Assembly: GCF_016123485.1 (NCBI RefSeq)
Contig: NZ_JADCKQ010000006.1
Coordinates: 62,001-126,000 of the forward strand
Length of the DNA stretch: 64,000 nucleotides
Source: Halocynthiibacter styelae
GTDB taxonomy: Bacteria > Pseudomonadota > Alphaproteobacteria > Rhodobacterales > Rhodobacteraceae
Reading direction: 5' to 3'
The notes below the pieces were generated by a model, which worked only from the letters and a program-made list of their open reading frames with translations, was not told where the DNA came from and ran no database searches. Position numbers and translations under genes: made by a program. Of the stretch, positions 1 to 64,000 are shown piece by piece (positions within the stretch are counted from its first letter, which is position 1; every line of letters starts with the position of its first letter).

Positions 1-480
1 GGCATCCAGGCCAGGAATGGGCAGAAGCGATGCGATGCCTTCCACAAGCCCGGTCACCGCGCGGATGACGCCCTTGATCAGCCGATCAATCGCGAACAGC
101 ACGTTGGCCTGCGCAAACCGTTCCTTCACGATGCCCTGCGCATAGGAAATCTGCCCTTTGCCGCCCGGTATCTCACGCCCTTCCAGGTGTTCGATCATTG
201 CGGCGATATGGCCTGCCTTCACCATATAAAGAATGTAATCCCGCAGGAAAAACAGCGCAGCACCGGCAAGGCCAAAGCCGCCAAGCCCACCCCAGATGGT
301 GCTGGAAGCCTGAAAATCGCTGTCACCCATCGCGCCAACACCCCAGCCAATGCCTGCGCCCGTGCCCGTGGCCAGGATCCAGGTAACGGCAATGCCGAAA
401 TAGACCACCATGCGGAACAAAAGGAAGGGCGCGGTCTTACGCATGACCGCCATAGATGTCGAAAAAGAAAAATCGCTCAT
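1..480 (-). CDS. Membrane protein of unknown function, C-terminus cut off by window edge
   Basis: An open frame of 160 codons starts with ATG at 480 and runs off the left edge without a stop. A GGAG ribosome site lies just upstream of the start. The protein begins MSDFSFSTSMAVMRKTAPF and has a hydrophobic segment near residues 18-45, a second Gly/Ala-rich one near 60-80, and further amphipathic helices, so it is probably an inner-membrane protein. It follows aroC on the same strand, with about 107 bp and a weak terminator between them. I do not recognise the family. Confidence 0.7.
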   Translation of the reverse strand, partial: MSDFSFSTSMAVMRKTAPFLLFRMVVYFGIAVTWILATGTGAGIGWGVGAMGDSDFQASSTIWGGLGGFGLAGAALFFLRDYILYMVKAGHIAAMIEHLEGREIPGGKGQISYAQGIVKERFAQANVLFAIDRLIKGVIRAVTGLVEGIASLLPIPGLDA

Positions 481-561
481 AGTATTCTCCGATAAAATTG
501 GATTCAGAATGCAGACACACCCCGGAATAATTCCAGGGTTACAAAAAACGCTTTGTTATTC

Positions 562-583
562 AAAAACAGGCCAGGGTGGCCGG
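562..583 (-). terminator. Weak terminator-like hairpin after aroC
   Basis: On the minus strand GGCCA pairs with TGGCC around a 3-nt loop and is followed by TGTTTTTG. The stem is only 5 bp, so termination may be partial. It lies just past the aroC stop. Confidence 0.35.
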
Positions 584-587
584 AAAA

Positions 588-1688
588 TCAGCCAATAGTA
601 CCCTGGTTTTCGCCCACCTGTCCACGGTGCAACAACAGATGGTCCAGCACAACGCAGGCCATCATCGCTTCGCCCACAGGCACAGCACGCACGCCGACGC
701 AGGGATCATGACGGCCTTTGGTGACGACCTCAATCGGGGTGCCGTCTTTGCGGATGGACTGGCGCGGGGTCAGGATAGACGACGTTGGTTTAACCGCAAA
801 CCGCACAACCACATCCTGCCCGGTGGAAATGCCACCCAGGATGCCACCGGCATGGTTTGAGGAATATTCCGGGCCATTTTCACCCATGAAGATTTCATCC
901 GCATTGTCGGTGCCGGTCAGACGGGATGCCGCCATGCCTTCGCCGATCTCAACACCTTTCACAGCGTTGATCGACATCATCGCAGCGGCCAGATCAGTGT
1001 CTAACTTGGCGTAAATCGGTGCGCCAAGGCCCGCAGGCAGGTTTTGCGCGATGACTTCAACCGTTGCGCCAACAGAGTTATGTTCCTTACGGATCTTCTG
1101 CAGGTAATCTTCCCAGGCTGGGGCGGCTTCCGCATCCGGCAGCCAGAAATCATTGCCTTCAATCGCGCCCAAATCGATCTTTGAACGGTCCAGTTCCATC
1201 GCGCCCATGGCGGTCATGTAACCGACGATCTTCACCTCAGGCAGCAGATGGTTCAGAACAGCACGGGCAAGCCCGCCGGCCGCAACCCGCGCAGCGGTTT
1301 CACGCGCGGACGAGCGCCCACCACCACGATAATCGCGATTGCCGTATTTCTGGTGATAGGTGATGTCCGCATGACCCGGACGGAAGGTATTGGCGATGTC
1401 GCCGTAATCTTTGCTGCGCTGATCGGTGTTTTCGATCATCAGCTGAATGGAAGTACCGGTTGTCTTGCCCTCAAACACACCGGACAGAATATGCACCTGA
1501 TCCGGTTCATTGCGCTGGGTCATGTTTTTGTTCTGACCCGGGCGGCGTTTATCAAGGAACTGCTGAATAAAAGCTTCATCCACAGGCACGTTCGGCGGGC
1601 AGCCATCCACAGTCGCACCCAGCGCCGGCCCGTGGCTTTCACCCCAGGTGGTCACACGAAAAAGATGTCCGAAAGTGTTCATGCTCAT
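588..1688 (-). CDS. aroC: Chorismate synthase
   Basis: Catalyses the last shikimate-pathway step, anti-1,4 elimination of phosphate from 5-enolpyruvylshikimate-3-phosphate to chorismate, using reduced FMN. At 366 residues it has the normal family length. Visible signatures are the N-terminal [14 protein letters not shown] block, the RRPGQ segment, the RPGHAD motif, and the [17 protein letters not shown] block near residues 122-138. The C-terminal region contains [15 protein letters not shown] and the conserved [14 protein letters not shown] segment. An AGGAG site lies 8-9 nt before the ATG at 1688; an ATG two codons later is a possible alternative. It stands apart from the other aromatic amino acid genes. 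Confidence 0.97.
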
Positions 1689-1750
1689 GGCGCTGCTCCT
1701 GCTCTTCGACTGTCTTTAACGGGAAATGCAGGCACAGAAAAGAGCGGGTA

Positions 1751-1782
1751 TAAAAAAGGCCGCGCAATCTCTTGCGCGACCT
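1751..1782 (-). terminator. Rho-independent terminator for the beta-barrel gene
   Basis: On the minus strand a stem of about 11 bp (AGGTCGCGCAA / TTGCGCGGCCT, one mismatch) with a 4-nt loop is followed by TTTTTT. It lies about 30 bp downstream of the stop of the outer-membrane protein gene and before aroC. Confidence 0.8.
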
Positions 1783-1812
1783 GCTGTCTGTCCTCAGCCT
1801 GAATACAGAAAA

Positions 1813-2604
1813 TCAGACCGGTCCACCAAAGAGCGGCAGCCCGCTGAACAGGTTCGGATTCACACCATGGCGTGTCAGGCCCACACGTGAATTTGCCGGT
1901 TTTCCTCCGAAGGTATAGGTCAGCCCCAGTGTCATGCGATCGACACTATCGCCGTCCAGATCAATGCTGCTGTAAGAGGCGGTCACATAGACCGGCACAT
2001 TCAGAGCATTGCTCAGGTCGTAACCCGCGTGAATGCCCTTCTCGTCGCTGTCATCCCCGAAGTCATCAATGCTTTCACGATTGTAGAACGCACCAATGTC
2101 TATGCCATTGGCAAATTCATAACCAACAGAAAGCCCATAAATGTCGCTTGTTGGATCGAAGGGTGCACCCGCGATATCCGCTTTACCCTGACCAATATAG
2201 GCCGACACAGAAAGCGGCCCGTTTTCATACATGCCTTCCAGACCATACAGGCGATAATCGATCCCGTCCGAACCAAAGCTCAGTTCGCCCATGTCAAAGA
2301 AGACACCTGCAGAGAAGCCACCACCGATGGCATAAGCCGCGCTCAGGTCAATCTGGTACATGTCGAAATCATCAGGCACCAGACTGTCGAAGTTTACCTG
2401 CTGATAGCGCGCCTCGAAACTGAGGTTTTCAGTCACCCCAAAACGCCCGCCAACACCCATCAGAGACCCGTTCAGTGTTGGGCCGCCGAATGGAATGTCA
2501 AGGTTTTGCGCGCCAAGACTGAGGTCAACGCCCTTCAGTTCAAACGCAGTGGCCGAAGTGGCCGCACAAATTACAAAGGTAGATACAAGAGCAAAAGATT
2601 TCAT
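1813..2604 (-). CDS. Outer-membrane beta-barrel protein
   Basis: 263 residues. The N-terminus (MKSFALVSTFVICAATSATA) is a clear signal peptide with cleavage predicted after ATA. The mature part alternates hydrophobic and polar residues with many aromatic and Gly turns (for example FEARYQQVNF, IGAFYNRESI, VTASYSSIDL), the pattern of an 8-12 strand outer-membrane barrel. The last strand region contains MTLGLTYTF but is followed by about 30 extra residues, so the usual terminal Phe is missing. It diverges from the chemotaxis receptor and ends in a strong terminator. It could be an OmpA/OmpW-like or porin-like protein; the specific family is not clear. Confidence 0.7.
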   Translation of the reverse strand: MKSFALVSTFVICAATSATAFELKGVDLSLGAQNLDIPFGGPTLNGSLMGVGGRFGVTENLSFEARYQQVNFDSLVPDDFDMYQIDLSAAYAIGGGFSAGVFFDMGELSFGSDGIDYRLYGLEGMYENGPLSVSAYIGQGKADIAGAPFDPTSDIYGLSVGYEFANGIDIGAFYNRESIDDFGDDSDEKGIHAGYDLSNALNVPVYVTASYSSIDLDGDSVDRMTLGLTYTFGGKPANSRVGLTRHGVNPNLFSGLPLFGGPV

Positions 2605-2849
2605 TTTGTCCCCACAAAATTTAAAAGTTTCTAAACACGCGTCAAAAACATGAAAACTCAGGCTAAATTAAGGCTAAATCAATATAACAGCGGGGCCGGC
2701 TTCTGTTTCTTTGCACATATATTTCACCAATCAACCCTGTACGTTTCAGCTTTGCTTTCCCGCACAAACCAACATTTCAAATCCAACTTACCTTTGCTTA
2801 AGTCTTTTCTATTAGACCTGTGCCACGACGACGCAAAAGGATACGGCGC
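2605..2849. promoter_or_regulatory. Divergent intergenic region with imperfect CtrA-like boxes
   Basis: This 245-bp AT-rich stretch separates the barrel gene from the chemotaxis receptor and should carry both promoters. Two near matches to the CtrA consensus TTAA-N7-TTAA are visible: TTAA-N7-TAAA at 2621-2635 and TTAA-N7-TCAA at 2668-2682. Each has one mismatch. No gene is apparent inside. Confidence 0.3.
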
Positions 2850-4973
2850 ATGGGTTTTTTTCGGTTTAATTCAGGTACAGGTAATCAGGACGCCATCCTG
2901 GAAAATTCGGCACTGATCGCGGCACTTAATAAGGCACAGGCGATCATCTGGTTTGATCTGAATGGAAATGTCCTGGATGCCAATGATAATTTTCTGCAGG
3001 CCATGGGATATTCTCTGGAAGAGGTCAAAGGGGAACATCACCGGATATTCGTACGCCCGGAAACGGCGGATTCACCCGAATATGCAACCTTCTGGGCAGA
3101 ACTGCGGAATGGAACTTTGTGCAGTGATACATTTGAAAGAGTGCGTAAAAACGGCGCCCCGATCTGGATCGAAGCATCATATAATCCGATCCTGAACACG
3201 GAAGGCGAAGTTGTCAAAATCGTAAAATTTGCAACGGATGTCACCGCATCCCGGATGGCCGAACAAGGCGCGACAGGGCAACTTAACGCAATTTCCAGAT
3301 CGCAGGCGGTTATTGAATTTTCGCCTGAGGGTAAGATATTGAACGCAAACCTGAACTTTGAACAGGCGATGGGATATTCCTGCGATGAAATCATCGGGAA
3401 ACATCATTCGATGTTCGTCATGTCGGAAGACGCCGCCAGCGCCGAATATGCGTCTTTCTGGAAAGACCTTGCCCGGGGGGAATTCAAAGCCGGTGAATTC
3501 CGGCGCAAGGCACAGGGCGGGCGGGAAGTCTGGCTTCAGGCCAGTTATAACCCAATTACCGATTTGCATGGGAATGTTCTGAAAATCGTAAAATTCGCTG
3601 CTGATATTACCGCTGAAAAAACATTTTCCGCAGATGCACAGGGGCAGCTTTCTGCCATTTCGAAATCGCAGGCCGTGATTGAATTTGATCTGGAAGGACA
3701 TATTCTGACGGCAAATCAGAATTTCCTGGATGCGCTTGGCTATCAGCTGGATGAAATCCAGGGCCAGCACCACCGTATGTTTGTTGACCCCGACTATGGA
3801 AACTCAGACGAATACAAAACGTTCTGGGCCGACCTGAAACAGGGTAAATTCATGGGTGGGGAATTTATGCGTCTCACCCGGTCTGGTAAACCAATCTGGA
3901 TACAGGCCACCTATAACCCGATCTTTGACGCGTCGGGCAATCCCTATAAAGTGGTGAAGTTTGCGACGGATATTACGCAGCGGGTACGGGTCGTTGAAAC
4001 GATCGCGCACTCTCTGCAAAAGCTGTCCAGTGGCGATTTGTGCATTGATATGTCTGACGCCTTCCCCCACGAGTTTGAACGCATCCGGCAGGATTTCAAT
4101 GCGGCAACCTCTGCCCTGCTTTCCGCCATGAAGGCCATTGTTGAAAATACATCATCCATCCGCGGAGATGTGACACAAATTTCCTCTGCCTCCGCCAATC
4201 TTGCGACACGCACCGAAAAACAAGCTGCGGCCCTTGAGGAAACTGCGGCTGCCGTTGATGAACTCACCGCATCTGTGCTGTCCGCGACGGAACTTGCAGA
4301 AGCAGCCAAACAGATGTCCATGGACACGAAATCATCTGCCCAGAAAAGTGCCGGCGTGATGAATGAAACCCGCCAGGCCATGGAAAAAATCTCAGAAAGT
4401 TCATCAAAGATCTCTCGGATTATCGGCGTGATTGACGAAATTTCTTTCCAGACCAACTTACTGGCGCTGAATGCCGGTGTCGAAGCGGCCCGCGCAGGTG
4501 AAGCTGGCCTGGGATTTGCTGTGGTCGCCGCAGAAGTACGGGCCCTGGCGCAGCGATCTTCAGACGCAGCCCAGGAAATCGCAGAACTGATTTCAGCCTC
4601 CGCGGATGAAGTCAAAAGCGGTGTAGAACTGGTGGGCAATGCGAACATCAGTATTTCAGAGGTCGAGAATCTGATCATTACAATCAGCGAACGTGTTGAA
4701 GAAATTTCAAGTTCTTCCCGGGAACAATCGACCACCCTGAAAGAGATCAACACCGCCATCAATCAGCTGGATCAGGTCACCCAGGAAAACGCCGCCATGT
4801 TCGAAGAAAGCAATGCAGCCACACAAAACCTGAGTTATGCGATCAACACGTTGGCAGAAAACACCTCTGCGTTTCAGATCGATCCACATGAAACCGACCA
4901 TATGTCAGGTCAGTGGGGCGATACATCAGAGATGGCGGAACAATCCGGGATACAGCAGCGTCTGAGTTCGTAA
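2850..4973 (+). CDS. Soluble methyl-accepting chemotaxis protein with three PAS domains
   Basis: Cytoplasmic chemoreceptor of 707 residues that would signal to CheA/CheW. Three successive PAS repeats of about 122 residues cover roughly residues 20-130, 142-252 and 264-375; each carries an HH(R/S)MFV-type block and a closing (I/V)VKFA(A/T)D(I/V)T. A HAMP-like stretch ([15 protein letters not shown]) follows, then a methyl-accepting signalling domain with the hairpin tip [21 protein letters not shown]. There are no transmembrane segments, so it resembles BdlA-type receptors that sense through PAS-bound cofactors. I chose ATG 2850, preceded by AAAGGA; a GTG at 2820 in frame would add ten Arg-rich residues. 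No chemotaxis operon is adjacent. Confidence 0.93.
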
Positions 4974-5043
4974 GATCTTATGCCTGGCCCGGGCTGCCCC
5001 CCTGGAGGCGCCGAACGTGCAAGAAGTCGGCCAGAGGAGGCGG

Positions 5044-5178
5044 ATGTGCAAATTATGTAAACCCGACCTGATCACCGGAAAATTCACAGACCAGCAAGCC
5101 TGGCGCAGCCATTGCCAGGCCGCTGCCCGACAATACAACGGGCTGCACGAACTACAGATGACGATTGGTGCGATTTGA
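5044..5178 (+). CDS. Possible 44-residue Cys-containing small protein
   Basis: An ATG at 5044 follows a strong ribosome site (AGAGGAGG, 3 nt before the start codon). The 44-residue product begins MCKLCKPDLITGKFTDQQAW and has a CxxC pair at residues 2-5 and an HC pair at 23-24, which could bind a metal. It lies 70 bp after the chemotaxis receptor and before a minus-strand terminator. I do not recognise a family. Support is the ribosome site and composition only, and the rest of the 310-bp gap shows nothing else. Confidence 0.35.
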   Translation: MCKLCKPDLITGKFTDQQAWRSHCQAAARQYNGLHELQMTIGAI

Positions 5179-5227
5179 TCATGATCCATGCCCCCATTCC
5201 CCAAAGGAGACCTAACCTGATCGACAC

Positions 5228-5258
5228 AAAAAAGCCCGGACAATTTGCCCGGGCTTTG
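5228..5258 (-). terminator. Rho-independent terminator for leuB
   Basis: AAAGCCCGG and its near-perfect complement CCCGGGCTTT flank a short AT-rich loop; on the minus strand the stem ends in a T-run. It lies about 25 bp past the leuB stop. Confidence 0.85.
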
Positions 5259-5283
5259 AGATTGGTTCGTCAGGGCGCCTGAA

Positions 5284-6387
5284 TTACAGGCTGGCTTCCA
5301 GTGCGGCGACCACGGCATCGCCCATTTCAGACGTGGAAACAGGTGTTCCACCATCTGACTGCATCAGGTCACCTGTGCGCACGCCATCTGCCAGCACTTT
5401 TTCAACAGCCTGTTCCAGACGTGTTGCTTCATCACCCTGGTCAAAGCTGTAACGCAGAGCCATGGCAAAGCTGAGGATACAGGCGCATGGGTTGGCTTTG
5501 CCCTGACCGGTGATGTCTGGTGCCGAACCGTGTACCGGTTCGTACAGTGCTTTGGGGCGACCATTTTCCATTGGCGCACCGAGGGATGCGGATGGCAGCA
5601 TACCGAGAGAGCCGGTCAGCATCGCAGCGCAATCGGACAGGATGTCACCAAACAGGTTGTCGGTCAGGATGACGTCAAACTGCTTTGGCGCACGGACCAG
5701 CTGCATCGCGCCGTTGTCGGCATACATGTGGGACAGTTCGACTTCGGGATAATCCTTCGCAACTTCAGTCACCACTTCGCGCCACAAAATGCCGCTTTCC
5801 ATGACATTGGCTTTTTCCATGGAACAGAGTTTTTTGTTGCGGCGCATCGCCAGTTCAAACGCGGAACGGGCTGCGCGTTCGATCTCGGATTCGGTGTAAC
5901 GCTGTGTGTTGATGCCCACACGTTCATTACCTTCTTCGAAGATTCCGCGTGGTTCACCGAAATACACACCAGAGGTCAGTTCGCGAACGATCATGATATC
6001 AAGACCAGCAACCAGTTCTTTCTTCAGGGAGGAAAAATCCGCCAGCGCGTCAAAACACTGAGCCGGGCGCAGGTTGGAATACAGATCCATTTCCTTACGC
6101 AGGCGCAGCAGGCCGCGTTCAGGTTTTACAGAAAAATCCAGATCATCGTATTTCGGACCACCCACAGCACCCAGCAGAACAGCGTCTGCTTCCTGGGCTT
6201 TCGCCATGGTTTCATCGGCCAGAGGCACACCATGTTTGTCATAGGCCGCACCGCCGACAAGATCCTCTGACACATCAAAATTCAGGCCGCGTTTATCGCC
6301 AAACCAGGTAATGATTTTGCGCACTTCAGCCATGACTTCCTGACCGATGCCATCACCGGGAAGAATAAGAACAGAGGGATTGCTCAT
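5284..6387 (-). CDS. leuB: 3-isopropylmalate dehydrogenase
   Basis: Oxidises and decarboxylates 3-isopropylmalate to 2-oxoisocaproate with NAD in leucine synthesis. 367 residues from ATG 6387, the usual length; the protein starts [19 protein letters not shown]. Conserved features are [18 protein letters not shown], the [15 protein letters not shown] motif that sets substrate choice, [10 protein letters not shown], and [18 protein letters not shown] in the nucleotide-binding region. An in-frame start 132 bp further upstream exists, but the conserved N-terminus begins at 6387. leuB stands about 2.3 kb from leuD-leuC, with two uncharacterised genes between, and has its own terminator. Confidence 0.96.
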
Positions 6388-6460
6388 TGGGGTATCCGAT
6401 CGTTTGAAACTTCGTTGCACCCGAGTACCTTTTGTGCCGCGAAGGGTCAAGAAACAGCGT

Positions 6461-7663
6461 TCAAAAAGCGATATCCACCCAGACAAGACGATGGGTCGAA
6501 GCTGCATCGGCACTGCCATCAGATGGCCAGTGAACGCCGCTGTTTATCACGTTCAGATCGGCGGAAGGCAGAACATAATCAACCCGCATGTTTCCAGGAC
6601 GACCGGGCTGATCCGGCCAGTCTGCGGTATCAAGCGCCGGATCCCCGCGATGGGTGTTATTGACGCCGCCCTGTTGTTCACTGACCAGACGACCTGCGTT
6701 GCTTGTGGGCTGCACATCCTGAACGCGGGGATCAGACACCAGGCGCAACAGGGCATCGCTGCGCCCTGCCCCATCAACCGGATCCAGGTTCAGCCCGCCC
6801 AGCAGGACAAAGGGGAAATCATCCGGCTGCCAGGGCAGTTCGCCATTTGCATATTTTAGCCAGAACAGTGTTTCATCATGATTGCGGCGACCGTTGCGAT
6901 CTTCGGTCCCGTCAAACACCGGCGGCGTCGCATACATCGTCCACAGCAGCAATCTGCCACCATCCGGCAGCAGTACCGGCACGTCGAGATGGGAGGTGGT
7001 GGAAAGGCGTTGAATGGCGAATGCAGCATCAGAGGGAAATACGCCTGCATCGGTATGCGGTGGTATAGCCCCAGGCAGATCCCGCCAGAGGAAATTGGAA
7101 AAATCTTTCACATCTGCTTGCGCGATGGGGAAACGCGAGAGAATGGCCAGCCCCCCACTGCCTGTAAAAACCCCGAAGCCCTGTGCATCGGAAGGATCCC
7201 CCAGATAACCATCACCATCCATATCGAGGCCAGTGAACATCCCGGAATTGGGGAGTGTCGCGAAGAAATGGGGATAATCCGGCCCGTCTTGTTTTAACTG
7301 CGCAGCGAAGGCCTTGAGCGCCAGAAAGTCGTGATCAAAATCAAACTTCTGCAAGACAAGAATATCCGGGGAAACGGCAGTTATCACATCAATGATCGCC
7401 GCGATCTGTGTGTCTTCCCCACGCAGAATATCACGATACAACAGTCCAGGCCCTTCGCGATCAAGGCCAACATTGAAGCTTGCGATGCGGAATGTTTCAT
7501 CTGCCGCCGCCGGGGAGGCCAGCAGAAGAAGAAAGATCAGGCAGGCACGTAACCGGATTCGACAGCGCGTTCGTAAGACAGGCGGCGCTGTTCGCGGATC
7601 ATTTCGGCGATACGGGCCATTGCCATGCCGCGCATAAACAGACTTGCCGGAAGAAACGCCCAT
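6461..7663 (-). CDS. Exported endonuclease/exonuclease/phosphatase-fold protein with altered active-site motifs
   Basis: After a hydrophobic export signal ([13 protein letters not shown]) the protein reads as an EEP (DNase I-like) domain: [35 protein letters not shown] and a closing [10 protein letters not shown]. These align with the EEP motifs LQE, GDxN and SDH, but the Glu, the Asp of GDxN and the Asp of SDH are Lys, Gly and Thr here. Phosphoesterase activity is therefore doubtful. The start is uncertain: ATG 7663 gives 400 residues and a 126-bp overlap with the gene upstream, but puts about 40 polar residues before the signal, and no ATG/GTG/TTG sits closer. It is probably cotranscribed with the upstream membrane protein gene. 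Confidence 0.7.
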
Positions 7664-8376
7664 ATGGCCACCATCCAGATCAGGGTTTGCGAAGACGACA
7701 GCGCAGCCGGGTCAAACAGTATGGCCGCAGATTTCATCGTCATCGGGATCAAGAATGGCAGGATAAACCCTAATGAAATGTTAACACGCGCATCCCGGAT
7801 CAGACGGGACACAACATCACCGCCCGCGGTTGGATCAAATGTCGGCAGGTTCACCCAGACATTAAAAACGCGATCGCGCGCGGGCCAGCCCTGCAGGCGC
7901 ATCAGAATGGCGAACACCGCAAGGGACAGCAGAGAAATCAGATAAGCCAGGCCCGTCAGCGTCCGGATCAGGAACAGGCTGGACGCATCGCTGTCTTCCG
8001 GGAACATCTCTGTCACAAGGCGTACAGGGCTCCAGGGGAAGTCCATCGCATATCCGGTCAACGCGCCAATTGCTGTCATAAATCCAGTCAGAGAGGTTGT
8101 TTCAAACTGCCCACGCACCACGATGGAACATAAGAGAACCGTCAGAAACAGCGACATAAACCGGACACGGTTGAATGGCGGGGCATCACGGAATTCGACA
8201 AGGCTGGGATATACCGACGCATATTCGGTCATGATCAAAACTGCAGAAAACAAAGCAATCAGTGTCACGATCTGTGCCGTTTCCTGACTTTGCCCAGGCA
8301 AAATAAGCGTAGGAGTTGCGATTAACAACATCACTGCGACCGCCCTGGTCATTGCGCCTGCAAATTGTGTAATCAA
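7537..8376 (-). CDS. Multi-pass membrane protein of unknown function
   Basis: 279 residues with about six predicted membrane helices: near residues 10-27, 35-50, 74-87, 97-108, 140-162 and 200-215, with another around 232-248. The C-terminal tail is charged ([14 protein letters not shown]). It overlaps the 5' end of the EEP-like gene, suggesting coupled translation. A perfect CtrA-type box lies about 130 bp upstream. I do not recognise a characterised family. An export or envelope role is possible from context only. Confidence 0.75.
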   Translation of the reverse strand: MITQFAGAMTRAVAVMLLIATPTLILPGQSQETAQIVTLIALFSAVLIMTEYASVYPSLVEFRDAPPFNRVRFMSLFLTVLLCSIVVRGQFETTSLTGFMTAIGALTGYAMDFPWSPVRLVTEMFPEDSDASSLFLIRTLTGLAYLISLLSLAVFAILMRLQGWPARDRVFNVWVNLPTFDPTAGGDVVSRLIRDARVNISLGFILPFLIPMTMKSAAILFDPAALSSSQTLIWMVAIWAFLPASLFMRGMAMARIAEMIREQRRLSYERAVESGYVPA

Positions 8377-8507
8377 TTTAATTTACCCTGTTATCGGCCC
8401 GGAGAAAGAAAACGTTAAGTTCGCCGGATTCGCACAAATACTGGTAACAACAGAACAAAATAACTATCTTGTTTTTGACGCTTTTTAATCGATTCAGCAA
8501 GCACCAG

Positions 8508-8522
8508 TTAAGCATTCATTAA
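8508..8522. promoter_or_regulatory. Perfect CtrA-type binding box
   Basis: TTAAGCATTCATTAA matches TTAA-N7-TTAA exactly. It sits in the AT-rich gap between the leuD terminator and the membrane protein gene that starts at 8376. The rest of the 8377-8604 gap shows no gene. Confidence 0.45.
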
Positions 8523-8604
8523 TAAATACCTGAATCTAAAGGCAGATTATCTGACATGCTGGTTAATTTTATAAAACCTGGCCCGGCGCGACCGATAGAT
8601 GAAT

Positions 8605-8642
8605 GAAAAAGCCCGGTAGAATCACTTCCACCGGGCCTTTTC
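8605..8642 (-). terminator. Rho-independent terminator for leuC-leuD
   Basis: On the minus strand a GC-rich stem (AAAGGCCCGGT / ACCGGGCTTT type) ends in a T-run, about 17 bp beyond the leuD stop. It closes the leuCD transcript before the next gene. Confidence 0.88.
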
Positions 8643-8658
8643 AAATTTCATATTCAGA

Positions 8659-9264
8659 TCACACCCAGGGGCGTGCCTGTGATGCCTGCGCTTCAAATGC
8701 GTCAATGGAAGATTTCTTTTCCATGGTCAGGCCGATGTCATCAAGACCTTCCAGCAGGCAGTGCTTTTTGAAAGCGTCAACTTCGAAGGAAATCACATCA
8801 CCATCAGATGTGGTGATTTCCTGGGCTTCCAGATCCACGGTCATCCGGGCGTTTTCGCCTTTTTCCGCGTCCGCCATCAGCAGATCAACCTGTTCCTGCG
8901 GCAGAACAATCGGCAAGATGCCGTTCTTAAAGCAGTTGTTGAAAAAGATGTCAGCGAAGCTGGTGGACACAACACATTTGATGCCGAAATCCGCGATAGC
9001 CCAAGGCGCATGTTCACGGGAAGACCCGCAACCAAAGTTGTCACCTGCCACCAGGATTTCTGTCTTGCGATACTGCGGTTTGTTCAGCACGAAATCAGGG
9101 ATCTCGCTGCCATCACGGTTGAACCGCATTTCATCAAACAGGTTCTTACCAAAGCCGGTGCGTGCGATCGACTTCAGAAAGACTTTTGGGATGATCATAT
9201 CAGTGTCGATATTCACCAGCGGCATAGGCGCCGCAATTCCGGTCAGTTTTTCAAACTTTTCCAT
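8659..9264 (-). CDS. leuD: 3-isopropylmalate dehydratase small subunit
   Basis: Swivelling small subunit that pairs with LeuC to isomerise 2- to 3-isopropylmalate. 201 residues, the usual length for the bacterial two-subunit enzyme. Conserved features are the N-terminal [10 protein letters not shown] motif and the [16 protein letters not shown] block near residues 74-89 that contacts substrate. ATG 9264 follows AAGGAA, 12 bp after the leuC stop, so the two are cotranscribed and probably translated as a pair. Confidence 0.97.
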
Positions 9265-9276
9265 GATTGTGGTTCC

Positions 9277-10683
9277 TTAAATCAGTTCACGAACATCGGT
9301 CAGACGACCGGTCAGGGCAGCGGCGGCAGCCATGCCGGGGGATACAAGGTGCGTACGGCCCTTGTAACCCTGACGGCCTTCAAAGTTCCGGTTGGAAGTA
9401 GACGCGCAGCGTTCCCCTTCGGACAGCTGATCCGGGTTCATCGCCAAACACATGGAACATCCGGCCAGACGCCATTCGAAACCGGCATCTTCAAAGATCT
9501 TTGCCAGACCTTCTTCTTCCGCCTGCGCACGCACAAGGCCGGAACCCGGCACGATCATTGCACGCATACCGTCTTTGATCTTCTTGCCTTCAACAACTTC
9601 TGCAACAGCACGCAGATCTTCGATCCGGCCGTTTGTGCAAGACCCGATGAACACAGTGTCGATTTCGATATCGGTCAGTTTCTGACCCGCGGTCAGGCCC
9701 ATATATTCGATGGAACGTGCCGCCGCATCAACCTTGCCGCCTTCAAAATCGGACGGGTGTGGAACCACGCCGGAAATTGGCAGAACGTCTTCTGGGGATG
9801 TGCCCCAGGTCACAACCGGTGCGATGTCTTCACCTTTCAGGGTGACGACCTTGTCGAAATGCGCGCCTTCATCGGTGAAGAGTGTCTTCCACCAGTTCAG
9901 AGCAGCTTCCCACTGGGCACCTTTTGGCGCATGTGGACGACCGTTCACATAATCATATGTAGTCTGATCTGGTGCGATCAGGCCCGCGCGTGCACCGCCT
10001 TCAATCGCCATGTTACAGACGGTCATACGGCCTTCCATGGACAGATCACGGATCGCTTCGCCGGTATATTCGATGACATAGCCGGTACCACCACCGGTGC
10101 CAGTTTCACCGATCACAGCAAGGGTAATGTCTTTCGCGGTCACACCTGGCTTCAGCTTGCCGGTGATTTCCACTTTCATGTTCTTGGATTTCTTCTGGAT
10201 CAGGGTCTGGGTTGCCAGAACATGTTCTACTTCAGACGTGCCAATCCCATGGGCCAGCGCACCAAATGCACCGTGGGTCGCTGTGTGGCTGTCGCCACAA
10301 ACAACAGTCATCCCTGGCAGAGTCCAGCCCTGTTCCGGGCCAACGATGTGTACGATGCCCTGACGAACATCAGACACAGGATAGTAATGCACACCAAATT
10401 CTTTGGCGTTGGTATCCAGCGCAGCCACCTGAATGCGGCTTTCTTCGGTCATCTGTGATGGGTCTTCACGACCGGCCGTTGTCGGCACGTTGTGATCCGG
10501 AACCGCGATGGTTTTATCCGGCGCATGCACCTTACGGCCCGTCATACGCAGACCTTCAAACGCCTGTGCAGAGGTTACTTCGTGTACCAGGTGACGGTCG
10601 ATATACAGCAGTGTTGTGCCGTCTTCCGCTTCATGCGCGATATGCGCATCCCAGATTTTATCATAGAGTGTTTTGGGGGACAT
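9277..10683 (-). CDS. leuC: 3-isopropylmalate dehydratase large subunit
   Basis: Iron-sulfur large subunit of isopropylmalate isomerase, an aconitase-family enzyme. 468 residues from ATG 10683, preceded by AGAGGA; seven extra codons upstream are not conserved. It starts [19 protein letters not shown]. The cluster-ligand cysteines are visible in [15 protein letters not shown] and in [27 protein letters not shown] is also conserved. A possible leader open frame and a hairpin lie in the 190-bp region upstream. Confidence 0.97.
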
Positions 10684-10736
10684 GTTGGTCCTCTCCCGTA
10701 TCATTGGTTTTCAGATGTGGCGAATGCTGCAAATGC

Positions 10737-10755
10737 GCGTGCGAAAGCCGCACGC
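10737..10755. other. Hairpin in the leuC leader
   Basis: GCGTGCG and CGCACGC form a perfect 7-bp stem around AAAGC. It sits 54-72 nt upstream of the leuC start and 5 nt beyond the stop of a 28-codon leader frame. It has no T-run on the leuC strand. Confidence 0.5.
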
Positions 10756-10760
10756 AACCA

Positions 10761-10847
10761 TCATAGGTCGGCGTTGACAGAGAGCGACTGACCGTAAAAG
10801 CGCCATGGTAAAAAAGCGTGGTCATCGATGTCATAGATGCGTTTCAT
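10761..10847 (-). CDS. Possible 28-residue leader peptide upstream of leuC
   Basis: ATG 10847 opens a 28-residue frame beginning MKRIYDIDDHAFLPWRF and ending LSVNADL. No strong ribosome site precedes it. A perfect hairpin directly after the stop and the position before leuC suggest a leader or attenuator role. It has only three Leu codons and no run of them, so classical leucine attenuation is not evident. It may simply be chance. Confidence 0.25.
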   Translation of the reverse strand: MKRIYDIDDHAFLPWRFYGQSLSVNADL

Positions 10848-10874
10848 AAAGCCCACATACACCTGACGAAAGAT

Positions 10875-11627
10875 TCATTCAAGGTCAGGATGAGAATAGC
10901 TGTTGTGTTGGTTGATCAGTATCTGGTCGACAACTTTTGTGATGAGCGGATCACATCCCAAATTTGCGATGCGTGAGCGTTCGCCTTCGGATGGCCAGCC
11001 CCCGAAACGCCACATGGCACCGAAGATGCCGTAACAACCGTAACGTTCATGATCCGGCGAAAAAGAATCTGACATATCCAGAAGCTTCTTCGCGGCTTCG
11101 GGCATATCTGAAATGGTGGAAAGCGCGAGTCGTTCTACGCAGTGATTTCCCTGCTCGCAGCCACGATCTCCATCCGCAATCAGATAGCCTCCGCGCAGTT
11201 GAACAGGTACTGAATACTCCGTCCAGAAACCATCACGATCAATCAACCCGAGTCGGTTCAGAATGCGCTTCAGTTCGGTTGAAAACGCTGCCTTGCTACG
11301 CCAAACCCCTTGTTCATCAGGAGAAATGTCATATTGATCTGCCATATAGAATGCGCAATGCAGAGCATCCTCAAGGCAAGGCAATTCCTCAAATGGGCGC
11401 GCGGCAATCATGCGATGGCGTGCTTCTTTCTTTTCAAGCGCCTCAAATCCGACACCTGTCTCGCGGGCAAATCCAAAGTCGGAAAACAATATAGTAAGGC
11501 GTTCCCCCGCACTCATATACATGTGTTCGAACTGCTCTCCACTCAACCCGGCACAATAGTCGACCAGTGCCGCAATCAAGCTACGTTCCTCATCATCGGG
11601 CAGGTCAAAGAAAAAGGATTTGGTCAT
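10875..11627 (-). CDS. Uncharacterised protein in a TauE-VOC operon
   Basis: 250 residues, soluble, acidic, with no signal or membrane segment. It begins MTKSFFFDLPDDEERSLIAAL and has several Cys residues and a Trp-rich stretch (GAMWRFGGWPSEGERSR). Its start overlaps the stop of the VOC gene by 4 nt, which points to translational coupling. I do not recognise a domain. The 190-bp region between this gene's stop and leuC's start holds the leuC leader. Confidence 0.7.
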   Translation of the reverse strand: MTKSFFFDLPDDEERSLIAALVDYCAGLSGEQFEHMYMSAGERLTILFSDFGFARETGVGFEALEKKEARHRMIAARPFEELPCLEDALHCAFYMADQYDISPDEQGVWRSKAAFSTELKRILNRLGLIDRDGFWTEYSVPVQLRGGYLIADGDRGCEQGNHCVERLALSTISDMPEAAKKLLDMSDSFSPDHERYGCYGIFGAMWRFGGWPSEGERSRIANLGCDPLITKVVDQILINQHNSYSHPDLE

Positions 11628-12031
11628 TTGACCTCAGGCGCAGGCCCCAGCAGATCCCAACGATTACCAAAAGGGTCTCGGAAAACCGCGACAGAGCCGT
11701 AGATTTCATGGCGCGGATCTTCCTCAAAGGTCACGCCATTTTCCAGCATCCGGGCATGATCAGTCGCGAAATCGCTGGTTTTCAGGAAGAATCCCACACG
11801 TCCGCCGGTCTGATTGCCAATCGCGGCTTCCTGATCTGCGCCTTTGGCCTGCGCCAGCAAAATGTCTGACCCGACACCCCCATGCGGGCGCACAACGACC
11901 CAGCGTTTGCCTTCGCCCTGATCTTCGTCCTGCACCAGATCAAACCCCATTTTATCCACGTAGAATGCAATACCCGCGTCATAATCGGGAACAACAATAG
12001 CAATCAGGCCAAGGCTTTGGGTCGGGCGCAT
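11624..12031 (-). CDS. VOC-family (glyoxalase/bleomycin-resistance fold) protein
   Basis: 135 residues, one pair of beta-alpha-beta-beta-beta modules. The N-terminal half reads SLGLIAIVVPDYDAGIAFYVDKMGFDLVQD and the C-terminal half GRVGFFLKTSDFATDHARMLENGV...SVAVFRDPFGNRWDLLGP, both classic VOC patterns. The closing FRDPFGNRWDLL is the usual C-terminal strand. Substrate unknown; members include dioxygenases, glyoxalases and resistance proteins. It lies 11 bp after the TauE gene and overlaps the next gene by 4 nt. Confidence 0.88.
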   Translation of the reverse strand: MRPTQSLGLIAIVVPDYDAGIAFYVDKMGFDLVQDEDQGEGKRWVVVRPHGGVGSDILLAQAKGADQEAAIGNQTGGRVGFFLKTSDFATDHARMLENGVTFEEDPRHEIYGSVAVFRDPFGNRWDLLGPAPEVK

Positions 12032-12042
12032 AGGAAAACCTT

Positions 12043-12792
12043 TCAGGTAAAGAGGCGCGCAAGGAAAATCGCGCTCATGATCAGGCCGATCAGAATAATC
12101 ACCAGACGCACCAGCGCAACCGGCAAGATCTTTGCGATGCGCGCACCTGCAAAGCCGCCTGCGATGGCAGATGCCCCCATGATCAGCGCGGCAGGCCAGG
12201 ACACGATGCCCGCGACGGCGAATGTCGCGACGGAAATAGCAGAGATCACAAAGCTAAGCGCATTTTTCAGCCCGTTCATCGCGTTCAGATTGTCCCAGCC
12301 CCAAAGCGCAAACAGCGCAAGCAGAACAATCCCGAGGCCACCGTTGAAATAACCGCCATACAGCGAAACAAGGAAAATCCCCGGAACGCCCCAGGGCGTC
12401 ATCTGCCAGGAAGACCGGGCCAATGCGGCAGAAATCTGCTTCTGAAACGCAAAAGCCAGAGTAGCTGCAAACAGAAGGAAAGGCACAATGATAGAGAACA
12501 CATCATTGGAAGACACAAGCAGCAGCAGCCCGCCAACCAGCCCACCCGCCAGACCAGCGATACAGGCTTTGATCAGCGAAAAACGCGGCAGGGCCAGGAT
12601 GTCATCGCCAAAACCCATGGCGGCGGACAGATAACCGGGAAAGACCGCGACCGCACTTGTTGCATTGGCGGCCACCGGCGGAATGCCCGCAAAAACCAGG
12701 ACCGGGAAGGTCAGGAAGGTGCCCCCGCCTGCAATCGCATTCATAATCCCCGCGCCGAAGCCTGCGAGAATGAAAAGGATGGTCTCTGACAT
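12043..12792 (-). CDS. TauE/SafE-family anion permease
   Basis: 249 residues, eight predicted membrane helices. The protein opens ILFILAGFGAGIMNAIAGGGT, the first conserved TauE/SafE half-repeat, and a second Gly-rich repeat (FNGGLGIVLLALFALWG) starts the second half near residue 140. Members export sulfite, sulfoacetate or related organic anions; the substrate here is not clear. I start at ATG 12792, preceded by AGGGGGA, because the 35 in-frame codons upstream do not resemble the family. It heads a three-gene minus-strand unit and diverges from the MscS gene. Confidence 0.9.
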   Translation of the reverse strand: MSETILFILAGFGAGIMNAIAGGGTFLTFPVLVFAGIPPVAANATSAVAVFPGYLSAAMGFGDDILALPRFSLIKACIAGLAGGLVGGLLLLVSSNDVFSIIVPFLLFAATLAFAFQKQISAALARSSWQMTPWGVPGIFLVSLYGGYFNGGLGIVLLALFALWGWDNLNAMNGLKNALSFVISAISVATFAVAGIVSWPAALIMGASAIAGGFAGARIAKILPVALVRLVIILIGLIMSAIFLARLFT

Positions 12793-12871
12793 TCGTAATT
12801 CCCCCTGAAAAGGCAGAAAGCACGTGCGTCCGGATATTGTCCACCCCGCTTTGCCGTGCAACAGTACGGAT

Positions 12872-14212
12872 ATGGAGAATGAATTCAGTACCGCCACCGA
12901 ACTGACAACCGAAGTTCAGGGCTTCCTTGTTCAATTGCAGATGTTTGTTGAAGGTCTGCTGCGGCCTTATCAGCTGTGGCAGGTGGCGATTGCTGTGGGG
13001 GTGTTCTGCACCGCCTGGATGATCAACACCCTGATCGGGCCCCGTTTGCATGACTGGATGCGCACGCTGGAAGGACGGCCAAAATGGCAGCTGCGCTGGC
13101 TTTTGATCCTGCATCGGCGCATTCATCTGATGCTGTTTATTCTGCTGATCTGGATGACCATATGGTTTATGCGCGAAGTGTTGAACACCTTCCCGTCGCG
13201 CACCTATTTGCTGTCAATCATCGGCACGATCAGCGCGGCCTGGTTTGCGATTGCCCTTGCGGTGCAACTGATCCGCAACCAGACCCTGCGTCGGACCATT
13301 CGTATTGCCGGCTGGATCTGGGTGACGCTGTATTATTTCGGCTTCCTTGAGGCGACCAGTGCGGTTCTCGACAAAGCAGCCATTGAATTTGGTGATTTCC
13401 GTCTGTCTTTGCTGGCGATCCTGAAGGCTGTGATTGTCACCGGCGTTCTGTTCTTTGGTGCCCGTCTGATTTCCGGCACCACATCCACCCGCATTCGCGA
13501 GAATGAGGATATTTCCCCGTCCATGCAAGTGCTGGCGGTGAAATTCATTCAAATGGTTCTTTATGGGTCAGCCTTCTTTATCGGGTTGAAAGCTGTTGGG
13601 TTTGATCTGACAGGGCTTGCGGTGCTGTCCGGTGCGATTGGTGTTGGCCTTGGTTTTGGTTTGCAGAAAGTTGTGTCGAACCTTGTGTCCGGCGTGATCA
13701 TCCTTCTGGATAAGTCCATTAAGCCCGGGGATGTTATTTCGCTGGGCGATACCTTTGGCTGGATCGACAGCCTGGGCGCGCGTTATGTGTCCGTCGTTAC
13801 CCGCGACGGGCGTGAATATCTGATACCGAATGAGGACCTGATTACAGGCCAAGTGGTCAACTGGTCTCATTCCAATGATCTTGTGCGACTCGATATTTTC
13901 TTTGGCACCTCTTACGGCTGTGATCCCCATGATGTGCGCCGGATCGCGATTGAAGCGGCCTCGTCTGTCAGCCGTGTTCTGTCTGCGAAAGCCCCCGTTT
14001 GTCACATCGTGGGCTTTGGTGACAGTTCTGTTGATTACATCCTGCGCTTCTGGATCAAAGATCCGACCGGCGGGCTGACCAATATCCGGGGCAATGTGTA
14101 CCTGGCCCTGTGGGATGCCTTTAAGGAACACGGCATTGATCTGCCCTTCCCGCAACGCGAAGTGCGTATTCTGAAAGACGATCCCGATGAACGACCCGTT
14201 ATCATTGACTGA
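12872..14212 (+). CDS. MscS-family mechanosensitive channel
   Basis: 446 residues. About five N-terminal membrane helices precede the MscS core: the pore-lining helix is recognisable in GLAVLSGAIGVGLGFGLQKVVSN, followed by the beta domain (IKPGDVISLGDTFGWIDSLGARYVSVVTRDGREYLIPNE) and a C-terminal alpha-beta domain. It would release solutes under osmotic downshock. The start is uncertain: ATG 12872 has no good ribosome site, while GTG 12824 in frame has an AGG 12 nt ahead. The last 26 nt overlap the amidase gene. Confidence 0.93.
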   Translation: MENEFSTATELTTEVQGFLVQLQMFVEGLLRPYQLWQVAIAVGVFCTAWMINTLIGPRLHDWMRTLEGRPKWQLRWLLILHRRIHLMLFILLIWMTIWFMREVLNTFPSRTYLLSIIGTISAAWFAIALAVQLIRNQTLRRTIRIAGWIWVTLYYFGFLEATSAVLDKAAIEFGDFRLSLLAILKAVIVTGVLFFGARLISGTTSTRIRENEDISPSMQVLAVKFIQMVLYGSAFFIGLKAVGFDLTGLAVLSGAIGVGLGFGLQKVVSNLVSGVIILLDKSIKPGDVISLGDTFGWIDSLGARYVSVVTRDGREYLIPNEDLITGQVVNWSHSNDLVRLDIFFGTSYGCDPHDVRRIAIEAASSVSRVLSAKAPVCHIVGFGDSSVDYILRFWIKDPTGGLTNIRGNVYLALWDAFKEHGIDLPFPQREVRILKDDPDERPVIID

Positions 14213-15578
14213 ACTTGATGCCACTGATCTGGCGGCGATGTTGCGTGTTGGCACGCTTTCGGTCCGTCAGTTGGCAGAAGCCTGCCTGGATCGGATCGAA
14301 GCAATCAATCCCGATGTAAACGCCATCGTCGCCCTTCGTCCGCGCGAAGACATCCTGGCAGAAGCCGACGCGATGGAGGCTGCAGGCCCGGGCAAGGATC
14401 AGCCTTTATGGGGTTTGCCGATTGCGATTAAAGACCTGGAAGAGGTCGCGGGGCTGCGCAGCACATCTGGATCACCCCTGTTCAAAACCCACATTTCCGA
14501 AAATGACAGCCTGATGGTCTCGCGCCTGCGCGCCGCCGGGGTTCTGATCATCGGTAAAACCAATGTCCCGGAATTTGGCCTGGGCAGTCACAGCTACAAC
14601 CCGGTTTACGGCGTGACGCGCAACGCATTCGATCACAGCCGCAGCGCCGGCGGATCAAGTGGCGGGGCCGCTGTGGCGCTTGCAACCGGCATGCTGCCAA
14701 TTGCCGATGGGTCCGATATGATGGGCAGTCTGCGCAATCCGGCGGGCTGGAATAATGTTTATGGCTTCCGTCCCTCTGCCGGGCTGGTTGCCAAAGATCC
14801 GATAGGGGATTCCTGGTCACAGGGGCTTTCCACCAATGGCCCGATGGCGCGCAGTCCGCGGGATATGGATCTGATGTTGAAGGTGATTGGTCAACCAGAT
14901 CCACAACAGCCCCTGGGCCTGCCAGGGTATCAGGGTTTCGAAAAGGTTAATCCTGAAAACATCACTATTGGATGGATCAGAGACTGGTCCGGTTATTATC
15001 CAATGGAAGAAGGGGTGTTGGAAACCTGCGAGACTGCCCTGGCGGCACTGCGCAAGATGGGCGGCAATATTGTTGAATACACGCCCACCATCGCCCCGGA
15101 ATCGCTTTGGGATGCCTGGTGTATCTTGCGCAGCCACACCGTCGCCATGTCGTCGATGCCGCTTTATGCGGACCCGAAAAAACGCACCCATCTGAAGCCC
15201 GCCCATATCTGGGAGATTGAGGAAGGTCTGAATTATTCGGCGCAGGACATCCACCACGCCGGCGTCATCCGGTCTGACTGGTTCCGCGAAGTGGCCCGGC
15301 TCGACCTCACCATGCTTGCCTTGCCCAGCGCCCAGATGTTCCCTTTTGATGCAGAACTGGACTGGCCCAAAACCATCGCCGGGCGTGACATGGGCACTTA
15401 CCACCGCTGGATGGAAGTGGTGATCCCTGCCTCACTTATTGGTCTGCCTGCGGCTTCGATCCCTGCCGGGTTCCACAATGGCCTGCCCATGGGATTGCAG
15501 CTGATCGGAAAAACCGGACAGGATGCGCAGGTGCTGGGATTGGCGCAGGCCTTTCATGACGCCACGCAAACCGCATAA
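14187..15578 (+). CDS. Amidase-signature family hydrolase
   Basis: 463 residues. The Ser-cisSer-Lys triad of amidase-signature enzymes is visible as Lys82 (PIAIKDLEEV), the GGSSGG block around residues 155-160, and Ser181 in GSDMMGSLRNPAG. It hydrolyses a C-N amide bond; the substrate cannot be told from sequence. It is not a GatA candidate by context, because gatB/gatC are absent and the C-terminal part is shorter. The start overlaps the MscS gene by 26 nt, so the two are likely coupled. Confidence 0.92.
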   Translation: MNDPLSLTELDATDLAAMLRVGTLSVRQLAEACLDRIEAINPDVNAIVALRPREDILAEADAMEAAGPGKDQPLWGLPIAIKDLEEVAGLRSTSGSPLFKTHISENDSLMVSRLRAAGVLIIGKTNVPEFGLGSHSYNPVYGVTRNAFDHSRSAGGSSGGAAVALATGMLPIADGSDMMGSLRNPAGWNNVYGFRPSAGLVAKDPIGDSWSQGLSTNGPMARSPRDMDLMLKVIGQPDPQQPLGLPGYQGFEKVNPENITIGWIRDWSGYYPMEEGVLETCETALAALRKMGGNIVEYTPTIAPESLWDAWCILRSHTVAMSSMPLYADPKKRTHLKPAHIWEIEEGLNYSAQDIHHAGVIRSDWFREVARLDLTMLALPSAQMFPFDAELDWPKTIAGRDMGTYHRWMEVVIPASLIGLPAASIPAGFHNGLPMGLQLIGKTGQDAQVLGLAQAFHDATQTA

Positions 15579-15609
15579 AACCCGCCAAAAATCGTGTATC
15601 ACTTGCACA

Positions 15610-15638
15610 TTGAGCTTTCGCCCCACCGGTGTTACCTT
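15610..15638 (+). promoter_or_regulatory. Candidate promoter for rsfS-rlmH
   Basis: TTGAGC at 15610-15615 and TACCTT at 15633-15638 are 17 bp apart. They fit a sigma-70-type promoter that would start transcription near 15645, just ahead of a hairpin and rsfS. Confidence 0.3.
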
Positions 15639-15644
15639 TAAGAG

Positions 15645-15664
15645 GAGCCCGCGCCGGGCTTTTG
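15645..15664 (+). terminator. Terminator-like hairpin between the amidase and rsfS
   Basis: AGCCCG and CGGGCT pair around CGC and are followed by TTT. It may end the mscS-amidase transcript. If the promoter at 15610-15638 is used, it would instead sit at the very 5' end of the rsfS mRNA. Confidence 0.45.
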
Positions 15665-15668
15665 CGGC

Positions 15669-16097
15669 GTGTATCAAGGAGTGAAGACCCTGTCTGAATC
15701 TGTACCTGCGGCCAACGAAACCGCCGCAACGCAAGCTGACGCTAAGACGCTGACAAGCGACGCGCTTCTGGCGCGCATCCTTTCCTCACTTGACGAAGAC
15801 AAAGCCGAAGACGTGGTCGAAGTCGATCTCGCCGGGAAATCCGCGATTGCTGATTACATGGTGATCTGTTCCGGCCGTTCGTCCCGTCAGGTGACATCCA
15901 TGGCGGAAAAGCTGGCTGATCGCCTGAAGCAGGAATACGGTCGTCTCTGCCGGACTGAAGGCAAAGGCTCTGGTGACTGGGTGCTGGTCGATGCCGGTGA
16001 CGTCATCGTGCATATCTTCCGCCCGGAAGTGCGTGAGTTCTATCAGCTGGAAAAAATGTGGCTCGACCCGACGGCTGGTCCGGATACCACCGCCTGA
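15669..16097 (+). CDS. rsfS: Ribosomal silencing factor RsfS
   Basis: Binds ribosomal protein uL14 and blocks subunit joining under starvation. The RsfS/Iojap domain spans about residues 35-130 with DYMVICSGRSSRQV, EGKGSGDWVLVDAGDVIVHIF and REFYQLEKMW; Rhodobacterales-type copies often have an extra N-terminus as here. GTG 15669 is the earliest start. A perfect AAGGAG at 15676-15681 points to a CTG at 15690 (LSESVPA), so initiation at a non-standard codon is possible. It is 3 bp before rlmH, a common pairing. Confidence 0.93.
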   Translation: MYQGVKTLSESVPAANETAATQADAKTLTSDALLARILSSLDEDKAEDVVEVDLAGKSAIADYMVICSGRSSRQVTSMAEKLADRLKQEYGRLCRTEGKGSGDWVLVDAGDVIVHIFRPEVREFYQLEKMWLDPTAGPDTTA

Positions 16098-16100
16098 TCC

Positions 16101-16571
16101 ATGCGCGTTTCGATTTCTGCCATTGGCCGCATGCGCCCCGGACCGGAGCGCACGCTTTTTGACGACTATCAGACCCGTTTTGACCGCACAGGCCGCGCCC
16201 ATGGGCTTGGTCCGCTGTCGGTGAATGAGGCTGAAGACAAAAAAGGCGGCGGCATGGGCGCAGAAGCGACCCTGCTGGAACGCAGTGTTCCCAAAGGTGC
16301 GGTGATCTGCACCATGGATGAACGCGGGAAATTGCTGTCGTCCCCTGATTTTGCACAGAAACTGGCAACCTGGCGCGATCAGGGCGCGCAGGATCTGTGT
16401 TTTATCATTGGCGGCGCTGACGGTATTGACCCTGCCCTACGTGCAAAGGCCGATTTTTCCATCAGCCTCGGCAAAATGGTCTGGCCCCACATGCTGGCCC
16501 GCGTGATGCTGTCAGAACAGCTTTACCGTGCGGCGTCTATCCTGGCTGGAAGTCCGTATCACCGGGTGTGA
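16101..16571 (+). CDS. rlmH: 23S rRNA pseudouridine1915 N3-methyltransferase
   Basis: SPOUT-class methyltransferase that modifies pseudouridine 1915 in helix 69 of assembled ribosomes. 156 residues, normal length. Key segments are ICTMDERGKLLSSPDFA, the FIIGGADGIDP motif of the trefoil knot, and the C-terminal QLYRAASILAGSPYHR that is nearly invariant in the family. It starts 3 bp after rsfS. Confidence 0.97.
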   Translation: MRVSISAIGRMRPGPERTLFDDYQTRFDRTGRAHGLGPLSVNEAEDKKGGGMGAEATLLERSVPKGAVICTMDERGKLLSSPDFAQKLATWRDQGAQDLCFIIGGADGIDPALRAKADFSISLGKMVWPHMLARVMLSEQLYRAASILAGSPYHRV

Positions 16572-16600
16572 CCTCGCCAGGGATATGATTCCAGCGCCCC

Positions 16601-17425
16601 TCAATCACAGTTTTCATATCCTGAAGAGACGCAGATTTCCACCCGTTCCGTAGCCCGCTGGATCTGCGCTGGGGTCAATTGGCTTACCAATCGGCTGCGA
16701 AGGTCCAGCCAGGTATCCTGACCATTTATCATCGCAACGGTGAACCACATATAGGTACTTTCCAGATTCTCAGGGACGCCCTCACCAAACTGATACATCG
16801 AGCCAAGTAACATCTGCGCAATGGGAAAGCCTTGAACTGCTGCAAGACGATAAAGTCTCACTGCCTCAGTTGAATTTTTCGGAACGCCATCACCACGAGC
16901 ATACATCACCCCTAGAGCGACTTGCGCATCGGCTCCGCCATGTTCAGCGGCTTGCGTAAACCAGTTTACTGATTCAACCGGATCGCCCTCGTCCCCTAGC
17001 TCAGTGTAATAGATAAAACCCAGACTAAGCTTTGCATCAACCCAACCCTGTGCAGCTGCCAGGCGATACAGGCGGATGGCTTCTGGAAGGTTCTGCGTAA
17101 CGCCCTGCCCCACTCTGTACATATAAGCAAGCTTGTCCCGCCCCAAGACATCACCCTGTAAAGCAGACGCCGCGAATAACCGAAAGGCCGCATCATAATC
17201 CTGCCTGACGCCAAACCCTTGCTCGTACATTATTCCCAGAAGTGCCTGCGCCTGACTGTTCCCCTGTTCTGCGAGTGGTTCAAAGTTTTCCAGCGCCACA
17301 TTGTATTCACCTGAGTTGAACGCCTCCACGCCCAGGTCAAAATCCTGCGCGCTAGTGGATAAGGGGAATACAACCCATGCTACTGCCAATAGAAATGCAA
17401 TCTTTGATCTCAACAAATTCCTCAT
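16601..17425 (-). CDS. Exported Sel1-repeat protein
   Basis: 274 residues with a signal peptide (AFLLAVAWVVFPLSTSA). About five Sel1-like repeats of about 36 residues run from residue 30 to 235, each with an A(Q/L)xxLGxMYxxGxGVxxN pattern (ALLGIMYEQGFGVRQD, KLAYMYRVGQGVTQN, VALGVMYARGDGVPKN, MLLGSMYQFGEGVPEN). Such proteins act as periplasmic or surface adaptors for protein-protein contact. The C-terminal ICVSSGYENC pair of Cys may form a disulfide. Convergent with rlmH. Confidence 0.85.
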   Translation of the reverse strand: MRNLLRSKIAFLLAVAWVVFPLSTSAQDFDLGVEAFNSGEYNVALENFEPLAEQGNSQAQALLGIMYEQGFGVRQDYDAAFRLFAASALQGDVLGRDKLAYMYRVGQGVTQNLPEAIRLYRLAAAQGWVDAKLSLGFIYYTELGDEGDPVESVNWFTQAAEHGGADAQVALGVMYARGDGVPKNSTEAVRLYRLAAVQGFPIAQMLLGSMYQFGEGVPENLESTYMWFTVAMINGQDTWLDLRSRLVSQLTPAQIQRATERVEICVSSGYENCD

Positions 17426-17672
17426 CGATCTCTCGCCCCAGTCGAATTCTATGTCTTTCTCATCCGTAAATTTCAGTCGGACTATCCTTCACGACACACT
17501 CTAAATCAACCCAGCCTCCACCTTGAACTGCACTGAAGAGACAGTGGTTCGTGATACTCAGCATCACTGGTCACACAGCATGTCCGGGACGTGCCCGGCA
17601 CACAACTTCACATCCGGTTGCGCCCTGCCTCCAAACACCATAAATATTCCCTGAACTATACAGGAACACCGC

Positions 17673-19190
17673 ATGTCCATTCCGAAACCCGTCGTCCTTT
17701 GTATTCTTGATGGATGGGGCGCATCGCGCGATGCCATGGCCAATGCGCCGGTCCAGGCGAACACCCCCAATTTTGACCGTCTGATGCGTGATTACCCCCA
17801 TGCGCAACTGCTGACGCATGGGCGCGATGCAGGTCTGCCGACAGGGCAGATGGGGAATTCAGAAGTCGGGCACACCAATATCGGCGCAGGCCGGGTTGTG
17901 GCGATGGATCTGGGGCAGATTGATCTGGCGATTGAAGACGGGTCTTTCTTTGACAATGACGCGCTTCAGGCTTTCATCGCAAAGCTGAAACAAACCGGCG
18001 GCACGGCGCATCTGATGGGGCTTGTCTCTGACGGCGGCGTGCACGGACATATCGACCATATCAAAGCCGCAATCAAAGCTGTGACGGATGCCGGCGTGCC
18101 CCTGGCCTTCCATGCAGTGACCGACGGGCGTGATGTCGCGCCGAAATCTGCCATGGGGTATATGGCGGATCTGTGCGCCAGCCTGCCGGAGGGCGCAAAA
18201 ATTGCCACCGTCACCGGGCGTTATTACGCGATGGATCGTGACAATCGCTGGGAACGTGTGGCGACAGCTTATAACGCGATGATCAAAGGCGAAGGTCCTG
18301 AGGCCGCTGATACCGGATCTGTCATCTGCAAAGCCTATCAGGACGGCGTGACCGATGAATTCTTCCCGGCAACCATTCTGAGCGGATATAAGGGTGCAAA
18401 GAGTGGCGACGGGTTTTTCTGCCTGAATTTCCGGTCAGATCGCGCCCGTGAAATCCTGCGTGCGATTGGTGAACCTGGCTTTGATGCCTTTGACACTGGC
18501 ACGCGGCCTGCCTTTGCTGCACTGCTGGGCATGGTGGAATATTCTGACGGGCACAGCGCCTATATGACCACCGCATTTCCGAAGCGAAATATCGTGAATA
18601 CCCTGGGTGAATGGGTGTCTAAACAAGGAAAAACGCAGTTTCGCCTGGCCGAAACTGAGAAATACCCGCATGTCACATTCTTCCTGAACGGCGGCGTGGA
18701 AACCCCTTATCCGGGTGAAGACCGCTACATGCCCGCATCGCCGAAAGTTGCCACATATGATCTACAACCAGAGATGAGCGCGCCGGAAGTCACTGAAAAA
18801 TTCGTAGAAGCCGTGCACAAAGGGTATGATCTGATCATCACCAATTACGCCAACCCCGATATGGTTGGTCACACCGGCGATTTGAAAGCCGCGATGAAAG
18901 CCTGCGAAGCAGTTGATGAAGGCCTGGGTCAGGTTATGGCCGCGCTGGAAGACGTTGGCGGCGTGATGATTGTCACCGCAGATCACGGCAATTGCGAATT
19001 GATGACTGATCCTGAAACCGGTGGTCCACACACGGCCCATACCACCAACCCGGTGCCGGTGACCCTGTTTAACGCCGGCAATGGTGTGAATTTGCGCGAC
19101 GGGCGCCTGGCCGATCTGGCGCCCAGCCTGCTGACGCTGATGCAACTGGAAAAACCGGAAGAGATGACCGGCGAAAGCCTGATTTCCTGA
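17673..19190 (+). CDS. gpmI: 2,3-bisphosphoglycerate-independent phosphoglycerate mutase
   Basis: Interconverts 3- and 2-phosphoglycerate; a metal-dependent enzyme of the alkaline-phosphatase superfamily. 505 residues, normal length. The catalytic Ser is residue 63 in TGQMGNSEVGHTNIGAGR. Other signatures are ILDGWG near the start, HAVTDGRDVAPKS, ANPDMVGHTGD, and VTADHGNCE for metal binding. ATG 17673 follows CAGGAA. The stop shares one base with the start of the EnvC gene, so gpmI opens an operon with envC and ctpA. Confidence 0.97.
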   Translation: MSIPKPVVLCILDGWGASRDAMANAPVQANTPNFDRLMRDYPHAQLLTHGRDAGLPTGQMGNSEVGHTNIGAGRVVAMDLGQIDLAIEDGSFFDNDALQAFIAKLKQTGGTAHLMGLVSDGGVHGHIDHIKAAIKAVTDAGVPLAFHAVTDGRDVAPKSAMGYMADLCASLPEGAKIATVTGRYYAMDRDNRWERVATAYNAMIKGEGPEAADTGSVICKAYQDGVTDEFFPATILSGYKGAKSGDGFFCLNFRSDRAREILRAIGEPGFDAFDTGTRPAFAALLGMVEYSDGHSAYMTTAFPKRNIVNTLGEWVSKQGKTQFRLAETEKYPHVTFFLNGGVETPYPGEDRYMPASPKVATYDLQPEMSAPEVTEKFVEAVHKGYDLIITNYANPDMVGHTGDLKAAMKACEAVDEGLGQVMAALEDVGGVMIVTADHGNCELMTDPETGGPHTAHTTNPVPVTLFNAGNGVNLRDGRLADLAPSLLTLMQLEKPEEMTGESLIS

Positions 19191-20326
19191 TGTGGATCCG
19201 GGGTTTTATATGCGCTGCTTTGTTTGCCCTTTCCGGGCAGGCCATCGCGCAATCTGACCCGAAAATCACCGCACAGCGCGCCGCCCTGCAACTGGATACA
19301 GCCGCAACTGCGCTTATCCAGGCTGAAAACGCCACTGACCGGGTGAAGGCCCTGACCGAAACTGTCGCCGCTTATGAAGAGGGGCTGATTGCCCTGCGCC
19401 AGGGCATTCGTCAGGTGGCAGTGCGTGAATCGGCCCTGCGCCAGATCTTTGATGCGCGCAGCCTGGAAATTTCACGCCTGCTGGCCGCGCTGCAAGCCAT
19501 GGAACGCAGTCCCGCACCCCTGTTGATGCTGCACCCCTCGGGCCCGGCAGGCACGGCACGATCATCAATGATGCTGGCTGAGGTTACCCCTGCGCTGCAG
19601 ATCCAGGCCGAATCTCTGAAGCGCCAGATAGACGAGCTGAACCTGCTGCAAGCCATTCAGACCGGTGCGGCAGATGCCTTACGTGAAGGCCTGGCTGGCG
19701 TGCAGACGGCACGTGCCCGCCTGTCCGAAGCCCGCGCCGACCGTATTGACCTGCCGCGTCAGTTCAGTGCGGATCCCGAAGCCATGCAGGCCCTTCTGAA
19801 CAACAGCGAAACTCTGCGTGCTTTTGCTGATGGCCTGAACTCTCTGCCAGAGGGCAACTCCCTTTCCGGGGGGTATGGCCGTCTTGAAGATCTGATCGGC
19901 GCATTGGCGCTGCCCGTAAATGGCACACTTTTACGTGGCTATAATGAACCGGACGCTGCAGGCATCACCCGCCCGGGCATTGTCCTTGCCACAATGCCCG
20001 AAGCCCTGGTCACCAGCCCCGTCGCTGCCACAATCCGTTACGCAGGCCCGTTGCTTGACTACGGAAATGTGATCATTCTGGAACCAGATTCTCAGCATCT
20101 CCTGGTTCTGGCAGGCCTAGGGGCTGTGTATAGTCAGCCAGGAGAGATTGTTCAGCCCGGTACAGCCCTGGGTTTGATGAGCGGTGAAACCACTTTAGGC
20201 GCTGTTTCGCCGTTTTCAACAGATGGGACTGGCGCTGAACGATCTGAAACGCTTTATATAGAGCTAAGACAGGGCGACAGCCCGACCGACCCATCGCCCT
20301 GGTTTGATCCGGGCAGTGGAAACTGA
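19190..20326 (+). CDS. EnvC-type murein hydrolase activator
   Basis: 378 residues: a signal peptide (CAALFALSGQAIA), a long coiled coil over about residues 30-200, and a C-terminal LytM-like domain (GTLLRGYNEPDAAGITRPGI...). The LytM catalytic metal ligands (HxxxD and HxH) are missing, as in EnvC/NlpD-type activators that stimulate amidases during division rather than cutting peptidoglycan themselves. It overlaps gpmI by one base and runs directly into the ctpA region, an arrangement that recurs in alphaproteobacteria. Confidence 0.85.
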   Translation: MWIRGFICAALFALSGQAIAQSDPKITAQRAALQLDTAATALIQAENATDRVKALTETVAAYEEGLIALRQGIRQVAVRESALRQIFDARSLEISRLLAALQAMERSPAPLLMLHPSGPAGTARSSMMLAEVTPALQIQAESLKRQIDELNLLQAIQTGAADALREGLAGVQTARARLSEARADRIDLPRQFSADPEAMQALLNNSETLRAFADGLNSLPEGNSLSGGYGRLEDLIGALALPVNGTLLRGYNEPDAAGITRPGIVLATMPEALVTSPVAATIRYAGPLLDYGNVIILEPDSQHLLVLAGLGAVYSQPGEIVQPGTALGLMSGETTLGAVSPFSTDGTGAERSETLYIELRQGDSPTDPSPWFDPGSGN

Positions 20327-20381
20327 CACAGGGGATCCGACGGCCCGCGACAGCAGGTCTGGCGACATACAGGACAAACTG

Positions 20382-21716
20382 ATGAAGAAATTTATTTTTG
20401 CGGCCATTGCCGGAACTTTCGCAGGGGTTATCGCAACAACGCAGGTAACCGGCCCGCTGCTGGCGCAGGAAGCGCAACAGCAAAGCGATGTTTACGAACA
20501 GCTTGATCTGTTTGGTGACATCTTTGAACGCATCCGCAGCCAGTATGTGGAAGATGTCGATGAAGGAGAACTGATTGAGGCGGCCATCAACGGCATGCTG
20601 ACATCCCTTGATCCGCACTCGAGCTTCCTGCCGCCTGCTGATTTTGACGACATGCGCGAACAGACCCGCGGTGAATTCGGTGGGCTGGGTATTGAAGTGA
20701 CCCAGGAAGAAGGCTTTGTCAAAGTCGTGTCGCCCATGGATGGCACCCCGGCCGATGTTGCTGGCATGGAAGCCGGTGATTTCATCACCCATGTGGATGG
20801 TGAAAGCCTGCTGGGCCTGACCCTGAATGAAGCTGTTGAACTGATGCGCGGGCCTGTTGGGTCTGAAACAGTGATCACCGTGGTACGTGAAGGCGTAGAT
20901 GAACCTTTTGACGTATCCATCATCCGTGACACCATTCAGCTGACAGCCGTCCGCACCCGCACCGAAGGATCCACCGTGGTTCTGCGTGTGACCACTTTCA
21001 ACGATCAGACGTATGACAATCTGTCCGAAGGGCTTGCCAAATCGGTTGAAGAACTGGGCGGCATTGAAAATGTGAACGGCTTTGTTCTGGATCTGCGCAA
21101 CAACCCCGGTGGCCTGCTGAACCAGGCGATTGCTGTGTCTGATGCCTTCCTGAATGCCGGTGAAATCGTATCCACCCGTGGCCGTGCCCCGGAAGATGGA
21201 GAACGCTGGAACGCCCGTGACGGCGATCTGACCGAAGGCCTGCCCATTGTTGTTCTGATCAACGGTGGTTCTGCATCTGCTTCTGAAATTGTCGCTGGTG
21301 CCCTTCAGGATCACCGCCGCGCGATTGTTGTCGGCACCCGCAGTTTCGGCAAAGGTTCTGTTCAGACCATCATGCCGCTGCGTGGCGATGGGGCCATGCG
21401 CCTGACCACTGCGCGCTATTACACACCATCCGGTCGTTCTATTCAGGCGCTGGGTGTCTCCCCGGATATCGTCGTGGAACAACCGCGTCGTGATCCAAAC
21501 GCCGAAGCTGAGGAAGAAACCCAGGGGTTCTCCCGTACAGAAGCAGATCTGCGCGGCAGCCTTGATAATGATTCCATCAGCGAGGATGAGCGTCGCCTTC
21601 TGGAAGAAGAACGCGCCAGAGTAGAAGAGGCCGCACAGCTGCGCGAAGAAGATTACCAGCTGGCCTATGCGATTGATCTTCTGACAGGTCTGCGCGCACT
21701 TAGCGGCAACGACTAA
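20382..21716 (+). CDS. ctpA: Carboxyl-terminal processing peptidase (S41 family)
   Basis: Periplasmic serine protease that trims or degrades cell-wall and secreted proteins. 444 residues from ATG 20382, preceded by AGGAC; a signal-anchor sequence (MKKFIFAAIAGTFAGVIATT) follows. The N-terminal helical part carries ITSLDPHSSFLPP-type residues, a PDZ domain lies at about residues 90-170, and the protease core has LDLRNNPGGLL and the Ser-Lys pair in GGSASASEIVAG and GTRSFGKGSVQT. The C-terminus is charged and helical. An in-frame start 78 bp upstream overlaps EnvC and lacks the signal. Confidence 0.95.
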   Translation: MKKFIFAAIAGTFAGVIATTQVTGPLLAQEAQQQSDVYEQLDLFGDIFERIRSQYVEDVDEGELIEAAINGMLTSLDPHSSFLPPADFDDMREQTRGEFGGLGIEVTQEEGFVKVVSPMDGTPADVAGMEAGDFITHVDGESLLGLTLNEAVELMRGPVGSETVITVVREGVDEPFDVSIIRDTIQLTAVRTRTEGSTVVLRVTTFNDQTYDNLSEGLAKSVEELGGIENVNGFVLDLRNNPGGLLNQAIAVSDAFLNAGEIVSTRGRAPEDGERWNARDGDLTEGLPIVVLINGGSASASEIVAGALQDHRRAIVVGTRSFGKGSVQTIMPLRGDGAMRLTTARYYTPSGRSIQALGVSPDIVVEQPRRDPNAEAEEETQGFSRTEADLRGSLDNDSISEDERRLLEEERARVEEAAQLREEDYQLAYAIDLLTGLRALSGND

Positions 21717-21724
21717 AACAATGA

Positions 21725-21745
21725 CCGGCGGGCAATCCCCGCCGG
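21725..21745. other. GC-rich hairpin between ctpA and rppH
   Basis: CCGGCGGG pairs with CCCGCCGG around a 5-nt loop. It has no T-run, so it could be an intercistronic processing or stability element or a weak terminator. It lies 20 bp before the rppH start. Confidence 0.5.
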
Positions 21746-21764
21746 CACCACCACAGGACCAAAC

Positions 21765-22253
21765 ATGACCCCTGAAGAAATCTCCACCCTTCCCTATCGC
21801 GAAAATGCAGGTGTGATCCTTATAAATAAGGATAACCTGATCTTCGCAGGCAAACGCATTGATAACCCCGGCAACGCCTGGCAGATGCCTCAGGGTGGGG
21901 TTGATAAAGGCGAAGATGTGCGCGAAGCCGCATTGCGGGAACTGGAAGAAGAAACCGGCGTCTCACGCGATCTGGTCACCATCGAGGCCGAAACAGCAGA
22001 CTGGCTGACCTATGAATTGCCCCATGATCTGATCCCAACGCTCTGGAAAGGCAAATACCGCGGCCAGAAGCAGCGTTGGTATGTGATGCGTTTTCACGGC
22101 GAAGATTCCAATGTCGACATCCAGAAAGACCATCCGGAGTTTTCCGAATGGGCCTGGATGACCCCGGACGCCTTGGTGGAACATATCGTTCCGTTCAAAC
22201 GTGATATTTATGTCGCGCTGTTTGACGAATTTGCCACGGTTCTGCGCGGATAA
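21765..22253 (+). CDS. rppH: RNA pyrophosphohydrolase
   Basis: Nudix enzyme that removes pyrophosphate from mRNA 5' ends and starts RNase E decay. 162 residues, normal length. The Nudix box is [23 protein letters not shown] near residues 45-67 (two adjacent conserved Glu). The family-typical [21 protein letters not shown] start and [14 protein letters not shown] strand are present. ATG 21765 follows CAGGACC. A strong terminator ends the gene. Confidence 0.96.
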
Positions 22254-22286
22254 TCGCTGGAATCAACCTGACCATTTCGTGATCTG

Positions 22287-22312
22287 GCCCGCCGCTTTGG
22301 CGGGCTTTATTC
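22287..22312 (+). terminator. Rho-independent terminator for rppH
   Basis: GCCCGCC and GGCGGGC pair around GCTTT and are followed by TTTATT. Confidence 0.85.
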
Positions 22313-22340
22313 TGACCAGGTACCGTCCCCGGAGTCACGA

Positions 22341-22859
22341 ATGCCGTCTTACCGTTTTCTGTTGTCTGCTGCCGCTGCAGGGTTTCTCTCCTGCACCCAG
22401 GCGCTTGCGCTGGATTGCCAGGCCACAGGTATGGATCCCTTGTTAAGCCAGGAACATCTGTCCAACTACATCGTGGTTCAGGGGGATGTGTCGATTGCAT
22501 CGCAATATAAGATCCCACAGACCCGTTTTGGCAGTTTCATCTGGCACCGCTTCCGCCGCGAACGCGTTCGTCTGCACAACTGGCAGGGACATCTGACCGG
22601 ACAAGTCATCGGGGCCAACGGGGCGCAGCAAGATTTTGATCAGGTCATCACGTACAGCCTGATTTGCGATGAACACGGCAGTTGCACCGGTGATCTTGAG
22701 GTGCGCAGGCAGCTTCTGAAAGATCGCCTGATGTTCCTGCAGCCTTCTGAGGATGGTGGGTATGAACTGGTGATCAGCAGTTGTGGCAGTCATGAATTTG
22801 ACGCAAACGACGAAAACCTGACACGCGCCCAACAATGCCTGGATGCCGGTGGCTGCTGA
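22341..22859 (+). CDS. Exported Cys-rich protein of unknown function
   Basis: 172 residues. The signal peptide is FLLSAAAAGFLSCTQALA with cleavage likely before LDCQ. The mature part has six Cys (residues near 26, 109, 115, 147, 166 and 172), enough for three disulfides. No other domain is recognisable. It lies alone between the rppH terminator and the transglycosylase on the other strand. Confidence 0.7.
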   Translation: MPSYRFLLSAAAAGFLSCTQALALDCQATGMDPLLSQEHLSNYIVVQGDVSIASQYKIPQTRFGSFIWHRFRRERVRLHNWQGHLTGQVIGANGAQQDFDQVITYSLICDEHGSCTGDLEVRRQLLKDRLMFLQPSEDGGYELVISSCGSHEFDANDENLTRAQQCLDAGGC

Positions 22860-22944
22860 CCTCGCCACAAAATAACCGCACCAGAGACTGTCGGGAGCGG
22901 TTACAAAATGTCAGCGAAATACCCGCAAATGCGAACAGCCGGTT

Positions 22945-24207
22945 TTAGCGTCCGCGCAGGCGACTCAGAACGTCCTGTGATGCAAACCCATCCGGCGTCA
23001 CACCAATACTTTCCTGATAGGCACGAATCGCGGCGATCGTATTTGGCCCGATGATCCCGTCTGACCCATCTGTGTCAAAGCCAGCCCGCGTCAGGCGGCG
23101 TTGCAATTCGCGTTTCTGACGGAAAGACAGCGGTGCATAGCCACGTGGCCAGCTTGCCTGAATGGCAGGGCCACCAGCCAGGCGATCCGCCAGATGCCCG
23201 ACGCCAATCACATAAGCATCCGCCGCGTTATAACGTTCGATCACGTGGAAATTGTCGAAGATCATAAAGGCCGCGCCCTGGGCACCACCCGGCAACAAGA
23301 TTGAGGCACGCCCATGATTCGGCACAGCCTGACCACTAATGTCACGTACCCCCATTCCAGCCCATTGCTGTGGGGTCTTTTTGATGCGTTCGCTGGTCTG
23401 GCTGTAATCAAAGCCCTGGGGCAGAACAACTTCTACGCCCCATGGCTGCCCGAAGGTCCAGCCATGGCGTGCAAGATAGGACGCGGTAGACGCCAGCGCA
23501 TCCGTCGGATCATTCGACCAGATATCACGTTTGCCATCGCCGGTGAAATCCTGGGCGAAAGCCAAATACGACGTCGGGATAAACTGCGTATGCCCCATGG
23601 CCCCGGCCCAGCTGCCGGTCATATTGCGGGCATTCACATCACCGGCCTGAATGATCTCAAGCGCGGCGATCAACTGCGCCTCAAAGAACCGGCCGCGTCG
23701 CCCGTCATAAGCCAGGGTCGCAAGCGCCGAAATCACCGGCGTCTCCCCACGACGTTCGCCATAGGCGCTTTCCAGTCCCCAGACCGCGGCGACGATTTCT
23801 TTCTCAACGCGGTAATGATCTTCGATCCGTTCCAGCACATTGCCATGACGGCGTAGGGCACGCTGACCGTTGCGAATGCGCGGTTCAGACACAGCGCCGT
23901 CCAGATATTCCCAGATCTGCTTGGTAAATTCCGCCTGATTGCGGTCCCGCGCAATCACATCATCCAGATACCGCACATTGCGGAACGCCGCATCGAACGT
24001 GCGCTGGGAAATCCCGGCAGCCCGGGCCCGGCTTTCAAAACCGCGAACCCAGCGATCAAGTCCGCCTGCGCTGACCTCAATGGGGGTCATTTCCTGGCTC
24101 ATGATGCCTCCACCTATCGAAACTTCTGTCACGCTGCTGCCACCGCCAGCGGCAAAAGCCCCCTGCGCTGCCAGCGTCATGCCTGCTATAAAACTAATAA
24201 TCCGCAC
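22945..24207 (-). CDS. Lytic murein transglycosylase with peptidoglycan-binding domain
   Basis: Cleaves the MurNAc-GlcNAc bond to form 1,6-anhydro ends. MltB-type family 3 enzyme: the catalytic Glu is in AAVWGLESAYGERRG, with WAGAMGHTQFIPTSY and a DIWSNDPTDALASTASYL block following. A C-terminal peptidoglycan-binding domain (AGFDTDGSDGIIGPNTIAAIRAYQ) occupies the last 60 residues. The start chosen is GTG 24207, preceded by CAGGTGA, which gives a clean signal (MRIISFIAGMTLAAQGAFA) and 420 residues. An in-frame ATG at 24261 adds 18 residues and lies within the rnr terminator region's shadow. It is transcribed in the same direction as rnr but after its terminator. Confidence 0.93.
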   Translation of the reverse strand: MRIISFIAGMTLAAQGAFAAGGGSSVTEVSIGGGIMSQEMTPIEVSAGGLDRWVRGFESRARAAGISQRTFDAAFRNVRYLDDVIARDRNQAEFTKQIWEYLDGAVSEPRIRNGQRALRRHGNVLERIEDHYRVEKEIVAAVWGLESAYGERRGETPVISALATLAYDGRRGRFFEAQLIAALEIIQAGDVNARNMTGSWAGAMGHTQFIPTSYLAFAQDFTGDGKRDIWSNDPTDALASTASYLARHGWTFGQPWGVEVVLPQGFDYSQTSERIKKTPQQWAGMGVRDISGQAVPNHGRASILLPGGAQGAAFMIFDNFHVIERYNAADAYVIGVGHLADRLAGGPAIQASWPRGYAPLSFRQKRELQRRLTRAGFDTDGSDGIIGPNTIAAIRAYQESIGVTPDGFASQDVLSRLRGR

Positions 24208-24261
24208 GTTTTTCACCTGATTTACTGCCTGTTTTTCAGACAGAGTACCCAGGACATCCAC

Positions 24262-24291
24262 AAAGGGAAAGCGCCTGACGAATCAGGCGCT
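24262..24291 (-). terminator. Rho-independent terminator for rnr
   Basis: On the minus strand AGCGCCTGA and TCAGGCGCT pair around TTCG, followed by TTCCCTTT. It lies 9 bp past the rnr stop. Confidence 0.85.
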
Positions 24292-24299
24292 GATCCCGG

Positions 24300-26609
24300 C
24301 TATTTCTTGCGTTTGCGCACCACTTTGCGTGCTTTTTTACGTGCTGGGGCTGTGCCAGGGGTCTTGCCGGATTTGCTTTTCGGCTTTTTCCCGGATCGCT
24401 TGCTTGAAAACGACCGGCTGCCGCGCCCGCCACGTCCACGTGGCAAAGGCTGACCATTCAGCGCCAGCAATTCGACAACCAGACCGCCGGTTACCGGAAT
24501 CGCCTCTGCCAGGCGCACCGTCACAGCCTGACCAATGCCCAGGCGCAAGCCACTGTTGTCACCGGTCAGGCTTTGATCATCGGCATCAAAATGGAAATAT
24601 TCCTGCCCGATCGTCGCCACCGGCACCAATGCATCTGCGCCGGTTTCCTCAAGCCGGATAAAGGCGCCAAAACGTGCAATGCCGGAAATCTTACCTTCCA
24701 GTTCATTGCCCACACGTTCCGACAGAAACGCCGCCAGATAGCGATCGGTTGTATCACGTTCCGCCGTCATGGAACGCCGTTCTGTTTCGGAAATCTGCGT
24801 GCCGGTTTCGCGCAGGTTTTCTTCATCAAAGGGTGACATCCCGTCAAACTTATCCGCGGCCCCTTCCCATTTATGGCCGGAAATCAGCGCGCGATGCACC
24901 AGCAGATCCGCATAACGGCGAATGGGGGATGTGAAATGTGCGTATGACCGCAGGGCCAGGCCAAAATGCCCGAAATTATCCGGCCCATAATAGGCCTGTG
25001 TCATGGATCGCAGAGTAGAGATATTGATCAGTTCCGCATGATCCGTGTCCTGCGCCTGATTCAGCAGGCGGTTCAGGTGTGCGGTCTTCAGGACCTGCCC
25101 TTTTGCCAGCGTCAGGCCCGAGGCCTGGGCCGTTTCACGCAGGGCATCCAGTTTCTCTTTGTTCGGCTCTTCATGCACCCGGAACAGCAGGTCCTGCTTG
25201 CGGGCAATCAATTCTTCCGCGGCGGCGACATTGGCCAGCACCATGAATTCTTCGATCAGCTTATGCGCGTCCAGACGTTCGGCAAAAGCAACCGATTTCA
25301 CTTTGCCATCCTCATCCAGAATGATCTTACGTTCCGGCAGATCAAGTTCCAGCGGCTGACGGGTATCGCGCGCCTTCAAGGTGGCGTGCCAGGCGGCGTA
25401 AAGAGGCTCTAACACAGGGGAAAGAAGCTCCGCACAGCGATCATTCGGATTGCCATCCATCGCCTGTTGTACTTCCTGATAGTTCAGGGAGGCATGCGAT
25501 TTCATCAGCGCACGGGTGAAACGGTGGCTGATCTTATTGCCCTCGGCATCAAGCTGCATCCGCACAGCAATACAGGCACGATCCACCCCTTCATGCAGGG
25601 AACAGAGATCCCCGGACAAACGATCCGGCAACATCGGCACTACGCGATCGGGGAAGTAAGATGAATTGCCACGTTTGCGGGCTTCACGATCCAGTTCAGA
25701 TCCGGGCGTCACGTAATGCGCTACATCGGCAATCGCGACCCAGACGATGTGACCGCCGGGATTTTCCACGTCACTATCCGCATGGGCAAAGCAGGCGTCA
25801 TCATGGTCACGTGCGTCATGGGGATCGATGGTGATCAAAGGCATATCGCGCAGATCTTCGCGCCCATCCAGCGGGGCAGGTTTTGCAGCATCGGCCTCTG
25901 CCACGACTTCGTCTGGGAAGGCATCAGGAATGCCATGCTGGTGGATCGCGATCAGGGACACAGCTTTGGGCGCGGTCGGATCGCCAAGGCGATCAACAAT
26001 ACGCGCGGAAGGCAGGCCCATGCGGGATTTCGGCCCGGTGCGTTCTGCTTCAACCAGTTCGCCGTCTTTTGCATCCAGCGTCGCGCCGGCGGGCACTTTC
26101 CATTCTTTGTCAGACCCTTTTTCAACCGGCACAATCCGCCCGCCTTCATGGCCACTGCGGTAAATACCAAGGATTCGCTGCGGATTAGAGCCTATTTGAC
26201 GAATAAGCACGCCGTTATAAGCGTAATCTTCACCCTCTGTCTCCTGGAGGCGTGCCAGAATACGTGCGCCTTTCGCCAATGCGGGTGTGTCAGGCTTTTC
26301 CAGCATCAGAACGCGGGGCGCAGCATCTTCACCCTGCCAGTCGACAGGATAGGCAAACAGATCGCCATCCGCATCCGGTCCTTCGACCTTCAGCATCGCA
26401 ACAGGCGGCAGCTTATCCGACTCACGATAGGTCTTTTTGCGTTTGCGCAGATGCCCTTCCGCTTCCAGTTCTTTCAGGATGCGTTTCAGGTCAATACGGG
26501 CAGCCCCTTTGATACCAAAAGCGCGGGCAATATCACGCTTGGCAGTACGGGCGGGGTTTTCGGAAATCCAGTTCAGGATTTCCTCTTTAGAAGGAATACG
26601 CGTTGTCAT
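24300..26609 (-). CDS. rnr: Ribonuclease R
   Basis: 3'-5' exoribonuclease that degrades structured RNA. 769 residues. Domains in order: an N-terminal winged-helix region (residues 1-70), cold-shock domains, the RNB catalytic domain with Asp ligands in ITIDPHDARDHDDACFAHAD, and a C-terminal S1 domain with a basic Lys/Arg tail (GRGSRSFSSKRSGKKPKSK, then KKARKVVRKRKK). It sits 12 bp after the DUF2064 gene at the end of the chain dapE-GNAT-DUF2064-rnr and has its own terminator. ATG 26609 has AGGGCAGG upstream. Confidence 0.96.
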   Translation of the reverse strand: MTTRIPSKEEILNWISENPARTAKRDIARAFGIKGAARIDLKRILKELEAEGHLRKRKKTYRESDKLPPVAMLKVEGPDADGDLFAYPVDWQGEDAAPRVLMLEKPDTPALAKGARILARLQETEGEDYAYNGVLIRQIGSNPQRILGIYRSGHEGGRIVPVEKGSDKEWKVPAGATLDAKDGELVEAERTGPKSRMGLPSARIVDRLGDPTAPKAVSLIAIHQHGIPDAFPDEVVAEADAAKPAPLDGREDLRDMPLITIDPHDARDHDDACFAHADSDVENPGGHIVWVAIADVAHYVTPGSELDREARKRGNSSYFPDRVVPMLPDRLSGDLCSLHEGVDRACIAVRMQLDAEGNKISHRFTRALMKSHASLNYQEVQQAMDGNPNDRCAELLSPVLEPLYAAWHATLKARDTRQPLELDLPERKIILDEDGKVKSVAFAERLDAHKLIEEFMVLANVAAAEELIARKQDLLFRVHEEPNKEKLDALRETAQASGLTLAKGQVLKTAHLNRLLNQAQDTDHAELINISTLRSMTQAYYGPDNFGHFGLALRSYAHFTSPIRRYADLLVHRALISGHKWEGAADKFDGMSPFDEENLRETGTQISETERRSMTAERDTTDRYLAAFLSERVGNELEGKISGIARFGAFIRLEETGADALVPVATIGQEYFHFDADDQSLTGDNSGLRLGIGQAVTVRLAEAIPVTGGLVVELLALNGQPLPRGRGGRGSRSFSSKRSGKKPKSKSGKTPGTAPARKKARKVVRKRKK

Positions 26610-26621
26610 GCGCCTGCCCTA

Positions 26622-27227
26622 TCACGCCCCGCGCGATTTAGCGAGAGCATGCAGATCGGCCACCGTATCAACATCGCGCAACGTGGTGATCTGCGCGGTT
26701 TTGTGATCCGGCAGGGTGGCCATGGTATCGGCCAGCGCGTGTTCGGTAGACCAGCGCACCTGTTCAAACAGCTTTGGCGGCACCGGGCGCATACGTTTCA
26801 GGCCAATCAGCCAGTACCCGCCATCATCCGCAGGGCCGAACACTGCGTCATGATCGCCCAGCGCCTTAAACGCCTCAGCGATGCGGGTGCGGTTGATGCC
26901 GGGAATATCTGCGCCGATGATGCACATGGGGCCAGGCGCAATGCTGTGAAATTGGCGCGCCATGCGGTCGCCAAGATCACCGCGGCCTTGCGGAACGCGG
27001 GGCAGATCTGCGGGCCAGACGCGGCTTTGCAATCCTTCCTGATCGGGCGCAATTGCCAGGATCAGATCCCAGCGCGGGTCGCGCAGGCGACGGATCAGAG
27101 CAGCAGATTGGTGACGAAACCACCAGGCAGAACGTGTCAGGCCAATGTCGCGCCCCAACCGGGTTTTCACGCGGCCCGGATGTGGTTCTTTCAGCATCAC
27201 CACAAGGCGCGGGCGGTATGAAATCAC
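26622..27227 (-). CDS. DUF2064/TIGR04282-type glycosyltransferase-fold protein
   Basis: 201 residues. The N-terminus reads LVVMLKEPHPGRVKTRLGRDIG, the family signature of TIGR04282 proteins (related to GT-A nucleotidyl/glycosyltransferases), followed by MCIIGADIPGINRTRIAEAF and FGPADDGGYWLIGL, which fit metal and donor-binding segments. Activity is uncharacterised in most members. It begins at a GTG that overlaps the GNAT stop by 4 nt, and rnr starts 12 bp after it, so it is inside an operon. Confidence 0.85.
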   Translation of the reverse strand: MISYRPRLVVMLKEPHPGRVKTRLGRDIGLTRSAWWFRHQSAALIRRLRDPRWDLILAIAPDQEGLQSRVWPADLPRVPQGRGDLGDRMARQFHSIAPGPMCIIGADIPGINRTRIAEAFKALGDHDAVFGPADDGGYWLIGLKRMRPVPPKLFEQVRWSTEHALADTMATLPDHKTAQITTLRDVDTVADLHALAKSRGA

Positions 27228-27646
27228 AGGGTCAGTTCCATATCGCGGTGATCAATTCCCGCATCATCATAGACCGGACCAAAGGCGGTGAAGCCCAAAG
27301 CCTCATAAAACGGGATTGCATGGCATTGAGACCCTAATACAGCGCTTTTCACACCATCTAAGGCGCGAAGATGTTCCACGCAGGCTTTGATCAGTGCGGC
27401 ACCTGCCCCAGCACCGCGCCCTTCTTTCAGAACGCAAACCCGCCCGATCTTGCCCGCGTCCCCTTTCAACAGAATGCGCGCACAGCCAATGGGCAGGCCT
27501 TCTTTTTCCGCCAGAAAATGCAGGGCCTCGTTGTCTTTGCCATCGACTTCTTCCGCCTCAGGCACCGCCTGTTCTTCGATAAACACTTTGCGGCGCAGCT
27601 GGTGGCAGGTGGCGATATCCATGGTCTGGCTGATGATCAGGCTCAT
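27224..27646 (-). CDS. GNAT-family acetyltransferase
   Basis: 140 residues. The GNAT core is present: a substrate-side helix ([23 protein letters not shown]), the strand and acetyl-CoA loop [19 protein letters not shown], and the terminal [24 protein letters not shown] block. The layout resembles ElaA-like members that act on unknown small amines. The ATG overlaps the dapE stop by 4 nt. Substrate not determined. Confidence 0.88.
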
Positions 27647-28794
27647 GCGAAATAATCCTTCAGAATACGGGAATAAATGCCCTTCAGCTGGGTGATTTGT
27701 TCGGCTTCCACCCGTTCATCCACCTGGTGCATGGTTTTGCCCACAAGACCAAATTCGACAACGGGGCAATGGGCACGCACAAAACGTGCATCCGACGTGC
27801 CACCAGATGTGGACAGCACCGGATCAACCCCGGTTTCATCCTTCACAGATTTTGCGACCAGATCAGACAGCGCACCGGGGGGCGTTATGAAAGATTCGCC
27901 GGTGACTTTGGTCTTCAATTCCAGTTCAACGCCTGTCTCTGCCTCGATCACTGCTTTCTCGCGTTCAAGCCAGGCAATGATCAACGCGGAAGTCTGCACA
28001 TCGGAAAAGCGAATATCAATCGCGCTGCGGCATTGTGCGGGGATCACGTTGCTGGCGTCATTCCCGGTTTCAATCGCAGTGACCACCAGCGTTGTCGGAT
28101 CAAAATGATCACTGCCCGCGTCAATCTGATGGGACGACAGGCGATCCACCAGACGCGCCATGGCCGGCAGCGGGTTCAGGGCGCGATGCGGATAGGCGGA
28201 ATGACCCTGCTTACCGCGCGCGGTGAAATGTGCCTTCAGCGATCCACGACGGCCGATCTTGATCATCTCGCCCATTTTATCCGGGCAGGTGGGTTCGCCG
28301 ACAAGGCAATCAGTCATGACTTCGCCCTGCGCGCCCATCCATTTCAGGATTTCCGTGGTGCCATGCAGCGCCGGGCCTTCTTCATCGCCAGTGATGGTGA
28401 TCACCACTGCACCATCGGGCGGTGTGTCCTGCACCAGATCAATCGCTGCCGCGACAAATGCTGCCACGCCGGATTTCATATCTGTCGCACCACGCCCCTG
28501 CATAATGCCATCGACAACTTCGCCGCTGAAGGGATCGAAGCTCCAGGCGTCTGCATCACCCACAGGCACAACATCGGTGTGGCCGTTAAAGCCGAAAGAC
28601 CGGTTTGCGCCCTTTGCACCCCAGCGGGCGAACAGGTTGCAGGTGCCTTCGACATCAATGCGCGTACATTCAAAGCCCGCCGCGTTGAGCATATCTTCAA
28701 GCAGCACCAGCGCGCCGCCTTCCACAGGCGTAACAGAGGGGCATTTGATCAGGTCGCCGGTCAGTTTAACGGGGTCAATCGGGGTATGGGCCAT
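27643..28794 (-). CDS. dapE: Succinyl-diaminopimelate desuccinylase
   Basis: Zinc-dependent M20 peptidase-fold enzyme that releases succinate from N-succinyl-L,L-diaminopimelate in lysine and cell-wall synthesis. 383 residues, normal length. Metal ligands are visible in [38 protein letters not shown] and the closing [10 protein letters not shown] region. It starts with ATG 28794 after AAGGAA. It starts the overlapping chain with GNAT, DUF2064 and rnr; dapD is 1.7 kb away on the same strand. Confidence 0.96.
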
Positions 28795-28813
28795 GTGATT
28801 TCCTTACAGAAAC

Positions 28814-29164
28814 TTAATGCGCGGGCTTGCCGTCAAAGAATGGGGTCATCTGGGCGACAATGACGGAATTTTCATCCAGCGCGCGCTGCATCAGTTCGCG
28901 TTCGTCTTCGCCAATCTCATGGCCTTGCTCAATCCGTTCATCCAGTGTGCCGTATCCCGTCACATCCAGCGGCGCCATATCCGCCTGTTTCAGGATCGCC
29001 ACGGTTTCGCGTACGGCTTCGGCTTCATCCACGCCAGAAGCATAACACATCAGTGCTGCGCCGTCCGCGCCATCGGGCAGACCGTCACCGTCTTTACGAC
29101 CAACTTCGACCAACAGCGTATAGACCTGCTGCGGCTTCTTTTCTTTTTTCTCTTTAGTGCTCAT
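28814..29164 (-). CDS. Small conserved-looking acidic protein
   Basis: 116 residues from ATG 29164, preceded by AGGCG; the in-frame region upstream has no family resemblance. The start is Lys-rich (MSTKEKKEKKPQQ), then an alpha/beta stretch with VYTLLVEVGRKDGDGLPDGADG and a helical acidic tail (IEQGHEIGEDERELMQRAL). It lies 19 bp before dapE and may be part of that transcript. I do not recognise a family. Confidence 0.7.
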   Translation of the reverse strand: MSTKEKKEKKPQQVYTLLVEVGRKDGDGLPDGADGAALMCYASGVDEAEAVRETVAILKQADMAPLDVTGYGTLDERIEQGHEIGEDERELMQRALDENSVIVAQMTPFFDGKPAH

Positions 29165-29309
29165 CGCCTGCCCTTTCTGCGATGCTGGGAATATCACATT
29201 CGCTATGCCTGGTTTCGGCAAAAATATCCAGTCTCAGGTCAATCTTTCCTTTACATTCCTGCGTTTCGGAACTTTTAGTAACCTCACCATTTTCGCAGGA
29301 TAGAACACA

Positions 29310-30413
29310 ATGAGGCAACAATCCTCAACCTTGTCCTTCCTGATCCGGAAACTGGTTCTGATTTTTTTGTTATGTGTAAACTTTCCTGCTCAGGCTCAGA
29401 ACCCGGACAGTCAGATCAGTTCTGACGGAACATTGCGCTTCGCCACGGTGGAGCGCCCACCCTTTGCTATGCATACAGGGACAGAACCCGCAGGCTTTTC
29501 AATAGACCTGATGCGTGAAATCGCAACTGAGATGAAGTTGCGTGTTGAGTTTCACCCCTATGGCAGCTTCAGTGAAATGTTCGAAGCCGTTCAGAGCGGC
29601 GCGGCGGACGGGGCCGTTGCCAATATCTCAATCACGTCCGCGCGCGAACAGATCCTGGATTTCTCACAGCCCATTATCGCTTCGGGCCTTCAGGTTATGC
29701 TGCATGATGATAACCCCGGCAGCCCTGTTTTTGAGGCCATCTTCAACCTTGATATTCTCTTCGCAATACTTGCCGCGTTCGGCCTGCTGGCGCTTGGCGG
29801 CCTGGTCATGTGGTATTTTGAACGTAAAAGTCAGCCTTACTTTGATCGCCCGATGGCAGATGCTTTCTTTCCGTCGTTCTGGTGGGCTCTGAACCTGGTT
29901 GTAAACGGGGGCTTTGAAGAACGGGTGCCGCAATCCCGGCCGGGGCGCGTGTTTTCCGTCATTCTCGTTATTTCGTCTCTGTTCATCGTCTCAGTATTTG
30001 TCGCGAAGATTACTGCTGCGATTACGCTTGGCGCAATCACAGAAGAGATCAACTCACTGTCTGATATCGAAGAACACCGCGTTGCAACCACCGAAGGTTC
30101 AACCGCATCCGATTTTCTGACCACGCGTGAAATCCAGCATTTCACAACGAAAGACTACACCACTCTTATCACCGGGTTTGAAAACCGTGAATTTGACGCC
30201 ATCTTCTTCGATCAGCCGATGCTGTCCTGGTATGTACGAAATCAGCCCCCCGGCAAAGTACGCCTGCTGGACCGGGTCTTTCATCCGGAAAATTACGGCA
30301 TCGCCCTTAGTCAAAACAGCCCGCTGCGTGAATCTGTCAACCGCGCCCTGCTGACCATCCGGGAAAACGGGCGGTATGACGCCATTTACACGAAATGGTT
30401 TGGCGTTCGTTAA
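29310..30413 (+). CDS. Ionotropic glutamate receptor-like channel, exported ligand-binding domain
   Basis: 367 residues with the S1-M1-P-M3-S2 order of a prokaryotic ionotropic glutamate receptor. A signal peptide (residues 1-29) is followed by the first half of a periplasmic amino-acid-binding fold (about residues 40-140, LRFATVERPPFAMHTG). Then come a membrane helix (about 147-170), a re-entrant hydrophobic segment (ADAFFPSFWWALNLVVNGG, 183-201), another helix (about 213-236, ending VAKITAAITL), and the second half of the binding fold (245-367). Potassium-type TVGYGD is absent, so ion selectivity is unknown. A plain binding protein would lack these helices. Confidence 0.88.
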   Translation: MRQQSSTLSFLIRKLVLIFLLCVNFPAQAQNPDSQISSDGTLRFATVERPPFAMHTGTEPAGFSIDLMREIATEMKLRVEFHPYGSFSEMFEAVQSGAADGAVANISITSAREQILDFSQPIIASGLQVMLHDDNPGSPVFEAIFNLDILFAILAAFGLLALGGLVMWYFERKSQPYFDRPMADAFFPSFWWALNLVVNGGFEERVPQSRPGRVFSVILVISSLFIVSVFVAKITAAITLGAITEEINSLSDIEEHRVATTEGSTASDFLTTREIQHFTTKDYTTLITGFENREFDAIFFDQPMLSWYVRNQPPGKVRLLDRVFHPENYGIALSQNSPLRESVNRALLTIRENGRYDAIYTKWFGVR

Positions 30414-30416
30414 GAT

Positions 30417-30454
30417 AAAAAACCGCCAGATGATCATCACCCGGCGGTTTTAAA
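30417..30454. terminator. Bidirectional terminator between the receptor-like gene and dapD
   Basis: AAAACCGCC and GGCGGTTTT are perfect complements around a 15-nt loop, with A/T runs on both flanks, so it can act for both converging genes. Confidence 0.85.
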
Positions 30455-30474
30455 TTCAACTTTTGATCTGTGGA

Positions 30475-31302
30475 TCAGTCGCGCAGCAGATCGTTGATAG
30501 ATGTCTTAGAACGGGTCTGCGCATCCACGCGCTTTACAATGACAGCGCAGTAGAGGTTCACACCGTTTTTGCTTGGCATGGAACCCGCAACAACCACGGA
30601 TCCGGATGGTACTTCGCCATACATGACTTTGCCGGTTTCACGATCCACGATCTTGGTGGACTGGCCGATAAACACGCCCATGCCCAGAACGGACCCTTCG
30701 CGCACGATGCAGCCTTCGACAACTTCGGAACGCGCACCGATGAAACAGTTGTCTTCAATAATGGTCGGGCCAGCCTGCATGGGTTCAAGAACGCCACCAA
30801 TACCAACGCCACCGGACAGGTGCACGTTTTTGCCGATCTGCGCGCAGGAGCCAACAGTCGCCCAGGTGTCAACCATCGTGCCTTCACCCACATAAGCACC
30901 GATGTTCACGAAAGACGGCATCAGAACCGCGCCAGGGGCAACAAAAGCAGACTTACGCACAACACAGTTTGGAACAGCACGGAAACCCGCTTCTTTCCAT
31001 TCCGCATCGCCCCAGCCTTTGAACTTGCTGTCCACCTTATCCCACCAGCCTGCACCCTGTGGGCCGCCTTCGTGCTGTTCCATATCTCTGATGCGGAAGC
31101 CCAGAAGAACCGCTTTCTTCGCCCATTGGTTCACATGCCAGTTGCCGTCTTCACGTGGTTCGGCAACGCGCAACTTGCCACTGTCGAGCGCGTTCAGCGT
31201 GTCTTCGATCGCATCGCGCATTTCACCAGTGGTGGCAGAATTGATGGAATCGCGCGCGTCCCACGCGGCCTCGATGGCAGTTTCAAGCTGTGCATTAGAC
31301 AT
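30475..31302 (-). CDS. dapD: Tetrahydrodipicolinate N-succinyltransferase
   Basis: Adds succinyl to tetrahydrodipicolinate in the lysine/diaminopimelate route. 275 residues from ATG 31302, the usual length; the 34 in-frame codons upstream lack resemblance. The N-terminal helical part ([21 protein letters not shown]) precedes a left-handed beta-helix of hexapeptide repeats ([19 protein letters not shown]) and the succinyl-CoA site region ([15 protein letters not shown]). Convergent with the receptor-like gene. Confidence 0.96.
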
Positions 31303-31489
31303 GGTTTCAGGCTCCCGGAAGATACAAAGTTGGCGCTTCTTACCCGAAGATACCCCCTGCGTCATCCTCAGTTTACGACGCCAGCGAAAACAGGCGCGTC
31401 GCAATGTGTTGAAAACAGGTGACTGGTATTCGATCGGATCTGGCTGTAGCTGTTAAAACAAACAAATTTCACGCAAGGAAACGCGATTT

Positions 31490-32335
31490 ATGAGTGATAA
31501 GAACCCAAAGCACCCGATGCGCCACGCCCATCAGGATGTGGAAAAAGCAAAAGACATTCCGGATACGCCGCAAACCCGTGCGCCCGCTTATCGCCTGGCC
31601 TTTTCCGACGAAGATTTCATGTGTCAGCCGGCCCTGCGCCCGGTGCGCCTGCAGCTGGAGCTATTGAAAACCGAAATGGCCATGGAAGAACATGGCATTG
31701 AAAGCACCATCGTGATGTTTGGCGGCGCACGTATTCCAGAACCCGCGAAAAAAGACACAGCTCGCACCCAGACGCTTGCCGATCTGTCAGCCTTCTATGA
31801 CGAAGCCCGTGAATTTGCCCGCCTGATGACCCTGCGCAGCATGGAAAGCAACGGGCGCGAAGATGTGGTTGTCACCGGTGGTGGCCCTGGCGTTATGGAA
31901 GCGGGCAACCGGGGCGCTGTCGATGCTGGTGGTGCATCCATCGGGTTGAACATCGTTCTGCCGCACGAACAGGCACCAAATGAATATGTGACGCCGGAGC
32001 TGTGCTTCAACTTCCACTATTTCGCGATCCGCAAGATGCATTTCCTGATGCGTGCGAAAGCGGTTTGCGTCTTCCCGGGTGGTTTTGGCACGCTGGATGA
32101 GTTGTTCGAAGCCCTGACCCTGATCCAGACCGGCCGTATGGATCGCGTTCCCTTCCTGCTGTTTGGTAAGGACTTCTGGGAAAAGATCATCAACTGGGAT
32201 GCCTTGTCAGACGCCGGTACAATCGCCGCCGAAGATCTGGACCTGTTCCAGTTCGTTGACAGCGCACAGGAAGCGATTGATGCAATTGACGCCTGGGGCG
32301 AAAACCACGCACGCGACGCGCTGCCTGGTCGTTAA
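31490..32335 (+). CDS. LOG-family (TIGR00730-type) nucleotide phosphoribohydrolase-like protein
   Basis: 281 residues. The LOG motif PGGFGTLDELFEALTLIQTG and the GGGPGVMEAGNRGA loop mark the Rossmann-fold LOG family, which removes ribose 5-phosphate from cytokinin or purine nucleotides. This member is longer than LonelyGuy proteins and has a charged N-terminal extension of about 40 residues. It is similar to proteins labelled lysine decarboxylase by older annotation, though the family is not one. Ends overlap the next gene's stop by 4 nt on the opposite strand. Confidence 0.88.
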   Translation: MSDKNPKHPMRHAHQDVEKAKDIPDTPQTRAPAYRLAFSDEDFMCQPALRPVRLQLELLKTEMAMEEHGIESTIVMFGGARIPEPAKKDTARTQTLADLSAFYDEAREFARLMTLRSMESNGREDVVVTGGGPGVMEAGNRGAVDAGGASIGLNIVLPHEQAPNEYVTPELCFNFHYFAIRKMHFLMRAKAVCVFPGGFGTLDELFEALTLIQTGRMDRVPFLLFGKDFWEKIINWDALSDAGTIAAEDLDLFQFVDSAQEAIDAIDAWGENHARDALPGR

Positions 32336-33429
32336 GACCAGCCGTCACAACGGTCCCAGATTTCACCGTTTGTGACATGGAACCGGCCATAACCACCTGC
32401 CGATGTCAGGCAGGCATGGCCGGGCAGAATACGGACCTGGCTGCCGATGGGCAGCCGGGCGAAATCATCGGCGTTGTTCACATGCACCGTGCCATGTTCC
32501 TGATGCACACCATCAATCCGCAGGTTCAGAGGGGCAAGACTGTGTGGGTCACACAGCAGCCCATACCCCGCATCCGGCATGTGGTTTTGCGTACCGATAT
32601 CTTTTGACATAGCCAGCGCACCTGCATCCACCGTCAGCACACCAGCTTTGCGATTGTGCCCAACAACCGTTGCCAGCACAGTGATCGCCAGATCATCCAG
32701 GCTGCACATATTGCGCCCCACCTGGCACAGATCCCAGACCATATAGATCCCTGCGCGCACCTCAGTGATGCCTTCAAGGCTATTGGTATGCAGCACTGTC
32801 GGCGTGGAGCCTATCGAAACAACCTCAACCATGATCCCAGCCGCCTGGACCTGTTCGGCAGCACGCACAGCGGCGCGCACCTCATCCTCAGCGATCTGCT
32901 GCACGCGGGTGATCTGATCGGTGGAATAGGAATGGCCTGCGTGGCTCATGATGCCTTTAAAGTTTGGGCCGAGAATCTGCGCGATTTCGAGGATCGCGCC
33001 ATCGTCACAATCAATCCCGCCGCGATGCTCACCGCAGTCAACTTCGACCAGAACCGGACAGGACAACCCGCGATCGACAATCGCCCGGGCCATATCAACG
33101 GAATCGACCGACAGAACAATTGTCTTTCCGGTTTCTTCCTGAATGCGCTCGACACGGGCGAATTTATTGGGCGTAATGCCAACCGCATACAGAATGTCGT
33201 CAAACCCGGCGCGCGCGAAATATTCGGCTTCCTGCAGGGTTGAAACAGTGACCGTACCCATCCGGCCGCCCGTGGCGATCTTGGCAACTTCGGCAGATTT
33301 TGCAGTCTTCAGATGCGGGCGCAGAGTCACGCCCATATCCGCGCAACGTGCAATCATTTTCGTCGTGTTAGATGTCAGCCTGTCAATATCAAGGATCAGG
33401 GCAGGTGTCTCTAACGTGGCGAAATTCAT
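32332..33429 (-). CDS. PLP enzyme of the alanine racemase-fold DSD1/D-threonine aldolase type
   Basis: 365 residues. The N-terminal Ala-racemase-like barrel has the PLP Lys in RPHLKTAKSAEV (about residue 41). The C-terminal domain has the zinc-site pair in PGHACLTSAGG, typical of D-serine dehydratase (DSD1) and D-threonine aldolase. So it probably acts on a D-beta-hydroxy amino acid; which one cannot be told. It follows rlmN by only 3 bp, suggesting cotranscription. Confidence 0.87.
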   Translation of the reverse strand: MNFATLETPALILDIDRLTSNTTKMIARCADMGVTLRPHLKTAKSAEVAKIATGGRMGTVTVSTLQEAEYFARAGFDDILYAVGITPNKFARVERIQEETGKTIVLSVDSVDMARAIVDRGLSCPVLVEVDCGEHRGGIDCDDGAILEIAQILGPNFKGIMSHAGHSYSTDQITRVQQIAEDEVRAAVRAAEQVQAAGIMVEVVSIGSTPTVLHTNSLEGITEVRAGIYMVWDLCQVGRNMCSLDDLAITVLATVVGHNRKAGVLTVDAGALAMSKDIGTQNHMPDAGYGLLCDPHSLAPLNLRIDGVHQEHGTVHVNNADDFARLPIGSQVRILPGHACLTSAGGYGRFHVTNGEIWDRCDGWS

Positions 33430-33432
33430 GAT

Positions 33433-34647
33433 TTATCCCTTCAGGCCAGTTTCCGCCGCGATTTGTTTACGGCTTTTGCGGGCACGTTCTGTTTCTGATT
33501 TCAGCTGCCCACAGGCCGCCATGATATCTTCCCCACGCGGCTTGCGCACGGGCGAAGCATAACCAGCCTGATAGATGATCTCAGAGAAGGCGCGGATGCG
33601 GTTGTTTGAAGACCGCTCATAAGGCGAACCGGGCCATTCATTAAACGGGATCAGGTTCACTTTGGCGGGGATCCCTTTGATCAGTTCCACCAGACGGTGC
33701 GCATCTTCATCCGTATCATTCACGCCCTTCAGCATGACATATTCAAAGGTAATGCGTTCGGAATTCGACGCTTTGGGATAGCTGCGCAGCGCCTCAACCA
33801 GTTTTTCCAGCGGCCAGCGTTTGTTGATCGGCACCAGAACATCACGGACTTCATCTGTCGTCGCGTGGAAGGAAATCGCCAGCAGGCAGCCGATTTCTTC
33901 AGCCGTGCGCGCCATTTCAGGCACGACGCCGGATGTGGACAGGGTGATGCGACGGCGTGACAGGGAAATACCTTCGGGATCCATCGCGATCTTCATCGCG
34001 TCACGCACGTTTTCAAAGTTATACAGCGGCTCGCCCATACCCATCAGAACGATGTTCGACAGCTTGCGTTTCGCTTCGTCATTCGGGTTGCGGCCAGGTT
34101 CGGGCCATTCATCCAGATCATCGCGTGCCACCATCACCTGACCGATGATTTCACCGGCAGACAGGTTACGCACCAGTTTCTGGGTACCCGTGTGACAGAA
34201 GGTACAGGTCAGCGTGCAGCCGACTTGCGAAGAAATACACAGGGTGCCGCGATCTGTTTCGGGGATATAGACGATCTCTACTTCATGCCCGCCCGCGATG
34301 CGCACCAGATATTTGCGTGTACCGTCTTCCGATACCTGACGGGTGATCACTTCCGGTACGCGGACTTCGAACTTTTCAGCCAGCATCGCGCGGAAAGGTT
34401 TCGCCAGATTGGTCATATCATCAAAGGACCGCACGCCTTTCTGATAGATCCACTGCCAGATCTGCCCCGTGCGCATCTTTGCCTGTTTTTCAGGTGTGCC
34501 CGCTTCGATCAGCGCGGTCCGCATCGCGTCACGGGTCAGCCCGACCAGATTGATCAGGTCAGATGGCGCCTCTTTGCGCGGCACGGTCAGCATATCAGGT
34601 GTAACAGCTTTCGCTGCTGCGGGGGCGGCTGGTTTATTGTCAGACAT
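33433..34647 (-). CDS. rlmN: Dual-specificity 23S rRNA/tRNA adenine-C2 methyltransferase
   Basis: Radical-SAM enzyme that methylates A2503 of 23S rRNA and A37 of tRNAs. 404 residues from ATG 34647 (preceded by GGAG; a GTG one codon earlier is less likely). The iron-sulfur triad is [13 protein letters not shown], after [19 protein letters not shown] motif follows SNIVLM, and catalytic Cys lies in the C-terminal region (AACGQLKSE). It sits 3 bp upstream of the DSD1-type gene. Confidence 0.97.
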
Positions 34648-34683
34648 CACTGGCTCCGATGAAACAAGGATGCCTCATAACGC

Positions 34684-34713
34684 AAAAAAGGGGCAATGGA
34701 AACATGCCCCTTT
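34684..34713 (-). terminator. Rho-independent terminator for the IalB-type gene
   Basis: On the minus strand AAAGGGGCA and TGCCCCTTT pair around a short loop and are followed by a T-run. It lies 20 bp past the stop. Confidence 0.85.
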
Positions 34714-34733
34714 CAATTCCGATCGCCGTGAAA

Positions 34734-35273
34734 TCAACCGCCGCAGCGTGTTTCGGCTTCTTCAACTGCTGCGGTGAAGCCCAGCAGAGAGAATGTATCT
34801 TTGGTAATGGTGCCACGGCCAGAGCGTGCTGTCAGAAGGGCCGATGCGCCGCGCTTCATTGCAGTGATGATCCGGGCGTCATCCCCCGGGCTTGCGGCCC
34901 AGGCGTTTTCGCCGGTTGTGAACAACTCGAACGTATTGCCGCTGATATCCAGCTGCACGGTAGATCCGCTGGCAAAAGGATAACCACCGGTGAAAGACAC
35001 CTGACCAGCAACGCTGGAAGATGGGTTCCAGGTGACAAACATCAGGATCTGACCACGACGCACGGCTTTCGGGCGACCATCGGAATCGGTGTTCACAGTT
35101 TCTTTCGGGCCGGAAACCGCCCAACACTGTGTCGGATCGTCGTCAACAAAGACGCTCCAGTCCGTTTGCGCGGCCACGCGATTGTCAGTGGTTTCCTGGG
35201 CATAAGCGCCCGTCACAACACATGCTGCCAGTGATGCAGCGCCAATAAACCCGCGAAAAACAGAAGATTTCAT
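34734..35273 (-). CDS. IalB-like exported protein
   Basis: 179 residues. A signal peptide (FIGAASLAACVVTGAYA) is followed by a domain of the invasion-associated locus B family: TDWSVFVDDDPTQCWAVSG, YPFASGSTVQLDISGNTFELFTTGENAWA and a C-terminal SRCGG-type Cys that probably pairs with an early Cys. IalB-like proteins are common in marine alphaproteobacteria without any link to invasion, so a general envelope or stress role is more likely. It ends in a terminator. Confidence 0.85.
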   Translation of the reverse strand: MKSSVFRGFIGAASLAACVVTGAYAQETTDNRVAAQTDWSVFVDDDPTQCWAVSGPKETVNTDSDGRPKAVRRGQILMFVTWNPSSSVAGQVSFTGGYPFASGSTVQLDISGNTFELFTTGENAWAASPGDDARIITAMKRGASALLTARSGRGTITKDTFSLLGFTAAVEEAETRCGG

Positions 35274-35446
35274 GTTGAAACAGCCTCCAGCTGTGTTGCC
35301 TCTTTGATGTCAGCGACCCGTTATTTCCGGATCTGCGCATCTCATTTACCCGATAGCTTTACACTAATCAAAAAATGCAGTTGTTTGAAACCCCAATTTC
35401 CGCCGGTCCTGGCGAAAAACTGCGCAGCTTTACCCGGAGACAACCA

Positions 35447-36442
35447 ATGACAGCACCTGAAATTCTGACAGAGATCTGGCGTGGCGACATTCTTGAATCT
35501 GTTCACACCGGCCATGCGGTGATTTGTGACCACAAAGGCGATATTGTAGAAGCCTGGGGCAACCCCGATCACATCACCTACCCCCGATCATCCTGTAAAA
35601 TGATTCAGGCCCTACCCCTGATCGAAAGCGGTGCTGCGGATGCTTATGGTCTGAATAGCGAACACCTGGCCCTGGCCTGTGCATCACATCAGGGGGCCGC
35701 TATCCATACAGATCGGGTTTCTAAATGGCTGTCTGGTCTTGATCTGGGCGAAAGCGATCTGCGCTGCGGCGCGCAGGAACCAGCCGACATTCCGGCGCGC
35801 AATGCCCTGGTGAAAACCGATGATTCGCCCTGTCAGTACCACAACAACTGTTCCGGCAAACATTCAGGTTTTCTGACCTGGAACAAACATATGGGGCATG
35901 GCGCAGATTATCACGATCCATCCCACCCCCTTCAGGTCGCGATTAAGGAAGCTTTCGAAGATGTGACCGATGAAAACACGCCGGGTTATGGCATTGATGG
36001 CTGTTCCGCCCCGAACTTCGCAACCTCTGTTGCGGGGCTTGCGCGTTCTATGGCGTTCTTCGCTGGTGCTTCAGAAGATGGATCGGCGCGGGAAAAAGCG
36101 GCTTTGCGCCTGCACCGTGCGATGGCGACACACCCGGAACTGGTCGCAGGTGAAACCCGCGCTTGTACCGAACTTATGCGTGCCATGGATCATAAAGTAG
36201 CCATCAAAACCGGGGCGGACGGTGTTTTCACCGCGATTATTCCTGAGAAAAAACTGGGCGTGGCCCTGAAGATTTCTGACGGGGCGACACGGGCGTCGGA
36301 ATGCACGATTGCCGCGATCCTTGTGAAACTGGGCGTGCTGGACCCGGCCCACCCGGCAACACAGAAACGCCTGAACGCGCCAATCCTGAACTGGAACAAG
36401 GTCAACTGCGGCACAATCAAAGCGGTAGATTCCCTGAAATAG
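35447..36442 (+). CDS. L-asparaginase of the Rhizobium etli (ReAV-like) class
   Basis: 331 residues from ATG 35447 (GGAGA site); a 24-codon in-frame extension lacks resemblance. This class uses a Ser-Lys pair, visible as S-S-C-K in YPRSSCKMIQALPLIE, and Cys/Lys/Cys residues that bind zinc, visible in NNCSGKHSGF and GIDGCSAPNF. It hydrolyses asparagine to aspartate and ammonia. It is unrelated in fold to type I/II E. coli enzymes. It converges on serB, 6 bp away. Confidence 0.9.
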   Translation: MTAPEILTEIWRGDILESVHTGHAVICDHKGDIVEAWGNPDHITYPRSSCKMIQALPLIESGAADAYGLNSEHLALACASHQGAAIHTDRVSKWLSGLDLGESDLRCGAQEPADIPARNALVKTDDSPCQYHNNCSGKHSGFLTWNKHMGHGADYHDPSHPLQVAIKEAFEDVTDENTPGYGIDGCSAPNFATSVAGLARSMAFFAGASEDGSAREKAALRLHRAMATHPELVAGETRACTELMRAMDHKVAIKTGADGVFTAIIPEKKLGVALKISDGATRASECTIAAILVKLGVLDPAHPATQKRLNAPILNWNKVNCGTIKAVDSLK

Positions 36443-36448
36443 GGTCTT

Positions 36449-37318
36449 TTATTCGGTAAAATCAGATTTCTGATAGCCCTGAAGATACAGTAGGGCTGTC
36501 AGATCCCCGTGGTTGATGCGCACGTCGCATTCCGCCTGCACAGACGGTTTCGCATGGGCGGCAACACCGGTGCCCGCCAGATGCAACATTCCCAAGTCAT
36601 TTGCACCATCCCCAACCGCAATCACATCAGCAGGCGCCAGGCCCAGACGTGCGGTGATTTCGTTCACAGCAGTGATCTTTGCCTCGCGCCCCAGGATCGG
36701 CATTCCGACCGCACCGGTCAATGCGCCATCCGCATGCAACAGCGTATTTGCACGGTTTTCATCAAAGCCCAGCTCCCCCGCCACATGCGCTGTGAAATCG
36801 GTAAACCCACCAGAAACCAGCGCCGCATAACCACCGTTCGCCTTCATCGTTTGCACAAGCGCCCATCCGCCTGGAACAAGCGTGATACGATTGGCCAAAA
36901 CAGTGTCTATTACGGCGATTTTCAACCCTCTCAGCAAAGCAACACGTTCTTTCAACGCATCTTCAAAATCAATCTCGCCATTCATCGCGCGGGCTGTGAT
37001 TTCCACAACCTGATCACCGATCCCAGCCTCGGCAGCCAGTTCATCAATGCATTCCTGCGCGATCATTGTGCTGTCCATATCCGCGACCAGCACAGATTTT
37101 TTCCGGCCCTCCGTTGGCTGCACAACCAGATCAACGGACAGTTTCTGAAGTTCTTCCCAGACGTCCCAGCGATTGTCCGGCATGGCGGGAATATCAAATT
37201 CCGCCGCCTCTGCCGCAGACAACCAGCGCAGCTCAGATCCGCCCCAGGCGCTTTGAATGCTGCCCGCCAATACGGGATCCAGCATTCCGGGTTTTGCGAT
37301 CATTGTGGCTGTGAACAT
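36449..37318 (-). CDS. serB: Phosphoserine phosphatase
   Basis: HAD-fold enzyme for the last step of serine synthesis. 289 residues from ATG 37318 (AGGTG just upstream). An N-terminal regulatory-like half precedes the HAD core: nucleophile Asp in VLVADMDSTMI, ALVSGGFTDFTAHVA, and metal-binding GDGANDLGML. It diverges from serC with 132 bp between, keeping the pathway genes together. The 50 in-frame codons upstream of 37318 do not belong to the domain. Confidence 0.96.
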   Translation of the reverse strand: MFTATMIAKPGMLDPVLAGSIQSAWGGSELRWLSAAEAAEFDIPAMPDNRWDVWEELQKLSVDLVVQPTEGRKKSVLVADMDSTMIAQECIDELAAEAGIGDQVVEITARAMNGEIDFEDALKERVALLRGLKIAVIDTVLANRITLVPGGWALVQTMKANGGYAALVSGGFTDFTAHVAGELGFDENRANTLLHADGALTGAVGMPILGREAKITAVNEITARLGLAPADVIAVGDGANDLGMLHLAGTGVAAHAKPSVQAECDVRINHGDLTALLYLQGYQKSDFTE

Positions 37319-37399
37319 GGGGCACCTGTCGTATCTGTCATCTGTTTGGCCGCATAACGACAATTTTTTGCTTGCGCCAGAAAAAAACGCTGCTATGCC

Positions 37400-37450
37400 C
37401 AAAGGTGGGACACCCTTCCCCAACGAAGGGCTTATATCTGGAAGGATATC
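37400..37450 (+). promoter_or_regulatory. Structured leader of serC
   Basis: Directly before serC, CCCTTC / GAAGGG form a 6-bp hairpin (37413-37430) and ATATC / GATAT form a second (37434-37449) whose loop holds part of GGAAGGA, the ribosome site. Alphaproteobacterial serC genes are known to carry a conserved cis-regulatory RNA, and this may be it; I could not compare it with the published consensus. Confidence 0.5.
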
Positions 37451-38596
37451 ATGACTGATATTGTACACCCGGCCACGCGGCCGGCCAATCCGCGTTTTTC
37501 ATCTGGCCCTTGCGCCAAACCCCCCACATGGAATCTGGATGTATTGCGTGATGCGCCCCTGGGCCGTTCGCACCGTGCAGCTGTTGGCAAAGCCAAGTTG
37601 AAAGCCGCGATCGAAGAGACGCGCGAGCTGCTGAACATCCCTACAGATTACAGAATTGGCATTGTACCTGCATCCGACACCGGCGCTGTAGAAATGGCCT
37701 TGTGGAACCTGCTGGGCGCACGCCCGGTGGAAATGCTGGCCTGGGAAAGCTTTGGTGCCGGTTGGATCACCGATGTTGTGAAACAGCTAAAAATCGAGGC
37801 CACTGTTAAAACCGCTGATTACGGTCAGATCGTTGATCTCAGCACTGTGGATTTGAACAATGACGTTGTCTTCACTTGGAACGGCACCACATCCGGTGTG
37901 CGCGTGCCCAATGGCGATTGGATTGCCGATGACCGCGCAGGCCTGACCATTTGTGACGCGACATCTGCCGCTTTTGCGATGGATCTGCCCTGGGATAAGC
38001 TGGATGTAACGACCTATTCTTGGCAGAAAGTTTTGGGCGGCGAAGCGGCGCACGGCATGATCATCCTGTCACCACGCGCAGTGGAGCGCCTTGAAACCTA
38101 TGTACCCGCATGGCCCCTGCCAAAGATCTTTCGCCTGACCAAAGCAGGGAAATTGATTGATGGCATCTTCACAGGAGCAACGATCAACACGCCTTCAATG
38201 CTCTGTGTTGAGGATTACCTGTTCGCCCTGTCATGGGCACGTTCAGTGGGCGGGCTGAAAGGCCTGATCGCCCGTGCAAACACGAATTCGGCTGCAATAG
38301 ACTCTTTCTGTGCGGCAAATGACTGGATCGAAAACCTCGCCGAAGATGCTGCGACGCAGTCCAACACGTCTGTTTGCCTCAAGTTCACAGATGCGCGCAT
38401 CACCGATGGCGCAACCTTCGCCAAAGCCGTTGCAAAACGTCTAGAAGGTGAAGGCGTGGCCTTTGACATGGGCGCTTATCGCGACGCACCCGCAGGCCTG
38501 CGGATCTGGTGTGGTGCCACGGTTGAGACCAGCGATGTTGAGGCCCTGCTGCCCTGGATCAAATGGGCTTTCGAAGCCGAGATCGCATCTCTCTGA
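37451..38596 (+). CDS. serC: Phosphoserine aminotransferase
   Basis: PLP enzyme converting 3-phosphohydroxypyruvate to phosphoserine. 381 residues. It has the alphaproteobacterial type start ([16 protein letters not shown]) and PLP lysine in [17 protein letters not shown] 37451 sits at the end of a structured leader with GGAAGGA. serA follows 65 bp downstream, and serB diverges upstream. Confidence 0.96.
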
Positions 38597-38660
38597 AGCA
38601 TTTCTGAGCGCGCCTTTTCTCGGGCGCCTCCCCTTCCCCATTCTATAAAGGACCAAAACC

Positions 38661-40256
38661 ATGGCCCCTAAAGTACTCGTATCTGACAAACTTTCCGAAA
38701 CCGCGGTGCAGATCTTCCGGGATCGTGGCATCGACGTTGATTTTATGCCTGACCTTGGCAAAGACAAAGAAAAGCTTGCGGAACTGATTGGCAAATATGA
38801 CGGTCTTGCAATCCGCTCTGCCACCAAAGTCACGCCAACCATCCTTGCTGCCGCTGAAAACCTGAAAGTCGTCGCACGTGCTGGTATCGGCACCGATAAC
38901 GTCGATAAAGATGCCGCGTCTAAAAAAGGTGTGATCGTGATGAACACACCTTTTGGCAACATGATCACCACCGCGGAACATGCGATTGCGATGATGTTTG
39001 CGGTTGCGCGTCAGATCCCTGAAGCCTCTGCCAGCACCCACGCCGGCAAATGGGAGAAATCCAAATTCATGGGGGTTGAGCTGACCGGCAAGACCCTTGG
39101 CGTTATCGGTGCGGGCAACATTGGTGGCATTGTGTGCGACCGTGCGCGCGGCCTGAAGATGAAAGTTGTGGCCTATGACCCCTTCCTTGGTGAAGAAAAA
39201 GCCAAGCACATGGGCGTTGAAAAGGTTGAATTGGATGACCTGCTGAAACGTGCTGATTTCATCACCCTGCACGTGCCGCTGACCGATCAGACCCGCAATG
39301 TTCTGTCCCGTGAAAACCTTGAGAAAACCAAAAAAGGCGTGCGTATCATCAACTGTGCCCGTGGTGGGTTGATTGATGAAGCTGCTTTGGCTGAAATGCT
39401 GCAATCTGGTCATGTGGCTGGTGCTGCTTTGGATGTGTTCGCGGAAGAACCCGCCAAAGAAAACGTGCTGTTCAACCTGCCAAACGTCGTCTGCACCCCA
39501 CACCTGGGCGCGGCCACATCCGAAGCGCAAGAAAACGTTGCTTTGCAAGTTGCGGAACAGATGTCCGACTACCTGCTGACCGGTGCCGTGACCAACGCGT
39601 TGAACATGCCATCCGTGACAGCGGAAGAATCCAAGGTCATGGGTCCATGGTTGGCGCTATCTGGTCACCTCGGCGCGTTCGTGGGTCAGATGACCGATGA
39701 ACCCGTGAAAGCCATTAACATTCTGTATGATGGGAATGTGGCTGAAATGAACCTTGAAGCCCTGAACTGTGGCGTCATCGCGGGCATTATGAAACGTGCG
39801 AATCCTGACGTGAACATGGTTTCTGCGCCTGTGGTGGCACGTGAACGCGGCATTCAGATTTCCACCACCAACCAGGCGAAATCCGGTGCGTTTGACGGCT
39901 ATATCAAAGTCACTGTCGTGACCGAAAAACGCGAACGTTCTGTTGCAGGCACCGTGTTTAGTGACGGCAAGCCGCGTTTCATCCAGATCAAAGGCATTCA
40001 GGTTGATGCCGAGATCGGGCGTCACATGCTGTACACCACCAATGAAGATGTTCCTGGCATCATCGGCACCCTGGGCCAGACCATGGGCGAAAACGGCGTG
40101 AACATCGCGAACTTTACCCTTGGCCGTTCAGAAGTTGGGGGCGAGGCGATTGCATTGCTGTACATCGACCATAAGGTAGATGACGCCGTGATTGATAACC
40201 TCAACAAAACGGGCATGTTCCAAAGCATTAAACCGCTGGAATTTGACGTCGCTTAA
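38661..40256 (+). CDS. serA: D-3-phosphoglycerate dehydrogenase
   Basis: First step of serine synthesis; NAD-dependent oxidation of 3-phosphoglycerate. 531 residues, the long type with an intervening domain and a C-terminal ACT domain (DVPGIIGTLGQTMGENGVNIANF) for allosteric control. The nucleotide site is GVIGAGNIGGIV and the catalytic Arg-Glu-His trio is represented by ARGGLIDE and CTPHLGAAT. It follows serC and is followed at once by a phosphatase gene. Confidence 0.97.
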   Translation: MAPKVLVSDKLSETAVQIFRDRGIDVDFMPDLGKDKEKLAELIGKYDGLAIRSATKVTPTILAAAENLKVVARAGIGTDNVDKDAASKKGVIVMNTPFGNMITTAEHAIAMMFAVARQIPEASASTHAGKWEKSKFMGVELTGKTLGVIGAGNIGGIVCDRARGLKMKVVAYDPFLGEEKAKHMGVEKVELDDLLKRADFITLHVPLTDQTRNVLSRENLEKTKKGVRIINCARGGLIDEAALAEMLQSGHVAGAALDVFAEEPAKENVLFNLPNVVCTPHLGAATSEAQENVALQVAEQMSDYLLTGAVTNALNMPSVTAEESKVMGPWLALSGHLGAFVGQMTDEPVKAINILYDGNVAEMNLEALNCGVIAGIMKRANPDVNMVSAPVVARERGIQISTTNQAKSGAFDGYIKVTVVTEKRERSVAGTVFSDGKPRFIQIKGIQVDAEIGRHMLYTTNEDVPGIIGTLGQTMGENGVNIANFTLGRSEVGGEAIALLYIDHKVDDAVIDNLNKTGMFQSIKPLEFDVA

Positions 40257-40265
40257 GGATTGATC

Positions 40266-41018
40266 ATGCGCCACTACGCGATTGGGGATGTGCACGGACA
40301 TCTGGACAAACTGCAATCAGCCATGGCGTTGATTGCGCGAGACCGCGACCGTGTGGATGACCCAAAAGCGCCGGTGGTGCAGATCGGTGATCTTGTTGAT
40401 CGCGGCCCGGATTCAAAGGGTGTGATCGAATTTATGATAGAAGGCGTGATCCGGGGCGAACCCTGGGTCACGCTGCTTGGCAATCACGATCGGCAGTTTC
40501 TATGGTGGCTGGAAGATCCCGAACGCCGCGATCCTGTTCTAAAGACTGAATACACCTGGCTGCATGAACGTATCGGTGGGCTGACTACACTTGCCTCATA
40601 TGGGGTGGATATCACAGCCCCAATCTCCGAAATGCACAGGCAAGCCCGCAGCCTTGTTCCGGATGATCACATAGATTTCCTGAATGCCATGCCCAATCGC
40701 TACACCCGTGACAGACTGTTCTTTGCTCATGCCGGTATTCGCCCCAGTGTTCCGTTAGATCAACAGACGGAAGACGATCTGATCTGGATCAGGGGCGAGT
40801 TTCACAATCATCCTGATCCCCATGACGCGTTGATCATTCACGGACATACACCGGTGAAGGCTGCCACCCACTACGGCAACCGGATCAACATCGACAGCGG
40901 TGCCGCCTGGGGGCATGATTTGTCAGCGGTTGTCATTGAGGAACGCAAAGCCTGGCTTCTGACGGTTTCTGGTCGCGTGCCGCTTCCACATCAGGACCCC
41001 CACTTTTCCCTCATTTAG
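40266..41018 (+). CDS. PP2A-like bacterial serine/threonine protein phosphatase
   Basis: 250 residues from ATG 40266, preceded by AAGGA. All metal motifs are present: GDVHGHLDKL, GDLVDRGPDSKG, LGNHDRQFL and HGHTPVKAATH. This layout is that of PrpA/PrpB-like phosphatases, which act on phosphoproteins or dinucleoside polyphosphates. It starts 9 bp after serA and probably shares that transcript. It converges on the next gene with a 3-bp gap. Confidence 0.92.
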   Translation: MRHYAIGDVHGHLDKLQSAMALIARDRDRVDDPKAPVVQIGDLVDRGPDSKGVIEFMIEGVIRGEPWVTLLGNHDRQFLWWLEDPERRDPVLKTEYTWLHERIGGLTTLASYGVDITAPISEMHRQARSLVPDDHIDFLNAMPNRYTRDRLFFAHAGIRPSVPLDQQTEDDLIWIRGEFHNHPDPHDALIIHGHTPVKAATHYGNRINIDSGAAWGHDLSAVVIEERKAWLLTVSGRVPLPHQDPHFSLI

Positions 41019-41021
41019 TCT

Positions 41022-42581
41022 CTAATCATTGCGGATCACACCTGTCAGCGCCCCGGCGGCCAGTGCCGTGATCACCCACCCCGCCAGCTTCGCAAACCAT
41101 CTGATCCACCAGCCATGCCAGCCCCAGGGGCTGCGCGATGTGGATGGCGCCCAGGCGCTTTCCTGGCCAAGGTTGACAATTGGCACCATCAGGTCTGCCG
41201 CATAGGCGAAAGGATGAAAAGTTTCATAATCCTGCCCGGCCTCCCCCGGTGCAGACCAGAACATCGCAGGATTGCCCGGGTGTGTTTCTGTGGCCGAAAC
41301 CCATCCGGAAGAAACCAACAAGGGCGCTGCATCCGGTGCCATATCACCCGCTTCCCAGGCTTTGCCGAAATACCAGCCCAGAAACAGGATCAACAGGGTT
41401 GAGACAAACAAAGCGCGGGCCGGACGATATCCATAGCCAACAGTAAACCGCAAAACAGGCTCTGTTACTGCGGAAGTAGCGTATTTTAACCAGGAACCGC
41501 TGACGTGCATTAACCTTCTGTTCTCAGCCCGCAGCAGCTGTTCCTTCCGCATAAGAACCGTCTTTGCGTCCGCACGATGCCCAAGCGTCGACAGAACCGA
41601 AGCAAGATGTTCATAAGGTTGCGCCGAAAACGGCATGTCTTCCGGGCGGCGCGCCAGCCAATCCAGACGCGCGTAAACAGATGTATCTGTGTGGCGTGAG
41701 AAATCCGAATAGATGAACCCATCCAGACGCAGAGGATAAGACGCCCCCGGCCCCGCCGGTTCATCCCGCAAACGTGCCACCTGCGCCCCGGCCAGGTTTA
41801 CAATACCAGAACTGATCTGATTGTCAGACAAATACAAAATGCCATGCACATGCGCACGCGCCAGAGACAAGGCGATCGCCGCGCCATGTTCTTCGGTCGC
41901 ACCAAAAACAGCATTACTAACATCATCCATGCGTGAAATTGCGGTGCGGGTGATGAACACATCATGTGTCACCCGTGCGGAGGACAGGAAAATCGCACCT
42001 TCGCACATCAGAGACGAATCCGTATCCGAATAAGGATAATTTCCCAGATAAAGAGAACCATCCACACGCAACCCCGGCGCAAAGATCGCATCCTGCCCCT
42101 CACTTACGATACGCGTACCACAGAATTGCAGATCGCCTTCGATGCGAGCACCAGCAAGCGCGAATTCACCTTCCACCAGGCTGTCGTTGCGCAGATACAA
42201 TGACCCCGCGAACCGGGCATTGTCCGCCGAAATCCCTGTCAGGTGGCAGCCTGAGAAATGCACACCACGAAGCCGCGCGTTCACAAGGTTCAGTTCATCC
42301 GTGAAATGGCAGTTCGAAAATGTAAGGTCAAAACCCAGATCCCCACCTTGTAGATCCAGAGCACCTTTCACCCAGGCTCCGCGCAGACGGATCCCTTTAA
42401 CGTCAACATTTGCATCGGGATCCAACAGGACTTCACGCAGAAACTCTGCACGTATCAGGCAATCTTCGCTGCTGTCTTCTGGCAGGTCACCACCTGCAAA
42501 CACCGTGCGTTCCGGCAGGGCCAGCCCATCCAACAAGCGGGTTTCAGCGGGGGAGATCGGTTGAAATGTCTCAAAATTCAT
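41022..42581 (-). CDS. Beta-helix protein with a C-terminal two-helix membrane domain
   Basis: 519 residues. The first 300 show a pentapeptide-like repeat pattern (ADNARFAGSLYLRND, ALAGARIEGDLQF, LSLARAHVHGILYLSD) that suggests a right-handed beta-helix. A conserved-looking segment QPYEHLASVLSTLGHRADAKTVLMRKE follows. Then two hydrophobic stretches (LFVSTLLILFLGWYFG and LAGWVITALAAGALTGVI) flank YAADLMVPIVNLGQESAW, a pore-like arrangement. Similar architecture is annotated as a membrane-associated oxidoreductase in actinobacteria, but no redox motif is visible. Function unknown. Confidence 0.7.
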   Translation of the reverse strand: MNFETFQPISPAETRLLDGLALPERTVFAGGDLPEDSSEDCLIRAEFLREVLLDPDANVDVKGIRLRGAWVKGALDLQGGDLGFDLTFSNCHFTDELNLVNARLRGVHFSGCHLTGISADNARFAGSLYLRNDSLVEGEFALAGARIEGDLQFCGTRIVSEGQDAIFAPGLRVDGSLYLGNYPYSDTDSSLMCEGAIFLSSARVTHDVFITRTAISRMDDVSNAVFGATEEHGAAIALSLARAHVHGILYLSDNQISSGIVNLAGAQVARLRDEPAGPGASYPLRLDGFIYSDFSRHTDTSVYARLDWLARRPEDMPFSAQPYEHLASVLSTLGHRADAKTVLMRKEQLLRAENRRLMHVSGSWLKYATSAVTEPVLRFTVGYGYRPARALFVSTLLILFLGWYFGKAWEAGDMAPDAAPLLVSSGWVSATETHPGNPAMFWSAPGEAGQDYETFHPFAYAADLMVPIVNLGQESAWAPSTSRSPWGWHGWWIRWFAKLAGWVITALAAGALTGVIRND

Positions 42582-42642
42582 GGACAGAGAATTGCATCTC
42601 TGCCCATGAAGGTAAAGGTAATCTGAAAGTGGGTAAAATCCC

Positions 42643-42834
42643 CTATTCAGAGACAGATTTCACCAGATCAATCGCCTCTGACAGCACCTGATTGTCACCA
42701 ATGTGATTGGCAAGCGTCAGGATCAGGCGGGCGTTCAGGGCCTGCGATTGTGCATCATCCAGGCCTTCATGCGCCTCAATCAGCTGCGCATAGAAACCAT
42801 CGTGATCCGCGATATTGGCTTTGGTGTTCAACAT
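42643..42834 (-). CDS. DUF2783-family small protein
   Basis: 63 residues: MLNTKANIADHDGFYAQLIE and a helical C-terminus (LNARLILTLANHIGDNQVL). The length and the HDGFYAQLIEAHEGL pattern fit DUF2783, a family found beside aromatic-catabolism genes. ATG 42834 follows AGGAG, 3 bp after the FAD monooxygenase stop, so it is the third gene of that unit. Its function is unknown; it may be an accessory to the hydroxylase. Confidence 0.8.
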   Translation of the reverse strand: MLNTKANIADHDGFYAQLIEAHEGLDDAQSQALNARLILTLANHIGDNQVLSEAIDLVKSVSE

Positions 42835-42837
42835 GGC

Positions 42838-44424
42838 TCAGGCTCCTTTTGCGCGCGCAATGGCTGCGGTAATGTCATGGGCGGAAGGCGCAGCCCAGCG
42901 TGCGGCGATATGCTGATCGGGTCGGAACAACACCGTCACACCACCAGCATCGCCCATATATCGCGTCTTCAGTTCCTCAGAAGGGTTCGCAATATGGATC
43001 TGCTTTACGCCTGCTGGCACTTCAGGTGCGGCGAAACCCGCTGTCATAACCGCGAATTCGTCACCGATCCGATCCAGCAACCAGCCGTCATCTGTCGGCG
43101 CGTCAGCAGCTGACGCCCCCGGACGTGTACGCTTGGGAAAAGACCCTGTTTCGGGTGAATTCAACGATGAATCACTGTGCACTGCAGGCACAGACAGACG
43201 GCCTGAGTTCACCAGAGGACGGGCAAATTCATTCTCTTCCGCCAGATCCAGGACCGCATCCCGGAAGATGCGGGAAATGCCGGATTTTGGCGTGATGAAA
43301 TCAGTAGAGCGGCTGGAATTCAGGATGTTTTCATCCGCTGCCTCGACACGCTCGTCATTGTAGGTATCCAGCAGGTTTTCCTGTGCTTCCCCCTTAATCA
43401 CAGCGGCCAGCTTCCAGCACAGATTATCTGTATCCTGAAGGCCGGAATTCGCCCCACGCGCACCAAATGGGCTGACCTGATGGGCGGCATCCCCGGCAAA
43501 AAGCACACGCCCATGACGGAACTTTTCCATGCGGCGGCACTGGAAGGTATAGACAGAAACCCATTCCAGATCGAATTTCACATCTTCACCCAGCATCGCA
43601 TTCAGACGCGGAATGACATTTTCCGGCTGCATTTCCCTTTCACGATCAATGTCCCAGCCCAACTGCAAATCAATGCGCCAGACATCATCAGGCTGTTTGT
43701 GCAGCAGCGCGGACTGACCTTTGTTGAAGGGCGGATCAAACCAGAACCAACGTTCTGTCGGGAAATCAGCCTGCATGATCACATCAGCAATCAGGAAGTT
43801 GTCTTCAAACACACGCCCGCCGAAATCGCAGCCAAGCATTTTGCGGGTTGGGGAACCCGCACCATCGCAGGGGATGACCCATTCGGTTTCGATATTATAC
43901 GAACCCTCAACAGTGTCTATTTCAAGGGAAACGTGGGTTTCATGGGTGCCGATGGCGGACACCTTATTACCACCGCGCAGCTCAATCTCTGCCCCTTCAG
44001 CCTGAAGTTCGCGCACACGATCTACCAGGTATTCTTCCAGGTAATACTGTTGGAGGTTGATAAAGGCCGGGCGTTTATGGCCGGTTTCAGGCAGCAGATC
44101 GAAGGCGTAAGCTTCGTCTTCACCGTTAAACACACGCCCCTTGTTCCAGGTCACACCTTTTTCAACCAGACGATCACCAATGCCCAGCCGATCAGAGATT
44201 TCGAGCATACGTTTGGAGAAACAGATCGCGCGGGAGCCGTGAGAGACTTTGTCATTCTCATCCACCACAACCACAGGAATGCCGTGCTGTGCCAGATCAA
44301 TCGCTGCGGCAAGGCCAACAGGGCCGGCACCAATCACCACAACCTTGTGGCGCACGGGCGTTGTCGCATCCTGATCCGGGCTGCGTTCATATGGATACAG
44401 TGGCGTTTCGAATATCTTTGTCAT
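42838..44424 (-). CDS. FAD-dependent aromatic hydroxylase
   Basis: 528 residues. FAD-binding motifs of class A flavoprotein monooxygenases are VVIGAGPVGLAAAIDLAQHG near the start and GDAAHQVSPFGARGANSGLQD near 320. The C-terminal thioredoxin-like domain (LRPDQHIAARWA) is typical of MhpA-type hydroxylases such as those for hydroxyphenylpropionate or hydroxyphenylacetate. Beside an hmg cluster, hydroxylation of a phenylacetate-type compound to homogentisate is a plausible role, but this is inference. It starts with ATG 44424 after GGAGAGAG; the MBL gene lies upstream with a hairpin between. Confidence 0.88.
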   Translation of the reverse strand: MTKIFETPLYPYERSPDQDATTPVRHKVVVIGAGPVGLAAAIDLAQHGIPVVVVDENDKVSHGSRAICFSKRMLEISDRLGIGDRLVEKGVTWNKGRVFNGEDEAYAFDLLPETGHKRPAFINLQQYYLEEYLVDRVRELQAEGAEIELRGGNKVSAIGTHETHVSLEIDTVEGSYNIETEWVIPCDGAGSPTRKMLGCDFGGRVFEDNFLIADVIMQADFPTERWFWFDPPFNKGQSALLHKQPDDVWRIDLQLGWDIDREREMQPENVIPRLNAMLGEDVKFDLEWVSVYTFQCRRMEKFRHGRVLFAGDAAHQVSPFGARGANSGLQDTDNLCWKLAAVIKGEAQENLLDTYNDERVEAADENILNSSRSTDFITPKSGISRIFRDAVLDLAEENEFARPLVNSGRLSVPAVHSDSSLNSPETGSFPKRTRPGASAADAPTDDGWLLDRIGDEFAVMTAGFAAPEVPAGVKQIHIANPSEELKTRYMGDAGGVTVLFRPDQHIAARWAAPSAHDITAAIARAKGA

Positions 44425-44451
44425 GTCTCTCTCCGGCGTGTCTCTTCGCTT

Positions 44452-44489
44452 CCTTACGGTCGCTCATCGAACGAAAAGCGACCGTAAGG
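44452..44489. repeat. Perfect 13-bp inverted repeat between MBL and FAD genes
   Basis: CCTTACGGTCGCT and AGCGACCGTAAGG flank a 12-nt loop in the 79-bp gap between two genes of one apparent transcript. There is no T-run on the coding strand, so it looks like an intercistronic processing or stability element rather than a terminator. Confidence 0.75.
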
Positions 44490-44503
44490 GAGGGCTGAGT
44501 GGC

Positions 44504-45454
44504 TTAGCTTTGCAGATCTGCCCACATGTCCAGGTCACGCTGCGCAGTCCAGATACGGGGAGTATCGATGCCGCGGGCTTCGTCATAGGCACGGGCGACG
44601 TTGAACGGCAGACAATGTTCATAAATCGCGTATTCCGCAAATTTAGGGTCACATTCTGCGCGCACCGCATCCCATGCTTCTTTCAGGGAACCACCGCGTG
44701 CAGCCACTTTGGCAGCCGGGCGATAGGTGCTTTCGACAAAGTCACGGGTGTTTTCAATCGCGGCTTCGACCATCTCGCGACCGACCAGCGCGTCTCCACG
44801 GCCTGGCGCAATGCAGACCGGATCAAATGCGGCGATATTGTCCAGCGTGTCACCCCAGTCAGAGAAATGACCATCGCCACAATAACAGGCGGAGTGATAT
44901 TCAACGATATCGCCAGTGAACATGACCTCTGCATCGGGCACCCAGACAACTGCATCGCCAGCTGTATGCGCGCGGCCCAGCTGCATGATGTCCACACGAC
45001 GCTTACCCAGATAGACGGTCATCATCCCGTCAAAAGTGGTGGTGGGCCATGTCAGGCCAGGAATGCTTTCATGCCCCTGAAACAGACGTGGAAAGCGCTG
45101 AAATTCACTGTCCCAGTCTTCCTGACCGCGTTCAACAACCATGGAACGGGCATCTTCTGACATGATGATCTGCGGTGCGTTAAATTCAGACGCACCCAGC
45201 ACGCGCACGGCGTGATAATGGGTCAGAACAAGATGTGAGATCGGCTTGTCAGTGATCTTGCGTACTTCTTCGATCACTTTGCTGGCAAGGCGCGGGGTCG
45301 CCTGGGCTTCGATGATCATAACGCTTTCGTCACCGATGATCACGCCTGAATTCGGGTCACCTTCAGCGGTAAACGCATAAAGCCCGTCACCGATTTCAGT
45401 GAAACTGATGTTCTTGTCTTCCATGTCGCCTTGCGACGCGAATGCTTTGGCCAT
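44504..45454 (-). CDS. MBL-fold protein with incomplete metal site
   Basis: 316 residues of the metallo-beta-lactamase fold. HxHxDH is reduced to HYHAVR (residues 79-84). Later motifs GRAHTAGDAVVWV and MFTGDIVEYHS are kept, but the last His is replaced in APGRGDALV. Hydrolase activity of the usual dinuclear type is therefore uncertain. Start ATG 45454 follows AAGGAA. It is the first gene of MBL-FAD hydroxylase-DUF2783. Role in aromatic catabolism is inferred from neighbours. Confidence 0.85.
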   Translation of the reverse strand: MAKAFASQGDMEDKNISFTEIGDGLYAFTAEGDPNSGVIIGDESVMIIEAQATPRLASKVIEEVRKITDKPISHLVLTHYHAVRVLGASEFNAPQIIMSEDARSMVVERGQEDWDSEFQRFPRLFQGHESIPGLTWPTTTFDGMMTVYLGKRRVDIMQLGRAHTAGDAVVWVPDAEVMFTGDIVEYHSACYCGDGHFSDWGDTLDNIAAFDPVCIAPGRGDALVGREMVEAAIENTRDFVESTYRPAAKVAARGGSLKEAWDAVRAECDPKFAEYAIYEHCLPFNVARAYDEARGIDTPRIWTAQRDLDMWADLQS

Positions 45455-45506
45455 GGTATGGATTTCCTTATTTTACAACCTGGTGGTCGTGTGATTGATT
45501 GGCAGC

Positions 45507-46082
45507 ATGATACAGAAAAAACATATTCCCCTGCTCGTGACCGCGTTTGTGGTCCTGGCGACCGCGATCATCCTTTTGTGGATGGGGCGAGAGCCGATTT
45601 GTAAATGTGGCACCGTCAAGCTTTGGTGGGGTAAGACCTTCAGTTCTGAAGGCTCGCAACACCTGACCGACTGGTACACGCCCAGCCATCTGATCCACGG
45701 CTTTATTTTCTTTGGTTTTCTCTGGCTTGTTGCCCGACGCCTGTCTGTTGGCTGGCGCCTGGTGATTGCCACGTTGATTGAGGCCGCCTGGGAGATTTCC
45801 GAAAACACCACTGCCGTGATCGAACATTACCGCACGGTGACGATTTCGCTGGATTACTTTGGTGACAGCGTCATCAATTCCCTGGCTGATATTGGCGCGA
45901 TGTTGCTGGGGTTCTGGCTTGCGCGACGCCTGCCGATCTGGGCCAGCCTTGCCATTGTCATCGGGTTTGAGGTTTTCACCATGCATATGATCCGTGATGG
46001 CCTGGCGCTGAATGTGCTGATGCTCACATATCCCCTGGACCTCGTGAAGGAATGGCAGGCAGCGATCCCCCCCCTGCAGTGA
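45507..46082 (+). CDS. DUF2585-family membrane protein
   Basis: About 191 residues. Four to five helices are visible: near the N-terminus (IPLLVTAFVVLATAIILLWMG), IHGFIFFGFLWLVARRL, VINSLADIGAMLLGFWLA and IWASLAIVIGFEVFTMHMI. The core GREPICKCGTVKLWWG and the PSHLIHGFIFFG, EISENT and GDSVINSLAD segments are hallmarks of DUF2585. Function is unknown. I chose ATG 45507; a TTG at 45495 is possible. It converges on fahA. Confidence 0.85.
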   Translation: MIQKKHIPLLVTAFVVLATAIILLWMGREPICKCGTVKLWWGKTFSSEGSQHLTDWYTPSHLIHGFIFFGFLWLVARRLSVGWRLVIATLIEAAWEISENTTAVIEHYRTVTISLDYFGDSVINSLADIGAMLLGFWLARRLPIWASLAIVIGFEVFTMHMIRDGLALNVLMLTYPLDLVKEWQAAIPPLQ

Positions 46083-46127
46083 TGCGGGGGAAAGATCCTG
46101 AGTATGTGTTAACACCAGCATGTGACC

Positions 46128-47414
46128 CTATTTCGCTGGAAAATTGGTGATTGCGGGCAGAATTTTGCCTTCGCAATCGCCAAAACCGATCTGATAGCCA
46201 TCACCTTTGGCGGCACCTTTCAGGGTCAGCGTATCACCGTCTTCAATGAAGGTCCGTGTTTCGCCGGTATCAAGGGTAAAGGGCTCACGCCCGGCCCAGG
46301 ACAGTTCCATAAGGGACCCATATTCAGATTTAGATGGGCCAGAAATCGTACCCGACCCCAGAAGATCACCGCCGTTCATTGGCACACCACCCACCGCATG
46401 ATGACACAGCTGCTGCGCGGCAGAATAATACATGCGGCTGTAGTTAGTTTGCGCAACAGTGGTGGCTTTGTCCGCACCTTCGGGCTGCATGGTGACCTCA
46501 AGCGCGATGTCATAGAGGCCCGGTTTACTTTCCGTGAGGTAGGGCAGAAGTTCCTTATCACGCGCGGGAGTTTCCGTACGGAAAGGCGCGAGCGCGGCGG
46601 AAGTCACGATCCATGGGCTGATGGTTGTGCCAAAGGCTTTGCCCTGGAACGGACCCAGCGGCTGATATTCCCAGCCCTGAATGTCACGTGCGGACCAATC
46701 GTTTAGCAGGACATAGCCAAAGATCATATCATCGGCCTGATCAACGGTGATTGGTTGGCCCATCTCAGATGAGGTGCCAACAATCGCGCCCATCTCAAGT
46801 TCGATGTCAAGGCGTTTACAAGGGCCAAAAGACGGCACTTCCGCGTCTGGTGCTTTGCTTTGCCCCAGCGGGCGGTGAATGTCTGTGCCGGAGACCACAA
46901 CAGATGACGCGCGGCCGTTGTAGCCGATCGGAATGTGCAGCCAGTTTGCTGGAAGATCGGGGGAGCCACGCAGGATCGCACCCATGTTCTGGGCGTGTTG
47001 CTTGCCCGCGTAGAAGTCCGTGTATTCAGACACGACAAACGGCATATGCATTTCAGCATCCGCCAGCGGCACCAGGGCACGGGCGCGCATTGCGGCGTCA
47101 TCGCGCAGCACAGCATCGCCATCTTCTGCCAGCAGATCAATCAGACGGGCGCGCAGGGCGTCCCAGGTCTCGCGCCCGGCTTCCATGACTTCGTTCCAGA
47201 AGGGCAGATCCAGCATTGGGTCGCCGTCTTCATCCAGCGCAATCACGCCTTCTTCTTCCAGGTAGGCCACATCAAGGATCATATCACCAATGGCGACACC
47301 ACAACGGGGATCTTCGTCGCCGGTGGTGAACACGCCATAAGGCAGGTTATTCAGGGGGAATTGGGTATCGGCAGAGTTCGCACTCTCGACCCAGGATTTC
47401 ATCAGTTCGGACAT
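46128..47414 (-). CDS. fahA: Fumarylacetoacetase
   Basis: Hydrolyses fumarylacetoacetate to fumarate and acetoacetate, the last step of the homogentisate pathway. 428 residues. The FAH N-terminal domain (FPLNNLPYGVFTTGDEDPRCG) precedes the catalytic core with YTDFYAGKQHAQNMG, MGAIVGTSSEMGQPI, LLNDWSARDIQGWEY and the C-terminal NGGDLLGSGTISGP segment. ATG 47414 follows AAGGAA. It is the last gene after hmgA and maiA. Confidence 0.96.
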   Translation of the reverse strand: MSELMKSWVESANSADTQFPLNNLPYGVFTTGDEDPRCGVAIGDMILDVAYLEEEGVIALDEDGDPMLDLPFWNEVMEAGRETWDALRARLIDLLAEDGDAVLRDDAAMRARALVPLADAEMHMPFVVSEYTDFYAGKQHAQNMGAILRGSPDLPANWLHIPIGYNGRASSVVVSGTDIHRPLGQSKAPDAEVPSFGPCKRLDIELEMGAIVGTSSEMGQPITVDQADDMIFGYVLLNDWSARDIQGWEYQPLGPFQGKAFGTTISPWIVTSAALAPFRTETPARDKELLPYLTESKPGLYDIALEVTMQPEGADKATTVAQTNYSRMYYSAAQQLCHHAVGGVPMNGGDLLGSGTISGPSKSEYGSLMELSWAGREPFTLDTGETRTFIEDGDTLTLKGAAKGDGYQIGFGDCEGKILPAITNFPAK

Positions 47415-47435
47415 TCGCGTTTCCTTATTAAAGTC

Positions 47436-48065
47436 TTAACCCGCGTCAGGCTGGTTTTCAGGGCGGGCGGCATCAAATGCCGGAAGGGCAAGACAAAGCT
47501 GTTCGATCTTTGTCAGCCGTTTGAACGGGGTCAGGTCAGTGCCCCATCGGTGTGCATTGTAAAGCTGCGCCACAAGGCAGAGATCCGCAAGCCCGGGGGT
47601 ATCTCCAAAGCAGAACTTTGTATCCGGGCGAATCATGGCCTGAAAAGCGGTGAAACCCTCAGACATCCAGTGGTTCATCCAGGCAACAACTTCATCCTGG
47701 TCATGCCCCATCGCCTTCAACTTTTGCCCCACACGCAGATTGTTCACCGGATGCACATCCAGCGCGATCACCTGGGCGGCGGCCTGTACTTTCGCACGTT
47801 CAATCGGGTTCGCAGGCAAAAGCGCGGGGTCAGGGTGGGCCTGATCCAGATACTCCAGGATCGCCAGAGATTGCGTCAGCACCGTACCATCATCAAGAAC
47901 CAGCGCAGGCACGCCTTTGCCGGGGTTCACCGGCAGGTATTCATCCGCGCGCTGTTCGCCCTTCACCAGATCCACAGGGATGGTTTCGAACGCCAGGCCC
48001 TTCAAGTGCAGCGCAATACGCACACGGTAAGACGTGGTGGAGCGCCAATAACTGTAAAGCTTCAT
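47436..48065 (-). CDS. maiA: Maleylacetoacetate isomerase
   Basis: Zeta-class glutathione transferase that converts maleylacetoacetate to fumarylacetoacetate. 209 residues from ATG 48065 (MKLYSYWRSTTSYRVRIALH); SSCRVRIAL in other zeta enzymes appears here as TTSYRVRIAL, so the catalytic Ser-Cys of that motif is Thr-Ser. Other conserved parts are VNPGKGVPALV, LTQSLAILEYLD and CFGDTPGLADLCLVAQLYNA. A GTG at 48074 overlaps the hmgA stop and would add three residues. It is coupled to hmgA. Confidence 0.92.
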   Translation of the reverse strand: MKLYSYWRSTTSYRVRIALHLKGLAFETIPVDLVKGEQRADEYLPVNPGKGVPALVLDDGTVLTQSLAILEYLDQAHPDPALLPANPIERAKVQAAAQVIALDVHPVNNLRVGQKLKAMGHDQDEVVAWMNHWMSEGFTAFQAMIRPDTKFCFGDTPGLADLCLVAQLYNAHRWGTDLTPFKRLTKIEQLCLALPAFDAARPENQPDAG

Positions 48066-48070
48066 TGCGA

Positions 48071-49423
48071 TCACTTTTTACCCGGCGTGCCGTCGAACTT
48101 CTTCTCGATGTCGTTCCAGCAGTCGATATAGTCATCCTGCAACGGTGCCTCATTCGCGGCAAAGGCCGTGATATGCTGTGGGAATCGGGTTTCGAACATG
48201 AACGACATGGTGTTTTCCAGTTTCTCCGGTCCGAGGTTGGAATTCGACGCTTTTTCAAACGCATCATTGTCCGGACCATGCGGGATCATCATGTTGTGCA
48301 GGGACACGCCACCCGGGATGAACCCCTGTGGTTTGGCGTCATATTCGCCATAAATATTGCCCATCAGTTCGGACATGATGTTCTTGTGGTACCACGGCGG
48401 ACGGAAGGTATCTTCCATCACCATCCAGCGTTCCCGGAACAGAACAAAGTCAATATTCGCAGTCCCCGGCTGGCCGGACGGCGCGGTCAGCACGGTGAAG
48501 ATAGACGGATCCGGGTGATCAAACAGGATGGAGCCCACCGGGCAATAAGTGCGCAGATCATATTTCACCGGGGCGTAATTGCCATGCCATGCGACAACAT
48601 CCAGCGGCGATTGGTTGATCTCAGTCTTATGGAACTGGCCGCACCATTTGATGGTCACGGTAGACGGCACTTCACGATCTTCCCAGGCAGCAACGGGGGA
48701 TTTGAAATCCCGGCGGTTCGCCATACAGTTCGCGCCAATCGGGCCACGACCAGGCAGTTCGAACTTCTGGCCATAGTTTTCACAGACAAAACCACGGGCC
48801 GGGCCTTCAACCACCTCAACGCGATACAGAAGGCCACGCGGAATAATCGCGATTTCCTGCGGGGCGAGGTCGATGATGCCCAGTTCTGTATAGAAACGCA
48901 GCTTACCGGCTTGCGGCACAACCAGAATCTCGGAATCAGCCGAGAAGAAGTAATCATCTTCCATGCTCTCTGTCGCCAGATACACATGTGTCGCCATGCC
49001 AACCTGGGTGTTCACGTCACCCGCTGTGGTCATGGTGCGCATGCCGGTCACGAAAGTCAGCTTTTCATCCGTATGCGGAACGGGATCCCAGCGGTACTGC
49101 CCCAGGGAAATCACATCCGGATCCACATTTGGCGCGGACTTCCAGTAAGGCATGTTGATTTTTGTGTAACGTGCAGAATGCTTGACCGACGGGCGGATGC
49201 GGTAACACCAGGTGCGTTCATTCTGATGGCTGGGCGCTGTGAAGGCGGTACCTGTCAACTGTTCGCCGTAAAGACCGTAATTGCACTTTTGCGGGCTGTT
49301 CATTCCCTGTGGCAGGGCATCTGGCAAAGCTTCGGTTTCAAAATCATTGCCGAATCCCGGCATATAACCTTCGTGTGCGCCTGGAAGTGAAGGGGCAACA
49401 TTCATACGGGTTTGCTGTGTCAT
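48071..49423 (-). CDS. hmgA: Homogentisate 1,2-dioxygenase
   Basis: Opens the aromatic ring of homogentisate to maleylacetoacetate with non-haem iron. 450 residues from ATG 49423, preceded by AGGGAGG; nine extra codons upstream are not conserved. Visible blocks are [17 protein letters not shown]-rich [13 protein letters not shown]-type start, [32 protein letters not shown], and [15 protein letters not shown], which carry the iron ligands. An 18-bp palindrome 49 bp upstream is the best candidate for the operator. It leads the hmgA-maiA-fahA unit. Confidence 0.96.
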
Positions 49424-49471
49424 CGGGGCCTCCCTTAAGCCGGAATGCATCTGTTAGCTGGCTCCGGTATA

Positions 49472-49489
49472 TCGTTGCAAATGCAACGA
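49472..49489. promoter_or_regulatory. 18-bp palindrome upstream of hmgA, candidate MarR operator
   Basis: TCGTTGCA-AA-TGCAACGA has perfect 8-bp arms. It lies 49-66 bp before the hmgA start. A MarR-type gene is 1.1 kb away, and MarR-family proteins bind such short-arm palindromes. Confidence 0.6.
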
Positions 49490-49529
49490 AGTCAACAACA
49501 GCCGACCAGGTGGTCGATAAATCAGGTTT

Positions 49530-50324
49530 TCAGGACAGGCCCAGGGCAGCGCGCACAGCAGGCAGTTGGCTGCGACTGACGGGCAGTTCGCGCCCATCAG
49601 ACAGACAAACAATATGCCCCGATTCTTTGCGCTTCAGCCGTTGAATATGCCCAACCGCTGCCCAATGGGACCGATGCAGTCGCACACCCGGCAAAGACGC
49701 CAGTTGTTCAGCGGCCGCAGAAAGCTTGCCATGAATAAGGTCATTGCCCTGTGCAGTGGTTACATCCAGGTAGTGATCCTGAGTTGAGATCGAAATCACA
49801 TCATCCCCAACCTCGTGGCGCAGCTGATTAAGAAACTGGCGCAGCTCGTTTTTATCTACGGCCTGAGATGGCATGTCATCGACAGGCGTTGCGTTCTCTT
49901 TGTCCCCGGTCCAGAACGCCATAGAACGCAGATCCACAATGCATATCATCGTGCTGATCACACAGATCTTAAAGTACATCCTGTGAAACGGATAAGAAAA
50001 CATACCTTCATGGTCCAGGAAAAACACGCCCAGCGCCAACATTAAAAATGACCCGGGCACGGCACCGATCAGAACCCAGGCCACCACGCGCATGAACCAG
50101 GAGCTTCGCTGCACTATCTTCAAATGCAATGAAAACAGCGCCATCAAATTCATAATCAGACCAACGCCCATCACAGCACCAGCCCAGTAAAGAAGGCGCG
50201 GGACGAAATCCAATATCTGATAGGTCCCAAAGGGGCCGGTGGCAATCAGCACAGCAATAGCTGACAGAATAACGATTGCCTTTGCACCCCAGTTTACTTC
50301 GGGAAGCTGAATTCTGTTTGTCAC
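49530..50324 (-). CDS. Membrane-anchored LytTR-type regulator
   Basis: 264 residues starting at GTG 50324. Four membrane helices (residues about 15-36, 42-65, 76-102, 115-130) precede a LytTR DNA-binding domain (HYLDVTTAQGNDLIHGKLSAAAEQL and SDGRELPVSRSQLPAVRAAL at the end). So it appears to be a membrane-tethered transcription regulator. There is no histidine-kinase partner next to it. A 21-bp-period direct repeat lies 24-59 bp upstream and may be its own binding site. Confidence 0.87.
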   Translation of the reverse strand: MTNRIQLPEVNWGAKAIVILSAIAVLIATGPFGTYQILDFVPRLLYWAGAVMGVGLIMNLMALFSLHLKIVQRSSWFMRVVAWVLIGAVPGSFLMLALGVFFLDHEGMFSYPFHRMYFKICVISTMICIVDLRSMAFWTGDKENATPVDDMPSQAVDKNELRQFLNQLRHEVGDDVISISTQDHYLDVTTAQGNDLIHGKLSAAAEQLASLPGVRLHRSHWAAVGHIQRLKRKESGHIVCLSDGRELPVSRSQLPAVRAALGLS

Positions 50325-50347
50325 GCTGTTGTCCGCCTGCTGAATCG

Positions 50348-50383
50348 GTTATTCGCGCAAGATATCGCGTTATTCACGCAAGA
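50348..50383. repeat. Direct repeat with 21-bp period, candidate LytTR site
   Basis: GTTATTCGCGCAAGA (50348) and GTTATTCACGCAAGA (50369) are 15-nt copies with one mismatch, offset exactly 21 bp. LytTR proteins such as AgrA bind two direct half-sites with about this spacing. It sits between the LytTR and marR genes, which diverge. Confidence 0.6.
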
Positions 50384-50537
50384 CAACTCCTCCTTGTGGC
50401 CAGGGTTGGTTAGTACGCCATTGGGGGAGGGCAGATCCTTCGGGGTTTTTATTTTAGCACCAGACCATTTTTCCTGCCCTACCCCCTTTTCTTTCCCAAT
50501 CTTGCACAATCCGGCGAAACATGCGCATTTGACCGCC

Positions 50538-50981
50538 ATGACCGATACAAAGCCCCCTTTCACGCTTGAAGATTTCATCCCCTATAAACTTGCGGTGACT
50601 TCCACCCGGGTGTCGCGGCGGTTTGAAAAGATCTACCAGGAACGGTTCGGGCTGAATATGCCGGAATGGCGGGTACTGGCGCATCTTAGTGTGTCAGGCA
50701 AAGTATCGGTGCGGGAAATTCATCAGCGCGTGGATATGGATAAATCCAAAATCAGCCGCGCCGCCAGCCGCCTGGAAGACCGCGGGCTTCTGAACAAAGA
50801 CCCCCACCCAACGGACCGTCGCCTGCTGGAACTGACCCTGACAGCGCAGGGACAACAGATGGTGGCAGAGCTTGCCCCCCTGGCGCAGGACTATCAGGCT
50901 GAACTTCTGGCTGATCTTGGCAATGACGCCGGCGAATTTGCCCGCCTGCTCACCGGTCTGGGCCGTTCAAAAAACACCTGA
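50538..50981 (+). CDS. MarR-family transcriptional regulator
   Basis: 147 residues from ATG 50538. A winged-helix DNA-binding core (VREIHQRVDMDKSKISRAASRLEDRGLLNKDPHPTDRR) and flanking helices for dimerisation are clear. An upstream 48-codon in-frame stretch lacks a credible start. Given hmgA 1.1 kb away with an 18-bp palindrome, it may be the hmg regulator, but this is not shown. The thiolase follows in the same direction, 91 bp downstream. Confidence 0.9.
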   Translation: MTDTKPPFTLEDFIPYKLAVTSTRVSRRFEKIYQERFGLNMPEWRVLAHLSVSGKVSVREIHQRVDMDKSKISRAASRLEDRGLLNKDPHPTDRRLLELTLTAQGQQMVAELAPLAQDYQAELLADLGNDAGEFARLLTGLGRSKNT

Positions 50982-51072
50982 TAACCCAACGACATTGCGC
51001 CTGTGACGAAGCGTTATTCTTTCGCACAGGGCATTCCCCTTTAAACAAAGGGAAACAGTTTCGGAGGTTCAC

Positions 51073-52248
51073 ATGACAGATATCGTAATCCTTGACGGCG
51101 CACGCACCGCAATCGGCGCATTCGGCGGCAGCCTTGCGGCGCTTTCCCCAACCGACCTTGGCACACATGTGGCCAAAGCAGCGCTGGAACGTTCCGGCGT
51201 GGACGGCGCACAGATCGGGCATGTGGTCTATGGCAGCGTGATAAACACCGAACCCAAAGACATGTATCTGTCGCGTATTTCTGCCATGGGGGCCGGTGTA
51301 CCTGATAGCGTGCCTGCGATGAACGTGAACCGTCTGTGTGGCTCTGGTGCGCAGGCGATTGTCTCTGCATATCAGTCGCTGGTGCTGGGGGATGCTGATT
51401 TTGCCCTGGCTGGCGGTGCCGAAAGCATGTCGCGCGCCCCTTACATTATGCCTGCCGCCCGCTTCGGTCAGAAGATGGGCGATGTAACATCCCTTGATAT
51501 GATGCTGGGCACGCTGAACTGCCCCTTTGGCAGCGGTCATATGGGGGTTACAGCGGAAAATGTGGCGGGCGAACACGATGTCAGCCGCCTGGACATGGAT
51601 ACATTCGCACTGTCCAGCCAGACCCGCGCCCAGGCCGCGATTGAGGCAGGCTATTTCAAAAGTCAGATCGCCCCGATTGAAGTCCGCGTGAAACGTGACA
51701 TGGTGCCGTTTGATACCGATGAACACCCGAAAGCCACCTCAGCTGAGGCGCTCGCAGGTCTGCGCCCGGCCTTTAAGAAAGACGGGATGGTTACAGCGGG
51801 CAATGCGTCTGGCATCAATGATGGTGCGGCAGCCCTGGTTCTGGCCACCGCCGATGCTGCGGAAAAGGCCGGCCTGAAGCCAAAAGCCCGCATTCTGGGA
51901 TACGCACACGCTGGTGTACGCCCGGAAGTTATGGGCATTGGCCCGGTGCCTGCGGTTCAGAACCTTCTGGCAAAAACCGGGATGAGAATCACTGATTTCG
52001 ACGTGATCGAAAGCAACGAAGCTTTCGCCGCCCAGGCGATTGCTGTGAACAAAGAACTGGGCCTTGATCCGGCAAAAGTGAACCCGAATGGCGGTGCAAT
52101 TGCGCTGGGCCACCCCGTTGGTGCAACCGGTGCGATCATCACAATCAAAGCGCTGTATGAACTGGAACGTATCGGCGGCAAACGCGCGCTGATCACCATG
52201 TGTATCGGCGGCGGTCAAGGCATTGCTCTGGCGATTGAAAAGCTCTGA
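51073..52248 (+). CDS. Acetyl-CoA acetyltransferase (thiolase)
   Basis: 391 residues, thiolase fold. The nucleophilic Cys is residue 89 in NRLCGSGAQA; the other catalytic residues lie in GGAIALGHPVGATG and CIGGGQG. It condenses or cleaves acetoacetyl-CoA. ATG 51073 follows GGAGG. After homogentisate breakdown gives acetoacetate, such an enzyme can convert its CoA ester to acetyl-CoA, so its place between marR and the hmg region may be functional. A fatty-acid or PHB role is equally possible. Confidence 0.93.
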   Translation: MTDIVILDGARTAIGAFGGSLAALSPTDLGTHVAKAALERSGVDGAQIGHVVYGSVINTEPKDMYLSRISAMGAGVPDSVPAMNVNRLCGSGAQAIVSAYQSLVLGDADFALAGGAESMSRAPYIMPAARFGQKMGDVTSLDMMLGTLNCPFGSGHMGVTAENVAGEHDVSRLDMDTFALSSQTRAQAAIEAGYFKSQIAPIEVRVKRDMVPFDTDEHPKATSAEALAGLRPAFKKDGMVTAGNASGINDGAAALVLATADAAEKAGLKPKARILGYAHAGVRPEVMGIGPVPAVQNLLAKTGMRITDFDVIESNEAFAAQAIAVNKELGLDPAKVNPNGGAIALGHPVGATGAIITIKALYELERIGGKRALITMCIGGGQGIALAIEKL

Positions 52249-52300
52249 TTTCACGCAGGTATCTCCCCGGGTGCCCGCGCAATAATTTAAGAAAATCCCC

Positions 52301-52364
52301 GGCGTTTCGCGCATAAGTCTTAACAGCTTGTTCACCCTGTTCTGACAGTCTGGCGCGAAACACC
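52301..52364. repeat. Near-perfect 12-bp inverted repeat before the hybrid kinase
   Basis: GGCGTTTCGCGC and GCGCGAAACACC can pair at 11 of 12 positions, with 40 nt between that contain a small CTGT/ACAG hairpin. It ends about 15 nt before the kinase start codon, so it could fold in the mRNA leader. Confidence 0.55.
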
Positions 52365-52378
52365 CACCGGAGAAAGAC

Positions 52379-54265
52379 GTGAACCTTTCTGATAAGCTTG
52401 CACATGAACGTCGCGGCCGCCTGGCCGCCGAACGTCTGCTTGAGCTGAAGCAGGTGGAATTGTTTGATGCCAACAAACGTCTGGGCGATCATGCCCTGGA
52501 ACTGTCAGACCAGATCATCGAAAAGCGTGAAGAGGCTGATTACTTTCGCGAAGAAGCTGAACACCTGAAGGGTGAAAACACCCAGGTCCGCTCTGATCTG
52601 AACACCGCTGAACAGCGGCTCTGGAATTCAATTCAGACAATCCAGGACGGATTTGCCGTATTCGACAGCGCCCAACGTCTTGTTACAGCCAACGACAACT
52701 TTATTCAGATTTTTGACGGACTCGAAGAAGCCAGCCCCGGCGCGACGTATGGCCGGTTAATTGAACTTCTGGCGGAAGAAGGTGCGATTGATATTGGCAT
52801 AAAGCACCCGTCAGAATGGCAGGCGGAAATGCTGGAACGCTGGCTGTTGCCCAGCCCGCCTGACATCACGGTAAAACTGTGGAACCAAAGGTTTATCAAA
52901 GTCATCGACCGTCGCGCAGCAAATGGCGACACGGTTACCTTGGCCCATGATATTACCGCGACCATCCGCTATGAAGAAGAATTAAAGCAAGCCCGTGACC
53001 GGTCTGAGGCGGCCAATCGCGCAAAATCATCCTTCCTTGCAAACATGAGTCACGAGTTGCGCACACCGATGAACGGTGTCGTCGGCATGGCGCAGCTTTT
53101 AGATGATGGCGAACTGAACGAAGAACAGAAACTTTACGTCGATACGATCAGATCTTCTGGCGAAGCTCTGCTGGTGATCATCAATGACGTGCTGGATTAT
53201 TCCAAGGTAGAGGCGGGCAAACTGGAACTGACGCCTGAAACCTTCAACCTGCACCAGGCCGTGGATGAAATCTGCACCCTGTTGCGCCCCACCGCGACGG
53301 AAAAAGGCCTGAAACTGGATCTGATCTGGGAAGAAGGCCTGCCCGATCGGTTCATCGCGGATCCCGGGCGTATCCGTCAGGTCATGGTTAATCTTCTGGG
53401 CAATGCGATCAAGTTTACCCTGGCAGGCAAAGTCACGCTGAAGGTCGGCGGCATCGAAATGGCCGATCCGGAACAGATTCTGGTGCGTATTGAGGTCGAA
53501 GACACAGGCATTGGCATCAAACGGGATCAGCTTGAACATATCTTCGGGGAATTTAATCAGGCCGAAGATGAACACAGCCGCAGTTTTGATGGCACGGGGC
53601 TTGGCCTTGCGATCACCAGGGAACTTGTCGAACTGATGGGCGGTGAAATCTGGGTGGATTCTATTGTTGGCGAAGGGTCTTGTTTTGGCCTGAAAATCCC
53701 CCTGCCCTTCATCCCCCTGGAACCCAGCAACAACCGGATTATTGCTGGCCTGCATACAAAACTCCCCACGGATGCCCCTGGTGCGGGACCGGAATCCGCT
53801 TCGGAAGACACAGCAGAGATCATCGAAGAAATCACGTATGCATCTGCGAAACCGGAACCCTCTGCGCTGCGTCAGATGCGTGTGCTGGCCGCAGAAGACA
53901 ATAAAACCAATCGCCTTGTATTCAGTAAAATGGTGAAGACTCTGAACATTGATCTGAAATTTGCCGAGAACGGGTTAGAAGCGGTTGAATACTGGCAGGA
54001 ATTCCAGCCCGATCTGGTATTCATGGATATTTCCATGCCTAAAATGGATGGCAAGCAGGCCACCTCCGAGATCCGAAAGCTGGAAGCCGAGGCCGGTATT
54101 GATCCTGTGCCTGTCGTCGCTGTTACGGCCCATGCTATGGACGGCGACGCAGATTCAATCTTTGCCGCAGGCGTCACCCATTATCTGACCAAACCGTTGA
54201 AAAAAGCGCTCATCCTGGAACAAATTCACGGCGCACTGCCGAAAGGCTGCGAGGCAATTGAATAA
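52379..54265 (+). CDS. Soluble hybrid sensor histidine kinase
   Basis: 628 residues. Domains in order: an N-terminal coiled coil (1-80), a PAS domain (about 85-200), HisKA with His225 in SHELRTPMNG, HATPase_c (N box VNLLGNAIKF, G boxes VEDTGIGI and GTGLGLAI), and a receiver domain (about 500-620) with phosphoacceptor Asp near 550 in FMDISMPKMDG. No membrane segment, so it senses a cytoplasmic signal. GTG 52379 follows GGAGA. No cognate regulator is adjacent. Converges on recQ with no gap. Confidence 0.93.
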   Translation: MNLSDKLAHERRGRLAAERLLELKQVELFDANKRLGDHALELSDQIIEKREEADYFREEAEHLKGENTQVRSDLNTAEQRLWNSIQTIQDGFAVFDSAQRLVTANDNFIQIFDGLEEASPGATYGRLIELLAEEGAIDIGIKHPSEWQAEMLERWLLPSPPDITVKLWNQRFIKVIDRRAANGDTVTLAHDITATIRYEEELKQARDRSEAANRAKSSFLANMSHELRTPMNGVVGMAQLLDDGELNEEQKLYVDTIRSSGEALLVIINDVLDYSKVEAGKLELTPETFNLHQAVDEICTLLRPTATEKGLKLDLIWEEGLPDRFIADPGRIRQVMVNLLGNAIKFTLAGKVTLKVGGIEMADPEQILVRIEVEDTGIGIKRDQLEHIFGEFNQAEDEHSRSFDGTGLGLAITRELVELMGGEIWVDSIVGEGSCFGLKIPLPFIPLEPSNNRIIAGLHTKLPTDAPGAGPESASEDTAEIIEEITYASAKPEPSALRQMRVLAAEDNKTNRLVFSKMVKTLNIDLKFAENGLEAVEYWQEFQPDLVFMDISMPKMDGKQATSEIRKLEAEAGIDPVPVVAVTAHAMDGDADSIFAAGVTHYLTKPLKKALILEQIHGALPKGCEAIE

Positions 54266-56314
54266 TTAATCCGCGTGAATGGCTTCCAGGAATGCCGCGC
54301 CAAACCGATCCGCGCGTGCACCATCCATTCCGGGTACACTGGACAGCGCCGCGATCGTGTCCGGGCGGCGTTCAGCAATATGACGCAGGGTGCTTTGCGA
54401 ACAGGACAGGGGTTTATCGATACCCGTCTCACCGCGTTGCAGAGAAATATGCACCTCGGACAGGCGATCAAACAATTCACCCGAAGGGCGTCCGGCAAGC
54501 GCCTGACGCGCCGGATGCATAGGGGCGGGCTTTTCCCCGGCGATCACCTCAAGGAAGTCCGCACCATAACTGTCCAGTTTCTTTGCCCCGACTCCGGAAA
54601 TCTGCGCCATCTGATCCATATCCCCAGGGCGCAACTCTGCCATTTCAATCAGGGTGCGGTCATTGAAAATAATATAGGCTGGCACATTCGCGGCCTCTGC
54701 CAGAGCGCGGCGCTTGGCTTTCAGTGCCGACAGCAAAGGCGCATCTTCTTCAGAAACAAGCGTTTTCACCGCCGGGCGGCGGGACGTCGATTTCTTAATC
54801 GCATCTTTGCGCAATTCAATCGTTGCCTCATCCCGTAGAATGGGGCGTGCAGCCTCTGTCATGCGCAGAGCACCAAACCGTTCACGATCCGGCCGCACCA
54901 GATCATGCCCCATCATCTGGCGGAAAATCCCTTGCCATTGCTGGCGTGAATATTCCTGCCCGACACCAAAGGTCGGCAGCTTGTCATGCCCGTGATGTTC
55001 AATCTTATCGGTGGTTTTACCCAGGAGAATTTCGATCAGATGGCCAGATCCGAAATATTCCCCTGTGCGCAGAATAGCCGACAACGCCTTGCGCACGGCT
55101 GTGGTCCCATCAAAGGTTTCCGGCGGCGTCTGGCACAGGTCACAATTGCCGCAAGGTTCTGCATCTTCCCCAAAATAGGCCAGTAATTTCACACGCCGGC
55201 AGCCCAGCGATTCCGCAAGCCCCAGCAAAGCATTCAGACGCCCGTGATCCGCCATGCGGCGTTCGGCCGGGGCCAGACCTTCATCAATCTGCGTGCGACG
55301 AAACCGGATATCATCCGCACCATATAACGTCAGGGTTTCCGCAGGTGCGCCATCCCGTCCACCCCGGCCAATTTCCTGATAATAGGCCTCAATCGATTTC
55401 GGCAAATCCGCATGCGCAACCCAACGCACATCGGGCTTATCGACCCCCATACCAAAAGCCACCGTCGCCGCAACAACCAGACCATCTTCCCGCTGAAAGC
55501 GATTTTCCACACTGCGGCGATCTTCGGCTTCCATACCGCCATGATAATGGCAGGCCACATGCCCGGCATCGTTCAAAGCCTTCGCCAGGGATTCGGTCTT
55601 TGCCCGCGTACCGCAATAAACAATACCGGATTGCCCTTTGCGTGCAGCCGCGAATTCCAGGATCTGATTGCGTGGCTGATTTTTCGACCGGAAGGCGAGG
55701 TGCAGATTGGGCCGGTCAAACCCATGCAGGAAGGTTTTCGGGGGCACGTCATCGAACAGGCGTGTGACAATTTCAGCCCGGGTTTCTTCATCTGCTGTTG
55801 CTGTAAACGCCGCCACCGGCACGTTCAGAGATTTCCGCAACTCACCAATACGCAGGTAATCCGGGCGAAAATCATGCCCCCACTGGCTAACGCAATGGGC
55901 TTCGTCCACCGCAATCATGGTGCAATTTGAACGTTGTAACATGTTCTGCGTTGCACCCGATGCCAGCCGTTCCGGCGCAAGGTAAAGCAACTTCAGCCGC
56001 CCATCACGCAAGGCATCAAACACAGCGTCGGTTTCTTCATCGGTGTTTTGTGAGGTCAGCGCGCCCGCCTCAACCCCCGCTTCGCGCAGGGCACGTACCT
56101 GATCACGCATCAGCGCAATCAGTGGGGAAATCACCACCGTCACGCCATCGCGACAGAGGGCAGGCAACTGAAAGCAAAGGGACTTCCCGCCACCCGTTGG
56201 CATAATCGCCAGGGTGTTTTCACCTTCAAACACAGCTTGAACCACCTCGGCCTGACCGGGGCGGAAATCAGCAAAGCCGAAAACAGAAGAAAGTTGATCG
56301 CGAAGCGCCTGCAT
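54266..56314 (-). CDS. recQ: ATP-dependent DNA helicase RecQ
   Basis: 682 residues. Helicase motifs: MPTGGGKSLCFQLPA (motif I), MIAVDEAHCVSQWGHDFRPDY (II and aromatic loop), FTATAD (III) and QEIGRGGRDG (VI). The zinc region has CGNCDLCQTPPETF, followed by an RQC domain and a C-terminal HRDC domain (RRALAEAANVPAYIIFNDRTL). Full bacterial RecQ layout. Function: unwinding of recombination intermediates. yggT lies upstream on the same strand, 61 bp away. Confidence 0.96.
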   Translation of the reverse strand: MQALRDQLSSVFGFADFRPGQAEVVQAVFEGENTLAIMPTGGGKSLCFQLPALCRDGVTVVISPLIALMRDQVRALREAGVEAGALTSQNTDEETDAVFDALRDGRLKLLYLAPERLASGATQNMLQRSNCTMIAVDEAHCVSQWGHDFRPDYLRIGELRKSLNVPVAAFTATADEETRAEIVTRLFDDVPPKTFLHGFDRPNLHLAFRSKNQPRNQILEFAAARKGQSGIVYCGTRAKTESLAKALNDAGHVACHYHGGMEAEDRRSVENRFQREDGLVVAATVAFGMGVDKPDVRWVAHADLPKSIEAYYQEIGRGGRDGAPAETLTLYGADDIRFRRTQIDEGLAPAERRMADHGRLNALLGLAESLGCRRVKLLAYFGEDAEPCGNCDLCQTPPETFDGTTAVRKALSAILRTGEYFGSGHLIEILLGKTTDKIEHHGHDKLPTFGVGQEYSRQQWQGIFRQMMGHDLVRPDRERFGALRMTEAARPILRDEATIELRKDAIKKSTSRRPAVKTLVSEEDAPLLSALKAKRRALAEAANVPAYIIFNDRTLIEMAELRPGDMDQMAQISGVGAKKLDSYGADFLEVIAGEKPAPMHPARQALAGRPSGELFDRLSEVHISLQRGETGIDKPLSCSQSTLRHIAERRPDTIAALSSVPGMDGARADRFGAAFLEAIHAD

Positions 56315-56375
56315 TGCCCGTGTGTTTTATCTGGTGTTTAGCCGGTTATCACACAGGCAGGATTCGGCAGCAAGC

Positions 56376-56663
56376 TTAGTAACGCAGGCCGAAGATCGCA
56401 GGCAGGATAATAGAACGCAGCGCAATCAGCCCGATAAAGGCCACCAGAGGTGCCAGATCAAGCGGGCGTGTATCCGGCAGAACCCGGCGAATGGGCGCAT
56501 AAACCGGTTCCAGAAGACGATTCAGACCAGTCCAAAGCTGCCAGACAAACGGTTGTTGCGTGTTCAGCACCTGAAAACTGATCAGCCAGGACATGATAAT
56601 ATGTGCAATCATGATCATCCAGGCGACACCAAGGATCAGCTGCAGCAAGTCATAAATTATCAT
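56376..56663 (-). CDS. YggT-family membrane protein
   Basis: 95 residues from ATG 56663, preceded by AGGAG; a longer in-frame start lacks resemblance. Two YggT-like helices (IIYDLLQLILGVAWMIMIAHIIMSWL and LDLAPLVAFIGLIALRSIILPAI) are present with the QPFVWQLWTGLNRLLEPVYAPIR loop between them. Members are thought to help in cell division or osmotic response. Confidence 0.9.
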   Translation of the reverse strand: MIIYDLLQLILGVAWMIMIAHIIMSWLISFQVLNTQQPFVWQLWTGLNRLLEPVYAPIRRVLPDTRPLDLAPLVAFIGLIALRSIILPAIFGLRY

Positions 56664-56784
56664 TTCATCCGGCTCCTGTAATTCGTTCCCTATGCAGTTA
56701 GGCAATCTCAGGCCCTCACGCAAGGTTATGCTGGAAGTTTCCGCATTTCGCGTTAACGACAGGGAAAACCAGCAGGAGTTTCCG

Positions 56785-57336
56785 ATGTATCCTATTTTCC
56801 GAATGATAAAAGGCGTAGCCCAAAGTTTGCGCGCTGAGAAACTCGACTTTTTTGACACCCATGTTTCTCATCACATCTGCTGGCCCTGGGATCTGGATTT
56901 CTGGTTTGAACTGAACAATGGCCGCACATTGACCCTGTTTGACCTTGGCCGTGTGCCCCATTCGATCCGGATCGGTATCATTGGGCTGGTACGCAAAAAA
57001 GGCTGGGCCATGGCGGTTGCGGGCGTTTCTGTGCGCTATCGCAAACGGGTACGCGCCTTTCACAAGGTTGAAATGCACACACGTCTGATTGGCTGGGACG
57101 AACGTTTTGTTTACATGGAGCAAAGCCTGTGGCGCAAAGGGGAATGCACCTGCAATATGCTGTTGCGTGCTGCGGTGACCGATAAAAACGGGATTGTTGC
57201 GCCGCAAAAAGTTCCCGAAGCCATGGGCATTGATCTGCAAAGCCCCGAGCTGCCCGCCTGGGTTCAGTCCTGGATTGCTGCGGATGCCGAACGTCCCTGG
57301 CCACCAGAGCCAAACCCACATGAAACGCGCCCGTAA
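56785..57336 (+). CDS. Hotdog-fold acyl-CoA thioesterase-like protein
   Basis: 183 residues from ATG 56785 (AGGAG 8 nt before it). CWPWDLDFWFELNNGRTLTLFDLGR matches the 4HBT_2/THEM6-like consensus pwDiDxxxHmNNgrYxxlxDlgR. A domain for acyl-CoA hydrolysis is likely but the substrate is unknown. It runs in the same direction as the MFS gene 78 bp downstream. Confidence 0.82.
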   Translation: MYPIFRMIKGVAQSLRAEKLDFFDTHVSHHICWPWDLDFWFELNNGRTLTLFDLGRVPHSIRIGIIGLVRKKGWAMAVAGVSVRYRKRVRAFHKVEMHTRLIGWDERFVYMEQSLWRKGECTCNMLLRAAVTDKNGIVAPQKVPEAMGIDLQSPELPAWVQSWIAADAERPWPPEPNPHETRP

Positions 57337-57414
57337 GGCAGGATTGAATGCAAGCCTTGCCTCTTTAACCATTTCCCTGTCTTATCGCTGAAACAGTAAA
57401 ACAGGGGCGACGGT

Positions 57415-58749
57415 TTGGCCGAAATTTCTTTGCGCAAAAAAATCTGGGGCTGGTTCTTTTTTGACTGGGCCAGCCAGCCTTACAACACCCTGCTGCTGAC
57501 CTTCATCTTTGGCCCCTACATCAAATCCATCGTCGGCGATGGTGCCGAAGCCCAGGCGCTTTGGGGCTGGTATGTCGGCATGGCCGGGCTGATCATTGCC
57601 TTCACAGCACCGGTTCTGGGTGCAATCGCAGATAATTCGGGCAACCGCGTGCGTTGGATCTGGTTGTTTTCTGCGATGTATGTTGTGGGTTCTGCCGGTC
57701 TCTGGATCGCGGCCCCGGATGCGCTGAACATCAACCTTGTGATGACCTTCTTTATTGTCGGTCTGATCGGGATGGAATTTGCGACGATCTTTACCAACTC
57801 TATGCTTCCAGATCTTGGCCCACGTGAAGAAGTTGGGCGCATTTCCGGTAACGGCTGGGCCTTTGGCTATATCGGCGGGCTGATTGCCCTGGTTATTATG
57901 CTGCTGTGCTTTGCAGAACAAGGGAACGGCAAAACTCTGATCGGAATTGATCCGCTGTTCGGGTTTGATGCGGAGCAACGCGAAGGCACGCGTTTCGTTG
58001 GGCCCCTGACGGCGATCTGGTTCGTTCTTGGCATGATCCCCTTCTTCCTCTGGGTCAAAGACCCAAAGCAAACCACTGTCTCTGTATTTAAAATCACTGA
58101 TGCTCTGAAATCCCTTCGTCAGACCCTGTCGCAACTGCCTTCCCAGCGCAGCCTTGCCGCTTATCTTGCGTCATCCATGTTCTACCGCGATGCACTGAAC
58201 GGGATTTTCACATTTGGCGGTCTCTACGCCGCTGGCGTCCTGGAATGGAGCGTCGTAGATACGGGTATTTTCGGTATTCTCGCCATCATCACCGGCGCAA
58301 TCTTTGCCTGGATCGGTGGGCGGGCCGACCAGAAATATGGCCCAAAACCGGTTATAGCCATTTGCGTTCTGATCCTGACAGTGGTTGCAATCCTTGTGGT
58401 CTTTGTGAACCGCGAAAGCGTGTTTGGGATTGCCGTTGATGAAACATCCAGCCTGCCAGACATCGCCTTTTATGTCCTTGGTGGCACCATTGGCGCGGCA
58501 GGCGGTGCCCTGCAATCGGCCAGCCGTACAATGATGGTGCGCCAGGCCAATCCGGAACGTATGACCGAAGCCTTCGGGCTTTATGCGCTGGCAGGTAAGG
58601 CGACGTCTTTCCTGGCCCCCTTCCTGATTTTCTTTGTCACCAGCGCAACCGGCAGCCAGGTCCTGGGCATTACTCCGCTTATCGCACTGTTCCTGATTGG
58701 TCTTGTGCTGCTCATCTGGGTTAAACCGGATGGCGAAGAGTACCCGTAA
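57415..58749 (+). CDS. UMF1/Atg22-type MFS transporter
   Basis: 444 residues, twelve predicted helices. It begins KKIWGWFFFDWASQPYNTLLLTFIFG, the UMF1-family start seen in Atg22-like permeases, and has paired MFS motifs such as GAIADNSGNRVRW. The second half starts near SLAAYLASSMFYRDALNGIF. Start is TTG 57415 with AGGGG 8 nt before it. Substrate unknown; Atg22 homologues move amino acids. mepA follows 12 bp downstream. Confidence 0.9.
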   Translation: MAEISLRKKIWGWFFFDWASQPYNTLLLTFIFGPYIKSIVGDGAEAQALWGWYVGMAGLIIAFTAPVLGAIADNSGNRVRWIWLFSAMYVVGSAGLWIAAPDALNINLVMTFFIVGLIGMEFATIFTNSMLPDLGPREEVGRISGNGWAFGYIGGLIALVIMLLCFAEQGNGKTLIGIDPLFGFDAEQREGTRFVGPLTAIWFVLGMIPFFLWVKDPKQTTVSVFKITDALKSLRQTLSQLPSQRSLAAYLASSMFYRDALNGIFTFGGLYAAGVLEWSVVDTGIFGILAIITGAIFAWIGGRADQKYGPKPVIAICVLILTVVAILVVFVNRESVFGIAVDETSSLPDIAFYVLGGTIGAAGGALQSASRTMMVRQANPERMTEAFGLYALAGKATSFLAPFLIFFVTSATGSQVLGITPLIALFLIGLVLLIWVKPDGEEYP

Positions 58750-58761
58750 CGAGGTTATTTT

Positions 58762-59637
58762 ATGAAACATCTATTGCTTTCAGCTATTCTGGCTCTGGCC
58801 ACTACCCTTCCCGGCACGGTTCAGGCACAAAACACACCCGCCAAACAACTGTTCGGCGCCCATGATGATGGCTCGCGCCAGCGTGGACGGTCCCATGGGT
58901 CTTATGCCCGGGGTTGTCTTGCCGGTGGTGAAGAACTGGCGGAAACCGGCCCCACATGGCAGGCCATGCGCCTGTCGCGCAACCGCAACTGGGGCCATCC
59001 GCGCACCGTTGATTTCATTCAACGCCTGTCCCGCGAAGCTGATCGCATTGGCTGGAATGGCCTTTATATCGGAGATATTTCCCAACCTCGTGGCGGCCCG
59101 ATGCTGTCCGGTCACCGTTCGCATCAGATCGGCCTTGATGTCGATATCTGGATGCGGCCTGCGATGAACCTCAACCTTTCGCGCAACCGTCGCGAAAACA
59201 TCAGCTCCATTTCCATGCGTCGCGCGGGTGGTGCCTATGTGAACGATGAATGGACACCAGAACATCACGCGATCATCCGCGCTGCGGCCCAGGATCCGGA
59301 AGTCGCCCGGATCTTTGTTTTTCCTGGCGCAAAAGTACAGATGTGTAACGATGAAACCGGCGATCGCAGCTGGTTGCGTAAAGTGCGCCCCTGGTGGGGA
59401 CACCATTATCATTTCCACGTGCGCCTGCGCTGTCAGCGCGGATCGCGGAACTGCGAAAACCAGGATGCCCCGCCCCGTGGCGATGGCTGTGCCGATGCAC
59501 AGACCTGGGTTGATAACATCCTGAACCCACCACCCCCACAGCCCCGTGATCCCAACGCACCGGCCCCACGCCGACGCGGCGAGCTGACATTGGCAGACTT
59601 GCCTCAACAATGTTCCGGCGTGTTGGAATCGCGTTAA
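58762..59637 (+). CDS. mepA: Penicillin-insensitive murein endopeptidase
   Basis: Periplasmic LAS-type metallopeptidase that cuts D-Ala-meso-DAP cross-links. 291 residues with a signal peptide (AILALATTLPGTVQA). Zinc ligands are in GHRSHQIGLDVDIW and in WWGHHYHFHVRL. Six or more Cys (for example RGCLAGG, VQMCND, RGSRNCEN, GCADAQ) support disulfides. The C-terminus has a Pro-rich tail. It overlaps the next gene by 28 nt. Confidence 0.95.
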   Translation: MKHLLLSAILALATTLPGTVQAQNTPAKQLFGAHDDGSRQRGRSHGSYARGCLAGGEELAETGPTWQAMRLSRNRNWGHPRTVDFIQRLSREADRIGWNGLYIGDISQPRGGPMLSGHRSHQIGLDVDIWMRPAMNLNLSRNRRENISSISMRRAGGAYVNDEWTPEHHAIIRAAAQDPEVARIFVFPGAKVQMCNDETGDRSWLRKVRPWWGHHYHFHVRLRCQRGSRNCENQDAPPRGDGCADAQTWVDNILNPPPPQPRDPNAPAPRRRGELTLADLPQQCSGVLESR

Positions 59638-60503
59638 GCCTGCTGGTTGCGGCGGCTGCCCTGGCGCAGGCCCCGCAACAGCACGCAAACACGGCAATCC
59701 TGGTGAAAACTTATCTGCCCGGCAATCTGATTGCCGGGTTTGGCGGTTTATCAGGACTGGAAATCAGTTCCGACGGGACTGCCTTTTTCGCCCTCAGTGA
59801 TCGCAGCCTGCTATTTGAAGGACAGTTTTCCCGCACAGACGGAATCATCACCGATGTTTTGGTGCGGAATCCCTGGCAATTGCGTGATGGCGCAGGCCAG
59901 GTTTTCCGGGGAAAATCTGGCGATAGCGAAGGGTTGGCCCTGACTGACAGCGGTGATCTTCTGATTTCCTTTGAAGGCATCCCGCGCCTGTCGCTTGTGC
60001 CGGAAAAACAACCGGATCAGATCAATCTGCACCGCTACCCTCGCCCGGATACCTTCCGCCGCATGCCTGAGAATGCATCACTTGAAGCCCTGGCGGTGGA
60101 CGGTTCCGGCGTATTCTACACCCTGCCCGAAGATACGCGCGATGACAGCGATTTCCCGGTCTGGCGGTTCGATGGCAGTGACTGGGATCAGCCTTTCAGC
60201 ATTCCCCGACTTGGGTCTTTCCTGCCGGTTGGCGCAGATTTCGGGCCTGACGGTATGTTTTACCTACTGGAACGTCGCATTGCTTTGCCGGGGTTTGCCA
60301 GCCGCGTCCGACGATTTGAGATCTCAGGAGATCAGATCAGCACTGGAGAAACCATCCTTGAGTCGCACCCCGGCGAACATGATAACCTGGAAGGGATCGC
60401 CCTCTGGCGCGACGATCAGGACCGCATCCGCATCACCATGGTGTCAGACAACAACTATTTCATTCTGCAACGCACCGAATTCGTTGAATACATGATCCCT
60501 TGA
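59610..60503 (+). CDS. Exported esterase-like phytase-domain protein
   Basis: 297 residues. A signal peptide (GIALSLLVAAAALAQA) is followed by a beta-propeller-like domain of the 'esterase-like activity of phytase' family: FGGLSGLEISSDGTAFFALSDRS, GDSEGLALTDSGDLLISFE, and HDNLEGIALWRDDQDRIRITMVSDNNY near the end. It may hydrolyse phosphate or carboxyl esters outside the cytoplasm. It overlaps mepA by 28 nt and is probably coupled to it. Confidence 0.85.
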   Translation: MFRRVGIALSLLVAAAALAQAPQQHANTAILVKTYLPGNLIAGFGGLSGLEISSDGTAFFALSDRSLLFEGQFSRTDGIITDVLVRNPWQLRDGAGQVFRGKSGDSEGLALTDSGDLLISFEGIPRLSLVPEKQPDQINLHRYPRPDTFRRMPENASLEALAVDGSGVFYTLPEDTRDDSDFPVWRFDGSDWDQPFSIPRLGSFLPVGADFGPDGMFYLLERRIALPGFASRVRRFEISGDQISTGETILESHPGEHDNLEGIALWRDDQDRIRITMVSDNNYFILQRTEFVEYMIP

Positions 60504-60534
60504 TTTATCCGCACGCAGCATGCTAAAGCGCGCC

Positions 60535-60587
60535 GTCCCGTATGAGATGGGGCCGAGTTCTCCGCTACCTTGATAAAACGGGATCAA
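60535..60587 (+). promoter_or_regulatory. Possible pseudoknotted leader of the queuosine-precursor transporter gene
   Basis: TTGAT / ATCAA make a 5-bp hairpin (60570-60587) whose loop AAAACGGG contains the ribosome site. Upstream GTCCCGT (60535-60541) is complementary to ACGGGAT, which spans that loop, so a pseudoknot or alternate pairing could hide the start of translation. This would suit a preQ1-sensing RNA, but it does not match the known preQ1 consensus that I recall. Confidence 0.35.
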
Positions 60588-60590
60588 ATC

Positions 60591-61232
60591 ATGACACGTC
60601 TTATTCCTGGCATCATTGCCATGGCTGCCATTGTGGTTGCCTCAAACATCCTGGTTCAGTTCCTGCTGCTTGACGGCCTGCTGACATGGGGTGCCTTCAC
60701 CTATCCTTTCGCCTTCCTCGTCACTGACCTGATGAACCGCATCTATGGCGCCCCTGCCGCCCGCAAAGTTGTGCTGGTGGGTTTCATCACCGGTGTGGTC
60801 TGTTCCCTGATTGGCAGCCAGATCATGCTGCAAGGCGACGGCTTTGAATTTGCCGCCGTGCCGCTGCGTGTGGCTGTTGCGTCCGGCATCGCCTTCTTCT
60901 GTGCGCAGATGCTGGATGTTGCGATCTTTGATCGTCTGCGCGAAGGCAGCTGGTGGCGCGCGCCCCTGGCATCAACCTTTATCGGTTCCATCGTGGACAC
61001 GGCACTGTTCTTCACCATCGCGTTTTCTGCTTCTGTCACTTTCTTTGGCGAGAATGCCGACGCTGCGATCAACTGGGCCTGGGGCCCTGCGCCCTTCCTG
61101 ATGGCTGGTCCTGAAGCGCCGCTTTGGGTGACACTGGCGGTGGCTGACTGGCTGGTAAAGGTTACTATCGCGTTAATCGCACTGATCCCATTCCGCCTGT
61201 TCATCACAAAAGTTTCACCAAATGCTGCGTGA
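60591..61232 (+). CDS. Queuosine precursor transporter (VUT/YhhQ family)
   Basis: 213 residues from ATG 60591 (GGGAT site), six predicted helices. Family signatures are WGAFTYPFAFLVTDLMNRIYG and RKVVLVGFITGVV near the start, with SGIAFFCAQMLDVAIFDRLR and PLASTFIGSIVDTALFFTIAF in the second half. It imports preQ0/preQ1 or related bases for tRNA queuosine. The seven in-frame codons before 60591 are within the leader. Confidence 0.93.
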   Translation: MTRLIPGIIAMAAIVVASNILVQFLLLDGLLTWGAFTYPFAFLVTDLMNRIYGAPAARKVVLVGFITGVVCSLIGSQIMLQGDGFEFAAVPLRVAVASGIAFFCAQMLDVAIFDRLREGSWWRAPLASTFIGSIVDTALFFTIAFSASVTFFGENADAAINWAWGPAPFLMAGPEAPLWVTLAVADWLVKVTIALIALIPFRLFITKVSPNAA

Positions 61233-61300
61233 AAAGTTTTGACAAACACAAAATCTGTGGCAACCTGATGGTGTGAATAACAACCAGAAAGGAGGTGCCA

Positions 61301-61369
61301 ATGATTATTGGGAAACAGGAGCAGCTGGTAAAGGTTACGAACGGGGGCGCTTGCGTCAGGCAAACCTGA
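61301..61369 (+). CDS. Possible 22-residue peptide with an unusually strong ribosome site
   Basis: ATG 61301 is preceded by AGAAAGGAGGTG (61286-61297), a 12-nt perfect match to the 16S 3' end. The product begins MIIGKQEQLVKVTNGG and ends CVRQT, and its stop codon lies in a 9-bp hairpin. A longer in-frame alternative in another frame (GTG 61273, 70 residues) is less plausible because it lacks this ribosome site. Possible roles are a leader peptide, a small protein, or a decoy in an RNA regulator. Confidence 0.4.
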   Translation: MIIGKQEQLVKVTNGGACVRQT

Positions 61370-61373
61370 CGCA
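61352..61373 (+). other. Hairpin spanning the stop codon of the small frame
   Basis: TGCGTCAGG and CCTGACGCA form a perfect 9-bp stem around CAAA; the TGA stop of the 22-codon frame is in the 3' arm. No T-run follows. Confidence 0.7.
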
Positions 61374-61429
61374 GTTCAACCCGGCTCCGGGCGCCTTTTG
61401 GCCCTGCTTGCCACCTCCACTTCTCGAGA

Positions 61430-61467
61430 AGAGCCCCTGCGATGTTCCCGCGGGGGCTCTTTCATTT
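61430..61467 (+). terminator. Rho-independent terminator before arfB
   Basis: GAGCCCC-T-GCG pairs with CGC-G-GGGGCTC around a 7-nt loop, then TTTCATTT. It would end a short transcript of the 61286-61430 region and lies 27 bp before arfB. Confidence 0.85.
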
Positions 61468-61494
61468 CCCGGGACTGCCCCTTAGGTTAACGAA

Positions 61495-61914
61495 ATGCGT
61501 ATCAATGACGACATAACCATTGCCGACTGGGAACTTTCTGAAAGCTTCACGCGGTCTTCCGGTCCCGGCGGGCAAAATGTGAACAAGGTTTCAACAGCTG
61601 TAGAACTGCGCTTTGAAGCCGCCAGCAGCCCCAATCTGCCTGGTCCTGTGAAAGCCCGCCTGAAACGTCTGGCCGGGCGGCGCTGGACGCTGGAAGGTGC
61701 ATTGATCCTGCGTGTGGAAGACACGCGCAGTCAGGCCCGCAACCGCGACATCGCCCGCGAACGTCTGGCGGAACTGATTATCAAAGCCCTTGAACGCCCC
61801 AAACGACGGATCGCGACAAAACCCACACTGGGTTCAAAACGCCGCCGTATGGATGCCAAGACACGACGCGGTTCGGTGAAAAACCTGCGCGGAAAGGTGA
61901 ACCCGGATGACTGA
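61495..61914 (+). CDS. arfB: Alternative ribosome-rescue factor ArfB
   Basis: Peptidyl-tRNA hydrolase that frees stalled ribosomes. 139 residues, normal length. The GGQ motif is in SSGPGGQNVNKVSTAVEL near residue 26. The C-terminal tail is long, basic and disordered (PKRRIATKPTLGSKRRRMDAKT), as needed to enter the empty mRNA channel. selO overlaps its last 8 nt. The gene is preceded by a terminator, so a promoter in the 27-bp gap or read-through is needed. Confidence 0.95.
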   Translation: MRINDDITIADWELSESFTRSSGPGGQNVNKVSTAVELRFEAASSPNLPGPVKARLKRLAGRRWTLEGALILRVEDTRSQARNRDIARERLAELIIKALERPKRRIATKPTLGSKRRRMDAKTRRGSVKNLRGKVNPDD

Positions 61915-63367
61915 CGCCCTGAATATACCGCTGGAAAACAGCTATGCCGAAGACCTGCCCGGATTTTCCGTCTCCTGGAGCGGTGAGATGGTGCCAAAGC
62001 CGGAAATCGCCCTGTTCAATGACGCGCTTGCCGCGGAACTGGGGCTTGAAGCACTGAATTCTCCCGAGGGTGCGCAGATCCTGACTGGTGCAAAAACCCT
62101 GCCCGCCTCAAAACCCCTCGCCATGGCTTATGCCGGACATCAGTTTGGGAATTTCTCCCCCCAGCTGGGCGATGGTCGGGCCTTGTTGCTGGGTGAAGTG
62201 ATGAAAGATGGTCTGCGTTTTGATCTGCACCTGAAAGGGTCCGGCAAAACGCCATTTTCCCGCCGGGGTGATGGCAAGGCCGTGATTGGCCCGGTTTTGC
62301 GGGAATACATCATGGGCGAAGCCATGCACGCCCTTGGCATCCCCACCACACGCGCCCTGGCCGCCTGCACCACCGGTGAAGACATCCTGCGTCAGAACGG
62401 GCGGGAACCCGGTGCCGTGCTGGCCCGGATCGCATCCAGCCATATCCGCGTTGGCACCTTTCAGTTTTTCGCCGCCCGCCAGGAGGTAGATCGTCTGAAA
62501 CAGCTCGCGGATTATACGATCGCGCGTCACGATCCGGATCTGGCCGGACAGGAAGATCGCTATCTTCAACTGCTTATCCGTGTGGCAGACCGGCAGGCAA
62601 AACTTATGGCCCAATGGATGGCGGTGGGCTTTGTGCATGGCGTTATGAACACCGACAATATGACGATTTCCGGCGAAACCATTGATTACGGTCCTTGCGC
62701 CTTCATGGACACCTACGATCCGCAGACGCTTTTCAGTTCCATCGACCACGCCGGGCGTTACGCCTATGGCCGCCAACCCCTGATGGCGCAATGGAACCTC
62801 GCACGCTTTGCTGAAAGCCTGCTGGATCTGATCGCACCTGATGATGCGGACAAGGCCATTCAGCTGGCCGGGGATGTGGTGAATGATTTCATGGGGAAAC
62901 ACCTGCGGTACTGGCAGGATCTGATACGCGCAAAGATCGGGCTGCACGGCCAGGGGGATGATGATCAGAAACTTCTGTCTGATCTGTTTCAGCTTCTGGA
63001 AGGCGCTGATGTTGATTACACGTCCTTCTTCCGCAATCTCCCAGATGCAGAACAGACGGCCGCCCTGTTCGCTGAACCTTCCGCTATCACGGCCTGGCAT
63101 GCACGCTGGCAAAACCGTATCGCGCAGGAAAGCCGGTCAACTGACGCAGTTTTCACCACAATGAATACGGTAAACCCGCTGTATATCCCGCGCAATCATA
63201 TGGTTGAAAGCGCCCTGCAAGAGGCAACAGACACAGGCGATCTGACCCAGGCCAGACGCCTGATCGACGTGCTGTCAAATCCGTTTACTGAACAGCACAA
63301 CGCCGAAACCTACACGCGACCAGCACCAGAGAACAGCGCCCCTTACCGCACCTTCTGCGGCACGTGA
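61907..63367 (+). CDS. selO: Protein adenylyltransferase SelO
   Basis: Pseudokinase-fold enzyme that transfers AMP to Ser/Thr/Tyr of redox proteins. 486 residues, normal length. Visible signatures are YAGHQFGNFSPQLGDGRALLLGE, LKGSGKTPFSRRGDGKAV and HGVMNTDNMTISGETIDYGPC, holding the nucleotide- and metal-binding residues. The C-terminus ends CGT with a Cys that is selenocysteine in some eukaryotic copies. It overlaps arfB by 8 nt and converges on the next gene with no gap. Confidence 0.95.
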   Translation: MTDALNIPLENSYAEDLPGFSVSWSGEMVPKPEIALFNDALAAELGLEALNSPEGAQILTGAKTLPASKPLAMAYAGHQFGNFSPQLGDGRALLLGEVMKDGLRFDLHLKGSGKTPFSRRGDGKAVIGPVLREYIMGEAMHALGIPTTRALAACTTGEDILRQNGREPGAVLARIASSHIRVGTFQFFAARQEVDRLKQLADYTIARHDPDLAGQEDRYLQLLIRVADRQAKLMAQWMAVGFVHGVMNTDNMTISGETIDYGPCAFMDTYDPQTLFSSIDHAGRYAYGRQPLMAQWNLARFAESLLDLIAPDDADKAIQLAGDVVNDFMGKHLRYWQDLIRAKIGLHGQGDDDQKLLSDLFQLLEGADVDYTSFFRNLPDAEQTAALFAEPSAITAWHARWQNRIAQESRSTDAVFTTMNTVNPLYIPRNHMVESALQEATDTGDLTQARRLIDVLSNPFTEQHNAETYTRPAPENSAPYRTFCGT

Positions 63368-64000
63368 TTACTGCCAGCGCCCGCGCGTGAGCAGGCCCAA
63401 ATCTTCCAGCTGTTGCCAGCCTTCATATTTCACCGACTGCTGCGCATCCCACAACACGGGTTGCGCCATAATCTGATCGTAATAGTCGTCATAACGATCC
63501 GTGTATGTGAAATGTTGCCGCCGTTCTTTTTCTTCAGAGGATTTCTCAAGGATCGAATCCAGAAATTTCGTATGCAGAAGCACGCCAGAAGGCAGGTTCA
63601 ACCTTCGATCCAGACCAGCATTCAGACGTCGGGGCAACAGCGTGTGGGTTGAGTGAAAATCAACATACCGTCGTGACCATTTCACCAGAGGCGTTTTATT
63701 CAGATGAGGCGTGAAATCAGGATTCTCTGTGAAAAACACCCGTTCCCGTGGCCCGCCGCGCACAGAAATACTTTTGGTTTTTGGGCGCCACTCCCAGGAA
63801 TATTCATAACCGGAAAACCAGGGCAGCCGACTGATCACATCATCTGAGGGATCCGTACCCTGCTGGCCCAGCGCTTCCCGGGGGTACATATCCAGCAGGA
63901 TCGCAGAAAAGAAATCCACCCCCTGCTGATCAAGCCAATTGGTCAGACTATGCAAAGGTTTATCGTCATGTCCTGGATAAATCAGTAATTCGTCCGCATC
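63368..64000 (-). CDS. Glycosyltransferase-family protein, N-terminus cut off by window edge
   Basis: The frame stays open to the right edge, giving 210 residues of the C-terminal part with stop at 63368. The visible start, DADELLIYPG, fits the D-x-D-E-(F/L) motif of glycosyltransferase family 2-like proteins (metal- and sugar-nucleotide-binding). What follows is FFSAILLDMYP and VLLHTKFLD, typical of such proteins in cell-surface polysaccharide loci. The donor and acceptor are unknown. Confidence 0.75.
   Translation of the reverse strand, partial: DADELLIYPGHDDKPLHSLTNWLDQQGVDFFSAILLDMYPREALGQQGTDPSDDVISRLPWFSGYEYSWEWRPKTKSISVRGGPRERVFFTENPDFTPHLNKTPLVKWSRRYVDFHSTHTLLPRRLNAGLDRRLNLPSGVLLHTKFLDSILEKSSEEKERRQHFTYTDRYDDYYDQIMAQPVLWDAQQSVKYEGWQQLEDLGLLTRGRWQ

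Follow-up and report, generated by a model that had tools for sequence, protein, structure and literature searches.

How glutamate receptors passed from the K+-selective form in bacteria to that of nerve cells, which is non-selective and permeable to Ca2+, is still an open evolutionary question, and the functionally characterised bacterial receptor named in those parts of the literature that we consulted is GluR0, which is K+-selective. One gene in the stretch of Halocynthiibacter styelae DNA analysed here (64,000 nucleotides, hereafter the window; source assembly of 3.72 Mb in 39 contigs) belongs to a clade that joins the minimal layout of GluR0 to an animal-like filter, named here after its motif, NGGFEE. 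What does this gene encode? We consider it likely that the product is a subunit of a prokaryotic ionotropic glutamate receptor, i.e., of an amino-acid-gated and probably non-K+-selective channel. The chief value of the finding is that it offers a clear and cheap test for non-K+-selective glutamate-gated channels in bacteria.

Gene and domain layout

The open reading frame is intact, from its ATG to its stop codon, with no internal stops (Table 1). Compared with a 99%-identical gene in Thalassobius sp. I31.1 it shows 31 nucleotide differences, of which 30 fall on third codon positions (dN/dS 0.02), and this value together with the presence of homologues across the family (see below) rules out a chance reading frame. 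Against a congener at 68–69% identity dS was saturated, so that no dN/dS value could be given.

We have confirmed that the gene has the layout of a prokaryotic ionotropic glutamate receptor, i.e., signal peptide, S1, M1, P-loop, M2 and S2. The earlier note on this DNA had described an amino-acid-binding fold split by a helix, a pore-like segment and a second helix, and on this Pfam, hydropathy and the AlphaFold2 model agree. The Sec-type signal peptide, with a cleavage site placed by eye, indicates that the N terminus is outside. Beyond it there are two hydropathy peaks long enough to cross a membrane (residues ~138–171 and ~211–244), separated by a weaker stretch (182–200, mean 0.87), and we infer a re-entrant course of the P-loop through the membrane. 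Each of the two predicted cytoplasmic linkers carries three lysines or arginines and the two periplasmic ones none. When five soluble relatives were aligned both lobes were matched and a clean gap appeared at ~136–242, across M1, P-loop and M2; relative to soluble binding proteins the channel insertion amounts to ~107 residues. The segment FFPSFWWALNLVVNGG is present in the frame, and its second asparagine is residue 199 (codon 29904–29906). M2 is the counterpart of M3 in eukaryotic receptors.

Table 1. Receptor gene, its parts and its neighbours, in window positions
Feature	Position	Strand	Remarks
M20-family peptidase, read as dapE (succinyl-diaminopimelate desuccinylase) from family and place	27643..28794	-	neighbour
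135-aa conserved protein	28814..29221	-	neighbour; no Pfam match
Receptor-channel gene	29310..30413	+	whole ORF including stop, 367 aa
Sec-type signal peptide, residues 1 to ~29	29310..29396	+	hydropathy peak 5–29, helix 6–24
S1 half of ligand-binding domain, residues 41–135	29430..29714	+	contains R112, codon 29643–29645
M1 transmembrane helix, residues 147–171	29748..29822	+	model and hydropathy
Putative re-entrant P-loop: pore helix 182–199, filter N199-G-G-F-E-E204	29853..29921	+	alignments and model
M2 pore-lining helix, residues 210–243	29937..30038	+	alignment, model and hydropathy
S2 half of ligand-binding domain, residues 244–366	30039..30407	+	G263-S-T265, F300-D301
D301, position of the alpha-amino-binding acid	codon 30210–30212	+	within S2
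dapD (tetrahydrodipicolinate N-succinyltransferase)	30475..31404	-	converges on receptor gene

Family matches and predicted structure

Three Pfam families match the protein above their cut-offs, namely SBP_bac_3, split over residues 44–365 (104.3 bits, cut-off 26.4), Lig_chan, inside that span at residues 159–258 (42.5–44 bits, cut-off 30.8), and Lig_chan-Glu_bd in S1 (40.7 bits, cut-off 30). The first two were the profiles that the earlier note had named for a check. All three also matched, at E ≤ 0.01, in each of the 26 members scanned from the 85 sequences of the clade defined below. Among sequences of known structure the best match was the core of the Nostoc punctiforme receptor (2pyy, E 1.1e-41). 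A profile built from the 26 members likewise placed 2pyy first (1.3e-66), followed by soluble binding proteins; the glutamine-binding ones outranked GluA2, which was matched unbroken over positions 29–360 (E 1.7e-33).

The AlphaFold2 model, a single chain predicted from a nine-row alignment, has a mean pLDDT of 77.9 and a pTM of 0.60, with values per ten-residue block of 81–97 in the two lobes and 49–77 in the membrane part and linkers. Between the two alpha/beta lobes it places helices at 147–171, 182–199 and 210–243. The best 50 Foldseek rows consist entirely of chains from AMPA or NMDA receptors, with alignments of 361–397 columns at 16–23% identity (E 4.6e-22 to 1.4e-20, TM-score 0.49–0.59, rmsd 7–12 Å); with TM-scores this moderate and rmsd this large, the parts agree and the mutual placement of the domains is only predicted. 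The GluR0-type layout proposed in the earlier note is thus supported by Lig_chan, by 2pyy and by the AMPA and NMDA chains. The hydrophobic segments are modelled, at modest confidence, as helices outside the lobes and not as parts buried in a soluble lobe, and although soluble proteins rank high, the best matches also include full-length AMPA and NMDA chains and Lig_chan.

Distribution in the family

Homologues (E ≤ 1e-20) were found in 99 of 394 family genomes, covering 393 genera, which contrasts with the 23 prokaryotic receptors that an earlier survey found in 971 genomes (PMC2924276). A copy at 43% identity or more is present in 85 of the 99, the other 14 having only copies below that value. 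In the genus all three genomes, that of the window included, carry the receptor; across the class 7 of 385 genomes matched at E ≤ 1e-25, and three of these seven belong to the same family. For the comparisons that follow we defined a clade set of 85 sequences (the window receptor and 84 others) with at least 43% identity to it across 280 or more aligned residues. Sequences that were identical entered once and a genome could contribute more than one (G060 contributes two), so that the 85 sequences and the 85 genomes with a close copy are separate counts that happen to agree in number. The second copy of a tandem pair (L137, 36%), a split gene (L138) and partial matches in G064 and G306 were left out of the set.

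Ligand site and gene neighbourhood

Both R112, which aligns with the arginine that binds the alpha-carboxylate, and D301 are present in all 85 clade sequences. According to Ger et al. the S1 arginine and the S2 aspartate are glutamate contacts, fully conserved in the two groups of prokaryotic receptors that they distinguish (PMC2950845). The remaining putative S2 contacts, placed by alignment, are S264 and T265 (84 of 85 each), G263 (68) and F300 (85). The comparison of contact residues suggested in the earlier note showed an FD motif at the S2 acid shared with GluR0 of Synechocystis (slr1257; 1ii5), which also has the same layout, and both a GSTA-type and an FD motif shared with the Nostoc core. 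Since S264-T265 and F300-D301 agree with this glutamate-binding core, whereas 1ggg, which binds glutamine, has GTGS and HD at those S2 positions, L-glutamate is our best guess, and as far as residues can tell it is probably the ligand. GluR0 itself responds to glutamate and to other amino acids (PMC2924276).

A true channel with a different ligand, e.g., glutamine, lysine or diaminopimelate, seems to us unlikely. The fold by itself cannot separate glutamate from glutamine, since in VIA-align the first row, 2pyy with L-glutamate (Z 30.2, 1.4 Å over 212 residues, 40% identity), is tied by glutamine-binding proteins (Z 29.9 and 29.6), with lysine/arginine-binding proteins next (Z 28–29) and Synechocystis GluR0 at Z 27.5 (2.1 Å, 218 residues). 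The best 50 rows of this comparison are binding domains, for which reason the absence of AMPA and NMDA chains among them is uninformative. Against the tie stand the S2 motifs just described, a comparison that involves two proteins.

The neighbourhood bears on the same alternative, as the gene lies between dapE and dapD and a lysine or diaminopimelate ligand would report on cell-wall or lysine metabolism. For 84 clade loci we compared flanking DNA that reached up to ~4 kb, in some cases less than 1 kb or ended by the contig. In these flanks the 135-aa gene was found 72 times, dapD 60 and dapE 32; at least one of the three was present in 77 of the 84 loci, and wherever present these genes lay on the other strand from the receptor. 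In 22 loci the receptor had the 135-aa gene upstream of it, which is also the arrangement of the window, and in 50 it had this gene downstream. None of 32 other, distant receptor loci had this neighbourhood, and it was present at the tandem copy of L137. However, of 30 family genomes lacking the receptor 28 have the 135-aa gene, and 14 of these 28 loci also show dapD; in four of the 28 no more than 52 bp separate the ends of the two gene matches, i.e., the site is empty. Because the neighbourhood exists without the receptor, we attribute the position to common ancestry, the receptor having been gained or lost. A function read from the dap neighbours is weakened accordingly, and they are weak evidence for a role of the receptor in lysine or cell-wall metabolism.

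The pore loop and its filter

As the earlier note had stated, the K+-selectivity motif TVGYGD is missing from the protein, and we find NGGFEE at the aligned place. The alignment is free of gaps, with WW-ALNLVV-NGGFEE-RV-P of the window over YW-TMVTIS-TVGYGD-KT-P of K+-filter receptors. The P-loop also aligns without gaps to an NMDA GluN1 chain, asparagine on asparagine, while the GluA2 loop is one residue shorter. By alignment N199 occupies the Q/R/N site, with the glutamates E203 and E204 at +4 and +5. In animal receptors Ca2+ permeation and polyamine block are governed by two residues, the one at the Q/R/N site and the acid that GluA2 and its kin have at +4 (PMC12226733).

Within the clade the filter hardly varies. 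NGGFEE is found in 81 of the 85 sequences, and NGGFEV, NGSFEE, SGGFGQ and SGDYKE in one each; N199 is kept in 83, G200 in 85, and E203 and E204 in 83 each. In the 85 sequences the mean share of the major residue is 0.854 over the P-loop (185–211) and 0.669 over residues 41–366, and the best-conserved stretch of 27 residues in the protein begins at residue 187. Such conservation would be expected if the pore works. In the numbering of KcsA, N195 (85 of 85) and E204 presumably take the positions of the E71/D80 pair, which we give as a lead only.

The most probable course of events would then be the following. Four copies would most likely form a tetramer in the inner membrane that encloses a single pore, each with its two-lobed binding domain facing the periplasm and its pore loop inserted from the cytoplasmic side. 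An amino acid, most likely L-glutamate, would close the lobes, and the resulting pull on the M2 helices would open the pore. The filter N199-G-G-F-E203-E204 cannot form the oxygen ladder of TVGYGD. It has two features of animal pores instead, namely an amide in the Q/R/N position and, four residues further along, an acid, so that it probably passes Na+, K+ and perhaps Ca2+. We conjecture that in sea water the open channel would depolarise the cell, whereas the K+-selective GluR0 would act in the opposite sense. The wider proposal, which we find plausible and advance tentatively, is that many genera of one marine-associated family carry receptors with an independently evolved animal-type pore (Asn at the Q/R/N site, acid at +4), permeable to Na+ and Ca2+, open to block by polyamines and depolarising, i.e., "excitatory".

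Two other readings of the pore have to be weighed against a non-selective channel. In one the tetramer binds its amino acid and the NGGFEE loop conducts nothing, the protein signalling by a change of shape or sequestering its ligand. The filters of relatives do drift widely (NASFTI, MGGFEN, SGRMPS, KGPFNY and others), and the tandem copy at L137 4177–5154 lacks a normal M1 and P-loop stretch. Nevertheless, drift is what a dead pore should show in the clade itself, where the P-loop is the most conserved part, and the 367-aa chain has no cytoplasmic signalling domain that could relay a shape change; we judge a dead pore rather improbable. In the other reading the channel is K+-selective like GluR0 in spite of its changed filter. 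The loop does equal that of TVGYGD in length, and searches with the pore of a single sequence gave weak matches to K+ and cyclic-nucleotide-gated channels (4h33, E 0.026; MloK1, E 0.033). But of the six residues of TVGYGD the filter, almost invariant in the clade, keeps only the first glycine of GYG, and the residues that it replaces are those that form the ladder of K+ channels. A K+-selective pore is therefore very improbable, and the channel that we favour probably lacks this selectivity, as far as the filter allows one to predict.

Descent of the filter

We built a tree of 69 prokaryotic sequences, in which the window receptor is joined by 36 further members of the clade set (out of 84) and by 32 receptors from outside it (out of 33, the second copy of L137 being dropped). 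The NGGFEE clade forms one branch with support of 100/99, and adjoins the NASFTI receptors (99/92) and then the MGGFEN/K and DGGP receptors (85/57). Sixteen of the 19 K+-filter receptors cluster, together with one other, and the remaining three lie elsewhere. These three TVGYGD receptors share one part of the tree with MGGFEN/K, NASFTI and NGGFEE, although some of the joints are weakly supported. With midpoint rooting only, the direction of filter change cannot be read from the tree; the variety of filters within one part of it makes the step in K+ selectivity testable in small proteins.

Searches with the pore alone reached E 0.011 at best for GluN1, a weak match, and did better with GluA2 (0.0016). 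The GluN1 chains matched in this way appear to be engineered ones. On Lig_chan the window receptor is outscored by several receptors, some with TVGYGD and some with other filters (up to 73 bits); hence the clade has no special closeness to animal receptors. For the same reason we dropped the clade as a direct source of animal NMDA receptors, and convergence is the more likely origin of the pore asparagine that the two share.

Relation to known receptors and binding proteins

Some of the sequences described before presumably belong to the NGGFEE clade, namely, as we assume, a part of the ten gathered in Group 2 of an earlier classification. In that work Ger et al. divided 22 prokaryotic receptors by their filter, which is of the K+ type in Group 1 and not in Group 2; the ten Group 2 sequences have P regions that match no known selectivity, and the label "putative glutamate-sensitive ion channel" was proposed for them (PMC2950845). 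The Group 1 signature T-V/I-G-Y-G-D is absent from the window receptor, which resembles Group 2 in its S1-M1-P-M2-S2 order, non-K+ filter, S1 arginine, S2 aspartate and SBP_bac_3-type domain. As it fits the definition of Group 2 it is not a new kind of receptor, but a member of a known and little-studied one. Group 2 members too carry database labels such as ABC or solute-binding protein (PMC2950845), and the remark in the earlier note that such genes are often labelled only as transporter substrate-binding proteins holds for the distant homologues, named "transporter substrate-binding domain-containing protein". In the portions of the text of Ger et al. that we consulted (PMC2950845) we did not find the filter motif, the Q/R/N comparison, the locus or a family-wide count. 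The wider literature searched, with subscription papers and supplements outside its scope, yielded no printed description of the NGGFEE motif, of how it reads against the Q/R/N site, of how common it is in the family or of the locus, nothing on ionotropic glutamate receptors of Rhodobacteraceae or Roseobacter, no title on the subject among the papers listed for alphaproteobacteria, and no recorded current from any clade member. What we add to Ger et al. is the conservation of the filter, the Q/R/N alignment, the family-wide count and the dapE-dapD locus.

GluR0 acts as a K+ channel (PMC13099474), and its filter is like that of K+ channels (PMC12226733). By sequence the closest solved relative is the Nostoc core, a likeness that covers the binding core only, the pore lying outside the solved structure. 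With GluN1 and GluA2 the likeness is one of whole-chain fold and, for GluN1, of the pore asparagine; the animal gate motif SYTANLAA is partly kept (A232, A236). Unlike AMPA and NMDA receptors, the protein has no amino-terminal domain and no M4, and its chain ends with S2. That it should be a membrane-anchored solute-binding protein of an amino-acid ABC transporter is hardly credible, since, although its lobes resemble GlnH and homologues are annotated in this way, its scores stay under the cut-off for each of the 14 NCBIfam models listed (GlnH, 120.7 bits against 303), no transporter gene is among the seven neighbours typed, and an anchor would not call for a channel insertion in the binding domain, with two helices flanking a conserved loop.

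Mobile elements and unusual relatives

Twelve pattern matches on the viral contigs searched included no relatives, so that no link to phages was found, and in the plasmid collection the clade was not seen; 37 plasmid records had distant homologues only, all below 60% identity, the best full-length place having 28%. One of these, on the Salmonella enterica plasmid NZ_CP017721.1, typed as conjugative (L202, 1896–2951; 25% identity), keeps the S1-helix-loop-helix-S2 layout in the alignment and has the filter TTGKTS, which is not a K+ filter; a loop like it is present in Roseibium (L205).

In the tandem pair at L137 (G370:C156) the second copy, at 4177–5154 on the minus strand beside 2983–4074 (also minus), has 326 aa and retains both lobes and hydrophobic stretches. 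At L138 (G349:C1, 2995–4277, minus strand) the receptor is split into two overlapping frames near residue 125–130, either a broken copy or a sequencing error. Unusual filters were found in L131, L132 and L164, from family genomes, and in L158, L160 and L203, from other Pseudomonadota; the SGRMPS/SGKMAA and KGPFNY/RGPFNY types form branches with 100/100 support, L203 being outside the tree. The window's own genome has a 281-aa frame (G000:C10:21827-22081, L002) whose likeness to the receptor covers M1–M2 (33%, E 6.7e-6); it probably encodes a different ion channel. Finally, in another family of the same phylum (group f38) many small genomes give weak Lig_chan matches, in frames mostly of 220–260 aa.
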